From a virus: 40,351 nt of DNA. The position numbers were made by a program, and so were the translations under genes. Numbering within the stretch: the stretch's first letter is position 1; the number at the start of each line of letters is the position of its first letter. A model generated the notes under the pieces. That model did not search any database, had not been told where the DNA came from, and worked only from the letters and a program-made list of their open reading frames with translations. The DNA lies in IMG/VR virus record IMGVR_UViG_3300029951_000578, positions 1 to 40,351 of that record; one strand, 5' to 3'. Shown here piece by piece: positions 1 to 40,351 of this stretch.

Positions 1-1
1 T

Positions 2-286
2 CCATTCGCACTTCCGAGCATTGCGTTTTTCTTCTGCTTCAACGCCGAAGCAGCCGGACAGTACAAGTTTCGATTCGAGCTGAGCCACCTCGACACGGGA
101 ACACTGATGGGTCCCCAGATCACCGGCATGACGGGCATGACTAAGCCCGGAGTCATCCTCCGGGCCCACGGGTCTTACACTGCGTCGGTTGTTTTTGAAG
201 GTGAGGAAGCACCGTTCGTGACGGAGTTCATCGTCGAGCTTGCGCAGATGCCACCAGCATTCAACCGGCATCCCTTTAGGCAGTGA
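2..286 (+). CDS. Partial hypothetical protein cut by the left window edge
   Basis: An open frame runs from base 2 to a TGA at 284-286, giving the last 94 residues of a plus-strand protein whose start lies outside the window. The text reads as real protein: alternating hydrophobic and polar residues, an FFFCF stretch near the start, then YKFRFEL, HLDTGTL and TEFIVELAQMPP, which suggests beta strands and a small beta-sandwich. It somewhat resembles small conserved bacterial proteins of unknown function such as the DUF6941 type, but I cannot confirm that. It is one of only two plus-strand genes seen and converges on the minus-strand gene ending at 309. It may belong to a different transcription unit or to flanking host DNA. 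Function unknown. Confidence 0.6.
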   Translation, partial: PFALPSIAFFFCFNAEAAGQYKFRFELSHLDTGTLMGPQITGMTGMTKPGVILRAHGSYTASVVFEGEEAPFVTEFIVELAQMPPAFNRHPFRQ

Positions 287-308
287 TTAGGTAACTTTCA
301 TCCTCGCT

Positions 309-593
309 TTATGTAACGGAAGGAGTGTCATATTCAATGTCTTCTCCGACACTAGGGCTGAATGGCTGAGAGAGAGACAAAAGCCACGCACGCAAGTCGG
401 GTTCACTAGCAAGACCTGAAGAGATGCGAGAGAGCAGTACTTCGATGTGGTCGCCCAGCGCAAGAACCTGCTTATCGCTCGAAGCATTGATTGACGAGTA
501 CATATCTTCAAAAGCTTCTGCGAATCGTTGGAGGCTGAGCGCACCAGAGAGGTAGGCACGGATGAGATCACGAATTTGGGAAGCGGAGACCAT
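309..593 (-). CDS. Hypothetical small protein, last gene of the leftward early operon
   Basis: A 94-residue protein starting MVSASQIRDL. The start at 593 has GGAG about ten bases upstream; an upstream extension to 626 lacks a good site. It is leucine- and serine-rich with amphipathic helix patterns (residues about 3-60) and an acidic tail, and has no recognised motif. It is the last minus-strand gene of the run that begins at 5995. Its ATG overlaps head to head with the ATG of the frameshifted plus-strand gene at 592, so the two starts share a CCATGG. Function unknown. Confidence 0.55.
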   Translation of the reverse strand: MVSASQIRDLIRAYLSGALSLQRFAEAFEDMYSSINASSDKQVLALGDHIEVLLSRISSGLASEPDLRAWLLSLSQPFSPSVGEDIEYDTPSVT

Positions 594-746
594 GGCGAAC
601 ACTCCAGAGCGTAGGATCGAGTACAAAACCCGCGAGGAACTAGACCTAATCTATCAGAATTCATCGCCACCGCCAGCTCCCACAATATGGCCAAACGCAT
701 CGCCAACGCGCTCAACTGGTACAAGCCGGGCAAGCGCGGCACCTAA
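592..746 (+). pseudogene. Frameshifted small conserved-looking gene
   Basis: The plus strand from ATG 592 reads MANTPERRIEYKTREELDLI in one frame. From about 652 the protein-like signal continues in another frame as EFIATASSHNMAKRIANAL, then NWYKPGKRGT and a TAA at 744-746. Each half looks like authentic protein, and joined they make a compact basic protein of about 50 residues. No slippery heptamer is visible at the junction around 650-657, so a small indel or sequencing error is more likely than programmed frameshifting. The gene lies in the opposite direction to the surrounding phage genes. The first PerR-like palindrome (748-762) follows directly after its stop. Function unknown. Confidence 0.5.
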
Positions 747-747
747 A

Positions 748-762
748 ACAGAATGATTCTAT
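748..762. promoter_or_regulatory. PerR/Fur-like palindrome, copy 1 (ACAGAATGATTCTAT)
   Basis: The core AGAATGATTCT at 750-760 is a perfect 11-bp palindrome with one central base, flanked by A/T-rich bases. It overlaps the stop codon of the 759-1094 gene and follows the stop of the frameshifted plus-strand gene. Confidence 0.6.
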
Positions 763-1094
763 TTCCCGGCGGCACAAAACGGCATCCTCGCCCAATGCGC
801 CCGCCACCCCACCGCAGAATCCACCACCATCGCCCCGCACACCTCGCACGCCCGCACACCAGACGCGCTACTGGCCTTGCTGTAGTTTGCCGAGTTCGGG
901 GCCTCTTGCTTCCATCGTGTTTGCAGCCCCGCCTGCCGCTTGGCCCGCGCCAGCGCAAAGTGCGCGTCCTGCGCGTTGCGCATCGCCGTATCCACGCGCT
1001 TCTCATGCGGCGTTAGTGGCCGCTTCACTGCGTCAATTCCGGATGCTCGATCAGCAACTTTGGCTCCTGGGCCTTTGTGATATTCGTGTTTCAT
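759..1094 (-). CDS. Hypothetical zinc-finger-like small protein
   Basis: A 111-residue basic protein. Residues about 83-108 hold CEVC followed by a spaced HWARMPFC, a C-x2-C...H-x5-C arrangement that looks like a single zinc finger. The N-terminal half is helical and Ala/Arg/Lys-rich, which could bind nucleic acid. Its ATG overlaps the TGA of the upstream membrane-protein gene (ATGA), so the two are translationally coupled. The TAG stop is built into palindrome copy 1. Role unknown; a small DNA- or RNA-binding early protein is a reasonable guess. Confidence 0.65.
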   Translation of the reverse strand: MKHEYHKGPGAKVADRASGIDAVKRPLTPHEKRVDTAMRNAQDAHFALARAKRQAGLQTRWKQEAPNSANYSKASSASGVRACEVCGAMVVDSAVGWRAHWARMPFCAAGK

Positions 1095-1318
1095 AGGGTC
1101 AGGATACGCTCCATTACGACGAGCATTGCATGGACAGAAAGACCCACGCCGAGAAACACCAAGACAACGCTGAAAAGTATCTTCGCGATACGGAAAAGGG
1201 CCATGCGCTCAACCTCAAGAGCGGACTGTACGAGCCATACAGCGTATATGTCCAAGAGAACACCGACGAAGATCCAGCCGAGGAGGTAGATCTCGAAAGG
1301 CCAAAGATCAATCCACAT
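1091..1318 (-). CDS. Small membrane protein, two transmembrane segments
   Basis: From the ATG at 1318 the product is 75 residues (MWIDLWPFEI...). Two hydrophobic stretches are evident, roughly residues 5-27 (YLLGWIFVGVLLDIYAVWLV) and 45-65 (LFSVVLVFLGVGLSVHAMLV), separated by a short charged loop with EVERM. This is a helical-hairpin membrane protein. It overlaps the end of the SbcC-like gene by 11 bases and its stop overlaps the next start. An ATG at 1339 and a TTG at 1345 in frame are alternative starts. A holin-like or superinfection-type role is possible but unsupported. Confidence 0.6.
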   Translation of the reverse strand: MWIDLWPFEIYLLGWIFVGVLLDIYAVWLVQSALEVERMALFRIAKILFSVVLVFLGVGLSVHAMLVVMERILTL

Positions 1319-2606
1319 TTTCCGCGACCACCCTTCCATCCTCAATCACGATCCCCAGCTTACCCGTCTTATCCACACATTCAATCCACACCTGGTAGTC
1401 GCGTTCGCCGGCCATCTCGGCGATCAGGCCCAGGTTGCTCTGATCGAGCAAGCTGCCCTCCATAATCCGCAGGATGCGCAGTTCTGGGTTCGCCGCCATC
1501 GCCAGCGCCACCGATACGCGGATCTGCTCCGCCGTGCTCACCTGCGCCAGCGGTATGCCGTTATACAGAATCATTGACTCGTCGAACGTCAGCCCCGCAA
1601 TCGGGATCGGTGCCGCCGCCAGCGCATCGCGCTTCTGCTCCTCGCGCTCTTCCATCGCCCGCGTCAGGTCATTGGCCCTGCGCTCCGCATCCTGTGCATG
1701 GGCCAGCAGAGCCTTGCGCCGCTGGCTCTTCTCCAACTCGCGGTTTCCCAGCTCGGCCTGCTCTAGCGCCTGCGTCAGCTCGCCAATGCTCACCGTCTCA
1801 GGCACCGCGATCGCATCCGCTATCTCCGCCCACCCTTCCTCCGCCCTCACCGCCTCAGCCAGCGTTTTGCGCGCGGCTGCGATCTCCTTATCCAGCTTCG
1901 CAATCTCTTTGCGCGCAGTAGCAGCCCGCTCGCTCGCCACCTTGGCCGCTGCGGCCGCTTGCTCTTTTTCGCGTCGCATCTTGGCAGCTTTTTCGTTCGT
2001 CTCCCCCGCCGCATTCAGCTTCGCCCGCAGTTCCTTGGTATCCACCGCCTCGGCTGGCACGCCTGCCTGCACTACGATTGCATCCGCCTCGCTCTGGTAG
2101 CGCTTGGCGTCTTTCTTTATCTCGGTCCGCGCGTCGTAGTCGGCTTTGTTCGCCGCGTTCAGCGCGTCGACGTCGACACCCAGCGGCACCATGTTGCGCA
2201 GCTCGCTGATCTGCGTCTTCAGGTCCATCCGGATAAAGCGCAGCGGGTCGAAGGTCAGCGTCCCGAAGATTGAATCCAGCACCTCCTGCGGCTTGCTGAA
2301 CTTCTTTCCTGCCTCGTCCAACACGTCCAGCGTCATCGTTCCGCTGGCGGTAAAGGTTCGCTGCACGATCAGGTCCACCGTTCCCTTGCTGCCCAGCGTC
2401 ACCTGGATCTTAGCCTTCTCCGCGCCCTTGCGCACCGGCCTCTCCGGTGCCGCGCGCCTGCCTGCAATCGCCATCCACAGTGCGTCCAGCGTACTGCTCT
2501 TGCCCTGGCCGTTGGCCCCGCTGATCATCACCATATCGCCGTGCGGCGTAATGTCGATCGCACGAATCTTCTTCACATTCTCCGCTTCCAGCCGAATTAC
2601 TCGCAT
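1308..2606 (-). CDS. SbcC/RecF-like AAA ATPase with coiled coil
   Basis: A 432-residue SMC-like ATPase. The Walker A loop is GANGQGKSS at residues 30-38, after an N-terminal beta strand (MRVIRLEAENVKKI) typical of RecF/SbcC/Rad50 AAA_23 domains. Residues about 150-320 form a long charged coiled coil rich in Ala, Lys, Glu and Arg. The C-terminal lobe contains a signature-like STAEQIRVSVALAMAA (about 355-370) followed by a hydrophobic strand, EGSLLDQSN, in the Walker B region. It is shorter than cellular SbcC, as expected for phage versions. Such proteins act in DNA recombination and end processing, usually with an SbcD-type nuclease, which is not seen here. The start overlaps the previous gene's stop and has GGGGGAG upstream. 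Confidence 0.88.
   Translation of the reverse strand: MRVIRLEAENVKKIRAIDITPHGDMVMISGANGQGKSSTLDALWMAIAGRRAAPERPVRKGAEKAKIQVTLGSKGTVDLIVQRTFTASGTMTLDVLDEAGKKFSKPQEVLDSIFGTLTFDPLRFIRMDLKTQISELRNMVPLGVDVDALNAANKADYDARTEIKKDAKRYQSEADAIVVQAGVPAEAVDTKELRAKLNAAGETNEKAAKMRREKEQAAAAAKVASERAATARKEIAKLDKEIAAARKTLAEAVRAEEGWAEIADAIAVPETVSIGELTQALEQAELGNRELEKSQRRKALLAHAQDAERRANDLTRAMEEREEQKRDALAAAPIPIAGLTFDESMILYNGIPLAQVSTAEQIRVSVALAMAANPELRILRIMEGSLLDQSNLGLIAEMAGERDYQVWIECVDKTGKLGIVIEDGRVVAENVD
1369..1377 (+). promoter_or_regulatory. Perfect DnaA box TTATCCACA
   Basis: An exact match to the DnaA box consensus, located inside the 3' part of the SbcC-like gene. One exact copy could occur by chance in a window of this size; it is listed because the phage encodes a DnaA-domain-IV-like protein whose own gene contains the other exact copy (40077-40085). 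Confidence 0.35.
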
Positions 2607-3166
2607 TTCGTCTCCCCCTTGTACAACTTATAAGTCTCGGGCACGATCGCAGCAATGTTGCCCGAGGTCCACGATAGCGGCCCTGCCTCTTTTACAACTT
2701 TGTTGAACACTTCCATCGCTTCGAGGATCGAATCCGGAAGTTCCCCGTCTTCGTGCAACTCATCGCAAAAATAATCTGTGTCGAGATAACGCCCGTAGAC
2801 CGGGACCGCGAAAACAAGTTGCAGATCCTGTGGCTCTGTCTGCGTTTCATCGCAGTAGTCCATCAGGTCGCTATCAGACCAGAAGAACTTGTCATCGTCC
2901 CACGTCACCAGAAAGTCTTCGCCATTCCACAGTTTACTTTCGAGGGTTCTGTACTTCTCCCACCGCTGTTTATCGTGGCACTTGTCGCACTTGATGCGGC
3001 CTTTTTCAATCACCGTGCCGCACTCGCAGAGTTGGTGCGTTGAGCCCGCATATCGCGCAGTTCGTTCGTCTTTGCCGTAGAATCGACCGTCTGACGAAAC
3101 CCATCCAGTCACCGTCTTGAGTTGTGCCGCCTCGTCTGACTCGCGCATAATCATTCGGGTTTTCAT
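2597..3166 (-). CDS. Hypothetical protein with N-terminal zinc ribbon
   Basis: A 189-residue protein; the ATG at 3166 overlaps the ParB-like TGA (ATGA) and follows AAGGCGG. Residues about 46-65 contain CECG...CDKC, a four-cysteine zinc-ribbon pattern. The rest is acidic and rich in aromatics (WDDDKFFWSDSDLMDY). It sits between the ParB-like and SbcC-like genes in the early operon, and short overlaps on both sides suggest a tightly coupled unit. Base composition is lower in GC than its neighbours, which hints at separate acquisition. No enzymatic motif is recognised. Function unknown, plausibly DNA metabolism by association. Confidence 0.7.
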   Translation of the reverse strand: MKTRMIMRESDEAAQLKTVTGWVSSDGRFYGKDERTARYAGSTHQLCECGTVIEKGRIKCDKCHDKQRWEKYRTLESKLWNGEDFLVTWDDDKFFWSDSDLMDYCDETQTEPQDLQLVFAVPVYGRYLDTDYFCDELHEDGELPDSILEAMEVFNKVVKEAGPLSWTSGNIAAIVPETYKLYKGETKCE

Positions 3167-4362
3167 CGTTCCGCCTTCCATCCCGCCAGCGCCTTCTCCA
3201 TCGCCGCCAGCAGGACCCCGCTCACCTCAACCACTTCGCTGTCCTCGAGCTCGTCCAGACGCGCGCCGCAGCTTTCGGTCACCTCGTTCAGCACCCCTTC
3301 CACCGCCTCGGTCAGGTCGTCCAGCAGGCACCGCTTGCGCTCTTCGCTCCCCTCCGACAACTGCGCGCACTTACCCTCCACCGGCCAGCCCGCCGCCTCG
3401 GCTTTCTTGTCGGCCGCTTCCTTCGCCTCGTCGAAACACTCCTGGCATACCTTGCTGAAAACGCTGGCAGGGTCGTCGATGGCCACCAGCGCCTCTACCT
3501 GCTCGCCGCAGTTCGGGCAGCGCACCTTCGCCGCCTTCGCCTTGGCAGCGGCCTCTTGCGCAATGTCGGCCTTTAGGTCCTTCACGCACAGCCGGCACAT
3601 TTGCTGGCCCTCAAACTCCACCAGTCCGCCCTTCGCGATCGCGCTGCATCGCGGGCATTCTACGCGCGGTACAATCTTCTCCCGCCGCACCAGCGTCTTG
3701 CCCTCCGCCCTGGCCTGGTCTACCTTCTCGCGCAGCACCTCGGCGGCGTGGCCCTCGCTCACCTTCACCTGGTGCAGCGCAGCCGCCGGTGCCACCTCGC
3801 CGCGCTCGACCATCCCCTGCACTGCAGCGGGCATCTCCGCCAGCGCCAGCGCCTCGGTCACAAAGCGCGTCCTTACCCCGGTCTCGAGCGCGATCCGCTC
3901 CTTGGTATAGCTCCACTCGCTCGACAGCAGCTTTTTGTACGCGCGGCCCAGCTCCATCTTGGTCAGCGGCTCGCCATCGTTCGCCCGCAGCGCCCGCAGC
4001 AGGCAGTCGGCCTCGCCCTCGGGGATCACCAGCATCACCGGGACGACGCCCTGCCAGCCACCCTCCACATGCTCCGCCGCGCCCTCCACCAGCGCCCTGG
4101 CAGCCCGCAGGCGGCGCTCCCCGTCGACCAGCCATATCTCTTCCGTCCCCTTCGGGCGTCGGACTAACAGTGGCCGCTCCACGCCGTTCTGCAGGATGCT
4201 GGCCTGCAGCTGCGCCATGCTCTCGCGCTGCGCCGCGTCCAGGTTCTCCCATCGCCAGTCGCGCGGGTTGTGCCCCGCATCGATCTTCACATCATGCGGC
4301 TTGAACGCAAACACCTCCGCCCGAAACCCTTCCTCCGCCAGATCCCTCATCCGTGTCGCCAT
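3163..4362 (-). CDS. ParB/Srx-fold nuclease-domain protein with four CxxC motifs
   Basis: The 399-residue protein begins with a ParB N-terminal domain: NPRDW near residue 32, LQASILQNGVERPLLVRR near 52-69, and the box VDGERRLRAAR near 79-89, the GxxR nucleotide/phosphate-binding motif. A helix-turn-helix-like region follows (about 138-180). The C-terminal half is unusual, with four cysteine pairs CPRC, CRLC, CPNC and CQEC (about 236-309) interrupted by Ala/Lys-rich helices, suggesting two zinc-ribbon units. Phage ParB-like proteins act in plasmid-style partition, DNA methylation context or as nucleases; no ParA is present, so partition is doubtful. The start at 4362 follows GGGGGGAG; a GTG two codons upstream is an alternative. 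Confidence 0.82.
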   Translation of the reverse strand: MATRMRDLAEEGFRAEVFAFKPHDVKIDAGHNPRDWRWENLDAAQRESMAQLQASILQNGVERPLLVRRPKGTEEIWLVDGERRLRAARALVEGAAEHVEGGWQGVVPVMLVIPEGEADCLLRALRANDGEPLTKMELGRAYKKLLSSEWSYTKERIALETGVRTRFVTEALALAEMPAAVQGMVERGEVAPAAALHQVKVSEGHAAEVLREKVDQARAEGKTLVRREKIVPRVECPRCSAIAKGGLVEFEGQQMCRLCVKDLKADIAQEAAAKAKAAKVRCPNCGEQVEALVAIDDPASVFSKVCQECFDEAKEAADKKAEAAGWPVEGKCAQLSEGSEERKRCLLDDLTEAVEGVLNEVTESCGARLDELEDSEVVEVSGVLLAAMEKALAGWKAER

Positions 4363-4380
4363 CGTCACTCCCCCCTCTTT
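4358..4380 (-). repeat. Leader direct repeat, copy A (true ParB-like RBS and start)
   Basis: On the minus strand this reads AAAGAGGGGGGAGTGACG then ATGGC: the ribosome binding site and start of the ParB-like gene. A near-identical copy at 4927-4948 lies on the other side of the 4413-4871 gene. Confidence 0.7.
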
Positions 4381-4412
4381 TTGAATATTTTTCCAATGAT
4401 ATTGCGGCTAGA

Positions 4413-4871
4413 TTAGTGGAACTTTAGAGGCTTCTTTTCCTTGGCAGCGGCGCGGAGTCCTTTGATAAATTGGCGCGTTTTCTCGGCATAGTTCCCAATG
4501 TGGCCACCACCCTCCGAATCGAGTTCAGGCAGCAGTCGTTCGAGTGCATCGGCAATCGGCCCACACAATTCAGCGTCAATACTTCCGTCGCAATCGGAAT
4601 GGCTCAGTAACTCGAATAGCGGGCTGGGCTTCAAGGATTGCCACCGAATCGGCAAACCCCAATAAATATCATCCACGTTGCTTCCAGTGCCGCGTATCTG
4701 CGCGACCCATTCCGCATGTTTTTGCATTGGGTCATAGGGGCTGTTGCGCTCAAAGAAGCCCTCCATTAGTTTGAGCGGCGGGAATCCAGCGACGGCACAG
4801 ATCTTCTCGCGCCACCCCATAAACGCGCTATACGCTCCATGCCATGCATCGTGCGATGTATCGAGTCCCAT
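4413..4871 (-). CDS. Conserved phage-type hypothetical protein
   Basis: A 152-residue protein beginning MGLDTSHDAWHGAYSAFMGW, with an internal SHSDCDGSID (about 91-100) and a KTRQFIKGLRAAA helix near the C-terminus. This pattern (MGLDTxHDxWHGxYSAF..., HSDCDG) is familiar from uncharacterised proteins of phages and bacteria; the conserved His, Asp and Cys residues could bind metal. GGAG precedes the ATG at a good distance. The gene is flanked by two copies of the ParB-like leader, so it looks like an inserted cargo gene. It sits between RusA and ParB-like genes in the early operon. Function unknown. Confidence 0.7.
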   Translation of the reverse strand: MGLDTSHDAWHGAYSAFMGWREKICAVAGFPPLKLMEGFFERNSPYDPMQKHAEWVAQIRGTGSNVDDIYWGLPIRWQSLKPSPLFELLSHSDCDGSIDAELCGPIADALERLLPELDSEGGGHIGNYAEKTRQFIKGLRAAAKEKKPLKFH

Positions 4872-4926
4872 TTTCGTCTTACTCCTTTGTTGGTTTGTGA
4901 AACTTGATTACGGAGAGAGTGGGGGA

Positions 4927-4948
4927 GCCATCGTCACTCCCCCTCTTT
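4927..4948 (-). repeat. Leader direct repeat, copy B (vestigial start)
   Basis: The minus strand reads AAAGAGGGGGAGTGACG then ATGGC, differing from copy A by one G in the G-run. The ATG opens only a seven-codon frame (MAPPLSP, stop at 4908-4910), so it is a vestigial or leader-peptide start rather than a gene. It lies in the 93-base gap between the RusA-like gene and the 4413-4871 gene. Confidence 0.6.
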
Positions 4949-4964
4949 CCTTCGTTGAAATCTT

Positions 4965-5453
4965 CTATACGCTCAACAGCTTCCCATTGCTGAACACCGG
5001 CCACGGCGCCGGCAGCGTCCCCGCGCCAACCGCGGCAAACCCTTCATCCAGCCGTCGCAGGCTGATGATCGTCGTCGAGCCCGCGCTGCTGCGGTCCTCG
5101 CGCACATGCATGTACAGGTCGATACACGCCGTCCCGGTATCGCTGTGGATCGCTCCCGCCGCCGTCAGGCTGTCCAGGATGCCCTTCCACATGTTGTCGC
5201 CGTCGCCGCGCGCCTTGCGCCCCAGGAACACCCACACCTCCACGCAGTAGCGCGCCCTGGCGACCTCCGCCTCGGTCAAGCCCTCCAGCAGACTCTCCCC
5301 GCGTAGCAGCACGGCCACGGCCGCCTTCCAGGCCACGCCCTCGGGCTTGATGTACTCCCCGCCGAACATCCCCGCCTTGCCCGCCTTCCGCCCCCAGTAA
5401 TGGTTCACGCTCGGCGGCTTCAGCGGCACTATAATCCGGATCTCACTCGCCAT
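4965..5453 (-). CDS. RusA-family Holliday junction resolvase
   Basis: A 162-residue protein with the RusA endodeoxyribonuclease layout. The N-terminus has PPSVNHYW, the Pro-Ser-x-Asn motif. The central acidic motif is GDGDNMWKGILDSL at about residues 83-96, with Asp84, Asp86 and Asp94 followed by a further Asp near 105 (IHSD), matching the catalytic D-x-D...D of the family. RusA enzymes resolve Holliday junctions and branched DNA before packaging. It is longer than classical RusA (about 120 residues), mainly because of a C-terminal tail after residue 125. The start overlaps the upstream gene by 11 bases. It belongs to the early operon with the ParB-like and SbcC-like genes. Confidence 0.85.
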   Translation of the reverse strand: MASEIRIIVPLKPPSVNHYWGRKAGKAGMFGGEYIKPEGVAWKAAVAVLLRGESLLEGLTEAEVARARYCVEVWVFLGRKARGDGDNMWKGILDSLTAAGAIHSDTGTACIDLYMHVREDRSSAGSTTIISLRRLDEGFAAVGAGTLPAPWPVFSNGKLLSV

Positions 5454-5676
5454 CGCTTATCTCGATTCCATCGAACGCATTCCAGCATTCGATATCCCTG
5501 CAGCGGTTGGTGATCTTCACCGCCGTGAAGGACATGCTTTCGATCAACCGGATCTGCGCTTCGCTGACGACAGCGAAGGCTGATACGCTCCACTCCGGCC
5601 CGCGCATCCTGTCCAATAGCCGCCTCGTGAAATACCATCCTGCGATGTCCGCCTCGTCCTTGCTCATCCTAAGCAT
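5443..5676 (-). CDS. Hypothetical small early protein
   Basis: A 77-residue protein (MLRMSKDEADIAGWYFTRRL...) between the operon's first gene and rusA, overlapping both. In-frame starts at 5682 (better placed after GGGGGTGG), 5676 and 5667 are all possible. The sequence has an amphipathic N-terminal helix and a C-terminal beta-like part with KITNRCRDIECW. No family is recognised. The tight overlaps support translation as part of the early operon. Confidence 0.6.
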   Translation of the reverse strand: MLRMSKDEADIAGWYFTRRLLDRMRGPEWSVSAFAVVSEAQIRLIESMSFTAVKITNRCRDIECWNAFDGIEISDGE

Positions 5677-5995
5677 CGCCATACGCCACCCCCAGCTCCA
5701 TCCGGCTCGCCCAGCTGGCCACCGGCACCGGCTCTTCGCGGATCGCCTCCGCATACTCCGTCCGCAGGTACCGCTGCACCCGCTCCAGTCGCGCCACGCC
5801 CGTCTTCTCCCCCGCACTCGGCAGGTTCAGCACCTGCGCATATCCCTCGCGCCACAGCATCAGTCTGTTCGGGGCTGGCAGCTCACACAGCGCGTCTTTC
5901 CACGCCGCACGCACTATCTGCATCGCGTCCACCACTGCCGCCGCTCTGGGCTGCGACGCGCGGAAACGCACGCTTGAATCGAATATATTTGGCAT
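5669..5995 (-). CDS. Hypothetical protein, first gene of the early operon
   Basis: A 108-residue protein (MPNIFDSSVRFRASQPRAAA...). The ATG at 5995 follows AAAGGAA and lies about 50 bases downstream of the proposed -10 element; an in-frame GTG at 6055 would fall inside the promoter and is disfavoured. It is mostly helical, with AWKDALCELP, a tryptophan-containing LWREGYAQVL and an ERVQRYLRTEYAEAI helix. No motif known to me. First-gene position in a promoter-proximal early operon suggests a host-takeover or regulatory role, but this is only positional inference. Confidence 0.65.
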   Translation of the reverse strand: MPNIFDSSVRFRASQPRAAAVVDAMQIVRAAWKDALCELPAPNRLMLWREGYAQVLNLPSAGEKTGVARLERVQRYLRTEYAEAIREEPVPVASWASRMELGVAYGDA

Positions 5996-6036
5996 CCGGG
6001 AAGATTCCTTTTGTACCCCGCCTTGATCAGCAGGAT

Positions 6037-6045
6037 TTATCCACC
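6037..6045 (+). promoter_or_regulatory. Near-consensus DnaA box (TTATCCACC) at the early promoter
   Basis: Eight of nine bases match TTATCCACA. It overlaps the proposed -10 hexamer (6043-6048). Single-mismatch boxes are expected several times by chance, so only its position is notable. Confidence 0.25.
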
Positions 6046-6071
6046 CTACGCGCACGTCCGGCCCATGTCAA
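6043..6071 (-). promoter_or_regulatory. Sigma70-type promoter of the leftward early operon
   Basis: The minus strand has a perfect -35 TTGACA (6066-6071), a 17-base spacer and TAGGGT (6043-6048) as a -10 keeping the key TA and final T. It lies just downstream of the terminator at 6101-6131 and about 50 bases before the first early-operon start at 5995. Confidence 0.6.
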
Positions 6072-6100
6072 CAGTTTTCGTATATTTATTTTCAGACACA

Positions 6101-6131
6101 GAAAACCGCCCCAGGGGGAGGGGCGGTTTTC
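6101..6131. terminator. Strong bidirectional terminator hairpin
   Basis: GAAAACCGCCCC (6101-6112) and GGGGCGGTTTTC (6120-6131) form a perfect 12-bp stem with a 7-base loop. Both strands end in TTTT directly after the GC stem. It closes the late minus-strand unit ending with the 6206-6697 gene and insulates the early promoter. Confidence 0.85.
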
Positions 6132-6205
6132 AAGGGCCGAGGCGGCGCGGGAATCTTCCCGGACGCTCGCGCGCTTGGGCTTAGCAGCTATCCTACCATG
6201 CCCCC

Positions 6206-6697
6206 TTAGCTGCCCTGTACCTGCTTCTCCGCGTTCTGCTGGCCCTGGCTGTCCGACAAGGCCTGCCCCGCCTCGGCCGCTCGCTGCTCGCGCTCCGCCT
6301 CAGCCTTGGCCACCACGGCATCCGCCTGCTCCTGCGTCGGCAGGTTCAGGTTGTGCGGGTCGGTATGGATCAGGTCGGTCGCATTCAGCGCGGCCGCGCT
6401 GGTATCGGCACTCAGTCCCGCGCCTTGCGTCTTGGTCCAGTCCACCGGCTCGTTGTACTTGTAGCTCCCGCTGCCCTGCGCATGCGCATACTTCAGGGTG
6501 CCGCTGCTGCCGGCAGGGAAATCCGGATGCCGCCGCTCCAGCTCGTCCAGCAGCTGCCCATCGGTAAACCCGCGCAGCACGCCAATGCCCTGCTGCTTCG
6601 CTATCTGCTCCGCCTCATGCTGCTCGCGGGCAAGCCGAATCCTGTGCTGCACCACTCGCGGGTCTTTCTCGTCATTCCAATCCACTGTCTCAGCCAT
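6206..6697 (-). CDS. Hypothetical late protein, charged and Gln/Ala-rich
   Basis: A 163-residue soluble protein (MAETVDWNDEKDPRVVQHRI...). The N-terminal 60 residues form a charged helix, the middle is Gly/Ser/Tyr-rich (GSGSYKYNEPVDW), and the C-terminal 50 residues form an Ala/Glu/Gln-rich coiled-coil-like helix. No enzymatic motif. It is the last gene of the late unit, followed by the terminator at 6101-6131. Could be a minor virion or chaperone-like protein; function unknown. Confidence 0.65.
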   Translation of the reverse strand: MAETVDWNDEKDPRVVQHRIRLAREQHEAEQIAKQQGIGVLRGFTDGQLLDELERRHPDFPAGSSGTLKYAHAQGSGSYKYNEPVDWTKTQGAGLSADTSAAALNATDLIHTDPHNLNLPTQEQADAVVAKAEAEREQRAAEAGQALSDSQGQQNAEKQVQGS

Positions 6698-6743
6698 CGC
6701 CCTGCCCTCCGATACTTCACTTCAAATGGGATGCGGTTTTCCT

Positions 6744-6983
6744 TTACGCCGGGAACAGATTTTGCACATGTGCCCACACCGTGTCCCAGCTAATGATCCA
6801 CGGCTTCTCCGTCACCGTGATGTCAATCCGGTTAGGGCTCACTGCCCAGGTCACCGTCACCCCGTCCGCGCTGGCGTTCCCTGTCGGCTGCGTGGGGTCC
6901 AGCTGCGGGCCACCCGCCGCCTTCACCTTGGCGGCCAGGGCGGCAGGGCTTACCAGCGCAAAGCTGCGTGTCTGTGGGGTCAT
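6744..6983 (-). CDS. Hypothetical small late protein
   Basis: A 79-residue protein whose ATG overlaps the TGA of the preceding gene (ATGA), indicating coupling. It is beta-rich in the middle (DGVTVTWAVSPNRIDITVTEKPWII) with an aromatic C-terminus (WDTVWAHVQNLFPA). No recognised domain. It lies in the lysis-proximal late cluster. Confidence 0.65.
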   Translation of the reverse strand: MTPQTRSFALVSPAALAAKVKAAGGPQLDPTQPTGNASADGVTVTWAVSPNRIDITVTEKPWIISWDTVWAHVQNLFPA

Positions 6984-7399
6984 TTGGTTACTGCAACCGG
7001 TGCCGCTACCGTTGCCGGCGCGCCCAGCGCATTCAGCAGCGCCACCGCCGCATCGTTGATCGTCGCCGCCTGCGCGCTCACGTTCGCTGTGCTATAGCCG
7101 TTCGCCTGCAGCCACGCCAGCAGCTGCGGCTCCATGGTCGAGGCCACTGCGGCAGCCTTGGCGGTGCCGCCGCTGGCCGTCTCTCCGGCCGCCTCGCCGA
7201 TCGCCTGCAGTTTGATCGCCTCTCCCATCCAGTTGTTCAGCAGGTTCAGCCCCGCCTGCACCGGCGCTCCAAGCCCTGCAGCCGAAGCCACGGCAACCGC
7301 CACACCCTCCGCCGTCTGCACCACCGCCTCGCCCTTGGCCGAGCCCAGCCACGCGAATACCGCCTTGAAGTCTTTACCAACCGCACTCAGAAAACTCAT
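6980..7399 (-). CDS. Hypothetical Ala-rich late protein
   Basis: A 139-residue protein beginning MSFLSAVGKDFKAVFAWLGS. The start at 7399 follows GGGGGAG; the frame stays open upstream to 7837, but that part overlaps the 7465-7749 gene and does not read like protein. The N-terminus is amphipathic, with KDFKAVFAWL, followed by long Ala/Gly/Val-rich helices that are moderately hydrophobic (VQTAEGVAVAVASAAGLGAP). Such proteins occur near phage lysis genes, and a membrane-associated role is possible. No catalytic motif. Confidence 0.65.
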   Translation of the reverse strand: MSFLSAVGKDFKAVFAWLGSAKGEAVVQTAEGVAVAVASAAGLGAPVQAGLNLLNNWMGEAIKLQAIGEAAGETASGGTAKAAAVASTMEPQLLAWLQANGYSTANVSAQAATINDAAVALLNALGAPATVAAPVAVTK

Positions 7400-7464
7400 C
7401 GCTTTCGTCTCCCCCGCACTCGCGGATACCGCCACCGGCGCGCTTTGCGCCACCGGCTCTGCTG

Positions 7465-7749
7465 CTAAACTTTTGGGCTGGCTGCCTGCCCCTCCAATGT
7501 CTTCTGGCTGGCCGCCAGCTCCGCTGCCTGCGGCTGGCTGATGGGCGGCGTTACCACCACTGCCTGCGTCAGCCGGGTGTTCGTGATGTTCAGGAACTGA
7601 TGGCTCCAGTCGTAAAACCATTCGTAGGCGCTGAAGACGGCTCCCGGCACTGGCAGCGTCTTGATCCCCGCCGATACCACCCCCAGCACTCCCGCCGCGA
7701 TCGCTACCCGGTTCCCGTACAGATACGTCCACAGCGCAACTCCGTCCAT
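7465..7749 (-). CDS. Putative membrane protein next to the lysozyme gene
   Basis: A 94-residue protein with one N-terminal hydrophobic segment at about residues 13-33 (NRVAIAAGVLGVVSAGIKTL), then an aromatic region (YEWFYDWSHQFLN) and a Pro/Ala/Gln-rich tail. It follows the lysozyme gene on the same strand, beyond a strong terminator and palindrome copy 2, so it may have its own promoter in the 7750-7906 gap. A holin or spanin-like role is possible by position; the single span and short length fit but do not prove it. Confidence 0.55.
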   Translation of the reverse strand: MDGVALWTYLYGNRVAIAAGVLGVVSAGIKTLPVPGAVFSAYEWFYDWSHQFLNITNTRLTQAVVVTPPISQPQAAELAASQKTLEGQAASPKV

Positions 7750-7839
7750 CGCTCAAGCCCCTACAGCACTTCGTTCCACCGCTTCCAATAAACCTGAAAT
7801 CGTCGCCACGATCGCATGCCGACCATGCTACACCCAAAA

Positions 7840-7854
7840 TTAGAATGATTCTAA
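7840..7854. promoter_or_regulatory. PerR/Fur-like palindrome, copy 2 (perfect TTAGAATGATTCTAA)
   Basis: A perfect 15-bp 7-1-7 palindrome with A/T flanks, in the intergenic region between the lysozyme terminator and the membrane-protein gene. It abuts the T-tract of the terminator. Confidence 0.75.
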
Positions 7855-7885
7855 AAAAAATAGGGCCACCCCTCTAGGATGGCCC
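7853..7885 (-). terminator. Intrinsic terminator after the lysozyme gene
   Basis: On the minus strand GGGCCATCC pairs with GGGTGGCCC (9 bp with one G-U pair, loop TAGAG; 7863-7885), followed by TA and eight T (7853-7860). This is a textbook Rho-independent terminator 22 bases after the lysozyme stop. Confidence 0.9.
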
Positions 7886-7906
7886 GAAATCTCCGGTCCC
7901 CGCGCT

Positions 7907-8368
7907 CTACCCTACCACGCCCGCCGCGTCCGGCGTCATAAAAATCTTCCGCTCTTCCATCCTCCGGTCCAGCAGCCCGTCATTGGTCACACCCTCGGTC
8001 TTGTCCCACACCAGGAACTGGTTCGCCGCGCCCAATGCATCGTGCTGGGTCAGCAGCCGCAGCAGGGTTGATCCGGCAAACGCTCCCGCCCCGATGTTGT
8101 AGACCAGGCTCCCCAGCGCGTCGAACATGTTCTGGCTCAGCACGATGTTCTTGCTCACCAGCCCGTTCAGCGGCTCTTCCACCCGCGTCACCAGGTCCGC
8201 CGTCATCGCCGCGTCCGCCTGCGCCAGCGTCCACGCCAGCCCCACCGTCACCTCCGGCCCGGTATGCCCATAGCCGATGGTTAGGATGCCACGCTGATCG
8301 CGATACGCCTTCAACACGCACCCTTCAAAGCCCTCGATCCTCTTCCGTCCCGCCGGCGAAATCGTCAT
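7907..8368 (-). CDS. GH24 (T4-type) lysozyme, phage endolysin
   Basis: A 153-residue muramidase that cleaves peptidoglycan between N-acetylmuramic acid and N-acetylglucosamine. The N-terminus shows the family signature: Glu15 in GFEG, eight residues, Asp24 in AYRD, five residues, Thr30 in LTIGYGHTG, that is the E-x8-D-x5-T catalytic arrangement. The later FDALGSLVYNIGAGAFAGSTLL block and LDRRMEERKIF helix also match GH24 endolysins. No signal peptide or SAR segment is seen, so it should need a holin for export. A small C-terminal-TM protein lies immediately upstream and a strong terminator downstream. Confidence 0.95.
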   Translation of the reverse strand: MTISPAGRKRIEGFEGCVLKAYRDQRGILTIGYGHTGPEVTVGLAWTLAQADAAMTADLVTRVEEPLNGLVSKNIVLSQNMFDALGSLVYNIGAGAFAGSTLLRLLTQHDALGAANQFLVWDKTEGVTNDGLLDRRMEERKIFMTPDAAGVVG

Positions 8369-8392
8369 TTCAGCTCTCCCTTGCCTTCCAGC

Positions 8393-8647
8393 TTACCTGC
8401 GCACCGCAATCGCCACGATAACTCCCGCCACTCCGGTCAGAAAGGTCGCCACAAGCAGCCGCACGATCCACCTGAGACTGTTCTTTATGTCGGCCACGAT
8501 ACCCTCCATAACTTCCATGCGCGTCGTCATCCCCGGCTTTCCGTTGCCGTGATACATGTCTTTTTCCAGTCGCACGATTGTGTGCGTGTGCGGACAAGTC
8601 CCGGCCCCATTTAGCACTGCGTTTCCTCCATCTACGATGCCTGCCAT
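8393..8647 (-). CDS. Putative holin or XhlA-like small membrane protein
   Basis: An 84-residue protein directly upstream of the lysozyme gene. The C-terminal 25 residues (about 58-82) are a hydrophobic span ending in RR (LRWIVRLLVATFLTGVAGVI...), preceded by a helix MEVMEGIVADIKNSLRW. A DIK...LRW helix followed by a C-terminal span is typical of haemolysin XhlA and related phage lysis accessory proteins. The N-terminus has CPHTHT, possibly metal binding. The start at 8647 has only a weak RBS; MYHGNGK or MTTRMEV starts would remove the N-terminal part. Holin function is inferred from topology and position. Confidence 0.6.
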   Translation of the reverse strand: MAGIVDGGNAVLNGAGTCPHTHTIVRLEKDMYHGNGKPGMTTRMEVMEGIVADIKNSLRWIVRLLVATFLTGVAGVIVAIAVRR

Positions 8648-8756
8648 GAGCGCCCAGGTGGCCTTGAGGTACTACTCCCCAGCTCGCTTTTTGCTAAGTT
8701 ATTGTGTCTCACGAAGTTGGATTCGTCACTCAAAATTCATAGGCCTCGCAAATACT

Positions 8757-10775
8757 TTAGGGGGCGTATTCATAGGCTCCTATCGCGGGAGGGTTTGCGC
8801 GCGTCACGCCGGAGAAGTCAACAGGAAGGGCGCTTAGATAAACTCCCGCGCCGACCACAGCGCTTGAACTGGACGCCGGAGCCACGTTCCCATATCCATA
8901 AGGATGGTAAGTCTCATCCACCAGCCCCGGATCGCCACACACGGCCGCAGCGTCCCCCTGGTACCACGGGCAAGGCCAGTTGTTTCGCTGGCCATATGTC
9001 GCATTGTTCGTCCAGCTAGCGCCTGGATTTGTAAGCATATTCAGGTCGGTGTTCGAGTAGATTGGGGTGGGGTTCTGGCTGTTGCCTGGGTTCTCGAAGC
9101 CAACGAAGACGTTGTCGTTGAATGCCAAAGTGTTCGTGTTTCCGGTGTCAGAGGTTGCATATTCCACTTCTAGGAAGATCGCGCCTTCGGAGAAGACCGT
9201 GTTGCCCTGAAAGTAGGCTGGGTCTCCAGGGGTCACATTGATAAGCACCGCAACATTACCGGCGCGACAATAGTCTTGAAGGCGCGACCCAAAGCCTGAT
9301 GGAGTTCCCGGAATCTGCCAGGAGAAATTCGTAGTCGTTCCCGTCTCCGCCGCTGTGGTTGCATTCGAGATCGGCACCGCGGTGCCTGAAGAAGTTACCG
9401 TTACCGTCGCGGTCGCGAAGGTATTTGCTGGAATGCCGGGGCCAAGCACGACTTGTCCCTGATTGACAACGAGGGGATTTGAGGGTGAAGCGGTCGCCGT
9501 GATCGATGTAGCTCCTGAAGAAAACGTCGTCGAGAGGGGGTTGGAGCCTAGGGCATAGCAATTGCCATTGATGACGCTGTTCTGAATTGTTGCCGTCGCG
9601 CCGCCCACTTTGAGCTGGTTTCCTTCATTTCCGAAGGCGAGGACTCGCGTGTCGGTCATCGTAGACCCAGGCCCGCTGATATGCAGAGCATCGAGGCCAT
9701 CCTGCGTGTTGTAGCTCACGATGCCCTGGTCGAAGTGGACCTGCCAGCCCGGAGAAGCAGAGGCGACCGTAGCCGTCCCAAATCCATCCCCATAGCCGCC
9801 GCTGGACTGGTCGGTGCAGTCATAGGCTGGGATGGCATCGACGATGGGGTACTCTTCCGCGCATCCGTTCCAACTGATGTTGAAGTGAAATATGTTCAGC
9901 GAACCGACTCCGGTAGTCCCATCCCCTGCGTCGGCATTCCAGCCTGAGACGGGGTTGTCTACGATTGTCAGGTAGTCCGCTACTACTCCGTTCCCCGTAG
10001 ACCCGACGATTCCCCCAGCGCCCATGCCGTGAATCGCGATGTCCGTCAGAGTGTCGAAGGTCGAAGTGTTGTGAAACTGAATCCCTTGGCCAGCCCAGTC
10101 TTGGGTGTTGTCGCAACCTTGTATTTGCGACGCCCTCCCACATGCCGACCAATCCGTCATATCGAGGCAAGCCACATCCACGTAGGAGACGCCGTACATG
10201 TTCAAGACGTTATTGACCCCCATCCCGCCATGAAGCTGGGTCTTGGAAGAGTTGGAGTGGCATGCAGCGAAGTTCTCGCCCAGGAACTTGGTGTGTTGAG
10301 AAGAGGTGCCGGATGGAAAAGCAGGAGCTCCAGAGTCTCCAGGATCGCCCGCAATGCTGCACCCCGTATACGTGGAGCCGGTGTTCGCGCCTACCCTGTA
10401 CGAGACTCCTGTCCCAATCGACCCGCGGATAATCATCGTGTCTCCGCCGACAGGCAGCCATCCCCATGCCGGGAAATGGTTCCCGTCAGCATAGGTACAG
10501 TCCGTCCAAAGCATCCGCACGTCATTGAAAGCGCAGTTCTGGTCAATGCCTGTTCCGGGGTAGGGCGCATCGCCGAGTCCGTTGCACTGGCCCGTCGTTA
10601 CGTTACTGGAGTAGCGCGTTCCACCGTCCGGTCGCACATACCAAGTGTTGTTCGTCGCAGGAGGCGTTTGGGCCACGACGACAGAGCCGGAGATAACCGC
10701 CGATCCTGAAACCACAACGCCCTGCGCAAGCAATTGATGCGCGGCGACCAAGATCAAGACCAGAAGCCTTTTCAC
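8757..10775 (-). CDS. Secreted right-handed beta-helix protein, tailspike-like
   Basis: A 672-residue protein with a Sec signal peptide (MKRLLVLILVAAHQLLA, then Q). Residues about 45-160 contain WYVRPDGGTRYSSN, NQNCAFNDVR and GDTMIIRGSI, a lead-in seen in pectate-lyase-like proteins. Residues about 180-450 carry repeated short strands with Asn/Gly/Asp turns (GIQFHNTSTF, GIVGSTGNGV, ALHISGPGST, KVGGATATIQ) as in parallel beta-helix tailspikes and polysaccharide lyases. Many cysteines (more than ten) suggest disulphides and extracytoplasmic folding. A signal peptide is unusual for a tailspike. It overlaps the upstream gene by four bases. It could bind or degrade surface polysaccharide; catalytic residues cannot be assigned. 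Confidence 0.75.
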   Translation of the reverse strand: MKRLLVLILVAAHQLLAQGVVVSGSAVISGSVVVAQTPPATNNTWYVRPDGGTRYSSNVTTGQCNGLGDAPYPGTGIDQNCAFNDVRMLWTDCTYADGNHFPAWGWLPVGGDTMIIRGSIGTGVSYRVGANTGSTYTGCSIAGDPGDSGAPAFPSGTSSQHTKFLGENFAACHSNSSKTQLHGGMGVNNVLNMYGVSYVDVACLDMTDWSACGRASQIQGCDNTQDWAGQGIQFHNTSTFDTLTDIAIHGMGAGGIVGSTGNGVVADYLTIVDNPVSGWNADAGDGTTGVGSLNIFHFNISWNGCAEEYPIVDAIPAYDCTDQSSGGYGDGFGTATVASASPGWQVHFDQGIVSYNTQDGLDALHISGPGSTMTDTRVLAFGNEGNQLKVGGATATIQNSVINGNCYALGSNPLSTTFSSGATSITATASPSNPLVVNQGQVVLGPGIPANTFATATVTVTSSGTAVPISNATTAAETGTTTNFSWQIPGTPSGFGSRLQDYCRAGNVAVLINVTPGDPAYFQGNTVFSEGAIFLEVEYATSDTGNTNTLAFNDNVFVGFENPGNSQNPTPIYSNTDLNMLTNPGASWTNNATYGQRNNWPCPWYQGDAAAVCGDPGLVDETYHPYGYGNVAPASSSSAVVGAGVYLSALPVDFSGVTRANPPAIGAYEYAP

Positions 10776-11251
10776 GGCGTCACCGAGCAGGTCCCGCTTA
10801 CAATCTTTCCGGCTGAGTCAATCGTCAGCGTGTAGGCAACGGAAGCGGTAGGAGAGGCACCTAAGGCAGGGACGGTCCTTGGAGCGCCATTCACCGTCAG
10901 AGTCTGCGCCGAAGTCGTCTCCTGCACCTGCAACACCTTCGTGGTCCCTTCGGATGGATCGACGTTGCCGAACTGAGCCAGGTTGGCGACGATCGTCACC
11001 GGAGGACCGCTGGAGAGCGTCAGGGGCAGATCCCAGCATCCGCCAACCTTCACGCATGGAACAGAACCGGCATTAGTCACCGGGGTCCCTGCCGCCACGC
11101 CAAACTGCACCGTGATCGGCGATGTGCCGAAGACGACCGTATCGCCTTCGTTGGCCACGGTGAACCATACGGTGGGCTGTGGAGTGGCGACCGCTGGCGT
11201 CTGCGCGCTGGCGACTCCGCAAAACAGGGCTGCGAGGATGAGTATCTTCAT
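10772..11251 (-). CDS. Small secreted beta-rich protein
   Basis: A 159-residue protein with a clean Sec signal peptide, MKILILAALFCGVASA with cleavage predicted before QTP. The mature part is beta-rich and Thr/Val/Pro-rich, with one CVKVGGC pair in the middle and another Cys near the end, possibly disulphide-bonded; strands such as GDTVVFGTSPITVQFGVAAG suggest an immunoglobulin-like or fibre-shaft fold. The start follows TAGGAG. It lies between two larger secreted fibre-like proteins and overlaps the next start by four bases. Probably a secreted accessory fibre or adhesin component; no precise function. Confidence 0.7.
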   Translation of the reverse strand: MKILILAALFCGVASAQTPAVATPQPTVWFTVANEGDTVVFGTSPITVQFGVAAGTPVTNAGSVPCVKVGGCWDLPLTLSSGPPVTIVANLAQFGNVDPSEGTTKVLQVQETTSAQTLTVNGAPRTVPALGASPTASVAYTLTIDSAGKIVSGTCSVTP

Positions 11252-11278
11252 AAGACTCCTACCATGTTGCGTTGACTG

Positions 11279-11361
11279 TTACATCGAAAGTTGGAGCGGT
11301 GACGCATGTACAGGCGCTACGCCAATCAAAAAAAAGGAAGTGCGAAAAGTTTGATTTTCAT
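11279..11361 (-). pseudogene. Broken short signal-peptide ORF at a T8 tract
   Basis: An excellent RBS (GAGGAGGAACTT) precedes ATG 11361. The frame reads MKIKLFALPFF and then hits TGA at 11326-11328, immediately after eight T (11328-11335). A shift of one base at the T-run would continue LIGVAPVHASPLQLSM to a TAA at 11279-11281, giving a canonical signal peptide with an AxA-type (VHA) cleavage site. Either a short secreted peptide is made by slippage on the T-run, or this is a decayed gene. It sits between two signal-peptide genes. Confidence 0.4.
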
Positions 11362-11371
11362 AAGTTCCTCC

Positions 11372-14300
11372 TCAAATCGCCAACAGGTTTACGGAATATC
11401 CGGTATACGTCCATGACGAAGTGCTCTGGTTGCATACTTCTCCAGTTATCACTTTCGTGTCGGACGTAAACCCCGCGGAGATTACGATTCCGTCAGGCTC
11501 AGCGGCTGTAAATCCGGAAGCAGTATTTGAAAAACTTCCAGACACGACGGTCGTTGAACTGCCCCCCGGAAAAGTGCTGGAGCCTAAGGCTATGCAATTT
11601 CCCGGTGTCAGAGAGCCAGTACCAAGGTTGGCCTGGTACCTTCCTACCGCTACGGATGGACAATTCGTCCCTGTAGATTGGCAGACGGTATTGCCGCCAA
11701 CGGTAAGGGCCGTACCAAATGTGCCTGTAGCTGCATTGAGCGTGCCGCTCTTGTTCCCTGCCGTCCCGTTCCCCACGTCCACCACGCCCGCCGAGTCGCG
11801 AGAGAGGCCGGTGTCGGCTGCGGCGTCCGACGCTCCGCTTGCCGTCCATCCCCATATTCCTGTGGATGCAGTTGTTACCCGCATTAGCCCTCCGTGGGAG
11901 TAGATCGAGAATGGAACGGTAGAGGTCGTATTATTCAAAGCATCCAAATAATTTGGGCCCGCTCCAGTGGACCCCTCGACATAAGGGAATAGCCATGAGT
12001 CGGCTCCGCTCGGCGTGTAGGTGCCAGCAACCCCGTTGCCGCTAACCGTCGTCGCGACCGTAAGCCCTACGGTATTCAACTGGTTCAATGAAAGCGTGCC
12101 GCTGGTATTGCCCGCTGTTCCATTGCCTAGCGCTACGGAGGCTGCCCCAATCCGCGAGAAAGCGGTGTCCGCCAGCACATTGCTGGGGTTGAATCCTATA
12201 GTCTCCCCAGACGGCACGCTAAATCCGCTAGGACAGAATTGAGCAAGGGCTACGGAGGCGACAGTATCAAAGAAACCGCCGCAGGGGATGAGGGGCGTCG
12301 GAGCGCCAGACCCATTCTGGAACCAGAACGTGCCATGCCCCCCTGTAGAGGTATTAGCAATCACCTGTCCAACACTGGAAGTATTCGCACCCGTCACGCT
12401 CGTCACTACCGCCAAGGAAGGGCTGCCAGCGAAAACCTGCGTTGTTGTGAGGTTGTATGGGTTGGGCAAACCGCCTGAGCTACATCCGCTGTTGACCGGA
12501 GCCCCATAAAGGTTTCCGCAAACCACTCCAGCCGTCACGGTCGGCGCTAGTGGATATGTGATATTCGTGGCCACGGCCCATTGAGGAGACTCAAGGTTCG
12601 GCGTAGTGCCACTGCAAGTTGAAGCCCCACGAGCGAAGTATTCGCATCCGGGATCAACACTATTGAGAAATGTCCCCAGAAGAGTTTCAACCTTTGGCTG
12701 ATCGACTACGCCCAAAGCGCGCGAGAACCAATCATTCGTAAAGCTCCAAAACCCGCACTGATAATTACCAGTGCAAGGCGTGGCTGTCGAAGTGTAGGGG
12801 GGCCCTCCGGTGGTTGGGATGGTGCCCACAATGGCCCATTCAGTAGGACTCTGGAGGATGTAGCCAGCGGCATTGGTGAGCGTCGAGAAGTTCGTATCGA
12901 AGTAGTTTTCGATAGTGGTCTTCTGACCGGAAGTGAGGATGTTGGGCGGGGCCATAACAGGCGAACTGTCTGCGGCAATCGCCAGTGATGAAGAGACTAC
13001 ATCAAGGTTGGTGGAATCCTGAATTGTAGCCGCGATAAGCAGCCCTGATGTTCCATCGATTAGATTCGCCCTGATGCCTGCTACTAGCAATGCTAAGTCG
13101 TTCGTGAAGAAAGTAACATTCGTGGCATCTCCGGCAGCCGTAGCCAGTTTCAACATCTCTGCATCGTCAATCGCAGCCCATACGTTGCAGTTGGCTACCG
13201 CGCCGGTGTTGCGCATATATTCCATAAATTCAGTACCACAGACGAACTCAGATGCAACGCCAGTTCCAGGGCCAGTGGGGACGGTGTAAAGATGAGTCGA
13301 ACCGTTGCGGGGAACAAGCGCCCACGCCGCTTTGATGTGCGCCACCAGCGCCGTGTACTCCGCTGTGCAGGCCGATGAACCAATGCCGGTCTTGAGGCAG
13401 TATAGGTATAGATTCTCCGGCACCATGATGCGCCCGTCGCCCGAGGCGGTACCATTCCCCGCCCCGCAGGAGAGGTCAAACCCGGAACAATAGCTTTGGG
13501 CGTTTACGCCGCCGCTTGGGAGTACAGAAGTCGGGTAGCCCAGCGACCCGCTAAAATTGGCATCGAATTTGGTCAGCGTGTTCAACAACAAAGACGCCGG
13601 GCACTTCGCCGGGTTCCCCATGCAGGCTAAAGTTTGGTCATCAATGAATTCTCCAAAACTCGCATAAACAGGCCCAGCGGAGCAATATTGCGTGCCATCC
13701 GTAAACTTGTTGTTGCAGTTCTGGTCGAAGACGCTGTTCGCCTGCACGGTCAAAGGAGAAGCGACATTGGCGGCAGCAGGAGTGCTGATGGGGGATTGGT
13801 AGTTGACATCTCCAATCGCTGTTGCAAGTGCCCCCCCTGTAGCCGAAATCTGCACGGCCCCAAGACCCGCCGCCGCTCCGCCCCCTCCGCACAGCCCATT
13901 TGCCACGGTACAGATTGGGGAGGACGAGGAGCTAGTGATGATGTTCACGGTGTGCGTCGAGGAGATGGCCTCGAGACCTTGAACTCCCGAGCTAACCGTG
14001 CTCGCTGTACCCTCTACAGCAGTGAGTATCCCCCCGTTTCCCCCCGTGCTGCGGAGAATTTCGACTTCTCCTCCCTCTGAGGTCAGGGATCCCGCAGCGA
14101 ATGGCTCATTCGTATTGATCGTCGTGGCGTTGTCGGTAATGGAAGAATTGCCAATAGTGCCGGTGCCGGTAAATTTAGGAATGGTGTTGGGAGTTCCAGA
14201 GCCGGTTACGCCGCTGCTTGATGCTCCGACCTGCACATAGTTCGCCCCATCCGAACACTTCACGCGCACCGTCGCACCGGCAGCGATGGTCACCACCGTG

Positions 14301-14599
14301 CCCGTCAATCCGCCAAAGGTAATTGGGCCGCTTTCCGAGTTCGTTACGTCGTATGCCTGCCCGATGTTCCTCGGCGCAACGATGGTGGTGGCCGTGCCCG
14401 CGATGTTCAGCCCCTGATGCCACCATTCATTCGGCACAAGGGTATAGGTCGAACCGCTCGTGGTGACGGAATATCCGCCCAGCAGCGCCAGCCCTCCGGT
14501 ATTGCCGACCGTTCCCGGCAGCAGGGTTGTGGGCGGTGCGCTCTGGGCCCAGCACTGCATCCCGATCATCAATGCGCCCAACGCGATTAGCTGTTTCAT
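11372..14599 (-). CDS. Very large secreted tail-fibre-like protein
   Basis: A 1075-residue protein starting with a Sec signal peptide (MKQLIALGALMIGMQCWAQS). Residues about 30-330 are Gly/Thr/Ser-rich with fibre-like repeats. A central globular part (about 330-720) is rich in Cys, Trp and Tyr and helical, with DDQTLACMG, SASGD-like loops, VCGTEFMEYMRNTG and NWFS-type segments, resembling an (alpha/alpha) barrel glycosidase, though I cannot assign catalytic residues. The C-terminal third holds two copies of the phage-fibre repeat SR...VxVGNGTAGNxSGTL (about 840 and 940). Typical tail fibres lack signal peptides, so this fusion is odd. The stop is followed by the broken 11279-11361 ORF. Likely host recognition or depolymerisation. 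Confidence 0.75.
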   Translation of the reverse strand: MKQLIALGALMIGMQCWAQSAPPTTLLPGTVGNTGGLALLGGYSVTTSGSTYTLVPNEWWHQGLNIAGTATTIVAPRNIGQAYDVTNSESGPITFGGLTGTVVTIAAGATVRVKCSDGANYVQVGASSSGVTGSGTPNTIPKFTGTGTIGNSSITDNATTINTNEPFAAGSLTSEGGEVEILRSTGGNGGILTAVEGTASTVSSGVQGLEAISSTHTVNIITSSSSSPICTVANGLCGGGGAAAGLGAVQISATGGALATAIGDVNYQSPISTPAAANVASPLTVQANSVFDQNCNNKFTDGTQYCSAGPVYASFGEFIDDQTLACMGNPAKCPASLLLNTLTKFDANFSGSLGYPTSVLPSGGVNAQSYCSGFDLSCGAGNGTASGDGRIMVPENLYLYCLKTGIGSSACTAEYTALVAHIKAAWALVPRNGSTHLYTVPTGPGTGVASEFVCGTEFMEYMRNTGAVANCNVWAAIDDAEMLKLATAAGDATNVTFFTNDLALLVAGIRANLIDGTSGLLIAATIQDSTNLDVVSSSLAIAADSSPVMAPPNILTSGQKTTIENYFDTNFSTLTNAAGYILQSPTEWAIVGTIPTTGGPPYTSTATPCTGNYQCGFWSFTNDWFSRALGVVDQPKVETLLGTFLNSVDPGCEYFARGASTCSGTTPNLESPQWAVATNITYPLAPTVTAGVVCGNLYGAPVNSGCSSGGLPNPYNLTTTQVFAGSPSLAVVTSVTGANTSSVGQVIANTSTGGHGTFWFQNGSGAPTPLIPCGGFFDTVASVALAQFCPSGFSVPSGETIGFNPSNVLADTAFSRIGAASVALGNGTAGNTSGTLSLNQLNTVGLTVATTVSGNGVAGTYTPSGADSWLFPYVEGSTGAGPNYLDALNNTTSTVPFSIYSHGGLMRVTTASTGIWGWTASGASDAAADTGLSRDSAGVVDVGNGTAGNKSGTLNAATGTFGTALTVGGNTVCQSTGTNCPSVAVGRYQANLGTGSLTPGNCIALGSSTFPGGSSTTVVSGSFSNTASGFTAAEPDGIVISAGFTSDTKVITGEVCNQSTSSWTYTGYSVNLLAI

Positions 14600-15558
14600 C
14601 CTGTCACCACCACTGTGTAAATTCCCGTCCCGAAGGTGGGGCCAACGTAAAGATTCATGCTTACCGTCGCCCCATTCGTATTGACGAAGCTGACCGGAGT
14701 CGATGCCAGTGTAGCCGGAAAGCCATTCACCGAGAACGTATGCCCCGCCCCGATCAGCAGCATGTAAAAGTAGTTCCCGGTCAGGTTGAATACGAACGTC
14801 GTGCCAACCCCCTCCGCGCCCAGCTGGAAGCTAGGCAACGTTCCTGTGTCGCCCACCAGCACCGCGTTCGTGCCGCTCGCCGTCGCTCCGGTCGCGGTTC
14901 CTGACGTTCCTGTACCAGAGAAGATCCTTGGATTCCAGTTCACTACCTGCATCGCCGTCTGCGTGCCCCCCTGCGTCGCAGACAGTGTAAACGTCGTCGA
15001 CGTCGCCGTGCTGTGTGTGAACGTCCCCGTAATCGCTCCGCTGGCAAACGGCGTTGTCAGCACCAGCGGCGAGTCGATCCCGTCCGTGTTGGTGATATTG
15101 GCGCTCGCCGGCAGCTCCGAGTAGGTCGCCGCGTAGTTCGGGTTCACCAGCGCCGCGCCCAGCTCCAGCGACGCCGCTATCCCAGTAAAGCTCAGGATCG
15201 CGAATGACCCTCCACCGCCGCCATTGAAAATCTGCGTCGCCGTGCTCAGGTCTACCGTGCCCGCGCCGGTAAACCGGTACATGCCCGCCTGCACCACGTT
15301 GCGCGCATCATCCAGCATGGCAATCTCGTAGAAGGTTCCGGTCGGGGATATCTGGTCGTTCGCCCACAGCGGAAGCGAGAACACGCCGTTGGCCGAGATC
15401 ACCAACTGCTTCACCTTCGCCAGCATCGCCGTGCCCACCACCCGAGGTACTGCCAGCCCGTAGTTGCACAGCGTAATGCGCAGGCCCGCGCCGTTGTCGG
15501 CGCCGCCGCTGGTATCGTCCAGAGTCGCCGTCAGCGTAATGTTCGGCGTTGCGGGCAT
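14596..15558 (-). CDS. Putative tail or baseplate fibre protein
   Basis: A 320-residue beta-rich protein beginning MPATPNITLTATLDDTSGGA, an opening typical of phage tail-fibre attachment domains (ITLTATLxDxSG). Residues 50-115 contain FSLPLWANDQISPTGTFYEI and NVVQAGMYRFTGAGTVDLST, also common in fibre N-terminal domains, followed by a GGGGGS linker. The C-terminal half is Thr/Ser/Gly-rich. It ends with a four-base ATGA-type overlap onto the 1075-residue secreted fibre gene. It has no signal peptide, so it may be the virion-anchored adaptor for the fibre proteins downstream. Confidence 0.7.
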   Translation of the reverse strand: MPATPNITLTATLDDTSGGADNGAGLRITLCNYGLAVPRVVGTAMLAKVKQLVISANGVFSLPLWANDQISPTGTFYEIAMLDDARNVVQAGMYRFTGAGTVDLSTATQIFNGGGGGSFAILSFTGIAASLELGAALVNPNYAATYSELPASANITNTDGIDSPLVLTTPFASGAITGTFTHSTATSTTFTLSATQGGTQTAMQVVNWNPRIFSGTGTSGTATGATASGTNAVLVGDTGTLPSFQLGAEGVGTTFVFNLTGNYFYMLLIGAGHTFSVNGFPATLASTPVSFVNTNGATVSMNLYVGPTFGTGIYTVVVTG

Positions 15559-15582
15559 TGCCGGCTTTCCTCTACCCTGTCA

Positions 15583-16014
15583 TCAGGTGTAGAGCATCAT
15601 CTGGCCCACCTGCGCCACCCTGGGGTGTTCCGGGCTCTGGATGATGTGCTTTGCGAACCAGTCGCGAATGGGACGCTCCACAAAGCAATAGTACAAGCAA
15701 GTCGCTTCCCCGCCCATAGGATTTTCCGGCTTGGTCAGTTCATCCACAAAGATGCCATGGTAGATGTCGTCCACCTCCGCCATCAGGTCGCGCAGGTTGT
15801 CGTCGGCCAGGTCCATATTTACTTGCAGATCGATCTCATTTGCCTCGACCCGGTGCGTATCCTCCAGCACGTCCATCCACTCGCCCCAGCCAGCATCCAC
15901 CCGGTTCTTCAGCACGCAGGCCACCGCCAGCATGCACTGCAGGCTGCCCGTCCACCCCGCCTCCTGATACGCGAAGATCACCAGCTTCGCCTGGATCATC
16001 TGCTCGGCTGTCAC
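15583..16014 (-). CDS. Phage protein resembling SleB-type cell-wall hydrolase
   Basis: A 143-residue protein with a GTG start at 16014 after GGGGGA. Residues 10-39 (VIFAYQEAGWTGSLQCMLAV then ACVLKNRVDAG) match the pattern of SleB-like hydrolases, where a helix with a catalytic Glu (Glu18 here, in YQEA) precedes an AVAxVxxNRV helix. The rest (HGIFVDELTKPENPMGGEAT, CLYYCF) is less typical, and the usual later aromatic motif is not clear. It may degrade peptidoglycan during entry, or be a related structural protein. Palindrome copy 3 lies 12 bases upstream of its start. Confidence 0.45.
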   Translation of the reverse strand: MTAEQMIQAKLVIFAYQEAGWTGSLQCMLAVACVLKNRVDAGWGEWMDVLEDTHRVEANEIDLQVNMDLADDNLRDLMAEVDDIYHGIFVDELTKPENPMGGEATCLYYCFVERPIRDWFAKHIIQSPEHPRVAQVGQMMLYT

Positions 16015-16229
16015 TTGTCCCCCAAATTAGAATCATTCTGTTTTGCTGATTTTTCTATATTCTGTTTCGACAATTCCAGCCTCACCGCAATCCTGCTGTT
16101 CCACGTCACCCTCTGCTCTTTGTCGTAGTGCCGGTCGTCCTCATGCCCCGCTTCAAGCCCGCACGTCGCGACCACTCCTATGCGCTTCAACGCCGCCCCG
16201 CACAGCACCACAGGCTTCTTCCGCCTCAC
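16011..16229 (-). CDS. Small Cys/His protein with QNDSN tail
   Basis: A 72-residue basic protein starting with GTG at 16229, which overlaps the previous gene's TGA (GTGA). It has Cys10 and Cys23 plus HEDDRHYDKE, a possible metal-binding set. The last residues, KQNDSNLGDK, are encoded by palindrome copy 3, so the end of this gene doubles as the regulatory region of the next gene. No family recognised. Confidence 0.6.
   Translation of the reverse strand: MRRKKPVVLCGAALKRIGVVATCGLEAGHEDDRHYDKEQRVTWNSRIAVRLELSKQNIEKSAKQNDSNLGDK
16027..16041. promoter_or_regulatory. PerR/Fur-like palindrome, copy 3 (TTAGAATCATTCTGT)
   Basis: The core AGAATCATTCT is at 16029-16039, within the extended form CAAATTAGAATCATTCTGTT shared with copies 5 and 6. 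It encodes QNDSN at the end of the 16011-16229 gene and is 12 bases upstream of the next start. Confidence 0.65.
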
Positions 16230-16477
16230 GCCGTCACCCTCTGCCCGTCCAGCGTCTTCAACTTGCGGTAGAGCGTCGTCTTTCCCATCCCCATCGCCAC
16301 TGCTGCCCGCAGTTTGCTGCCATTCGCCCGGCGCAGCGCCTCCCGGATCAACGCCGCTTCCATCTCCGACAGCGTCGGCAAGGTCTCCCAGTCAGGAAAT
16401 CCTACTGGCACCCCCACGGCGACAGACTGCACCTTCTCGCACCGGCAGCACGTAACCATTACCTTCTTCTCGCTCAT
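16226..16477 (-). CDS. Mini Fis-type helix-turn-helix regulator
   Basis: An 83-residue protein. Residues 34-76 match the Fis/HTH_8 DNA-binding domain that ends sigma54 activators: LSEMEAALIREALRRANGSK, then RAAVAMGMGKTTLYRKLKTL, with the recognition helix at TTLYRKLK (67-74). The N-terminus has CCRC at 10-13, a possible zinc site, in place of the receiver and AAA+ domains of full activators. Free-standing Fis-like proteins bend DNA or act as local regulators. It lies in a chain of overlapping small genes (ATGA with the 22-codon frame upstream, GTGA with the next gene), so it may regulate late or lysis genes. Confidence 0.78.
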   Translation of the reverse strand: MSEKKVMVTCCRCEKVQSVAVGVPVGFPDWETLPTLSEMEAALIREALRRANGSKLRAAVAMGMGKTTLYRKLKTLDGQRVTA

Positions 16478-16542
16478 GCCATCATCCTGTTCTCGGCTGC
16501 TTCCTGCACCGACGTCTGCACCTCGCGGAGTATCTTTCGCAT
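16474..16542 (-). CDS. Possible 22-residue micro-ORF in the overlap chain
   Basis: ATG 16542 follows TAGGATGTG and opens MRKILREVQTSVQEAAENRM then MA, ending in a TGA that overlaps the ATG of the Fis-like gene. It fills the only gap in a chain of coupled genes, and its length and ATGA overlap fit that pattern. An amphipathic helix is likely. It may be a coupling leader rather than a functional peptide. Confidence 0.35.
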   Translation of the reverse strand: MRKILREVQTSVQEAAENRMMA

Positions 16543-16548
16543 CACATC

Positions 16549-16716
16549 CTAATCCATCGCCCGAATCAGCCGCAGCGACTCCTTCCAGGCGCCCGCCTCC
16601 GTCTTCGCCCAGCCCAGCACATAGCCCGTCCCGGTCACAATCTGGATGCAGCCGATCTCCGGGTACGGCAGCGGATGCGCCATTGGGAAATGGGACAGTA
16701 CCTCGTCACGGTTCAC
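16549..16716 (-). CDS. Hypothetical 55-residue protein
   Basis: From a GTG at 16716 overlapping the TGA of the 27-residue membrane peptide (GTGA), the frame gives MNRDEVLSHFPMAHPLPYPE, then a compact IGCIQIVTGTGYVLGWAKTE domain and a helix to the stop. The frame also opens upstream to an ATG at 16824 (after GGAGGAAAAGT), but that would overlap both membrane-peptide genes. The composition is convincing for a small globular beta-alpha protein. Function unknown. Confidence 0.5.
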   Translation of the reverse strand: MNRDEVLSHFPMAHPLPYPEIGCIQIVTGTGYVLGWAKTEAGAWKESLRLIRAMD

Positions 16717-16796
16717 ATCCAGACTTGCAACAGGAACAGCAGCAGACCCGCCACCAGCACAGCCCACGGCAGGCTTGTCTTCTGTCTTTCGGTCAT
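16713..16796 (-). CDS. 27-residue single-span membrane peptide
   Basis: MTERQKTSLP then a continuous hydrophobic segment WAVLVAGLLLFLLQVWM to the stop: a positively charged cytoplasmic start followed by one membrane span. Its ATG overlaps the TGA of the 57-residue protein (ATGA), and its TGA overlaps the next GTG. Size and topology resemble pinholin-like or toxin-like peptides, but no family can be assigned. The precise overlaps on both sides make chance unlikely. Confidence 0.55.
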   Translation of the reverse strand: MTERQKTSLPWAVLVAGLLLFLLQVWM

Positions 16797-16966
16797 CTCC
16801 GGTAGCCCCGCCTCGCTTCGCCATACTTTTCCTCCAGTTCCTTCTGCCGCCGCAGCAGCGCCATCTCGATCGCATCGCGCCGCTTCTGCCGCTCCAGCGT
16901 CCGTTTCCACGCCGGCAGCAGGATCGACATCACCAACAGCCACACTACCGCGGCCATCGCCAGCAT
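16793..16966 (-). CDS. 57-residue membrane protein with charged coiled-coil tail
   Basis: Starts two bases after the stop of the 16969-17985 gene. Residues 2-19 are one hydrophobic span (LAMAAVVWLLVMSILLPA); residues 20-57 are a highly charged helix (WKRTLERQKRRD, LLRRQKELEEK). An N-terminal anchor with a long charged periplasmic or cytoplasmic helix is the layout of phage Rz-type i-spanins, although this is much shorter than lambda Rz. It is immediately followed, by ATGA overlap, by a second membrane peptide. A spanin or membrane-adaptor pair is possible. Confidence 0.55.
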   Translation of the reverse strand: MLAMAAVVWLLVMSILLPAWKRTLERQKRRDAIEMALLRRQKELEEKYGEARRGYRR

Positions 16967-16968
16967 CT

Positions 16969-17985
16969 TCACTGCACCACCTCCGTGCTCATCTCCATCT
17001 GTCCGATCATCATCTGCCGGTGCTGCTGCAACTGCTCCCGGTAGAATTCGCTCGCCGGACCCTCCGGCGCACCAAACGCATCGTGCGCCTGCTCCACCGT
17101 AATCGCGCCCTTCAGGACCAGCCCCAGCAGCGCCGTCCTCCAGCCATGGTGCTTCTCCTGCGTCGGGCAGTCGAACTCATCAAACCGCCACAGACTCCAC
17201 TCCGGCCCATACGGAGCCTGCAGCGCCGCCACCCGCACCGCCGCCGGCAGGTTGCTCTTCAGCCCCGCCACCGCCGTATGGAACTCCGCCATCTGGTTCA
17301 TCAGCTCCCTGGGGTCGCCGATCCGCCGCAGGTCCATCCCTTCCACCCGCTTGATCACACTCCAGTGCGCCTCGCGCGCCGCCTGCCCCGTCAGCAGCGC
17401 ATACACGCCCACCAGGCCGCTCTTGCCGGTCACACCGATGTTCGGGCCAACGATCCTGTGCCCCAGCCATACCCGGCTGTCTTCCTCGCGGGTCAGGTGC
17501 GCCTTTACCTTGCCCTTCTTCCGCAGTTGCCGGATGAACTCGAACGGATGCAGGATGTTGACCAGCCGCGCCTCTTCGTTCTCCCGGCCCTGCCACCGGC
17601 CCTGCCCGTCCCACTGGCCCTTCGCGCGCACCATGGCGTTCAGCTCGTGCAGCATCGCCGCCTTCTCCAGGTACTCCGGCTTGCTGGTATCCACCGCCTG
17701 CGCCTGCAGTTTGGTCATCGCCTCGGCCACCTTGGGGTGCTGCGCCAGCCAGCGGCTCGCCTCCATGGTGTGGCCGAACTCCGCCAGCTTGCCCTGGGTA
17801 AACTTCAGCCCGCCGCGCGCCAGCCCAATGTTCGATTGAATGTAATCGTCGGTCGCGTCATCCTCGCTCAGCGTGGGCGTAAACCTGCCGGTCCGAATGT
17901 CGTCCGCCGCCTCGCGCACCGCCTTATCCGCCTCCGTCTCCTTCGGCGCCGACTGATGCTCGCGGGGAATGATGATATTGCTCAT
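16969..17985 (-). CDS. Hypothetical 338-residue phage protein
   Basis: A soluble, mostly helical protein (MSNIIIPREHQSAPKETEAD...). The N-terminal 45 residues are charged and probably flexible; the middle has FTQGKLAEFGHTMEASRWLA and a basic block GQWDGQGRWQGRENEEARLV; the C-terminus ends in a Gln/Met-rich helix. No signal, no span and no catalytic motif that I recognise. Its ATG overlaps the stop of the 50-residue gene upstream. It lies between the internal-protein module and the tail-fibre module, so it may be a minor virion protein. Confidence 0.6.
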   Translation of the reverse strand: MSNIIIPREHQSAPKETEADKAVREAADDIRTGRFTPTLSEDDATDDYIQSNIGLARGGLKFTQGKLAEFGHTMEASRWLAQHPKVAEAMTKLQAQAVDTSKPEYLEKAAMLHELNAMVRAKGQWDGQGRWQGRENEEARLVNILHPFEFIRQLRKKGKVKAHLTREEDSRVWLGHRIVGPNIGVTGKSGLVGVYALLTGQAAREAHWSVIKRVEGMDLRRIGDPRELMNQMAEFHTAVAGLKSNLPAAVRVAALQAPYGPEWSLWRFDEFDCPTQEKHHGWRTALLGLVLKGAITVEQAHDAFGAPEGPASEFYREQLQQHRQMMIGQMEMSTEVVQ

Positions 17986-18134
17986 GCTTGATCCTCAGTT
18001 TGCAGACTACGAACGAAGTCTTTGAACTCCGCTTCCTTGCGTCTGTAAGCCAACTCGTACTCCCGTAGGTTTACAGCGGATTGAATAACATCCTCTGCAA
18101 GCATCTCGATCCGTCTCCGCTCTTTGTCAGTCAT
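17982..18134 (-). CDS. Hypothetical 50-residue helical protein
   Basis: MTDKERRRIEMLAEDVIQSA then a charged helix ending FVRSLQTEDQA. Its ATG lies within the end of the 18127-18330 gene (8-base overlap) and its TGA overlaps the next ATG (ATGA). It fills the 140-base interval that would otherwise be empty. Predicted entirely helical, possibly a coiled coil. Function unknown. Confidence 0.65.
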   Translation of the reverse strand: MTDKERRRIEMLAEDVIQSAVNLREYELAYRRKEAEFKDFVRSLQTEDQA

Positions 18135-18330
18135 AGCCACCGATCCTCTTAGCGTCGCGGACTACCTGTGCGGTGTAGTCGATGCATCTTCCCCCTGGGT
18201 AGAGGTGGTAGAACTTGTCGTCCACCCAGCCATACATGTCATAGCCAGAAGTCACAACCTGTGTGAGAAACTCGGCAAAAGAGTGGTATCGCCCTGCGCG
18301 CTTGGATGCTTCTAGTCTCAACTCGCTCAC
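18127..18330 (-). CDS. Hypothetical 67-residue protein
   Basis: A GTG start at 18330 directly follows the TGA of the upstream gene, with GGAGGGGG as RBS inside that gene's end. The sequence has an N-terminal basic helix, an aromatic core (MYGWVDDKFYHLYPGGRCID) and a helical end. Lower GC than its large neighbours. No family recognised. Confidence 0.65.
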   Translation of the reverse strand: MSELRLEASKRAGRYHSFAEFLTQVVTSGYDMYGWVDDKFYHLYPGGRCIDYTAQVVRDAKRIGGYD

Positions 18331-18513
18331 TCAGTCCCCCTCCAGTTGTGCCGCATATTCCCGCAGCCTCTGCGCGAGCCTGCGTTTGTCGAGCCCGTCT
18401 TTGATTGCGTCGGCGTGGAACCCTGGATAAAAGGCTACCACCGCCTGCGCCTGCGACTTCTGAGCCGCCCACAACACAATCCGGTCCGCATTCTCTTTGT
18501 TCGTATCCGGCAT
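18331..18513 (-). CDS. Hypothetical 60-residue protein
   Basis: MPDTNKENADRIVLWAAQKS, then AQAVVAFYPGFHADAIKDGL and a basic, helical end (KRRLAQRLREYAAQLEGD). AGGG precedes the ATG. It abuts the next gene, whose RBS is within its last codons. It looks like a small helical nucleic-acid- or protein-binding factor; function unknown. Confidence 0.6.
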   Translation of the reverse strand: MPDTNKENADRIVLWAAQKSQAQAVVAFYPGFHADAIKDGLDKRRLAQRLREYAAQLEGD

Positions 18514-18518
18514 AGGCC

Positions 18519-18839
18519 CTAGCGTTGTCCGTAAAACGTGACGCCGCCACCGCCGAAGATCGCCGACGCGAACACTTCAATCCACGCCACCGGCTGCTCT
18601 TCGCGCTCCGCGTCACCGGGTTGCGGTCCCAGGCTATGGTTCGAAAGGATGTCGGGCACTTCGCGGATCGAGAACCACTTCACCAGAATCTCGCTCGCGT
18701 TGGTGCCTTCGTCGACGCTCCAGATGTGCGGATACGCCTGCTTCGAATTGAAGTAGATCCGCCACAATCGCGGCTGGGTTTCTAATCTGTCGGTTGGCTG
18801 GGGCTGATTTTGACTCAGCAGAAATTCGCTATGCAGCAT
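18519..18839 (-). CDS. Hypothetical 106-residue protein
   Basis: Begins MLHSEFLLSQNQPQPTDRLE with a strong GGAGG upstream. The middle contains RLWRIYFNSKQAYPHIWSVD and WFSIREVPDILSNHS; the end is beta-like with WIEVFASAIFGGGGVTFYGQ. The WRIYFNSKxxxPxxWSVDxG pattern gives the impression of a conserved family of unknown function. It starts the run of small genes downstream of the internal virion proteins. Confidence 0.65.
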   Translation of the reverse strand: MLHSEFLLSQNQPQPTDRLETQPRLWRIYFNSKQAYPHIWSVDEGTNASEILVKWFSIREVPDILSNHSLGPQPGDAEREEQPVAWIEVFASAIFGGGGVTFYGQR

Positions 18840-18898
18840 GTGTGGCCTCCGGGAAGATGCTTGTCTATCCTACCGCAAAGTCCGGCCTGCGCAAGCTT

Positions 18899-20839
18899 TT
18901 ATTTCTGCCCTTCGCCGCTGTTGCCATTATCTTCGGGGTTCTCCGGGTTTTGTCCCGATCCCTTCTGCCCCTGCATCCCCGCCGTGATCAGCGCCGCGAT
19001 CGTCTTCGCCGCGCGCTGCGGGTTTGCTCCGTAGTCCACTGCGTACTTCATCATGTCGCCCACCGCCGGATTCATCACCATCTGCCGCAGTACGAAGCGC
19101 GCGCCCAGTGCCGCCGCCGCGCCACCCTCATACCCCATCCCGGTCATATGCCCCACCACCCCGCCCGCGATGCCCGTCCCGGTCAGATGCCCAAAGCTGT
19201 TGCCGCCCTTCGCAAACGCCGGGGCAGGGAACTGCGCCGCATTCTCCTCCGTCAGCCGCTGCACCTCCTTCGCCGTCTCCTCGGCAATCTCCTTCGTCTT
19301 CGCCGCCAACTCCGGCGTGCTGGTCAGGTGGCTCGCCGTATACAGGTTCTTCACCCCGTCAGGGCCAATAACTCTTTCCAGATTTGCCCGATCCATCCCC
19401 CGCGGCGGATTGTCGAGGAACTTGCCCAGCCGCGTCTGCAGCGCGCCCTGCGTCTGCCCGCCCTTCAACGCACGCGGTATCCCGGTCGCGGCCGCATCCC
19501 CTTCGCTGATGCCGTTGAAAGCACCTTCCACCACCGCATGCAGCCGGTCGAGAATCTTGCCATCGTGGAACGCCGTCTTGGCCGCGCGGTAGTCCGTTCC
19601 ATCCACGCCCGGCAGCGGCTGGCTCAGCAGTTTGTCCAGTCCCTGTGTGCCGGCCATCACCGCATCGCGGTCGCCCGTCGCATAGCCCTTGCGGATCTGG
19701 TTCTTCAGCTTCCAGAACTGCCCGTCCGTCGCCTGGTCGATCTTGTCGTACACCGGCTTGGCCGCCGCCTCCACCTGGTCCGCCGCATCCTTGAAGCTGC
19801 CCACGCCGGCAGCCGCCGCATCCACGTTGATCGGCTCGAAGTTTGGGGCCTCGCCCGTCGGCTCGCCGGTAATCGCCAGCGGCGTCTCGCGCATCTCGTT
19901 GATCCGGCCAATCGAACCCTTCACGGCATCCTGCGCCACATTCTTGATCGTCCCCTGCGCCTGCGCCTGCCGCTCCAGCCGCATCGCCGCCGTCTTGGCC
20001 TCGCCCGCCGTCTCGGCCGCCGCCGTCTTCTCCGCCAGCACCTTCGGCGCCGTCTGGAAGCGCTCCACGTTGGCCCGCGCCGCGCCAATGCCGCCCAGCA
20101 GGCCCTCGGTCAGCCCCGCCGTCCCTCCGGCCACTGCGCCCTGCTCCAGCGCCTCCGTGGGGCTCGCGCCGTGCGCTGCTGCGACGCCTGCGCCCGCCGC
20201 TGCGTTCGTCGCCGCAGACTTGCCCGCCTGCCCCGCCACGGTCACATACTTCGCGAGATTAGGATACTTCTCCAGCACCTTGGCAATCTTGCCGCTCTCG
20301 GCCAGCTTGTCGGCGAAGCTCATCCCCTCCATCATCTTGCGCGCTTCACCCTCCCCATAGGCAAACTGCAGCAACTGGCTGGCCGATGCGCCCACATGCT
20401 CGGCAAACCCCTCCGGGTCGCCCTGCAGGCTCGGCGCATACTTCGCCACGATAGAACGGATCGCCGGGGTGATGTGGTCGTTTGAAGAGTCCCCCGCCGG
20501 CGTCGTCGTCGCATGCGGGCTCATCACGCTGCGCCCGAACAGACTGCTCAACTCCTCTACCATGCCCACCGCATCCTTGCCCATACCGCGCGCCACGCTG
20601 TCGCCCACCGCATCCACAGAGTCAGCCGCGGACTGGACCCGCTGCAGAATCCCCGGCTGGGCGGGATTAGAATCATTCTGATTTTGCGGCGGAGTCGTAG
20701 CCGCAGACGCACCCGCCAGCTTCGCTCCCGGAGGCAGCGGCGGCAGGGCATTCGGGTCCGGCGGCGGCGGCGCGCTGCTCAGCTTGGCACCCGGAGGAAG
20801 CGGCGGCAATCCGGCTACTGGTGTTGCGCTGGCACCCAT
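18899..20839 (-). CDS. Large internal or DNA-ejection-type virion protein
   Basis: A 646-residue protein, Ala/Gly-rich and mostly helical. The N-terminus holds two copies of LPPLPPGAKL (residues 11-20 and 32-41), a proline-rich repeat common in large phage internal proteins, then QNDSN (54-58) encoded by palindrome copy 4. A weakly hydrophobic Ala/Gly stretch (about 200-240) and another near 560-600 (GTGIAGGVVGHMTGMG, AAALGARFV) could interact with membranes, as in ejection proteins. It partly overlaps the 594-residue gene upstream (25 bases). Function is inferred from size, composition and position after the tail module. Confidence 0.6.
   Translation of the reverse strand: MGASATPVAGLPPLPPGAKLSSAPPPPDPNALPPLPPGAKLAGASAATTPPQNQNDSNPAQPGILQRVQSAADSVDAVGDSVARGMGKDAVGMVEELSSLFGRSVMSPHATTTPAGDSSNDHITPAIRSIVAKYAPSLQGDPEGFAEHVGASASQLLQFAYGEGEARKMMEGMSFADKLAESGKIAKVLEKYPNLAKYVTVAGQAGKSAATNAAAGAGVAAAHGASPTEALEQGAVAGGTAGLTEGLLGGIGAARANVERFQTAPKVLAEKTAAAETAGEAKTAAMRLERQAQAQGTIKNVAQDAVKGSIGRINEMRETPLAITGEPTGEAPNFEPINVDAAAAGVGSFKDAADQVEAAAKPVYDKIDQATDGQFWKLKNQIRKGYATGDRDAVMAGTQGLDKLLSQPLPGVDGTDYRAAKTAFHDGKILDRLHAVVEGAFNGISEGDAAATGIPRALKGGQTQGALQTRLGKFLDNPPRGMDRANLERVIGPDGVKNLYTASHLTSTPELAAKTKEIAEETAKEVQRLTEENAAQFPAPAFAKGGNSFGHLTGTGIAGGVVGHMTGMGYEGGAAAALGARFVLRQMVMNPAVGDMMKYAVDYGANPQRAAKTIAALITAGMQGQKGSGQNPENPEDNGNSGEGQK
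20667..20681. promoter_or_regulatory. PerR/Fur-like palindrome, copy 4 (TTAGAATCATTCTGA)
   Basis: Core at 20669-20679, inside the 5' part of the 18899-20839 gene, read in frame as QNDSN in a low-complexity Pro/Ala segment. Confidence 0.55.
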
Positions 20840-22599
20840 TGTCCATTCCTCACAACCAAGGTCGAGCCATCCTCCGCCGTCGCCGTCGGTTCACCCGGCT
20901 TCACCACATTCTGCGCGCTCACACTGCGATTCCTGTAGTTCCGGTCAAGCGCGGCTCGCGCCGCCTTCGCCTTATCGTCGATCTGCGGCATCGGCGCTTC
21001 GTAAGCCTTGCTCGGTGCGGCGTTCTTCCATGTCTGCTCGTAGCTGTCCAGCTTGTCGCCCATCGACTTCGCCTGCGTGCGGATCGCCGCATCGCGGTTG
21101 CCCGGCAATGTCGAGCCTAGCGTGCTCCGGTACGACGCAATCCCCGGCACTGTCGAGTCGCCATAGAACTTCGCCAGCTCCGGAGCCACCGTGTCCAGCT
21201 TGTTCTGGTAGGCCTTGTATTCCGCCGTGCCTGGGATATGGCTTCCCACCGTGTTCATGTCGTGCAGTTCTTTCAGGTGCTTCAGCGCCGTCGCGCCATT
21301 GTTGATCGCCGCGCCCGCCGTCCCCGGCTTGGTGCTGGTGAACTCCTTGTACACCTGCGGATAGGCCTCCGCCTTCGATCCATCGAAGTCGGGGTACTTC
21401 TGCACGATCGCCTGCACCAACTCCGGCTTGCGCGCCAGAATATAACTCATCCGCTCGGCCGGCACATGCCCGGCGCCCATCGCATCCACCAGGTCCGCAT
21501 CGCTGGTCTCCGATAGCGTCTTCTCGCCCTCGGCCTTGTCCTTCGCCGCCGCCGCATAGCTCTGCGCATTTTCCGCCCGCGTGCGCGAGGCCGCCTGCTG
21601 CGCCTTCTGGTCGTCGTTGTACTGCTTCAGTTGCGTGCTCGCAATCTTCTCGTCCGCCGCCTGGCTCAGCGCGGCCACCTCGGCCACCGTCTTCGAACCC
21701 TTCGGGACCGTATAGAAACCCACCGTCGGTTTGTCGTCCACCGTTTTGCCCGGCACCAGCGTGCGAATCTTCACATCCTCGCCGATCTTCTGCTTTCCCG
21801 CGTCGTTCGGAATGGTGTAGTAGCGCATCCCGTCGTGGTTGCCCGCATCGTCGAAGTGCAGCGCATGGTAGATGCCGCCGTTCATATGCGCCTTGATCAG
21901 GTCGGGGTTGTTCTTGGTCAGCGCCACTAGGTCCGCCGGCGTGCGCACCAGCCCCAGGTCCTCGCCGCCCTCATCCTGGATGATCTTGTCGACCGAGTTG
22001 TTATTCTCGACCGTCCCCTCCAGCGCCTTCACCTTCGCCTGCGCCAGGTCGAAGCTGGCCGCGCTCGTCTTCGCGCCCAGCAGCGCCAGATTCGCATTCT
22101 GCATCATCACATCGCGCTTGGCCTTGAAGTCCTCATCGCTCAGCGCCTCCTGTTGCTGCTTCTGCTGCTGCGCCTGCGCCTGCCCCGTCTGGATGCCCGC
22201 GCTCAACGCCCTCAACTTGCTCCCCGGCCCCGGCGCTGCGCCAGCCCCTGCACCCGCGCCCGAGACTGCCCGCGCCAGAATCGTGCCCCACTGCTGCTTT
22301 TTGGTCTGCGGTTCCTGCCCTACCACACGCTCGCCCGTCGTCGCATCGCGATATACCGTCTGCCGCGTCTTGCCCGCCAGCGAGTCCGCCAGGTCGCCCA
22401 GAATGTCCGCCACGCCCGATTGCAGCTTCGACATCGGCCTGGGCGGTGGCGCGGTCACCGCCGGTTGTTGGTACTGCGGCGTAGGTTGCGGCGCCACCAT
22501 GCCTGTCGCCGACGTCGCGGTAGGCTGCGGCGCAGTATCGACCGGCGGCAGAGTAGCTGCCTGCGTGTCTCCGGGATCGCTCAAAAGTCCTGCTGGCAT
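20815..22599 (-). CDS. Large hypothetical virion (internal or ejection) protein
   Basis: A 594-residue protein. The first 60 residues are Pro/Gln/Thr-rich and probably disordered. Residues 130-200 form a Gln/Ala-rich helix (QTGQAQAQQQKQQQE), residues 215-310 a more globular beta-containing domain (YHALHFDDAGNHDGMRYYTI), and residues 320-400 a long Ala/Lys coiled coil. No enzymatic motif is clear. Its ATG shares a base with the stop of the small zinc-ribbon gene (TAATG), and the surrounding leader is duplicated at 22796-22820. The position between head-tail and fibre modules suggests an internal virion protein. Confidence 0.6.
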   Translation of the reverse strand: MPAGLLSDPGDTQAATLPPVDTAPQPTATSATGMVAPQPTPQYQQPAVTAPPPRPMSKLQSGVADILGDLADSLAGKTRQTVYRDATTGERVVGQEPQTKKQQWGTILARAVSGAGAGAGAAPGPGSKLRALSAGIQTGQAQAQQQKQQQEALSDEDFKAKRDVMMQNANLALLGAKTSAASFDLAQAKVKALEGTVENNNSVDKIIQDEGGEDLGLVRTPADLVALTKNNPDLIKAHMNGGIYHALHFDDAGNHDGMRYYTIPNDAGKQKIGEDVKIRTLVPGKTVDDKPTVGFYTVPKGSKTVAEVAALSQAADEKIASTQLKQYNDDQKAQQAASRTRAENAQSYAAAAKDKAEGEKTLSETSDADLVDAMGAGHVPAERMSYILARKPELVQAIVQKYPDFDGSKAEAYPQVYKEFTSTKPGTAGAAINNGATALKHLKELHDMNTVGSHIPGTAEYKAYQNKLDTVAPELAKFYGDSTVPGIASYRSTLGSTLPGNRDAAIRTQAKSMGDKLDSYEQTWKNAAPSKAYEAPMPQIDDKAKAARAALDRNYRNRSVSAQNVVKPGEPTATAEDGSTLVVRNGQWVPAQHQ

Positions 22600-22614
22600 T
22601 ACTGCACTCCTCTA
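22590..22614 (-). repeat. Leader direct repeat, second pair, copy A
   Basis: The minus strand reads TAGAGGAGTGCAGTA then ATGCCAGCAG: the RBS and start of the 594-residue gene. It matches 22796-22820 with three differences over 25 bases. Confidence 0.65.
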
Positions 22615-22805
22615 TGTCCAATGTGCCAGCCTCGGCACACCTTGCAGCGATACGCACACCACACGCCCGACCCCATCTGCACCGGCCCCGGCTTCGCGTT
22701 GCTCCGTCTCACCTGTCGGAATGCGGTCTGTCGGCTCGGCCACGCCGCCTTCGCGCATCGTTGCTCCATGTGAATGTGCGGAGCTCTCAGGTATGCCGCT
22801 GCCAT
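22599..22805 (-). CDS. Small zinc-ribbon phage protein
   Basis: A 68-residue basic protein; near the C-terminus it has CAYRCKVCRGWHIGHRG, with cysteines and histidines spaced as a small zinc ribbon (YRCxxCxGWHxGH). This motif is common in short phage proteins of unknown role. The start at 22805 follows AGAGGGG; MEQRC further in is an alternative. Both ends of the gene lie in copies of the same 25-base leader, so it appears to be a small cargo gene inserted between two virion genes. Confidence 0.65.
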   Translation of the reverse strand: MAAAYLRAPHIHMEQRCAKAAWPSRQTAFRQVRRSNAKPGPVQMGSGVWCAYRCKVCRGWHIGHRGVQ

Positions 22806-22820
22806 TACTGCACCCCTCTA
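22796..22820 (-). repeat. Leader direct repeat, second pair, copy B
   Basis: The minus strand reads TAGAGGGGTGCAGTA then ATGGCAGCGG; the TAG is the stop of the 22818-23432 gene and the ATG the start of the zinc-ribbon gene. Confidence 0.65.
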
Positions 22821-23432
22821 CGGTGTTTTGAAGCCGCCCTGCGCCCAGCCACCGCCAATCGACCCAACCGCGCCCAATATGGGGGTTAGCCAGCTCGTAC
22901 TCTGCTGCTCCAGCGTGTTCGCCTCATTCGCCGCCGCGTTGCCTGCGCTGGTCGCCCCGCCTTCAAACCCCAGCGGATTCTCCTGCGACCCTACCGCCAG
23001 CAGCCCGTTGCTGGCATTCGTGAACTCGTTGTACCCCTGCGCGTAGTCCGACCCCAGAATCCCCGTCTCTTCGTTCGACTCGTTCTGCGCCGCCGAATTC
23101 GCCACCTGCTGCTTCATCTCGTCCTGCGCGCCGCTCGGCAGCGGGTTCGCCCCGCCACCCTCGCCCGCCAGCTGCTCGTTCACCGCCCGCGCGCCCTGCT
23201 GGTAGTTCTCCGCCGTCCCCTCGACCGCCTGCGAATTCAGATTCTCAAGCTCCTCATCGCTGAAGCCCTTCTGATTCGGCCCCTTCGCTGCGATGGCCGA
23301 ATAGATCGGCGTCAGCTGCGCCAGTATCCCCTGGTCCTCGCCAAAGGTCGTCTGCGCCTCCTGCAGACTGGTGGCCTGCAGCTGCTGCAACTCCTGGTCG
23401 CTGGTCGTCTGGGCTGCGCTAGGTCCGCACAT
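22818..23432 (-). CDS. Conserved podovirus-type virion protein
   Basis: A 204-residue protein starting MCGPSAAQTT, a hallmark opening of a family found among phage virion genes, followed by Gln-rich helices (ELQQLQATSLQEAQTTFGED), the segment AAKGPNQKGFSDEELENLNS, EGGGANPLPSGAQDEMKQQV and a C-terminal Gly/Ser-rich hydrophobic end (SWLTPILGAVGSIGGGW). These proteins are generally annotated as hypothetical or internal virion proteins. RBS AGAGG about ten bases upstream. It precedes the two large Ala-rich proteins in the internal-protein cluster. Confidence 0.7.
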   Translation of the reverse strand: MCGPSAAQTTSDQELQQLQATSLQEAQTTFGEDQGILAQLTPIYSAIAAKGPNQKGFSDEELENLNSQAVEGTAENYQQGARAVNEQLAGEGGGANPLPSGAQDEMKQQVANSAAQNESNEETGILGSDYAQGYNEFTNASNGLLAVGSQENPLGFEGGATSAGNAAANEANTLEQQSTSWLTPILGAVGSIGGGWAQGGFKTP

Positions 23433-23460
23433 ATAGAAAATGCCTCTTAGTAAAACTGAG

Positions 23461-23742
23461 TTACTTCGTAACCGGGGTAGCCTTCAACTCGAAACGAAAT
23501 GGCTGGATATCACGTCCCTCGTCAAAATGGCGGACGATGCCTTGGACTACGCGAGACGGACGGACATACGGAGCTCTGGGGCCGTAAGGCTGAATATCGG
23601 GGCTGCAAACGATGGCGTCGGGAAATCCTTGCTCATGCATCGCCTGCACGATTGGGCAGCTATTTTCAGGCGAGCCACCCGCCGCAATTGCGATTCGCGC
23701 CTTCTCGATATGCAACTTCGTCACTACAATCGTAGTCCGCAT
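23461..23742 (-). CDS. Hypothetical 93-residue protein
   Basis: MRTTIVVTKLHIEKARIAIA then a CPIVQAMHEQGFPDAIVCSP segment and a basic C-terminus (FRFELKATPVTK). AAGGGG precedes the ATG. The alternating VVTKLHIEKARIAI and CPIVQAM patterns look like a beta-alpha-beta fold. Similar short proteins sit in phage structural clusters as morons. Function unknown. Confidence 0.65.
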   Translation of the reverse strand: MRTTIVVTKLHIEKARIAIAAGGSPENSCPIVQAMHEQGFPDAIVCSPDIQPYGPRAPYVRPSRVVQGIVRHFDEGRDIQPFRFELKATPVTK

Positions 23743-23745
23743 CGT

Positions 23746-24195
23746 TCACCCCTTCACAAACAATCCCTTGGTCAGCATATCCGGTGTCGCCGCGAATCCC
23801 AACCTTTTTTCGCAGAATAGCTTCAGCGCCGGGTTCTGGCTGTCGAACACCAGCTCATGCTTGCCGAGCCCGCCCAGCAGCGCGCCCAGCCACGCCATCC
23901 CCGCCATCAAGGCCAATTGCGTCCGCTCCCGCTGCTCCCGCGTGCGCGACGGCCCAAACTGTATCATCGCCTTCACCGTCTGCTGCATGTGAAAAAAGAA
24001 CACTGGGCCATGCTCGTCTTCCAATATCCACGCCTCTTCGCCCTTCCCCTGCTGCAGCCAGAACTCCGGCGCAATCCGTCCCGCATGGTGCGCATCTTCG
24101 CTGGTCCACGTCCGCGCCAGTTCCAGGTCATCCTCCCCGGCAGGCCGCAGCGTGTATCCATCAAACGTGAAGGTCGGCAGTGGTTTCGGCGTCAT
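23746..24195 (-). CDS. GNAT-like acetyltransferase-fold protein
   Basis: A 149-residue protein with the general order of a GNAT fold: YTLRPAGEDDLELARTWTSE (strand 1 and helix 1), VFFFHMQQTVKAMIQFGPSR (strands), a helix MAGMAWLGALLGGLG, then ELVFDSQNPALKLFCEKRLGFA, where the last part matches the terminal helix/strand (xxxFCEKxLGF) of acetyltransferases. The central acetyl-CoA loop (Q/RxxGxG/A) is not convincing, so it may not be catalytic. GNAT-like proteins of this length occur in phage morphogenesis regions. ATGA-type overlap with the gene upstream. Confidence 0.5.
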   Translation of the reverse strand: MTPKPLPTFTFDGYTLRPAGEDDLELARTWTSEDAHHAGRIAPEFWLQQGKGEEAWILEDEHGPVFFFHMQQTVKAMIQFGPSRTREQRERTQLALMAGMAWLGALLGGLGKHELVFDSQNPALKLFCEKRLGFAATPDMLTKGLFVKG

Positions 24196-24368
24196 CGCAT
24201 CGGTTCCGTCTTCGACATCTTCAGCCGCGTCAGGTCGGTGTATCCATCCTTCGCCTTCGGCGGATGCGCATACCCCGCCAGTTCGCTGGCCCGTTGGCGG
24301 TCCTCGGCCGTCAGCCCCTCGTCGTCCGCCATCTCCTTCATCAACTCATGCAGCGTCAGCTTCGCCAT
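24192..24368 (-). CDS. Hypothetical 58-residue protein
   Basis: From ATG 24368 (after GAAGAGG) the product is MAKLTLHELMKEMADDEGLT, a helical acidic N-terminus, then AEDRQRASELAGYAHPPKAK and a short basic end. The frame is open to 24422, but the RBS supports 24368. It overlaps the upstream gene by 23 bases and the next gene by four. Function unknown. Confidence 0.6.
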   Translation of the reverse strand: MAKLTLHELMKEMADDEGLTAEDRQRASELAGYAHPPKAKDGYTDLTRLKMSKTEPMR

Positions 24369-24528
24369 AAGCCTCTTCCTTCCATCCCGGCTGATGAACT
24401 GGGTCTGTGGGATGTCCACCACAGACGCGGCACCAATATACGCCCTCGCTGGGCTGATCCATCGGAACCAGTTCGTGTCCGATCATCACGCCATCTTTGT
24501 CGTAGTGGAGCGGGTTCAGGGTGCTCAC
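24346..24528 (-). CDS. Hypothetical 60-residue protein with CxxC
   Basis: A GTG start overlaps the TGA of the giant virion gene (GTGA). The text is MSTLNPLHYDKDGVMIGHEL, then YWCRVCGGHPTDPVHQPGW with CRVC plus two His, a likely zinc site, and an acidic end. Small zinc proteins of this kind are common between phage structural genes. Function unknown. Confidence 0.6.
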   Translation of the reverse strand: MSTLNPLHYDKDGVMIGHELVPMDQPSEGVYWCRVCGGHPTDPVHQPGWKEEAYGEADAA

Positions 24529-27500
24529 GGCTGTTGTTTCCTTTCACTCTTCTTCGCCCCATAGATCGCGTGCGCCAGCAGCTCGCTCGCCGCGTTCTCC
24601 GCCGTCCACTGCACCTTCATCTGCAGATACCGGCACTTCGGCGTCACCTTGCCCTGCAGCATCTCGAAGCGTTGCGCATACACACTCTGCGGCGTCCGCT
24701 TCACCAGCGGCGGGTCGGCAGTCTGCTCCAGGTAGGAGACAAACGGAGCATTTACCGTCGCGGCAATCTCGCCAAACAGCATCGCAATCGTCGGCGCGGT
24801 GCCCACCTTCACGCTGTCGAGCGTCACAAAGGCTATCTCCGCCACCTCGCCCGCTCCGGCTAGCACCAGCCCGCCAATCGTCGCATACGGCGCGCCAAAG
24901 TCGGTGCCATCATCCTGGTTCGTACTCGAGTCGCGCACCAGGATCGGCCCCGTCGTCCCCGCCGCAGGCCCGATCAGCAGTTGATTGATCCCCGGACTGG
25001 TCTCGATCGATTGCACCGCGCTCGTCCCGCCCGCAATCGCCCGCCGCGGACTCCACACCGCGCCGCTCTCCGGGTTGTTCAGGAAGTTCAGCCGGAACCA
25101 GCCCACCACCCCATCCGCCACATACAGCGCATTCTCTTCCGTGCTCTCGCTGTTCCACGCCACAAAAGCGGTCGCCGGGTTGTAGAGCGCCGTGGAAATC
25201 CCGCCCGTCGTCACCTTCTGGAACTGGTCGCCGATCGGCTGCCCGATCTCCGTATACCCCGTCGCCGGGTTGAACGGATACTCCACCGCGATCGCCGAAA
25301 CCTTGCCCGTCGCCTCCATCACAAACATCGTCGTGTTGAACAGCGAAATCGCGTTGTAGTTCACCACGTTCACGCTGCGATAGTAGGTTGTCGAGTAGAA
25401 CGGATTCGTCGCCGTCCCCGTCCCCAGAATGATCTGGATGCCCGAGCTGGTATACACAATCAGGCCGCCATTCTGCACCGTCACCGGGATAATCGCGTAC
25501 ACCTTGCCCAGAAACGCGATAAAGTTCACCGGCGGCTGTGCCGTGTTCCCATTGCCCGCCAGCGTGTCAGGGCCTCCCGAGTACCGGACCAGATTGCCGT
25601 CCGCCCACCATACCCGCTGGAACGCATAGCACATCGGCAGGCTGGTTGCCGTCGGCGGGTCGTTCGCATCCGCCACCGGCGCCGGAATAAGCGCATTCAG
25701 GCTCGCCAGCCCCAGCGTCGACGCATCCGCGATCCCCGCTTCGCCGTAGCTGAACGTATTGGTCAGCCCGTCCGCCGGTATCTGGTCCTCCAGAATCAGC
25801 GTTGCCCCGCCCTGCACCGTGCGCCAGATCCATATCTGGTCGATCTGCGGATCGGTAAACAATCCCGGCGAAGTAGCCGCCAGCGTCAGAATCGGGTCCA
25901 GCACCGCCGGTGCCTCGCCCAGAACGCCCCCATAGATAACCGCCACCGGAGACGCCGTGCTGACGCTCCCATCCACCGCATGCGTGCTGTACGCATACTG
26001 CAAACTCTGGTAGCTCAGCGACGAGCCCGACCCGCCCACGCTGATGCACTTCCACGTCAGCCCACCATCCGTCACCGCCGCGCCCAACGTCGTCCCCCAC
26101 GTGGGCTCCGTTACCCCGCTCGTTCCCCCCGCGCCGTCGAACAGCCATTGCAGGTTGCCGTTCGAATCGATCAGGCACGATCCCGTCACCCCCGCGTTTG
26201 CCGCGTCCGCCTGCCATATCCCCGGCTGCCCCAGGTTGTACCAGGTCAACCCGCCGTCCACCGTCACCGCGTTGGCCCCGCCCGGCGTCGCGATGCCCGT
26301 GGCCACGGGAACCTGCGCGGCCGCATCCCAGCCTCCCGGCGTGCCGCTCACGTCCCCGGCCACCCCCAGATTGTAAAACCAGCCCGGCGGCACCGAGAAC
26401 ATGAATCCCAGCTTGCCGTTGCTTCCCGTACCGGCTCTGTCAGTCGCCGTAAATGTCGTTCCCCATGTGTTCATCGTCGGGGGGTTCGTCGGCCCCACCA
26501 GCAGATCAAAAACCGCAATGCTGTTGCCTGCAATTACCAACCCCCAGCCGCTGTGCAGCTCCGTGTTCGGGCTTGTGTTCTGGTAGACCGTGTTGAAGTT
26601 GTTACCAGTCGCCGCCGGCACCCCGGTTAGGTTCGTCGCCACCAGTTGCGCCGCCGCCGGCGAAGCCGACCACGTGGGATACACCGGCCCGCTGCGGTTC
26701 GTCCCCGAGGTCGACGCCACCACCTCGATATTTCCATTCGAGTCCAGCAGGCTCGTAAACTGCGGAAACGCCGTGTTCGGCAGCCAGAACCGTCCCGCCA
26801 CCGGCGTCAGCGTCGGCGGCACCAGCGGAGCCACCAGCCCCGTATTCTGCACCGCTGGCCCATAGCACTTCCACTGCTGCCCCGCATCCTGCGTCACCGC
26901 CAGTCGCGTCGCGTTGAACGTCGGCACCGTGCCATTGGTCGTCCCGTTGCCCGTCGTGCCCTGCCCGGTATCCGGCGTATAGGCCTGCGCCGCGCCCGTC
27001 GTCGTCGTTACCTGGAAGATGCCCAGCGTCGAGCTCAGCACCTTGTCCACTGCCAGCGTCTGCCCGTTCAGCGTCGTATCCGTCGTCAGCCCGGAGAACG
27101 CCACCTCCACGCCCACCAGGTTCGCGAAGTTCGCCGGCACCTGCTGCGGATTCACATACACCAGATGCTGCCACGAGCTGCCCGCGCCCGAGACCGCCGT
27201 CGCCACCACCGGCACCGTGATCCCGCCCAATGCCATGTACAGCACGCCCGGCTCCGCGCCCTGGTTGATCAGCGTTCCCGGCAGCACGTTCGTGCTCGCC
27301 TGCCAGCCGCCGGGAAACAGCCACTTCTTCTGGTCCACCCCGTTGCCCGCATAGAACTGCGCATTCGGCAGACCCAGCATCCGGTTCGGCCCCGCACCCG
27401 CAGATGCCGCAAAGATCGCGCTGATCTGCCCCGGCGTCGCGTCGTACAGCGTCCCGTCCGCGCCGTCCTCCAACACCCGGATCGCTTCCACATTGTTGCG

Positions 27501-27791
27501 CAGCGTCTTCCACGGATAAAAACTGTTTGCCGCCGGGAACGTATTGCTGTTGAAGACGCTCGACCCCGGCGCGCGCACCGGCGTCATCCGCGAACTCATC
27601 TCGATATTCAGCCCATCGATCAGCCGGTCGTACCGGCTCGCCGAATAGAACTTCTCCTGCAGGTACGGCACCGCCGGGTCGCTCAACTGGCTGGCCTGCG
27701 TAATCAGCCCGCTGATGTAGCGGTTCATCGAAAGCGCCGCGTACTCCGTCGCCTCCGGCAAAGCCCCGTTCTGGGTAAATGGATTAGCCAC
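24525..27791 (-). CDS. Giant virion protein (tail hub or stabilisation-like)
   Basis: A 1088-residue protein. The N-terminal 150 residues include DGLNIEMSSRMTPVRAPGSS, NTFPAANSFYPW and DGADGTLYDATPG, a pattern found in large podovirus tail proteins. The central region consists of many WY/G-rich beta repeats (TDGGLTWKC, GGLTWYNLGQPG, QQWKCYGPAV), and the C-terminal third has IDQIWIWRTVQGG, CYAFQRVWWADGNLV, GIQIILGTGTATNPF and EYPFNPATGY. Many repeated GLTWxxLG-like strands suggest a beta-propeller or stacked beta sheets. Starts with GTG at 27791, sharing a base with the upstream TAG. Probably tail tube or hub, the T7 gp12 / P22 gp10 position in the order of genes. Confidence 0.6.
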   Translation of the reverse strand: MANPFTQNGALPEATEYAALSMNRYISGLITQASQLSDPAVPYLQEKFYSASRYDRLIDGLNIEMSSRMTPVRAPGSSVFNSNTFPAANSFYPWKTLRNNVEAIRVLEDGADGTLYDATPGQISAIFAASAGAGPNRMLGLPNAQFYAGNGVDQKKWLFPGGWQASTNVLPGTLINQGAEPGVLYMALGGITVPVVATAVSGAGSSWQHLVYVNPQQVPANFANLVGVEVAFSGLTTDTTLNGQTLAVDKVLSSTLGIFQVTTTTGAAQAYTPDTGQGTTGNGTTNGTVPTFNATRLAVTQDAGQQWKCYGPAVQNTGLVAPLVPPTLTPVAGRFWLPNTAFPQFTSLLDSNGNIEVVASTSGTNRSGPVYPTWSASPAAAQLVATNLTGVPAATGNNFNTVYQNTSPNTELHSGWGLVIAGNSIAVFDLLVGPTNPPTMNTWGTTFTATDRAGTGSNGKLGFMFSVPPGWFYNLGVAGDVSGTPGGWDAAAQVPVATGIATPGGANAVTVDGGLTWYNLGQPGIWQADAANAGVTGSCLIDSNGNLQWLFDGAGGTSGVTEPTWGTTLGAAVTDGGLTWKCISVGGSGSSLSYQSLQYAYSTHAVDGSVSTASPVAVIYGGVLGEAPAVLDPILTLAATSPGLFTDPQIDQIWIWRTVQGGATLILEDQIPADGLTNTFSYGEAGIADASTLGLASLNALIPAPVADANDPPTATSLPMCYAFQRVWWADGNLVRYSGGPDTLAGNGNTAQPPVNFIAFLGKVYAIIPVTVQNGGLIVYTSSGIQIILGTGTATNPFYSTTYYRSVNVVNYNAISLFNTTMFVMEATGKVSAIAVEYPFNPATGYTEIGQPIGDQFQKVTTGGISTALYNPATAFVAWNSESTEENALYVADGVVGWFRLNFLNNPESGAVWSPRRAIAGGTSAVQSIETSPGINQLLIGPAAGTTGPILVRDSSTNQDDGTDFGAPYATIGGLVLAGAGEVAEIAFVTLDSVKVGTAPTIAMLFGEIAATVNAPFVSYLEQTADPPLVKRTPQSVYAQRFEMLQGKVTPKCRYLQMKVQWTAENAASELLAHAIYGAKKSERKQQP

Positions 27792-28093
27792 TACGCGGCC
27801 TCGGCCAGCGGCGCTAAATCATAGAGCGATTTCACGGTCAACGCAAAGCGGTAGGCCATCTCAGATTGCAGATTCATCAGCGCAGGGTCGGTGGATGTCT
27901 CCATTGCGATGTCGCTGAAACTCATATAATCCGCGTACTGCCCAATACAAACCTCGGTCGGGGCAATCACTTTTGGAGCTTCGGCAGCGATGCACGAGGG
28001 GATTATCTTAGCCAATACTGGTGTAGCCGCGACGATTCCGAGAGCCTTCAGGAACTCGCGGCGGCTGACCCTCTTCCGTTCCACGTGGAGCAT
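27791..28093 (-). CDS. Twin-arginine signal fused to a capsid-protein fragment
   Basis: A 100-residue protein. Residues 10-16 are SRREFLK, an exact match to the Tat consensus (S/T)RRxFLK, followed by a hydrophobic stretch (ALGIVAATPVLA) and Cys34. Residues 51-90 align without gaps to residues 150-189 of the major capsid protein (31352-32545), with 23 of 40 identical by eye, including GQ-ADY, FSD, DPAL and EMAYRFA. It is therefore a truncated capsid paralogue behind an export signal. It sits in the connector/tail module, two bases after an adaptor gene and sharing a base with the giant virion gene. RBS GAGGGG is a little far. Possible roles: membrane-targeted assembly nucleator, decoy or receptor-masking protein; unknown. 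Confidence 0.7.
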   Translation of the reverse strand: MLHVERKRVSRREFLKALGIVAATPVLAKIIPSCIAAEAPKVIAPTEVCIGQYADYMSFSDIAMETSTDPALMNLQSEMAYRFALTVKSLYDLAPLAEAA

Positions 28094-28095
28094 AC

Positions 28096-28818
28096 CTAGA
28101 TACCCCTCGATTCCAGCCCCAGCTTGCCCATCCCCTGCGCCCGCTGCGCCGTGCCCGCGTACAGGTCCAGGCTCGCCAGAAAGATCGCCTTCGCCTGCTC
28201 GTCCAGCCCATCCTGCAGGCCCAGAATAATGCTGGCAAACTCCTTCGCAAAGATCGGATAGCGCGAGTCGTTCACCAGCAGGCTCATCTCCTTCAGGAAG
28301 CCTGCCTGGAAGAGAAACGCAAACTCATCCGGGACAGGCGCAAAGGTGTACGCCGTACACAGCAGGATCGCCGGCTTCTTCTGGTAGGTGATCACCACGT
28401 CATACGCCTGGTCGGGCCCGTTCTTCAGCCGCCACGTAATGTTGCCCGCATTGTCGTCCAGCTGCGGCGCAATCAGCGTAGGCCGCGTCACCGACATCGC
28501 CGATGTATCGATCGGCAGGCTCAGCCGCCCCTCGATCGGGTAGCTCGTCCCGCTCGGGTCCACCAGCCATGCATCCTCCATAAAGCCGAAGTCCGGGATC
28601 GCCGCCACGTAATCCACCGTCGCCGGCGTCGTCACCGACGTGCCAAAGCTCGCCGTGCCGCGGTTCCACCGCCAGCGGAACGGCGCCGACAGCAGCCGCT
28701 GAAACACCTTGTTTCCGCTGGTCAGCGCAGGCTCCAGGTTGCTCGTCGTCGTCTCCTGGTTCTTCAGGAACGGCTCCGCCCAGTTCATCACCGCCTGCAA
28801 TGTGATCGCACTGCTCAT
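28096..28818 (-). CDS. Putative head-tail adaptor, paralogue of 29413-30429
   Basis: A 240-residue protein (MSSAITLQAVMNWAEPFLKN...). Residues 38-54 (FQRLLSAPFRWRWNRG) match the LLSERFNWKWNSK motif of the 338-residue protein encoded at 29413-30429; both also share an IPD...F..GF region before the C-terminal helices. This pair occupies the place of connector or tail-tube-A proteins after the capsid gene. It is shorter because it lacks the insert of the larger paralogue. Adaptor function is inferred from gene order and length. Stop TAG is two bases before the next ATG. Confidence 0.55.
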   Translation of the reverse strand: MSSAITLQAVMNWAEPFLKNQETTTSNLEPALTSGNKVFQRLLSAPFRWRWNRGTASFGTSVTTPATVDYVAAIPDFGFMEDAWLVDPSGTSYPIEGRLSLPIDTSAMSVTRPTLIAPQLDDNAGNITWRLKNGPDQAYDVVITYQKKPAILLCTAYTFAPVPDEFAFLFQAGFLKEMSLLVNDSRYPIFAKEFASIILGLQDGLDEQAKAIFLASLDLYAGTAQRAQGMGKLGLESRGI

Positions 28819-28826
28819 GGGGATTC

Positions 28827-29348
28827 CTAGTTGACGCGCGTCTTTGGTTCGTCAGAGTCATCGAAATCGTCGACGGTATTCTTTTTGCCAGCCTTCAGAA
28901 TGTTCGGCAACGTTTGCTGCATCGGCTGGAATTCCACGAAGAACTGCTGGAACGCATAGTCCTTGACGAAGGCGTGGAGTTGATCGGTCAACGGGTGCTC
29001 ACATTCAAAGACGAGCTCGCAGATGTCATCCTCGCGGCGCATCACCAGAGAGAATATCTTGCAGCCAGTCAGGTACATCAACTGAGGCGCTTTCATGTCT
29101 TGAGTGGCGAAGAACTCTACCGATTGGTCGTCAATCTCTTTTGTGAGGGAGATTTCCTCAATACTGTTTTCGAAGGCGCAAATCTGCTGATAATTGCTGA
29201 TTAGCATCTGGTCGCACTGGTTTACCAGCGCATCGTCGAGAGTGACGACCAACTTCAAAGTCCATAACTTCTTACCTGTTTTGGCGACCTGTTTCAGCTT
29301 GCCGCCGCGGAAAAAGACACTGGGACGTATCGCTTCAAAGAATTTCAT
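28827..29348 (-). CDS. Hypothetical virion-region protein
   Basis: A 173-residue protein from ATG 29348 (MKFFEAIRPSVFFRGGKLKQ), after GAGAGG; the frame is open to 29504, but that part includes palindrome copy 5 and does not look coding. It contains FRGGKLKQVAKTGKKLWTLK, acidic helices and an acidic tail with DDFDDSDEPKTRVN. No recognised fold. It lies between the two adaptor paralogues. Lower GC than its neighbours, which hints at a moron. Confidence 0.65.
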   Translation of the reverse strand: MKFFEAIRPSVFFRGGKLKQVAKTGKKLWTLKLVVTLDDALVNQCDQMLISNYQQICAFENSIEEISLTKEIDDQSVEFFATQDMKAPQLMYLTGCKIFSLVMRREDDICELVFECEHPLTDQLHAFVKDYAFQQFFVEFQPMQQTLPNILKAGKKNTVDDFDDSDEPKTRVN

Positions 29349-29369
29349 CGGGAAAACCTCTCGGAGAAA

Positions 29370-29384
29370 ACAGAATGATTCTAA
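29370..29384. promoter_or_regulatory. PerR/Fur-like palindrome, copy 5 (ACAGAATGATTCTAA)
   Basis: Core at 29372-29382. On the minus strand it has the extended form CAAATTAGAATCATTCTGTT. It ends 21 bases upstream of the 29348 start, in the gap after the 29413-30429 gene. Confidence 0.7.
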
Positions 29385-29412
29385 TTTGCATTTCGCGGAA
29401 GCGATACGGAAA

Positions 29413-30429
29413 TCAATAAGGCGTCGCCGGATTCTTCGGGTTGCGCAAGCCACCCGGGTACGCCCAGTCCATCGGGAAGCTGCCCGGCACCAGCCCATAC
29501 GCACTCTGCTCCTTATCGCCCTGCTTCGCCGCCTGCGCCATGTTGCTCAGCCACAGTTCCAGTGCTTTGTCGAACCGCGCCCGCACATTCGGGTCAGGGC
29601 TCTTCGACATGCAGTACGCTTCAAAACCACGTTCGAAGTATTGCGAGTAGTTGTCCGGGATCGGGTTCAGCAGGTCGCTCAGCTTCACAAAGCGCGTTGG
29701 GATGGTCTGGTACTTCACCTGGATCTGGTACACCGGCCCTGTCGCTCCCGGCAGCGGCCACACCCTCCACCCCTGGCTCAGCGGCCCCGCCACCGTCCAT
29801 ACGCAGCTCCCATCCGTCACGGTCGTGCCCTCGGCACTGTTCGCCGCCAGCACCGGCGCGGTCGAACCCGTCACCCCGGTCGATGCAGGGTTTGGCGTGG
29901 TCAACACCAGAATGTTGCCGTTCGCATCCAGAATCGCCATCGGCGGGTTCTGCGATACCTGTCCCGCCGCCGTGATCAGCGCACCGTAGGTCACATTCGG
30001 CCCCGGCCACACCCCGTAGCTCAGATCCTTGTTGTACATCCAGCACAGTTGCGTTGGCCAGCCGCACTGCGCCGCCCACAGGCTCTGCCGGGGCAGTGCG
30101 CGTACCACCTGCGTGTCCGAGGCACGGCTGATCGGCTTGGGCAGCGCCGTGTTGTTGATGTCTACCCAGTAAAAGAATTCCAGCCACTCAACGTCAACGA
30201 GACCTATCTGCGGGTAATCCTGCTGGAATGTATTTGTGTAAAACGGCTGCGCGTTCTTCGAATTCCACTTCCAGTTGAACCGCTCGCTCAACAGGTCGCT
30301 CATCGTATTGTTCGCCAGCGCCAGGCACACCTTCGCGCCATACGCGCCCGGATTCGCCTGCGGCGACGTGTCCCCCGCCACCGCCACGCGATCGATGATG
30401 TCCTGAACGCTGATCGTACTATTGCCCAT
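29413..30429 (-). CDS. Putative head-tail connector/adaptor protein
   Basis: A 338-residue protein beginning MGNSTISVQDIIDRVAVAGD. The motif MSDLLSERFNWKWNSK near residues 43-58, VEWLEFFYWVDINN near 80-93 and the late PIPDNYSQYFERGFEAY segment are shared with its shorter paralogue at 28096-28818. A Gly/Thr-rich insert (about 155-220) containing GVTGSTAPVLAANSAEG and CVWTVAGPL resembles the beta modules of the giant virion protein. Placed two genes after the capsid gene, it fits a connector or tail-tube role. ATG 30429 follows a structured 107-base leader. Confidence 0.6.
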   Translation of the reverse strand: MGNSTISVQDIIDRVAVAGDTSPQANPGAYGAKVCLALANNTMSDLLSERFNWKWNSKNAQPFYTNTFQQDYPQIGLVDVEWLEFFYWVDINNTALPKPISRASDTQVVRALPRQSLWAAQCGWPTQLCWMYNKDLSYGVWPGPNVTYGALITAAGQVSQNPPMAILDANGNILVLTTPNPASTGVTGSTAPVLAANSAEGTTVTDGSCVWTVAGPLSQGWRVWPLPGATGPVYQIQVKYQTIPTRFVKLSDLLNPIPDNYSQYFERGFEAYCMSKSPDPNVRARFDKALELWLSNMAQAAKQGDKEQSAYGLVPGSFPMDWAYPGGLRNPKNPATPY

Positions 30430-30475
30430 GTACTTCGTACCGTCCTCGACCGCTTCGCGGTGAAAATCCCCCTGC

Positions 30476-30525
30476 AGGTAGCTTGCCTCATCAAGGGTTC
30501 TACCTCGCCTATTGCAAGCCTACCT
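30476..30525 (-). other. Leader stem-loop before the connector gene
   Basis: AGGTAGCTTGC (30476-30486) and GCAAGCCTACCT (30514-30525) pair with one bulged base around a 27-base loop. A second small hairpin, ACCGC-GAA-GCGGT on the minus strand, lies nearer the start at 30429. It may affect expression of the connector gene. Confidence 0.35.
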
Positions 30526-30536
30526 GAGGGCGATGT

Positions 30537-31070
30537 CTAAACTAACGCCGGCCGGAACGGAATGCCCTCCGCCGTCAGCGCGGTAAACTGCGGCCCTTCA
30601 CTCATGTGCAGGCCACCCTCTTCCCAGAACTCAAGCATCTTGTCGTAGACTTCCTTCTGCTCGTCCCAGGTGCGGCCATGCTTGTCGCGGTAGCCCTTGA
30701 CGTTGCGCTGCGAGGGGTTCGGCTCGTACACCTCCAGCTGGCAGCGGTTGCACTGCAGCCGCAGCTCGCCGAACGGCATCTTGTGCGCGCTGATGCAGGG
30801 GTCGCCCTTGCCCTTCTTCGGGAAGCTGTCCTGGAATCCACCCTGCCGGTGCCGGCAGCCCACCGTCTTGGCATGCTCCTTCCGGCGGTCGGCGGCCAAG
30901 TCGCTCTGCGTCACGGCGTTGCGCTTCGCCTTCTCCGCCTTCCTCGCCTTCCACTGCTCATTCTCTTCCTTTGCCCGCTCCAGCGCCAGCGTCTTCGTCT
31001 CGAGCTCTACTCGCTGGATCTCCGCCTCGATCTCTTCCGCGCTCATTTTTACTGCCGCCGATCCTGCCAT
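30537..31070 (-). CDS. Hypothetical protein with coiled coil and Cys/His cluster
   Basis: A 177-residue protein with GGAGG upstream of ATG 31070. Residues 8-70 form a charged coiled coil (AEEIEAEIQRVELETKTLAL, EENEQWKARKAEKAK). Residues 71-115 hold CRHRQGG, CISAHK and CNRC, suggesting one or two zinc sites. The end (EFWEEGGLHMSEGPQFTALT) is more globular. Proteins of this type follow the capsid gene in several podovirus-like genomes. Role unknown; possibly a head-completion or DNA-binding protein. Confidence 0.65.
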   Translation of the reverse strand: MAGSAAVKMSAEEIEAEIQRVELETKTLALERAKEENEQWKARKAEKAKRNAVTQSDLAADRRKEHAKTVGCRHRQGGFQDSFPKKGKGDPCISAHKMPFGELRLQCNRCQLEVYEPNPSQRNVKGYRDKHGRTWDEQKEVYDKMLEFWEEGGLHMSEGPQFTALTAEGIPFRPALV

Positions 31071-31277
31071 TGTCCTGCCTCCGGTAAATCAGTGCAATGC
31101 GCTGGGCTTGATACCAGCTAGGTGCAACCCCCCAACGATATTCCGGGACCGAGGCTTTTACCCACCTACGCCGCTGGTTAGCTGTCACCTTTCGGCCTGT
31201 GCCCGTTTCACAGTGAAACAGTCATTCCCAGTCAGTGCGTGTCCTTCCACGCTGGTCATTGCTTCCGCCATCATAGC

Positions 31278-31307
31278 AAAGGGCACCGCCGTTTAGCGAT
31301 GCCCTTT
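31278..31307. terminator. Terminator-like hairpin downstream of the capsid gene
   Basis: AAAGGGCA (31278-31285) pairs with TGCCCTTT (31300-31307) around a 14-base loop that can itself pair weakly. The plus strand ends in TTTT; the minus strand in TTT only, so read-through on the minus strand is likely. Confidence 0.5.
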
Positions 31308-31320
31308 TGTCATTTCAAGT

Positions 31321-31355
31321 GTAATTTGATTACTTTCCGGCTGTAATCAAATTAC
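31321..31355. terminator. Perfect 12-bp stem-loop overlapping the capsid stop codon
   Basis: GTAATTTGATTA (31321-31332) and TAATCAAATTAC (31344-31355) are perfect inverted repeats with an 11-base loop. The capsid TAA stop (31352-31354) lies in the stem. It is AT-rich without a T-run, so it is more a 3'-end-protecting hairpin than a classical terminator. Confidence 0.5.
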
Positions 31356-32545
31356 GTGGTTTGTGGTACAGCCGCCCAAACCCGCGCACGGCTGGTCGTA
31401 TCCGGCGGAGGCCCGAAGGCGCCAATCCAGTTGTAGCTGGTCCCGGCCTTGATCACGCCCGCGGAATCGAACGCGCTCGGCTTGTCGTAGTTGCCGCGCC
31501 ACAGTTGGATGTTCTTCCAGTTGCCGTCGCCCAGCTTCGTCCGATCCGGCCGATCCATCTTCACCGCAACCACCGCATCCTCGCCCGCCAGGTAAGTATA
31601 CAGCGCCGTCTGCCCGCTGCCCTGCCAGTTGGGAGACTGCGTTACCTGCGTGCTCGTCATCCAGCGCGCGCCAAACAGGTTGATCACGTCGCACTCGTCG
31701 CCGTCGGCAAGCTCCTCCAGCCTGCGCAGCCCGTCGTCAGTGTGCTTCATGATGTCCACAATGCTGTTGTTCGTCGAATCGATGTACAGGTCGCCGATAA
31801 ATGCATTGTGGATCACGCCATGGTATTTGCGGTCCTGGATCGGCAGCACGTTCTGGATGCCCAGCGAAGCCACGTTCTGCTCCAGTTGCGACTTGGTGAA
31901 GTAGTACGGCGTGGTGGTCGCATCGTAGGTGCCCGTCTTCGAGTCCAGCGTGCGCAGGTAGTCGAACTGAGCCCGCACCAGCGCCTGGATCGATTCCGCG
32001 AACCGGTACGCCATCTCGCGCTCCACATTCTCAAGCGCGGGATCGATGGTCGTATCCATCACGAAGTCGGAGAAGTTGACGTAATCCGCCCACTGCCCCA
32101 TCACGTAGTTCACGAAGTTCACCGTCAGCGAAATGCCGGTGCCCACCGTGCCCTCGGTCTGCTGCGTGGTGTTCGGCCCCAGCGTGTTGTACATAAACGC
32201 GCGGTAGGCCTGCCCCGCATGCGCCGGCATCTCGCGCATGGTGCAAAGCAGTAGCATTACCAGATTGGCCTTCAGGTTCTTGAAAAACTTGTTGTCGTAG
32301 TGGATCGTTTGCGACGCCTGCGGCATGTTCGCCGACTGCATCGACGTAGGCGACGGTCCAGCCCCGAACACAGGGTTGTGCGCAAAGAGAGCGGCGGACT
32401 CCATGGCAAACTTCGCCGTCCACGCACTCGCGTTCGTGAAGGCGGCAAACGCCATCACCAGGGCAATGGCCGGGAGGAAGATCATCCGCACCAGTCCCCA
32501 CGAAAATTGATTCATTCGGTTCAGATCAAGCGTCTGTCGCTTCAT
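31352..32545 (-). CDS. Major capsid protein, N4-gp56-like
   Basis: A 397-residue protein in the major-capsid position, after a scaffold-like gene. Residues about 80-200 match the N4-gp56 family layout: YDNKFFKNLKANLVMLLLCT, NYVMGQWADYVNFSDFVMDT, DPALENVEREMAYRFAESIQ. Later parts contain GVIHNAFIGDLYIDSTNN and WQGSGQTALYTYLAGEDAVV. The N-terminus is odd: from this start, residues 20-41 (RMIFLPAIALVMAFAAFTNA) are hydrophobic behind a basic stretch, like a signal anchor. An internal ATG at Met48 (MESAALFAHNP) would give a normal capsid, but its RBS is weak. The stop is inside a stem-loop, followed by a second hairpin, as expected for a highly expressed gene. Confidence 0.82.
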   Translation of the reverse strand: MKRQTLDLNRMNQFSWGLVRMIFLPAIALVMAFAAFTNASAWTAKFAMESAALFAHNPVFGAGPSPTSMQSANMPQASQTIHYDNKFFKNLKANLVMLLLCTMREMPAHAGQAYRAFMYNTLGPNTTQQTEGTVGTGISLTVNFVNYVMGQWADYVNFSDFVMDTTIDPALENVEREMAYRFAESIQALVRAQFDYLRTLDSKTGTYDATTTPYYFTKSQLEQNVASLGIQNVLPIQDRKYHGVIHNAFIGDLYIDSTNNSIVDIMKHTDDGLRRLEELADGDECDVINLFGARWMTSTQVTQSPNWQGSGQTALYTYLAGEDAVVAVKMDRPDRTKLGDGNWKNIQLWRGNYDKPSAFDSAGVIKAGTSYNWIGAFGPPPDTTSRARVWAAVPQTT

Positions 32546-32566
32546 CGTATCCCAGCCCTGGCGGCG

Positions 32567-33478
32567 CTATGCTGTCCGCCTCTGAAGCTTGGCAACCCAC
32601 GCATTCACTGCCGGGGAGTATGTCGGGTCGGTTTTCATCAACCGTTCATGCTCTGCGGTGTTGCGCGTCGTCTTTGCCAGCTTCTCATCTGTCCAACGTG
32701 TCGTCTGCGTCCCTGCTCTCGCTCCCGTCAAGTCCTGACGGCGATAGCTGGTGGCCGCGCTTCTTCGACTCGCTTCACCCGTTGGAGTATGGTCCTGGGG
32801 TTCTACGGTGGTCTCTCTCGCACGCTCGTTCGGAACGATAAGATCCTGTTCCTGCAATTGTGCAAAAGTTTCATCGAGAATAGCACGTGTTACATTTTTG
32901 AGTCCATTGGCATTTATGATTGCCCGACTTACCAGCAGGCTCCTGTTGAAAGGGTTCTGTGGGAAATCCGGCGTCTCGTCGCCAAACTGGGCAAACATCT
33001 CCTCGCGTTCCGCACGCAGGCGCGTCTCCTCGTCCTGCCCCGCGCGCTCCTGGTCGCGCTCCACCAGCTCGCGAATCTTGTCCAGCGGCATGCCCACCCG
33101 TTCCTCCACAAACGCCGCCACCGCGTCCCCACTCTTCGCCGGATCGTTCAGCTCGTGCGTGCGCTGCATCCGCGTCGCCGGGTCCATGCCGGTCGTCCTC
33201 GGCTGTTCCGCCGCAGGTTTGCCGCCGTTCGAGGGCAAATTAGAATCATTCTGTTTTCCGCGCGTCGTCGCCACCCCGGCCGCCGCCGCATCCCGCTTCA
33301 CCTCCGTCAACCGCACGCTGGCATTGCCCGCCATCGTCGCCACCTTCAGCGTCAGCGCGCGCAGGTCCGGCGCATACACCTTCTGCGGTCCGCCTGGCCG
33401 CCCATCCTCAAAGTCGATGATCACGCCCACCCGCCCATCCGCCAGCGGCTCCCCGTCGTTCATGTAGTAAGTCTTCAT
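32567..33478 (-). CDS. Putative scaffolding protein
   Basis: A 303-residue hydrophilic, charged protein immediately upstream of the capsid gene, the usual place of a scaffold. Residues 1-60 are a small beta-rich domain (MKTYYMNDGEPLADGRVGVI); residues 60-110 are low complexity and include QNDSN (76-80) encoded by palindrome copy 6; residues 120-170 form a strongly charged helix (KIRELVERDQERAGQDEETR); the C-terminus is basic. Mostly helical and disordered, as in scaffolds. Assignment rests on position and composition. Confidence 0.6.
   Translation of the reverse strand: MKTYYMNDGEPLADGRVGVIIDFEDGRPGGPQKVYAPDLRALTLKVATMAGNASVRLTEVKRDAAAAGVATTRGKQNDSNLPSNGGKPAAEQPRTTGMDPATRMQRTHELNDPAKSGDAVAAFVEERVGMPLDKIRELVERDQERAGQDEETRLRAEREEMFAQFGDETPDFPQNPFNRSLLVSRAIINANGLKNVTRAILDETFAQLQEQDLIVPNERARETTVEPQDHTPTGEASRRSAATSYRRQDLTGARAGTQTTRWTDEKLAKTTRNTAEHERLMKTDPTYSPAVNAWVAKLQRRTA
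33240..33254. promoter_or_regulatory. PerR/Fur-like palindrome, copy 6 (TTAGAATCATTCTGT)
   Basis: Core at 33242-33252, extended form CAAATTAGAATCATTCTGTT identical to copy 3. It lies inside the scaffold-like gene and is read in frame as KQNDSNL. Confidence 0.6.
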
Positions 33479-33480
33479 CG

Positions 33481-33855
33481 CTATCTCCGGTACTTCGATC
33501 GTATCGCCTGCGTAACCTCTGCGCTTGCCGCCGGGTGCATCGCCACCTCGAAAGGGTTTTCCACCGGCAGCACCTCTCCACCCTGCGGCTCGTTCCGCCG
33601 CACCTCGTTCACAATGCGGATCACCTCCGCGTGGATGATGTCGCGAAACTCCCGCGCCATGTTCGCCCTCAGAAAAGCCTTCGGAATATCCACATCGTGC
33701 GCGTCCATCTTGCCCATCAGCACCGGGGCCGCGTCCAGCGCCGCAATGTAGCCGTCCTCCAGCCGCATCAGAGCGCGATACCCCGGCGCCTGCAGCATCA
33801 TCCGCAATGCCTCGCGCTCATCCTCGCTCAACGGCACTTCCACGCCTACACTCAT
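33481..33855 (-). CDS. Hypothetical 124-residue head-region protein
   Basis: MSVGVEVPLSEDEREALRMM then helices with APGYRALMRLEDGYIAALDA and FLRANMAREFRDIIHAEVIR, ending in a basic tail. Predicted all-helical. It overlaps the upstream gene by four bases and ends two bases before the scaffold-like gene. Possibly a head-assembly accessory protein; no family recognised. Confidence 0.65.
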   Translation of the reverse strand: MSVGVEVPLSEDEREALRMMLQAPGYRALMRLEDGYIAALDAAPVLMGKMDAHDVDIPKAFLRANMAREFRDIIHAEVIRIVNEVRRNEPQGGEVLPVENPFEVAMHPAASAEVTQAIRSKYRR

Positions 33856-34100
33856 GTGTCGCTCCGCTCCTGCGCGTTCGATAGTTCAGCTAACGCAAAA
33901 TTGAGCAGATAAGCCTTCGCGGTCGAAAGTTCTGCCATCGCTCGGGCTTCCGGCATACATGCGATTTTGTCGAGAAGAGCGTTCATTGAGGCCATGCCCG
34001 CGAAGAACGCGCGCCGGGTCTCCTGCACCTGCACTTCGCCCGCGCCCTTTGGAATTACATTTCTTTGGTAGCTTTCCCAGACGGCCTCGATTACTCTCAT
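33852..34100 (-). CDS. Small conserved-looking phage protein
   Basis: An 82-residue helical protein, MRVIEAVWESYQRNVIPKGA then GEVQVQETRRAFFAGMASMN. The VIPxxAxEVQVxETRRAFxAG pattern is common in short phage proteins encoded near portal genes. It overlaps the portal stop by four bases (ATGA type) and the next start by four. Function unknown. Confidence 0.7.
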   Translation of the reverse strand: MRVIEAVWESYQRNVIPKGAGEVQVQETRRAFFAGMASMNALLDKIACMPEARAMAELSTAKAYLLNFALAELSNAQERSDT

Positions 34101-36277
34101 AACCCTCCCCCAATCCCGCTCGTCAGCTGCTGCTCATCTTCCTTGCGCTCGTTGAAGCCTTCCGCCCGCTCCAGCGGCACGCCGCCGCCCAGCTTCTCGA
34201 TCGCCTGCTCCGCCAGCTTTGTCGTCAGGTCAACCTTGCCCTGCTCCTGCACCTCGGCCAGCTTGTTCTGCCCGCGCAGCTGCTCCACCTGGATCTTCGT
34301 CTGCGCCTCCGCCGCCTTCGGATTGCTCGCGCCCTGCTGCAGCTTCTGGTCCTCCTCGGGCGTCAGCGGACGGATGATGTCGTACTGCCCATTCAACTCC
34401 GAGTAGTCGATCATCATCTTCACGATCACGCCAATATCCATCGTCTCGCCGCGGTCATGCAGCTTCTGGATCACATCCGGCTGCTGCGCAATCTGCGTCA
34501 GGAACGGCAGCACCTGCGCGATGCCCTGCTTCGCCGCCAGCTTCTGCCCCGCCAGCACCCGCGTCTCCAGCCGAGCATCGAAGAACTCTTGGAAGTCGAA
34601 CTCCTCGGTAAGCTTGTCCGCCAGCCGCTCCTCCAGCACCTCGCGGATCTCCTGCACCGGCATCTTCTGCATCTTCACCATCTCGATCAGCAGATCGATC
34701 ACCGGGATAATGATACCGTTCGACACGTTATCCACCGGCTCCGCCGCGCGCTGGTTGCTCTTTGCCGAGACTGCCGCCGCGCCCGTCGCCGTCCTTGCCG
34801 CCGAGCTGCCCCGCTTCGAGATGTCGCCCTGGGCAAACGCATCGTTCGCCCCGCTCGAAGAATCCGCCGACTGGTCGCCCCACGCCAGAAAGCGCCACGT
34901 ATCTGCCGGCACCTCCGGCACCGGCAGAAATCCCACCGCGTTCAGCACATTGTTGCCGATCGGCGTTACCGGAAAGAACCCACCCTTCATCATCTGCACA
35001 TTCTGCGTCGGCGCGTCGATCCCCCGCGCATGCACCAGCGGCGCGTTGTAGGTATACGCCAGGCTCCACAGCCCATGGTTGATCACGCCCTGCTTTACCC
35101 GCTGCTGGCAGCCCACCAGCCGCCCCAGCCCCACGCCCCAGCCGCTGTTCTGGATGCTCCGCCAGTTCGCGGTAAAGTGCGGGATGCCGCGCTGCATCTC
35201 GGCTGGCTCGTTGCGGATCGTGAACGTCTTTTCGTCCATCAACAGCACACCGATAACGCGATGCTTGTCCCAGCGCGTGATCATCTTGAACACCGCATCC
35301 AGCGGATTCACACTGGTATTGATCGTTCCGCCCTGCGCATGCAGCACCGGGCTTCCGTCGCTGGTAAAGTCCTTCAGGCTTTCGCTGGCCGGGCTGGCTG
35401 TACCTTCCGGGTTTTGAAAGAAGTGCGCGATCAGCGCCTCGCGGCTCGGGAGCTTTTCTTTGTAGCACTCCAATTGCTGCATTCCCTCTAAGTCGTCAAA
35501 GTTCACGTCGTCGACGTCGACAGAGAATCCGCACAGATCGGGACGCATCGGCGTATTCCACTTTGGATCAAAGAGCGTCGAGCCCAGCTCGCGGTATTCG
35601 ATGAACGGCCAGCTCTCCGTCACATCCTTGTCCACCATCTCGAACGTGTCGCTCTCGGTCGTCGGCACCGTGGTCTCGCCGCCAATCGGCAGGTCCGCCT
35701 TCTGCGGCATTCCCTTGCGCTTGGGCACCTTGCGCTTGTAGGTGCGGGTGTGCCAGCCCACCTTCTGCACCTGCGTGCCCTGCAGGCCCATCGTGGCGTT
35801 GCCCAGCCGCAGATGGTACTCGAAGTCCATGCGGTCCAGCAGCACCTCCAGCAGCGCCGTCCAGGCCTCCACCATGATCTGCGTCGTCTTGCCCCTCGGC
35901 CGCAGCACAAAAGGCACCTGCTGCGCGAACAGTTGCCGGTTCACCTCGCCCACCATCGTGCTGCAGGCGTCGTTCACCGTAAAGTCGCTCACCCGCGGCG
36001 TCCCGCTAAAGCTGCCATTCGCGTAGTCCTGCGTCGGGCTCTGGTACAGCAGGTCGCTCGCCTCCCACTCCGCGTACCACAGGTTGTTTTCGAGCCACGC
36101 CCGCGCCGTCTCGTAGTCGCGCACCGCCAGCGTCGCCGCCGCCTCGTCGTCGAACTCCGGGCTCGAGGTCGTCTGCTCGGGAATCAGCACCTGGCCCGGC
36201 TCAATCGTCGGGTTCAGCACCTCACCCTCCGGCAGCGGCTCCGTCGCGCTCGTCCATGCTGTCGCCAAACTAGCCAT
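34097..36277 (-). CDS. Portal protein, P22-like length
   Basis: A 726-residue protein following terminase, the usual order. P22 gp1 has 725 residues. Features include an N-terminal helical region (YETARAWLENNLWYAEWEAS, SDFTVNDACSTMVGEVNRQL), a mid-region WPFIEYRELGSTLFDPKWNT as in P22-type portals, MITRWDKHRVIGVLLMDEKT, GWGVGLGRLVGCQQRVKQGV (the helix leading into the crown), and a C-terminal Gln/Glu/Lys-rich coiled coil (AEAQTKIQVEQLRGQNKLAE). The portal is the dodecameric DNA gate at the capsid vertex where TerL docks. The TAG stop of the homing-endonuclease gene directly precedes its ATG. Confidence 0.85.
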   Translation of the reverse strand: MASLATAWTSATEPLPEGEVLNPTIEPGQVLIPEQTTSSPEFDDEAAATLAVRDYETARAWLENNLWYAEWEASDLLYQSPTQDYANGSFSGTPRVSDFTVNDACSTMVGEVNRQLFAQQVPFVLRPRGKTTQIMVEAWTALLEVLLDRMDFEYHLRLGNATMGLQGTQVQKVGWHTRTYKRKVPKRKGMPQKADLPIGGETTVPTTESDTFEMVDKDVTESWPFIEYRELGSTLFDPKWNTPMRPDLCGFSVDVDDVNFDDLEGMQQLECYKEKLPSREALIAHFFQNPEGTASPASESLKDFTSDGSPVLHAQGGTINTSVNPLDAVFKMITRWDKHRVIGVLLMDEKTFTIRNEPAEMQRGIPHFTANWRSIQNSGWGVGLGRLVGCQQRVKQGVINHGLWSLAYTYNAPLVHARGIDAPTQNVQMMKGGFFPVTPIGNNVLNAVGFLPVPEVPADTWRFLAWGDQSADSSSGANDAFAQGDISKRGSSAARTATGAAAVSAKSNQRAAEPVDNVSNGIIIPVIDLLIEMVKMQKMPVQEIREVLEERLADKLTEEFDFQEFFDARLETRVLAGQKLAAKQGIAQVLPFLTQIAQQPDVIQKLHDRGETMDIGVIVKMMIDYSELNGQYDIIRPLTPEEDQKLQQGASNPKAAEAQTKIQVEQLRGQNKLAEVQEQGKVDLTTKLAEQAIEKLGGGVPLERAEGFNERKEDEQQLTSGIGGGL

Positions 36278-36820
36278 CTAAGCCGCCTCTTCCATGTTCA
36301 ACGATGCGAACTCGCCGTGTAGACGCTTCGCTGCTTCATCATATGCCCGCGCAGCCTCTTCTTTTGAATCAAAATATCCTAAGAATGTCCTCTCGCCCTG
36401 AACTTGTATACTGGCTCTCCATCGTCCCGTTTTCGCGAATAGACTTATCCCTCGGAATCCGCTGCTACTGTCTCGGCGCAAGCCCTGGTTACACATCTGC
36501 TCAGATCGTGTGGCTGGGTTGAGGTTGGCAATACGGTTGTCTAGACTGTTGCGGTTTCTGTGGTCTGGCTCGCGGTCTAGGTTTTTCTCTAGTACCTGGC
36601 GGTGCATTCGAATCTTTCGTTTCACACCTCCGATCCATTGCGCTCGGTGCGCATAATATCTTTTCCCTCTTTTATCCCAACAGGCAGACCAGTTCCATCG
36701 CGCTAAATGATCAGCAGCGTCAGCGTCGACGCACGCAAATTGTTGTTGCGTCAACTGGATGTAGGCAATGCTCGGGCCGATTACGAAGATTGCTTGGCGC
36801 AGACTTCCATGTTTTCTCAT
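36278..36820 (-). CDS. HNH homing endonuclease with AP2 domain
   Basis: A 180-residue protein inserted exactly between the terminase stop and the portal start. The N-terminus has the beta hairpin IQLTQQQFACVDADAADHLA of this family. The HNH motif is His73 (MHRQVL), Asp86-His87, Asn90 and DNRIANL (94-100). Residues 119-178 form an AP2 DNA-binding domain: SGFRGISLFAKTGRWRASIQ, then FLGYFDSKEEAARAYDEAAK and HGEFASLN. Such free-standing endonucleases are mobile genes that cut empty sites in related phages, often next to terminase. TerL, this gene and portal are joined by TAGATG junctions without spacers. Confidence 0.9.
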   Translation of the reverse strand: MRKHGSLRQAIFVIGPSIAYIQLTQQQFACVDADAADHLARWNWSACWDKRGKRYYAHRAQWIGGVKRKIRMHRQVLEKNLDREPDHRNRNSLDNRIANLNPATRSEQMCNQGLRRDSSSGFRGISLFAKTGRWRASIQVQGERTFLGYFDSKEEAARAYDEAAKRLHGEFASLNMEEAA

Positions 36821-38485
36821 CTATCCATCCAGTCCGCCAAGAATATCCGGCAGCCCCGGATAGCCGCGCCTCGGCGCTGGCGTCGCCATCACTTCTTCCC
36901 GCTGCTCCACTTCGGCCATACCGCCCAATCCGTAAATATGCTCGTAAAGGCCTTTGTTCTTCGCCCTGCGATAGCTCTCAATCTCTTCCGCCTCTAATTC
37001 CGTTTGAATCACGCTGGCCGGTATCCGCAAGGCTAATCTACTCACTGAATCGATGATTCCATTTTCGACGACCATCCCCAGATGCACAAACTGCCGCCGC
37101 ATCTCCGGCCCCATCCCGCTCGCGGTCGAAATCCTGATCCTGCCGGCAATCATCTTCGGCTCCAGCGCCTTCATCCGCTGCATCCGCTTGCCATCCTCCT
37201 CGTCGAAGTCCACCAGCTCGATCTTCAGCCCCAGGTTGCGCCGCGCCGCCTCGTTCTGGATGTCGTTCAGCGCGTACTGCGTGCCCGGCACGTCCTCCAG
37301 CGTCAACTTGCCCGTCTGGTGCTTCCGCAGCGTCTCCACCACTTTCTCCGCGAAGCCTGACGGCGTGTACATGCCCCGCCACGCGTCGATCACATACAGC
37401 TTGTCGCCCACCTTCCGCGCCGCGCACCCCTCGGCATACGCCCCCATAAAGTCCTTGCCGCCATACATCGGCCGCCAGAACACCAGCACCTCGCCGATCA
37501 GCGGCATCTTCCGCTCATCGACAAGGCACGACTCGTACAACTCCTCCGTGATGATCTGCAACCCGCCGCCTTGAGGGTCATTCATTTGCTGCGTCATAAA
37601 ACTCTCGTAGTTGACGTACTTCGCCTTCAACTCCTCATAGCTCACAAACGGGTACAAAATTTCTACCTCGTGCGGTTCCGGGAACCAATCGGGGACTAGT
37701 CGACGCCCACTCTTGATAATCATCACCGGCTGCACCACCACACGCCAAAGATCGGGGTTTAGTTCGGCCTCGCGAAGCAGGGAATTCCACAACTCAAACG
37801 GATGGTAGCGCGTACCGCGCGCATGAAAGTAGCCGCCGCGCTTTCGGGTGTTGATGTTCGTATAGTGATTCGAAATGACCGTAGCGCGGATCTCGTCTCG
37901 CGCCTTGATGCCGCTGTTGGTCGTATCCACCGCGTCGTCCGCGTTGAACACCCACGGATGGAACCCCGACTGCGAAGTCTGCACGCTGGTGGTGTCGATC
38001 GTCATGTCCACCTGGCTGTAGGTGCGGCACGGAGCCATGTACCAGCCGTCGCCCGCCTTCTCCACCACATACTCCGGGAAGAGGCTCTGGAAGACCGTAG
38101 GCTGCCGTCCCTTGGGCTTCACGAACGCCGCCGACTGCACATTGCTGATCGCCTTCGCCAGCGGCTGCGTCGCGCCCTCGTTCAGGATCGTCATATCCGG
38201 GTCGACCAGTATCCACTGGATCGAATCCAGGTGCCCCATCGTGGTCTTGTAAACCTCGCGCGGCTCGAGGTCGATCATGTTCTTTACCGTGTCTTGGTCC
38301 TCGATCGACAGCCCCGGCTTCTTCTTCACGTAGAGCCCTGCCATCTTCGCATGCACCACGCGGTCCAGCTTATCGAAGCCCTTGCCCAGCATCTGCCCGA
38401 GAAAGAAATGGTCGGTGATGCAGCGAAACCGCAGCTCGTCGCGATACTCCCGATCCCCCGCCACCCGATCCAAATCAAACAGCAT
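36821..38485 (-). CDS. Terminase large subunit
   Basis: A 554-residue DNA-packaging motor. ATPase: a degenerate Walker A PREVYKTT (75-82) before GHLDSIQWILVDPD, where TerL proteins usually have PRGHxKTT; an acidic NADDAVDTTNS (181-191) at the Walker B position; then GTRYHP (224-229), the coupling motif GTRxHP. Nuclease: VFWRPMYGGKDFMGAYAEG (336-353), LYVIDAWRGMYTP (363-375) and LEDVPGTQYALNDIQNEAAR (396-415), as in RNase H-like TerL nucleases, with Asp345 and Asp367 as candidate metal ligands. No small terminase is evident; the charged 38607-39005 protein or an outside gene may serve. Palindrome copy 7 is 13 bases upstream of the start. Confidence 0.88.
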   Translation of the reverse strand: MLFDLDRVAGDREYRDELRFRCITDHFFLGQMLGKGFDKLDRVVHAKMAGLYVKKKPGLSIEDQDTVKNMIDLEPREVYKTTMGHLDSIQWILVDPDMTILNEGATQPLAKAISNVQSAAFVKPKGRQPTVFQSLFPEYVVEKAGDGWYMAPCRTYSQVDMTIDTTSVQTSQSGFHPWVFNADDAVDTTNSGIKARDEIRATVISNHYTNINTRKRGGYFHARGTRYHPFELWNSLLREAELNPDLWRVVVQPVMIIKSGRRLVPDWFPEPHEVEILYPFVSYEELKAKYVNYESFMTQQMNDPQGGGLQIITEELYESCLVDERKMPLIGEVLVFWRPMYGGKDFMGAYAEGCAARKVGDKLYVIDAWRGMYTPSGFAEKVVETLRKHQTGKLTLEDVPGTQYALNDIQNEAARRNLGLKIELVDFDEEDGKRMQRMKALEPKMIAGRIRISTASGMGPEMRRQFVHLGMVVENGIIDSVSRLALRIPASVIQTELEAEEIESYRRAKNKGLYEHIYGLGGMAEVEQREEVMATPAPRRGYPGLPDILGGLDG

Positions 38486-38498
38486 CGCGACCTCAAAA

Positions 38499-38513
38499 TT
38501 AGAATTATTCTAA
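38499..38513. promoter_or_regulatory. PerR/Fur-like palindrome, copy 7 (perfect TTAGAATTATTCTAA)
   Basis: A perfect 15-bp 7-1-7 palindrome with A/T flanks, 13 bases upstream of the terminase start. It is the best match in the window to the per-box pattern TTAnAATnATTnTAA. Confidence 0.75.
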
Positions 38514-38561
38514 ACAGAGAAGCCGCCCTTTCTTGGGACTGACCAGTCGGGCATTGCTTAC

Positions 38562-38595
38562 GCGAAGATTGCGGGTTCGAGTCCTGTTAGGTGGC
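38562..38595 (+). other. tRNA 3'-half-like sequence
   Basis: GCGGG-TTCGAGT-CCTGT (38571-38587) forms a T-arm (three Watson-Crick and two G-U pairs) with the canonical TTCGA loop, followed by TAGGTGG like an acceptor 3' strand. Only a weak 5' acceptor partner (GCCGCC, 38522-38527) exists, and no anticodon arm folds, so this is not an intact tRNA. It could be a remnant, or the tRNA-identity segment of an attachment site. Confidence 0.35.
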
Positions 38596-38606
38596 CTGGT
38601 CAATTT

Positions 38607-39005
38607 CTATTCCTGCTCGTCTTCCTCGCCGCCGCCTGCTCCACCACCAGCCGCAGCGCCTCCGCCAGCCTCTTCGTCTTCCTCGCCTGCCTCCTGCCCC
38701 GGTTCGCCCATCGCAGGTGCGGCATGGTCCTCCATGTGCTGCCGCAGGTCGTCCATATCGACGTGCTGATACTCCGGCTCCTCGGCCATCGCAGCGCCCT
38801 TTTTGTCGGCGTACTTGTGGACCGTGGTTGCGCCACCGTTCTTGTGGAAGGTGTGGGTCATCTGGTGCAGCCGGTGGCCACCCTCGGCCTCCTTGCCTTC
38901 CTTCTTTTCCTTCTTCTCGCCGCCCTCTTTACGCTCGCCTTCGCGCTTGCCGGAACCCTTCAGATGTTCCGCCTCGCCCTCATGCTTTTTCTCTTCCTTC
39001 GCCAT
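38607..39005 (-). CDS. Highly charged hypothetical protein
   Basis: A 132-residue protein with extreme composition: residues 1-45 are Lys/Glu/Gly-rich (MAKEEKKHEGEAEHLKGSGK), a short folded-looking middle (HQMTHTFHKNGGATTVHKYA, DMDDLRQHMEDHAAP) has several His, and the end is Glu/Gly/Ala low complexity. Position directly upstream of TerL is where a small terminase or packaging cofactor is often found, but no helix-turn-helix is visible. RBS GAGG; palindrome copy 8 is 10 bases upstream of the ATG. Confidence 0.65.
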   Translation of the reverse strand: MAKEEKKHEGEAEHLKGSGKREGERKEGGEKKEKKEGKEAEGGHRLHQMTHTFHKNGGATTVHKYADKKGAAMAEEPEYQHVDMDDLRQHMEDHAAPAMGEPGQEAGEEDEEAGGGAAAGGGAGGGEEDEQE

Positions 39006-39015
39006 CGCGCTCGCC

Positions 39016-39030
39016 TCAGAATGATTCTAA
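39016..39030. promoter_or_regulatory. PerR/Fur-like palindrome, copy 8 (TCAGAATGATTCTAA)
   Basis: Core at 39018-39028, ten bases upstream of the start of the charged protein gene. T/A-rich on one side. Confidence 0.65.
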
Positions 39031-39217
39031 AAATCTTGGCCCCATTCCGTCTTGGATAGGGACTCCACCCAGGTCACATCGGCACTCGCCGCGCTCTAGC
39101 TTCGATGATCGCTTCCAGTCTTTTCTGGACGTCTTGGGCGTGCTCTCCGCCCTGCCACGGTATTCATTGGGGAACCGTTTCCCACATCTGGCGGCTGGTC
39201 TTACCCCGCCATTCTCG
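39031..39217 (-). other. 187-base gap, possible decayed small gene
   Basis: No intact gene. On the minus strand one frame gives MWETVPQ, an in-frame TGA, then IPWQGGEHAQDVQKRLEAII and EARARRVPM to a stop (about 39210 down to 39075). The second part looks like a coding helix, so this may be a small gene broken by a nonsense mutation. No promoter is convincing. Confidence 0.25.
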
Positions 39218-39826
39218 CTAGAACGTGACGCCGGTTCCACCTTCGACGATTGCGATGGTGTTGCCGGATGCCTCAGCCACGCTGAACGTGACGCTCAGGC
39301 CGAAGTTGAGGATGGGATTCGCGGTCTCGGAGACGCCTGTGATGGCGTTGGAGGTCGCTACGGTCGCCACCAGCGTCCCGCCGATGTAGAAGCTGACCGT
39401 TCCGGTCAGGATGCCGCTCACCGCGTCGTAGACGCCTTGGAACTCCGCCCAGCCTACCAGCGTAGTCGCGCCGCCGCTGGCAATGGCTCCGCTCGATCCA
39501 AGCAACGTGTTGCTGCCTGGGGTCGTCGAAAGCGCTACCTTCGCCGCGTAGAGTTTCACCGTGACATTTTCGGAAGCCGCAGCGGCGATGGCGAACGCGG
39601 TCAGGAATCCGAATCGCTTGCCCGCGAGTGCGCTGTTCGCAGGGATCGTGGTGGTCAGCACCGTGGGCGCGCCAGCCGACAGCGCCTGGCTGCCTTGCAA
39701 CGCGGTGGGCACCGACGCCAGCGCATTCGGGTTCGCGGAGAGCACCATCGCCTCGGCTGTGCCGGTGACGGTTTGCAGGACCGGGAGGGCTGTGTTTGTG
39801 GGTCCGTAATTCTGGGTCGATGGCAT
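39218..39826 (-). CDS. Putative virion (decoration or fibre-like) protein
   Basis: A 202-residue protein from ATG 39826, with CAGGAG ten bases upstream; the frame opens to 39913, but the extension lacks an RBS. It begins MPSTQNYGPTNTALPVLQTV and is Ala/Thr/Gly/Val-rich with alternating strands (VSFYIGGTLVATVATSNAIT, LNFGLSVTFSVAEASGNTIA), so a beta-sandwich is likely. Only one short hydrophobic stretch (FLTAFAIAAAA) is present and no signal peptide. It resembles capsid decoration or fibre-knob proteins in composition only. It heads the packaging module. Confidence 0.6.
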   Translation of the reverse strand: MPSTQNYGPTNTALPVLQTVTGTAEAMVLSANPNALASVPTALQGSQALSAGAPTVLTTTIPANSALAGKRFGFLTAFAIAAAASENVTVKLYAAKVALSTTPGSNTLLGSSGAIASGGATTLVGWAEFQGVYDAVSGILTGTVSFYIGGTLVATVATSNAITGVSETANPILNFGLSVTFSVAEASGNTIAIVEGGTGVTF

Positions 39827-40020
39827 CGCGAAGTCTCCTGAGTGCGTCGGCGTTCTGGTGGGACTCGCCCATGGTAATCGCGATGCGAACCACGGCGCAA
39901 GGAAAGATTTCAACCGCGCACCGATTTTTTCGCGATGGCGGCGTCGTTCCTTATTCCCCTTGCAATATGTGTATCTGTAGTGCTTCTGCTTTATAGCATG
40001 TAGTGAAGCAATAGAGATAA
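39827..40020. other. 194-base non-coding gap
   Basis: AT-richer intergenic region. The minus strand contains TATAAA near 39997 without a good -35, and a TAGTAGTAGTAG tract (plus strand 40026-40037) overlaps the end of the DnaA-like gene just beyond the gap. It probably holds the promoter or leader of the 39218-39826 gene, but I cannot define it. Confidence 0.3.
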
Positions 40021-40335
40021 TTACTTAGTAGTAGTAGTAGGTGCTGTGGGAAAAGCGGTACGAAACCGCTCCACATTGTGGATAACGGTAGTGTGGTGCC
40101 TTTGGAGTATTGTGGAAATCTCACTATACGAAAGGCCTCTTTCTCTGGCCTTCACTGCAAATAGACTACGCGCATATACGAAGCGATGTTGATTCGAACG
40201 GAACGCCAACGATTCTTTATCTACCCCAGTTTGCTCAAAGACCTCTTTGCAGATTTCGGTAACGATTGAGATGGTTGGGTGGCCGTACAAAATTGCTTGT
40301 CCGCACTGTGAACATTTAGAGATTAGGAGTTTCAT
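40021..40335 (-). CDS. DnaA-domain-IV-like DNA-binding protein with CxxC
   Basis: A 104-residue protein. Residues 20-92 follow the C-terminal DNA-binding domain of DnaA (Bac_DnaA_C): VDKESLAFRSNQHRFVYARS, LFAVKARERGLSYSEISTIL and the signature RHHTTVIHNVERF (79-91; DnaA has GxDHTTVxH). There is no AAA+ domain. The N-terminus adds a SKCSQCGQAI pair (Cys8, Cys11), possibly half a zinc site or a dimer interface. It should bind DnaA boxes or similar DNA and might compete with host DnaA or start phage replication. Its gene contains a perfect DnaA box. The C-terminal threonine run comes from a short trinucleotide repeat. Confidence 0.78.
   Translation of the reverse strand: MKLLISKCSQCGQAILYGHPTISIVTEICKEVFEQTGVDKESLAFRSNQHRFVYARSLFAVKARERGLSYSEISTILQRHHTTVIHNVERFRTAFPTAPTTTTK
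40077..40085 (-). promoter_or_regulatory. Perfect DnaA box TTATCCACA inside the DnaA-like gene
   Basis: An exact consensus box on the minus strand, encoding part of the TVIHN segment of the DnaA-like protein. It may be a site for autoregulation or a by-product of the HTTVIH codons. Confidence 0.4.
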
Positions 40336-40351
40336 GCACAGAGATTACCAC

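Follow-up and report, generated by a model that had tools for sequence, protein, structure and literature searches.

Predicted Sec signal peptides on a run of tail-fiber-type phage genes and their counterparts in related phages

Virion fibers are generally assumed to be produced in the cytoplasm. Why, then, do three consecutive fiber-type genes of a soil phage each begin with what appears to be a Sec signal peptide (SP)? The window analyzed here is a virus record of 40,351 bases, in which terminase, portal, capsid, and lysozyme genes are identifiable and whose structural genes are collinear with those of the cultured acidobacterial podophage Tunturi_3 (identities of 37% for capsid, 31% for portal, 35% for gp12, and 33% for gp19). 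Four fiber-type genes lie on the minus strand, bracketed by a hydrolase homologous to gp26 of Tunturi_3, annotated there as endolysin, directly upstream (15583..16014, minus strand) and by a phage lysozyme that closes the module (7907..8368, minus strand; PF00959, E 2.5e-35; phrog_7). The first encodes a 320-aa fiber-base-like protein without SP (14596..15558, minus strand), and is followed by genes for a 1075-aa fiber-like protein (11372..14599), a small 159-aa protein (10772..11251), and a 672-aa beta-helix-like protein (8757..10775), all on the minus strand and each with a Sec-type SP and a predicted cleavage site between A and Q. The original prediction had given lengths and coordinates of these last three correctly, but missed the SP-less gene directly upstream. 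Overlaps of four bases join the 320- and 1075-aa genes, where the stop of the former runs into the start of the latter (ATGA), as well as the 159- and 672-aa genes, suggesting coupled translation. A short open reading frame with a strong ribosome site, an SP-like start, and an end at a run of eight T lies between the 1075- and 159-aa genes (11326..11361, minus strand). The N-terminus of the 320-aa protein resembles by eye that of tf15, an SP-less fiber of Tunturi_3, and its gene occupies the position of an SP-less 250-aa protein in the related phage L117. No match to the Tunturi_3 fibers tf15 and tf18 was found in the window, and pattern scans with the 320-aa protein, portal, and gp12 yielded no useful viral relatives.

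Signal peptides were called with a home-made rule (positive N-region, hydrophobic core, residues at -3 and -1) instead of SignalP. Under this rule the 1075-aa protein starts with MKQLIALGALMIGMQCWA (14546..14599), the 159-aa protein with MKILILAALFCGVASA (11204..11251), and the 672-aa protein with MKRLLVLILVAAHQLLA (10725..10775), all encoded on the minus strand and each followed by Q. These are the only clean Sec/SPase I patterns among 38 plausible window genes, and the structural neighbors have none, bearing out the three consecutive SP genes of the original prediction at the level of a rule-based call. The rule is positive in 6 of 240 window open reading frames. Further matches among the plausible genes are an HNH gene, judged a false positive, a 100-aa open reading frame, and, under a looser start choice, the capsid gene, whose signal-like start was left out of the module. 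The 100-aa frame (27791..28093, minus strand) combines a Tat-like signal (SRREFLK) with a stretch of ~45 residues that resembles the capsid protein. The major capsid genes of the window (31352..32545, minus strand) and of the L117 phage (L131:6820-7995) share a similar N-terminal extension that is absent in Tunturi_3, consisting of an MKQT-like start, ~25 hydrophobic residues, and the motif GPSPT..SANMPQ.

None of the three proteins had a significant family match in PHROGs or Pfam, and phmmer found no match to them in the PDB. The 1075-aa protein contains two copies of GNGTAGNxSGTL (residues 825 and 943), and its C-terminal repeat shows 63-aa similarity to an SP-bearing fiber of the sibling phage L001; searches of viral contigs, phages, and six host genomes turned up no relatives of the protein, and its single-sequence structure model is useless (pLDDT 31). 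For the 672-aa protein the predicted model is strand-rich, with a beta-helix-like strand pattern (pLDDT 72, pTM 0.76). Of the fiber repeats and beta-helix that had been expected of this cluster, the former are seen in the 1075-aa protein and the latter is suggested by the model of the 672-aa protein, but neither was found in the 159-aa protein.

The module pattern, not anticipated in the original prediction, is general among related phages. Runs of two to five SP-bearing genes are found there, for the most part at the tailspike position (44 genes checked, from 14 phages and 19 families), often between internal virion proteins devoid of Cys and the lysozyme. The same architecture is found in IMG/VR records L001, L002, L003, L005, L084, L114, L117, L119, L121, and L122, and in the cultured Tunturiibacter phages Tunturi_1 and Tunturi_2 (gp12, 13, 14, 16, and 17) and Tunturi_4 (gp113 and gp114), with three SP genes in L001 and L003, four in L002 and L117, and five in Tunturi_1. 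SP-positive genes make up 40 of 149 in module phages versus 3 of 495 in control phages, a comparison that is not independent because module phages were partly picked via the 672-aa family; the two anchor-domain tests described below start from other domains. In most phages with a homolog of the 672-aa protein, the neighboring genes are SP-bearing and Cys-rich as well. Two more SP-bearing genes (146 aa, and 594 aa with 21 Cys) lie away from the fiber module, between terminase and portal (L128:16256-18474). Tunturi_3, which infects the same host strain as Tunturi_1, has no SP-bearing fiber gene and its fibers are SP-less; therefore, export is not required. Signal peptides are not mentioned in the main text of the paper describing the Tunturi phages (PMC11924767). 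The 39-kb L002 record (G303) is P22-like by its head-closure (Hc3), adaptor (Ad3), ejection, portal, and terminase proteins. All four genes in its tailspike slot bear SPs, one with a low rule score, and no SP-less tailspike candidate remains; the tailspike of this phage, if it has one, is probably exported. Because the whole slot is SP-bearing, the most parsimonious model for these phages is docking at or after lysis.

Signal peptides also stand in front of tailspike anchor domains. A first such domain stands at the N-terminus of the tailspike of Xanthomonas phage PBR31, and this N-terminal part has been described as apparently virion-binding (PMC10975493). About 80 of its 88 matches begin at Met1 without SP, whereas in L001, L002 (=L033), L080, and L084 it lies behind an SP, with the cleavage point corresponding to Met1 of the SP-less relatives; two of three matches in Acidobacteriota genomes have an SP. 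The rule also called MCRCIMAVITP (L048, L055-57), rejected as a false positive because the domain begins at the second Met. A second anchor domain, the N-terminal domain of Tunturi_1 gp12, forms the SP-less N-terminus of tailspikes or fibers in Serratia phage MTx, Erwinia phage Cronus, Klebsiella phage KA2-1, and E. coli phage ECO1230-10. It is preceded by an SP in 20 of 28 contigs (19 called by the rule and L164 on visual inspection), a count that the confirming query, which included the SP, may bias toward SP-bearing matches, whereas the scan pattern did not include it. Within this domain, 18 of 19 distinct SP-positive sequences carry P-x-C, while none of the seven distinct SP-negative ones does, all seven having P-x-A. 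Some SP-positive anchors are without the extra Cys (L080, L123, L124, and L170). Virion pick-up outside the cytoplasm, one of the options originally raised, is thus the best supported alternative in the sibling phages, although no virion-anchor (P22-type tailspike N-terminal) domain was recognized in the window's own SP-bearing proteins.

The cysteine content of these proteins points in the same direction. With 26, 4, and 14 residues, the 1075-, 159-, and 672-aa proteins do contain the many cysteines ascribed to them, compared with 0-5 in other large structural proteins (2.1-2.5% versus mostly 0-0.7% of residues). Across the same loci, the median is 2.16% in SP-bearing versus 0.64% in other genes, and several internal virion proteins beside the modules have no Cys at all. 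Of 43 SP proteins, 37 have an even number of Cys in the mature part (binomial p 8e-7, with family members not being independent), compared with 70 of 150 SP-less open reading frames; taking one protein per family leaves a weaker excess (mean 13.5 of 19). The window proteins themselves, with 25, 3, and 14 mature Cys, include two odd counts. A comparison with secreted host proteins, suggested earlier as a check, gives a divided answer: Q most often occupies position +1 in both the phage set (23 of 37) and the host secretome sample (11 of 34), but median Cys is only 0.40% in secreted proteins of Edaphobacter, a one-genome sample. Since SPs precede anchor domains, Cys is gained together with the SP, and mature Cys counts are even over the group, export with disulfide formation appears very likely from these sequence patterns.

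We consider it an even chance that the window trio is the exported part of an acidobacterial podophage tail-fiber module, folding in the periplasm and docking to the virion at or after lysis. The three proteins would be expressed late in infection, with the overlapping genes being translated together with the structural proteins, and would pass via the Sec pathway into the periplasm, where the SP would be cleaved between A and Q. Folding would then take place in an oxidizing compartment in which cysteines could pair, while virions would be built in the cytoplasm without these proteins. At or after lysis, the exported adhesin or depolymerase proteins would meet the particles, and those carrying or binding an anchor would dock. 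Given that no anchor domain is recognized in the window's SP proteins, docking may run through the SP-less 320-aa protein, the likely candidate for this role, or the trio may act freely. A late addition has a parallel in P22, whose particles receive the tailspike last and, when they lack it, bind it in vitro. Extended to the whole group, our proposal becomes more tentative and falls somewhat short of an even chance: a set of tailed phages, mainly of Acidobacteriota, would complete their virions outside the cytoplasm, sending tailspikes through Sec, forming their disulfides in the periplasm, and docking them only at lysis.

A reading that we rate as a serious possibility, albeit one that we would not expect to prevail, holds that the three proteins never become virion parts and are free secreted enzymes, soluble processors of polysaccharide in the periplasm or outside the cell that open host exopolysaccharide for progeny release and spread. 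Its best candidate, judged from homology and gene context, is the 672-aa protein, because its host homologs appear secreted, one of them lies in a polysaccharide setting, and phage copies are interspersed with host copies. Homologs occur in viral contigs L001-L005, L114, L117, L119, L121, and L122, in Tunturi_1, 2, and 4 (including gp17 and gp114), and in Terriglobia hosts, whose copies bear SPs or lipoboxes of their own. The host copy that was checked (L011) adjoins glycosyltransferases and a Wzy_C O-antigen ligase. In the family tree phage and host copies intermix, the sister of the window copy being a host copy. Twelve Cys are near-invariant over 18 sequences; the 14 Cys of the window protein comprise these twelve and two private ones. 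A working analog exists in Pantoea WceF, a tailspike-fold hydrolase of exopolysaccharide (EPS) that carries a Tat signal and whose gene belongs to an EPS cluster (PMC7949094). Thus, of the original idea of secretion to degrade exopolysaccharide, the export itself is strongly supported by the co-variation of SP and Cys in the anchor family and by the even mature Cys counts, and the 672-aa protein could plausibly act as a free polysaccharide enzyme. For the modules at large, the SPs in front of tailspike anchor domains in sibling phages and the lack of an SP-less tailspike candidate in G303 argue against free enzymes and for docking.

The export itself would accommodate a role in surface display or superinfection exclusion, also raised originally, with exported fibers occupying receptors or changing the cell surface during infection or lysogeny. 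We regard this as very unlikely. The genes lie where structural genes give way to lysis genes, the SP proteins of the window showed no strong membrane segment other than the first, and integrase or recombinase genes are reported only in Tunturi 3-5 and not in Tunturi_1 and 2 (PMC11924767), both of which have large SP modules. Lysogenic conversion was likewise weighed and rated low. Least probable of all is that the proteins stay inside, their hydrophobic N-termini being structural peptides of cytoplasmic virion proteins or start-site artifacts: the SP calls come from sequence and the capsid gene of the same phage has its own odd hydrophobic extension, but the A-x-A sites followed by Q, the +1 residue favored in phage and host sets alike, the coupling of SP to Cys gain with even Cys counts, and SP-less relatives that start at the cleavage point all speak against it.

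No precedent for signal peptides on tail fibers was found in the open-licence papers searched, and a study of diversity-generating retroelements counted the absence of SPs as support for phage origin (PMC6199706). In the phages described here SPs are the rule for whole fiber modules, contrary to the usual view of cytoplasmic fiber production. Should the proteins prove to be virion components, the assembly of tailed phages would include an extracytoplasmic step and disulfide-stabilized spikes; otherwise, the phages of this group and their hosts would have a large common set of secreted polysaccharide-active proteins. The cultured phages Tunturi_1, 2, and 4 make the question of virion versus secreted location directly testable.

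Among known systems, P22-type tailspike phages have the same gene order of internal proteins, tailspike, and lysozyme, and the tailspikes of PBR31 (gp34) and Rhodoferax phage P26218 share a homologous anchor domain with siblings L001, L002, and L084 (~47-58% identity). Unlike those siblings, the PBR31 and P26218 tailspikes start at Met1 without SP or Cys pair, and no such domain was found in the window proteins. WceF of Pantoea stewartii is an exported beta-helix protein whose gene lies with those for polysaccharide synthesis, a setting shared by at least one host homolog of the 672-aa protein; however, its signal is Tat rather than Sec, and phmmer against the PDB found no sequence relation of the 672-aa protein to the solved WceF structure up to E 1. 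Burkholderia phage BcepC6B gp19 (L149:3001-4074) and PBR31 gp35 (L023:6154-6963) are tail-fiber-type proteins with a Sec-like SP whose genes adjoin holin or lysozyme genes, but each is the single such fiber gene of its phage, contains few Cys (4 and 3, respectively), and neighbors an SP-less tailspike or fiber. Although in its structural genes the window is closer to Tunturi_3, which lacks SP-bearing fibers, than to Tunturi_1, 2, and 4 (PMC11924767), it is the latter three phages that likewise harbor runs of SP-bearing, Cys-rich fiber proteins, with gp17 and gp114 as counterparts of the 672-aa protein.

Follow-up and report, generated by a model that had tools for sequence, protein, structure and literature searches.

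ORF100, a gene of the window analysed here (the whole 40351-base sequence of an IMG/VR virus record), joins a Tat-type signal to a segment of about 41–50 residues of an N4-gp56-like major capsid protein (MCP). The explanation we prefer, with a probability of about one half, is that ORF100 is a real accessory gene of the late operon, composed of these two parts, assembled at an insertion hot spot and kept for a use other than shell building. A functional signal would mean that a tailed phage directs part of a capsid protein to the membrane or through it, a strategy for which no precedent was found in the literature searched; the initial annotation had regarded such export as undescribed among phages.

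The Phage and the Position of ORF100 in the Late Operon

Among 50,697 phage records, the sole relative found was Tunturiibacter phage Tunturi_3, whose MCP is 37% and whose portal is 30% identical. Tunturi_3 is a podovirus that was isolated using an Acidobacteriota strain (PMC11924767). The window phage is a soil podovirus distantly related to Tunturi_3, and its host probably also belongs to the Acidobacteriota. Searches with the MCP, adaptor, and nozzle gathered well over a hundred related loci (L numbers in the text). ORF100 lies between two late genes as follows:

27791..28093, minus strand: ORF100, ATG start, 100 aa, Tat-like signal plus capsid-derived segment
28103..28108, minus strand: GAGGGG, resembling a ribosome-binding site, 9 nt before the ORF100 start
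28096..28818, minus strand: second adaptor-like protein, directly upstream of ORF100, homologue of Tunturi_3 gp13 by alignment
24525..27791, minus strand: nozzle-like protein, directly downstream of ORF100, homologue of Tunturi_3 gp19, putative nozzle role

The translation of ORF100 is MLHVERKRVSRREFLKALGIVAATPVLAKIIPSCIAAEAPKVIAPTEVCIGQYADYMSFSDIAMETSTDPALMNLQSEMAYRFALTVKSLYDLAPLAEAA. The names “second adaptor” and “nozzle” are putative, following gene order and sequence character; the nozzle-like protein is 63–69% identical in L167–L172. ORF100 starts after a gap of 2 nt behind the stop codon of the upstream gene, its TAG shares 1 nt with the GTG start of the nozzle gene, and the GAGG of the nozzle gene sits inside the last codons of ORF100. 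It is a real gene and not an artefact, and probably belongs to the accessory genes of the late operon. Its third-position GC is 0.68, versus 0.83–0.86 for the MCP, second adaptor, and nozzle genes. Another low-GC gene (51%), without a family, is found at 28827–29504 (minus strand) between the two adaptor genes and near ORF100, so that two accessory insertions lie close together.

Other genes of the window, all on the minus strand, include an acetyltransferase-like gene downstream of the nozzle (23746–24195), kept in many relatives including Tunturi_3 (gp22), and an AP2/HNH-type homing-endonuclease-like gene between the terminase and portal genes (36278–36820). Within 8757–14599, three consecutive genes (8757–10775, 10772–11251, and 11372–14599) begin with classic Sec-type signal sequences (MKRLLVLILVAAHQLLAQ, MKILILAALFCGVASAQ, and MKQLIALGALMIGMQCWAQ, respectively); their third-position GC is lower, and no Pfam or PHROG family was found for them.

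The Adaptor–Nozzle Junction in Related Phages

The junction between adaptor and nozzle measures at most 30 nt in 69 of the 93 distinct phages in which it is covered and is longer in the other 24, where the insert is often a small gene unrelated to ORF100. A few of these 24 inserts are a further adaptor-like gene, while others, identified from sequence alone, resemble GIY-YIG or HNH nucleases, a methyltransferase, glycosyltransferases, a cupin, or 33-residue membrane peptides. Because the inserts differ between phages, the junction is a hot spot for accessory genes, and ORF100 is the only Tat-capsid occupant seen there. The 33-residue peptides, with a single membrane span, occupy the same slot at 9990–10091 of L019, 14252–14353 of L024, and 4718–4816 of L100. 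A conserved stretch of about 290 nt spans the slot exactly in L011 (13657–13953), L033 (14053–14355), and L043 (14715–15008); it could encode a protein of about 98 residues or form a structured RNA, and a tRNA search of it found none.

The fusion itself was present in no relative examined, and ORF100 was likewise found in no bacterial genome; conservation of the Tat motif among relatives, on which the initial annotation had made its proposal depend, therefore cannot be claimed. No second capsid fragment was detected in any other phage found, since the profile of the segment finds a single copy in each phage apart from the window, always within the MCP. The single near-identical record, L003, stops short of ORF100. 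The composite is thus a novelty of one genome, whereas signal-like N-termini on capsid modules are a habit of the group.

The Tat-Type Signal

The N-terminal half contains the following features:

28046..28066, minus strand: twin-arginine motif SRREFLK, ORF100 residues 10–16 (S10 to K16)
28010..28069, minus strand: Tat signal profile match, ORF100 residues 9–28 (PF10518, TIGR01409)

Only one of the two curated Tat cut-offs is passed by ORF100: NCBIfam TIGR01409 matches residues 9–24 with 17.3 bits, above its cut-off of 16.7, and Pfam TAT_signal PF10518 matches residues 9–28 with an E value of 2.8e-4 and 21.1 bits, just below the cut-off of 22.7. A motif of the type [ST]RRxF[LIVFM][KR] arises in 5 of 200,000 shuffles of the ORF100 N-terminus, which makes the exact motif noted in the initial annotation statistically real; the hydrophobic stretch it described after the motif is also present, at residues 18–36, with a mean hydropathy of 1.83. 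The N-terminus is, as judged by motif and profiles, a genuinely Tat-like sequence that is separate from the N-terminal extensions of the MCPs described below, and export is its predicted consequence.

The Capsid-Derived Half

The capsid-related features of the window are:

27824..27946, minus strand: capsid-derived segment, ORF100 residues 50–90 (BLASTP E 9e-15 to the MCP; TIGR04387; alignment)
31352..32545, minus strand: major capsid protein, N4-gp56-like, 397 aa (phrog_1357; TIGR04387)
31979..32101, minus strand: matching MCP segment, residues 149–189, strand and spine-type helix in a low-confidence model
32354..32545, minus strand: N-terminal hydrophobic extension of the MCP, residues 1–64, common to a clade of relatives

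The window MCP is called N4-gp56-like because its TIGR04387 score (36.5) is below the cut-off of 60. Residues 50–90 of ORF100 align without gaps to MCP residues 149–189, with 23 of 41 identical and 35 of 41 similar, and the BLASTP E value of 9e-15 rejects chance similarity; the earlier count by eye, 23 of 40 over residues 150–189, was essentially right. At the DNA level, 74 of 105 bases are identical. TIGR04387 (N4-gp56 MCP) independently matches ORF100 residues 46–87, with 16.4 bits and far below its cut-off of 60, and a profile of the capsid segment of the MCPs scores 55 bits. By these comparisons ORF100 is a fragment of an MCP and not an MCP. Profiles, motif, and E value together support the joining of a Tat signal to a capsid fragment that had been proposed, although for a single genome. 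Modelled alone, ORF100 gives a poor structure (pLDDT 55) in which only part of a helix at residues 70–99 is moderately confident. The MCP model, of low confidence (mean pLDDT 45) and used for secondary structure only, places a strand at residues 148–159 and a long helix at 168–200; a search by sequence found no solved structure for this MCP family.

The differences between ORF100 and the MCP segment are distributed as 13/8/21 over codon positions 1/2/3 (dN 0.32, dS 1.57). In neutral simulations, in which the ORF side drifts freely and third-position change is set as observed (600 runs), about 35 changes are expected at positions 1 and 2 against 21 observed, and 12 identities against 23 observed, with no run as conserved as the real pair; an ORF-side dN/dS of 0.2–0.5 fits the simulations. 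The capsid half has therefore changed far less than neutral drift allows and is kept by protein-level selection, although capture from another phage would imitate such selection, as a recently captured, already diverged MCP piece would carry the constraint of its donor. Two columns that are invariant in 28 MCPs are changed in ORF100 (I167T and E172M); this relaxation at some MCP sites indicates that it has not evolved as an MCP and speaks against a very recent capture. As to the source of the segment, the tree places it next to the window MCP (local support 0.87), whereas the MCPs of L008, L155, and L097 also match it at 23 of 41 positions, and its DNA identity is equal for the window MCP and L011 (81/123 each). 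The segment could thus derive from the MCP of the window or from that of a related phage. Of the roles suggested initially, the domestication of a capsid duplication fits best, with the reservation that the duplicated MCP may have been that of a related phage.

MCP Extensions and Alternative Explanations

An N-terminal extension of 47–108 residues before the capsid core is found in 59 of 122 distinct MCPs of the group, including that of the window, and all 59 hold a hydrophobic 19-mer with a mean hydropathy of 1.24–2.45. The other 63 have fewer than 20 residues before the core, with no MCP in between. In addition to the window (32354–32545), the bearers are L001, L010–L083, L087–L090, L155, and L167–L184, and the Tunturi_3-type MCPs are without an extension. 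The differences in 13 independent close pairs, 82/63/185 by codon position, show that the extension is translated and constrained. The presence of a translated hydrophobic extension on about half of the group's sampled MCPs bears on whether heads are assembled at the membrane.

These extensions raise the alternative that ORF100 is an MCP copy with an internal deletion, whose N-terminus works like an MCP extension in assembling the head, possibly as a scaffold inside it or at the membrane, and looks Tat-like by coincidence. The order of parts is the same in both (basic start, hydrophobic stretch, capsid core), RR occurs in five extensions, such as those of L002 (SFARRILIPILEF) and L155 (SARRTMLYTYAIL), and the extensions are replaceable beyond recognition, as that of L155 matches none of the others. 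However, when several extension profiles were tested against shuffles, no relation to the ORF100 N-terminus was found (77 of 1000 and 211 of 500 shuffles score as well), while the extension of the window MCP matches its profile with none of 500 shuffles as good; a derivation of the N-terminus from an MCP extension is not supported. In addition, the [ST]RRxFL-type motif is in no extension and the Tat models match none of the 10 extended MCPs tested, which leaves this alternative improbable. A broader proposal, which we regard as a long shot, is that the group builds or organises its heads at the inner membrane through the signal-like MCP extensions, and that ORF100 is a dedicated capsid helix directed to the membrane, through Tat or otherwise, which regulates this process or blocks competitors.

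It is also conceivable, though doubtful, that recombination at the hot spot left ORF100 as a relic or neutral by-product, perhaps translated but functionless, and kept open since its end supplies the ribosome-binding site of the nozzle gene. Its occurrence in a single genome, the unclear source of the segment, the lower third-position GC, and the position of the GAGG are in line with such an origin, whereas the codon-position pattern and the simulations disfavour neutral drift, the packing in the operon is exact, and chance would hardly keep the Tat motif intact. As a capsid decoy, ORF100 would occupy an MCP-recognising host sensor (CapRel-like or Lit-like) and thereby keep the infection from being aborted. 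Its synthesis would coincide with that of the MCP, and a viral capsid protein has been described as directly activating a bacterial immune system (PMC9712102); nevertheless, no sensor is known for this phage group and the signal would take ORF100 away from cytoplasmic sensors, making this role very unlikely. An assembly or frameshift artefact, the objection anticipated in the initial annotation, could be suspected because a single contig shows the junction, L003 stopping short of it. The coding frame is intact, start signals are present on both sides, and complete adaptor and nozzle homologues flank ORF100; moreover, because the gene boundaries fit the operon to 2 nt and 1 nt and protein-level selection acts on the capsid part, there is scarcely any room for an artefact.

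Proposed Function and Comparison with Known Systems

Under the accessory-gene explanation, recombination at the hot spot would have assembled ORF100 by joining a stretch that codes for the signal to a copied MCP segment, its own or that of a close relative, and the product would have been retained for some purpose other than shell building. More tentatively, ORF100 would most likely be a late accessory protein with a predicted targeting to the inner membrane, made together with the head and tail proteins, brought there by its signal, and presenting a single capsid-type helix. The Tat system transports proteins in the folded state, and a small helix suits it poorly as a passenger, so both translocation and stalling at the membrane are possible. 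If the passenger is translocated, the site of action of ORF100 would be the envelope, with superinfecting phage as one possible target, and its length of 100 aa with an N-terminal signal match fits a small superinfection-exclusion membrane protein, although this criterion is not specific. Stalling as an unfolded Tat precursor would instead leave ORF100 tethered to the cytoplasmic face of the membrane as a capsid-binding peptide. As capsids assemble in the cytoplasm, putative export does not sit easily with a capsid-related role. For the membrane nucleator and the dominant-negative capsid that had been suggested, the capsid half must be in the cytoplasm, in conflict with Tat export; both would thus depend on stalling, whereas a role in the envelope or in exclusion would depend on translocation.

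Like the Tat signal peptides of exported bacterial proteins (TIGR01409/PF10518), the ORF100 N-terminus has an SRRxFLK motif, a moderately hydrophobic stretch with a lysine late in it, and an end of small residues (IAAEA); unlike the usual Tat substrates, which are normally folded, its passenger is a 60-residue capsid-derived segment predicted to fold poorly alone. Residues 50–90 are homologous to the strand and long-helix segment of the N4-gp56 family MCPs (TIGR04387), such as Tunturi_3 gp6, and keep most of its conserved columns. However, ORF100 holds only about 10% of an MCP, lacks the second half of the protein, has two invariant columns altered, and carries a Tat signal before the segment. 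The MCP extensions of the relatives of about 40 kb (L010–L184), from the same phage group, share with ORF100 the basic start and the hydrophobic stretch followed by capsid sequence, with no detectable sequence relation; they precede a complete MCP, and many keep P-x-x-[EQ] in the hydrophobic stretch instead of the SRRxFLK motif of ORF100. Finally, a prophage-encoded defence protein is described as blocking the virion assembly of other phages (PMC10884400). If ORF100 acts against competitors, it would likewise do so by contact with virion assembly, although ORF100, unlike that protein, is located in a late structural operon.
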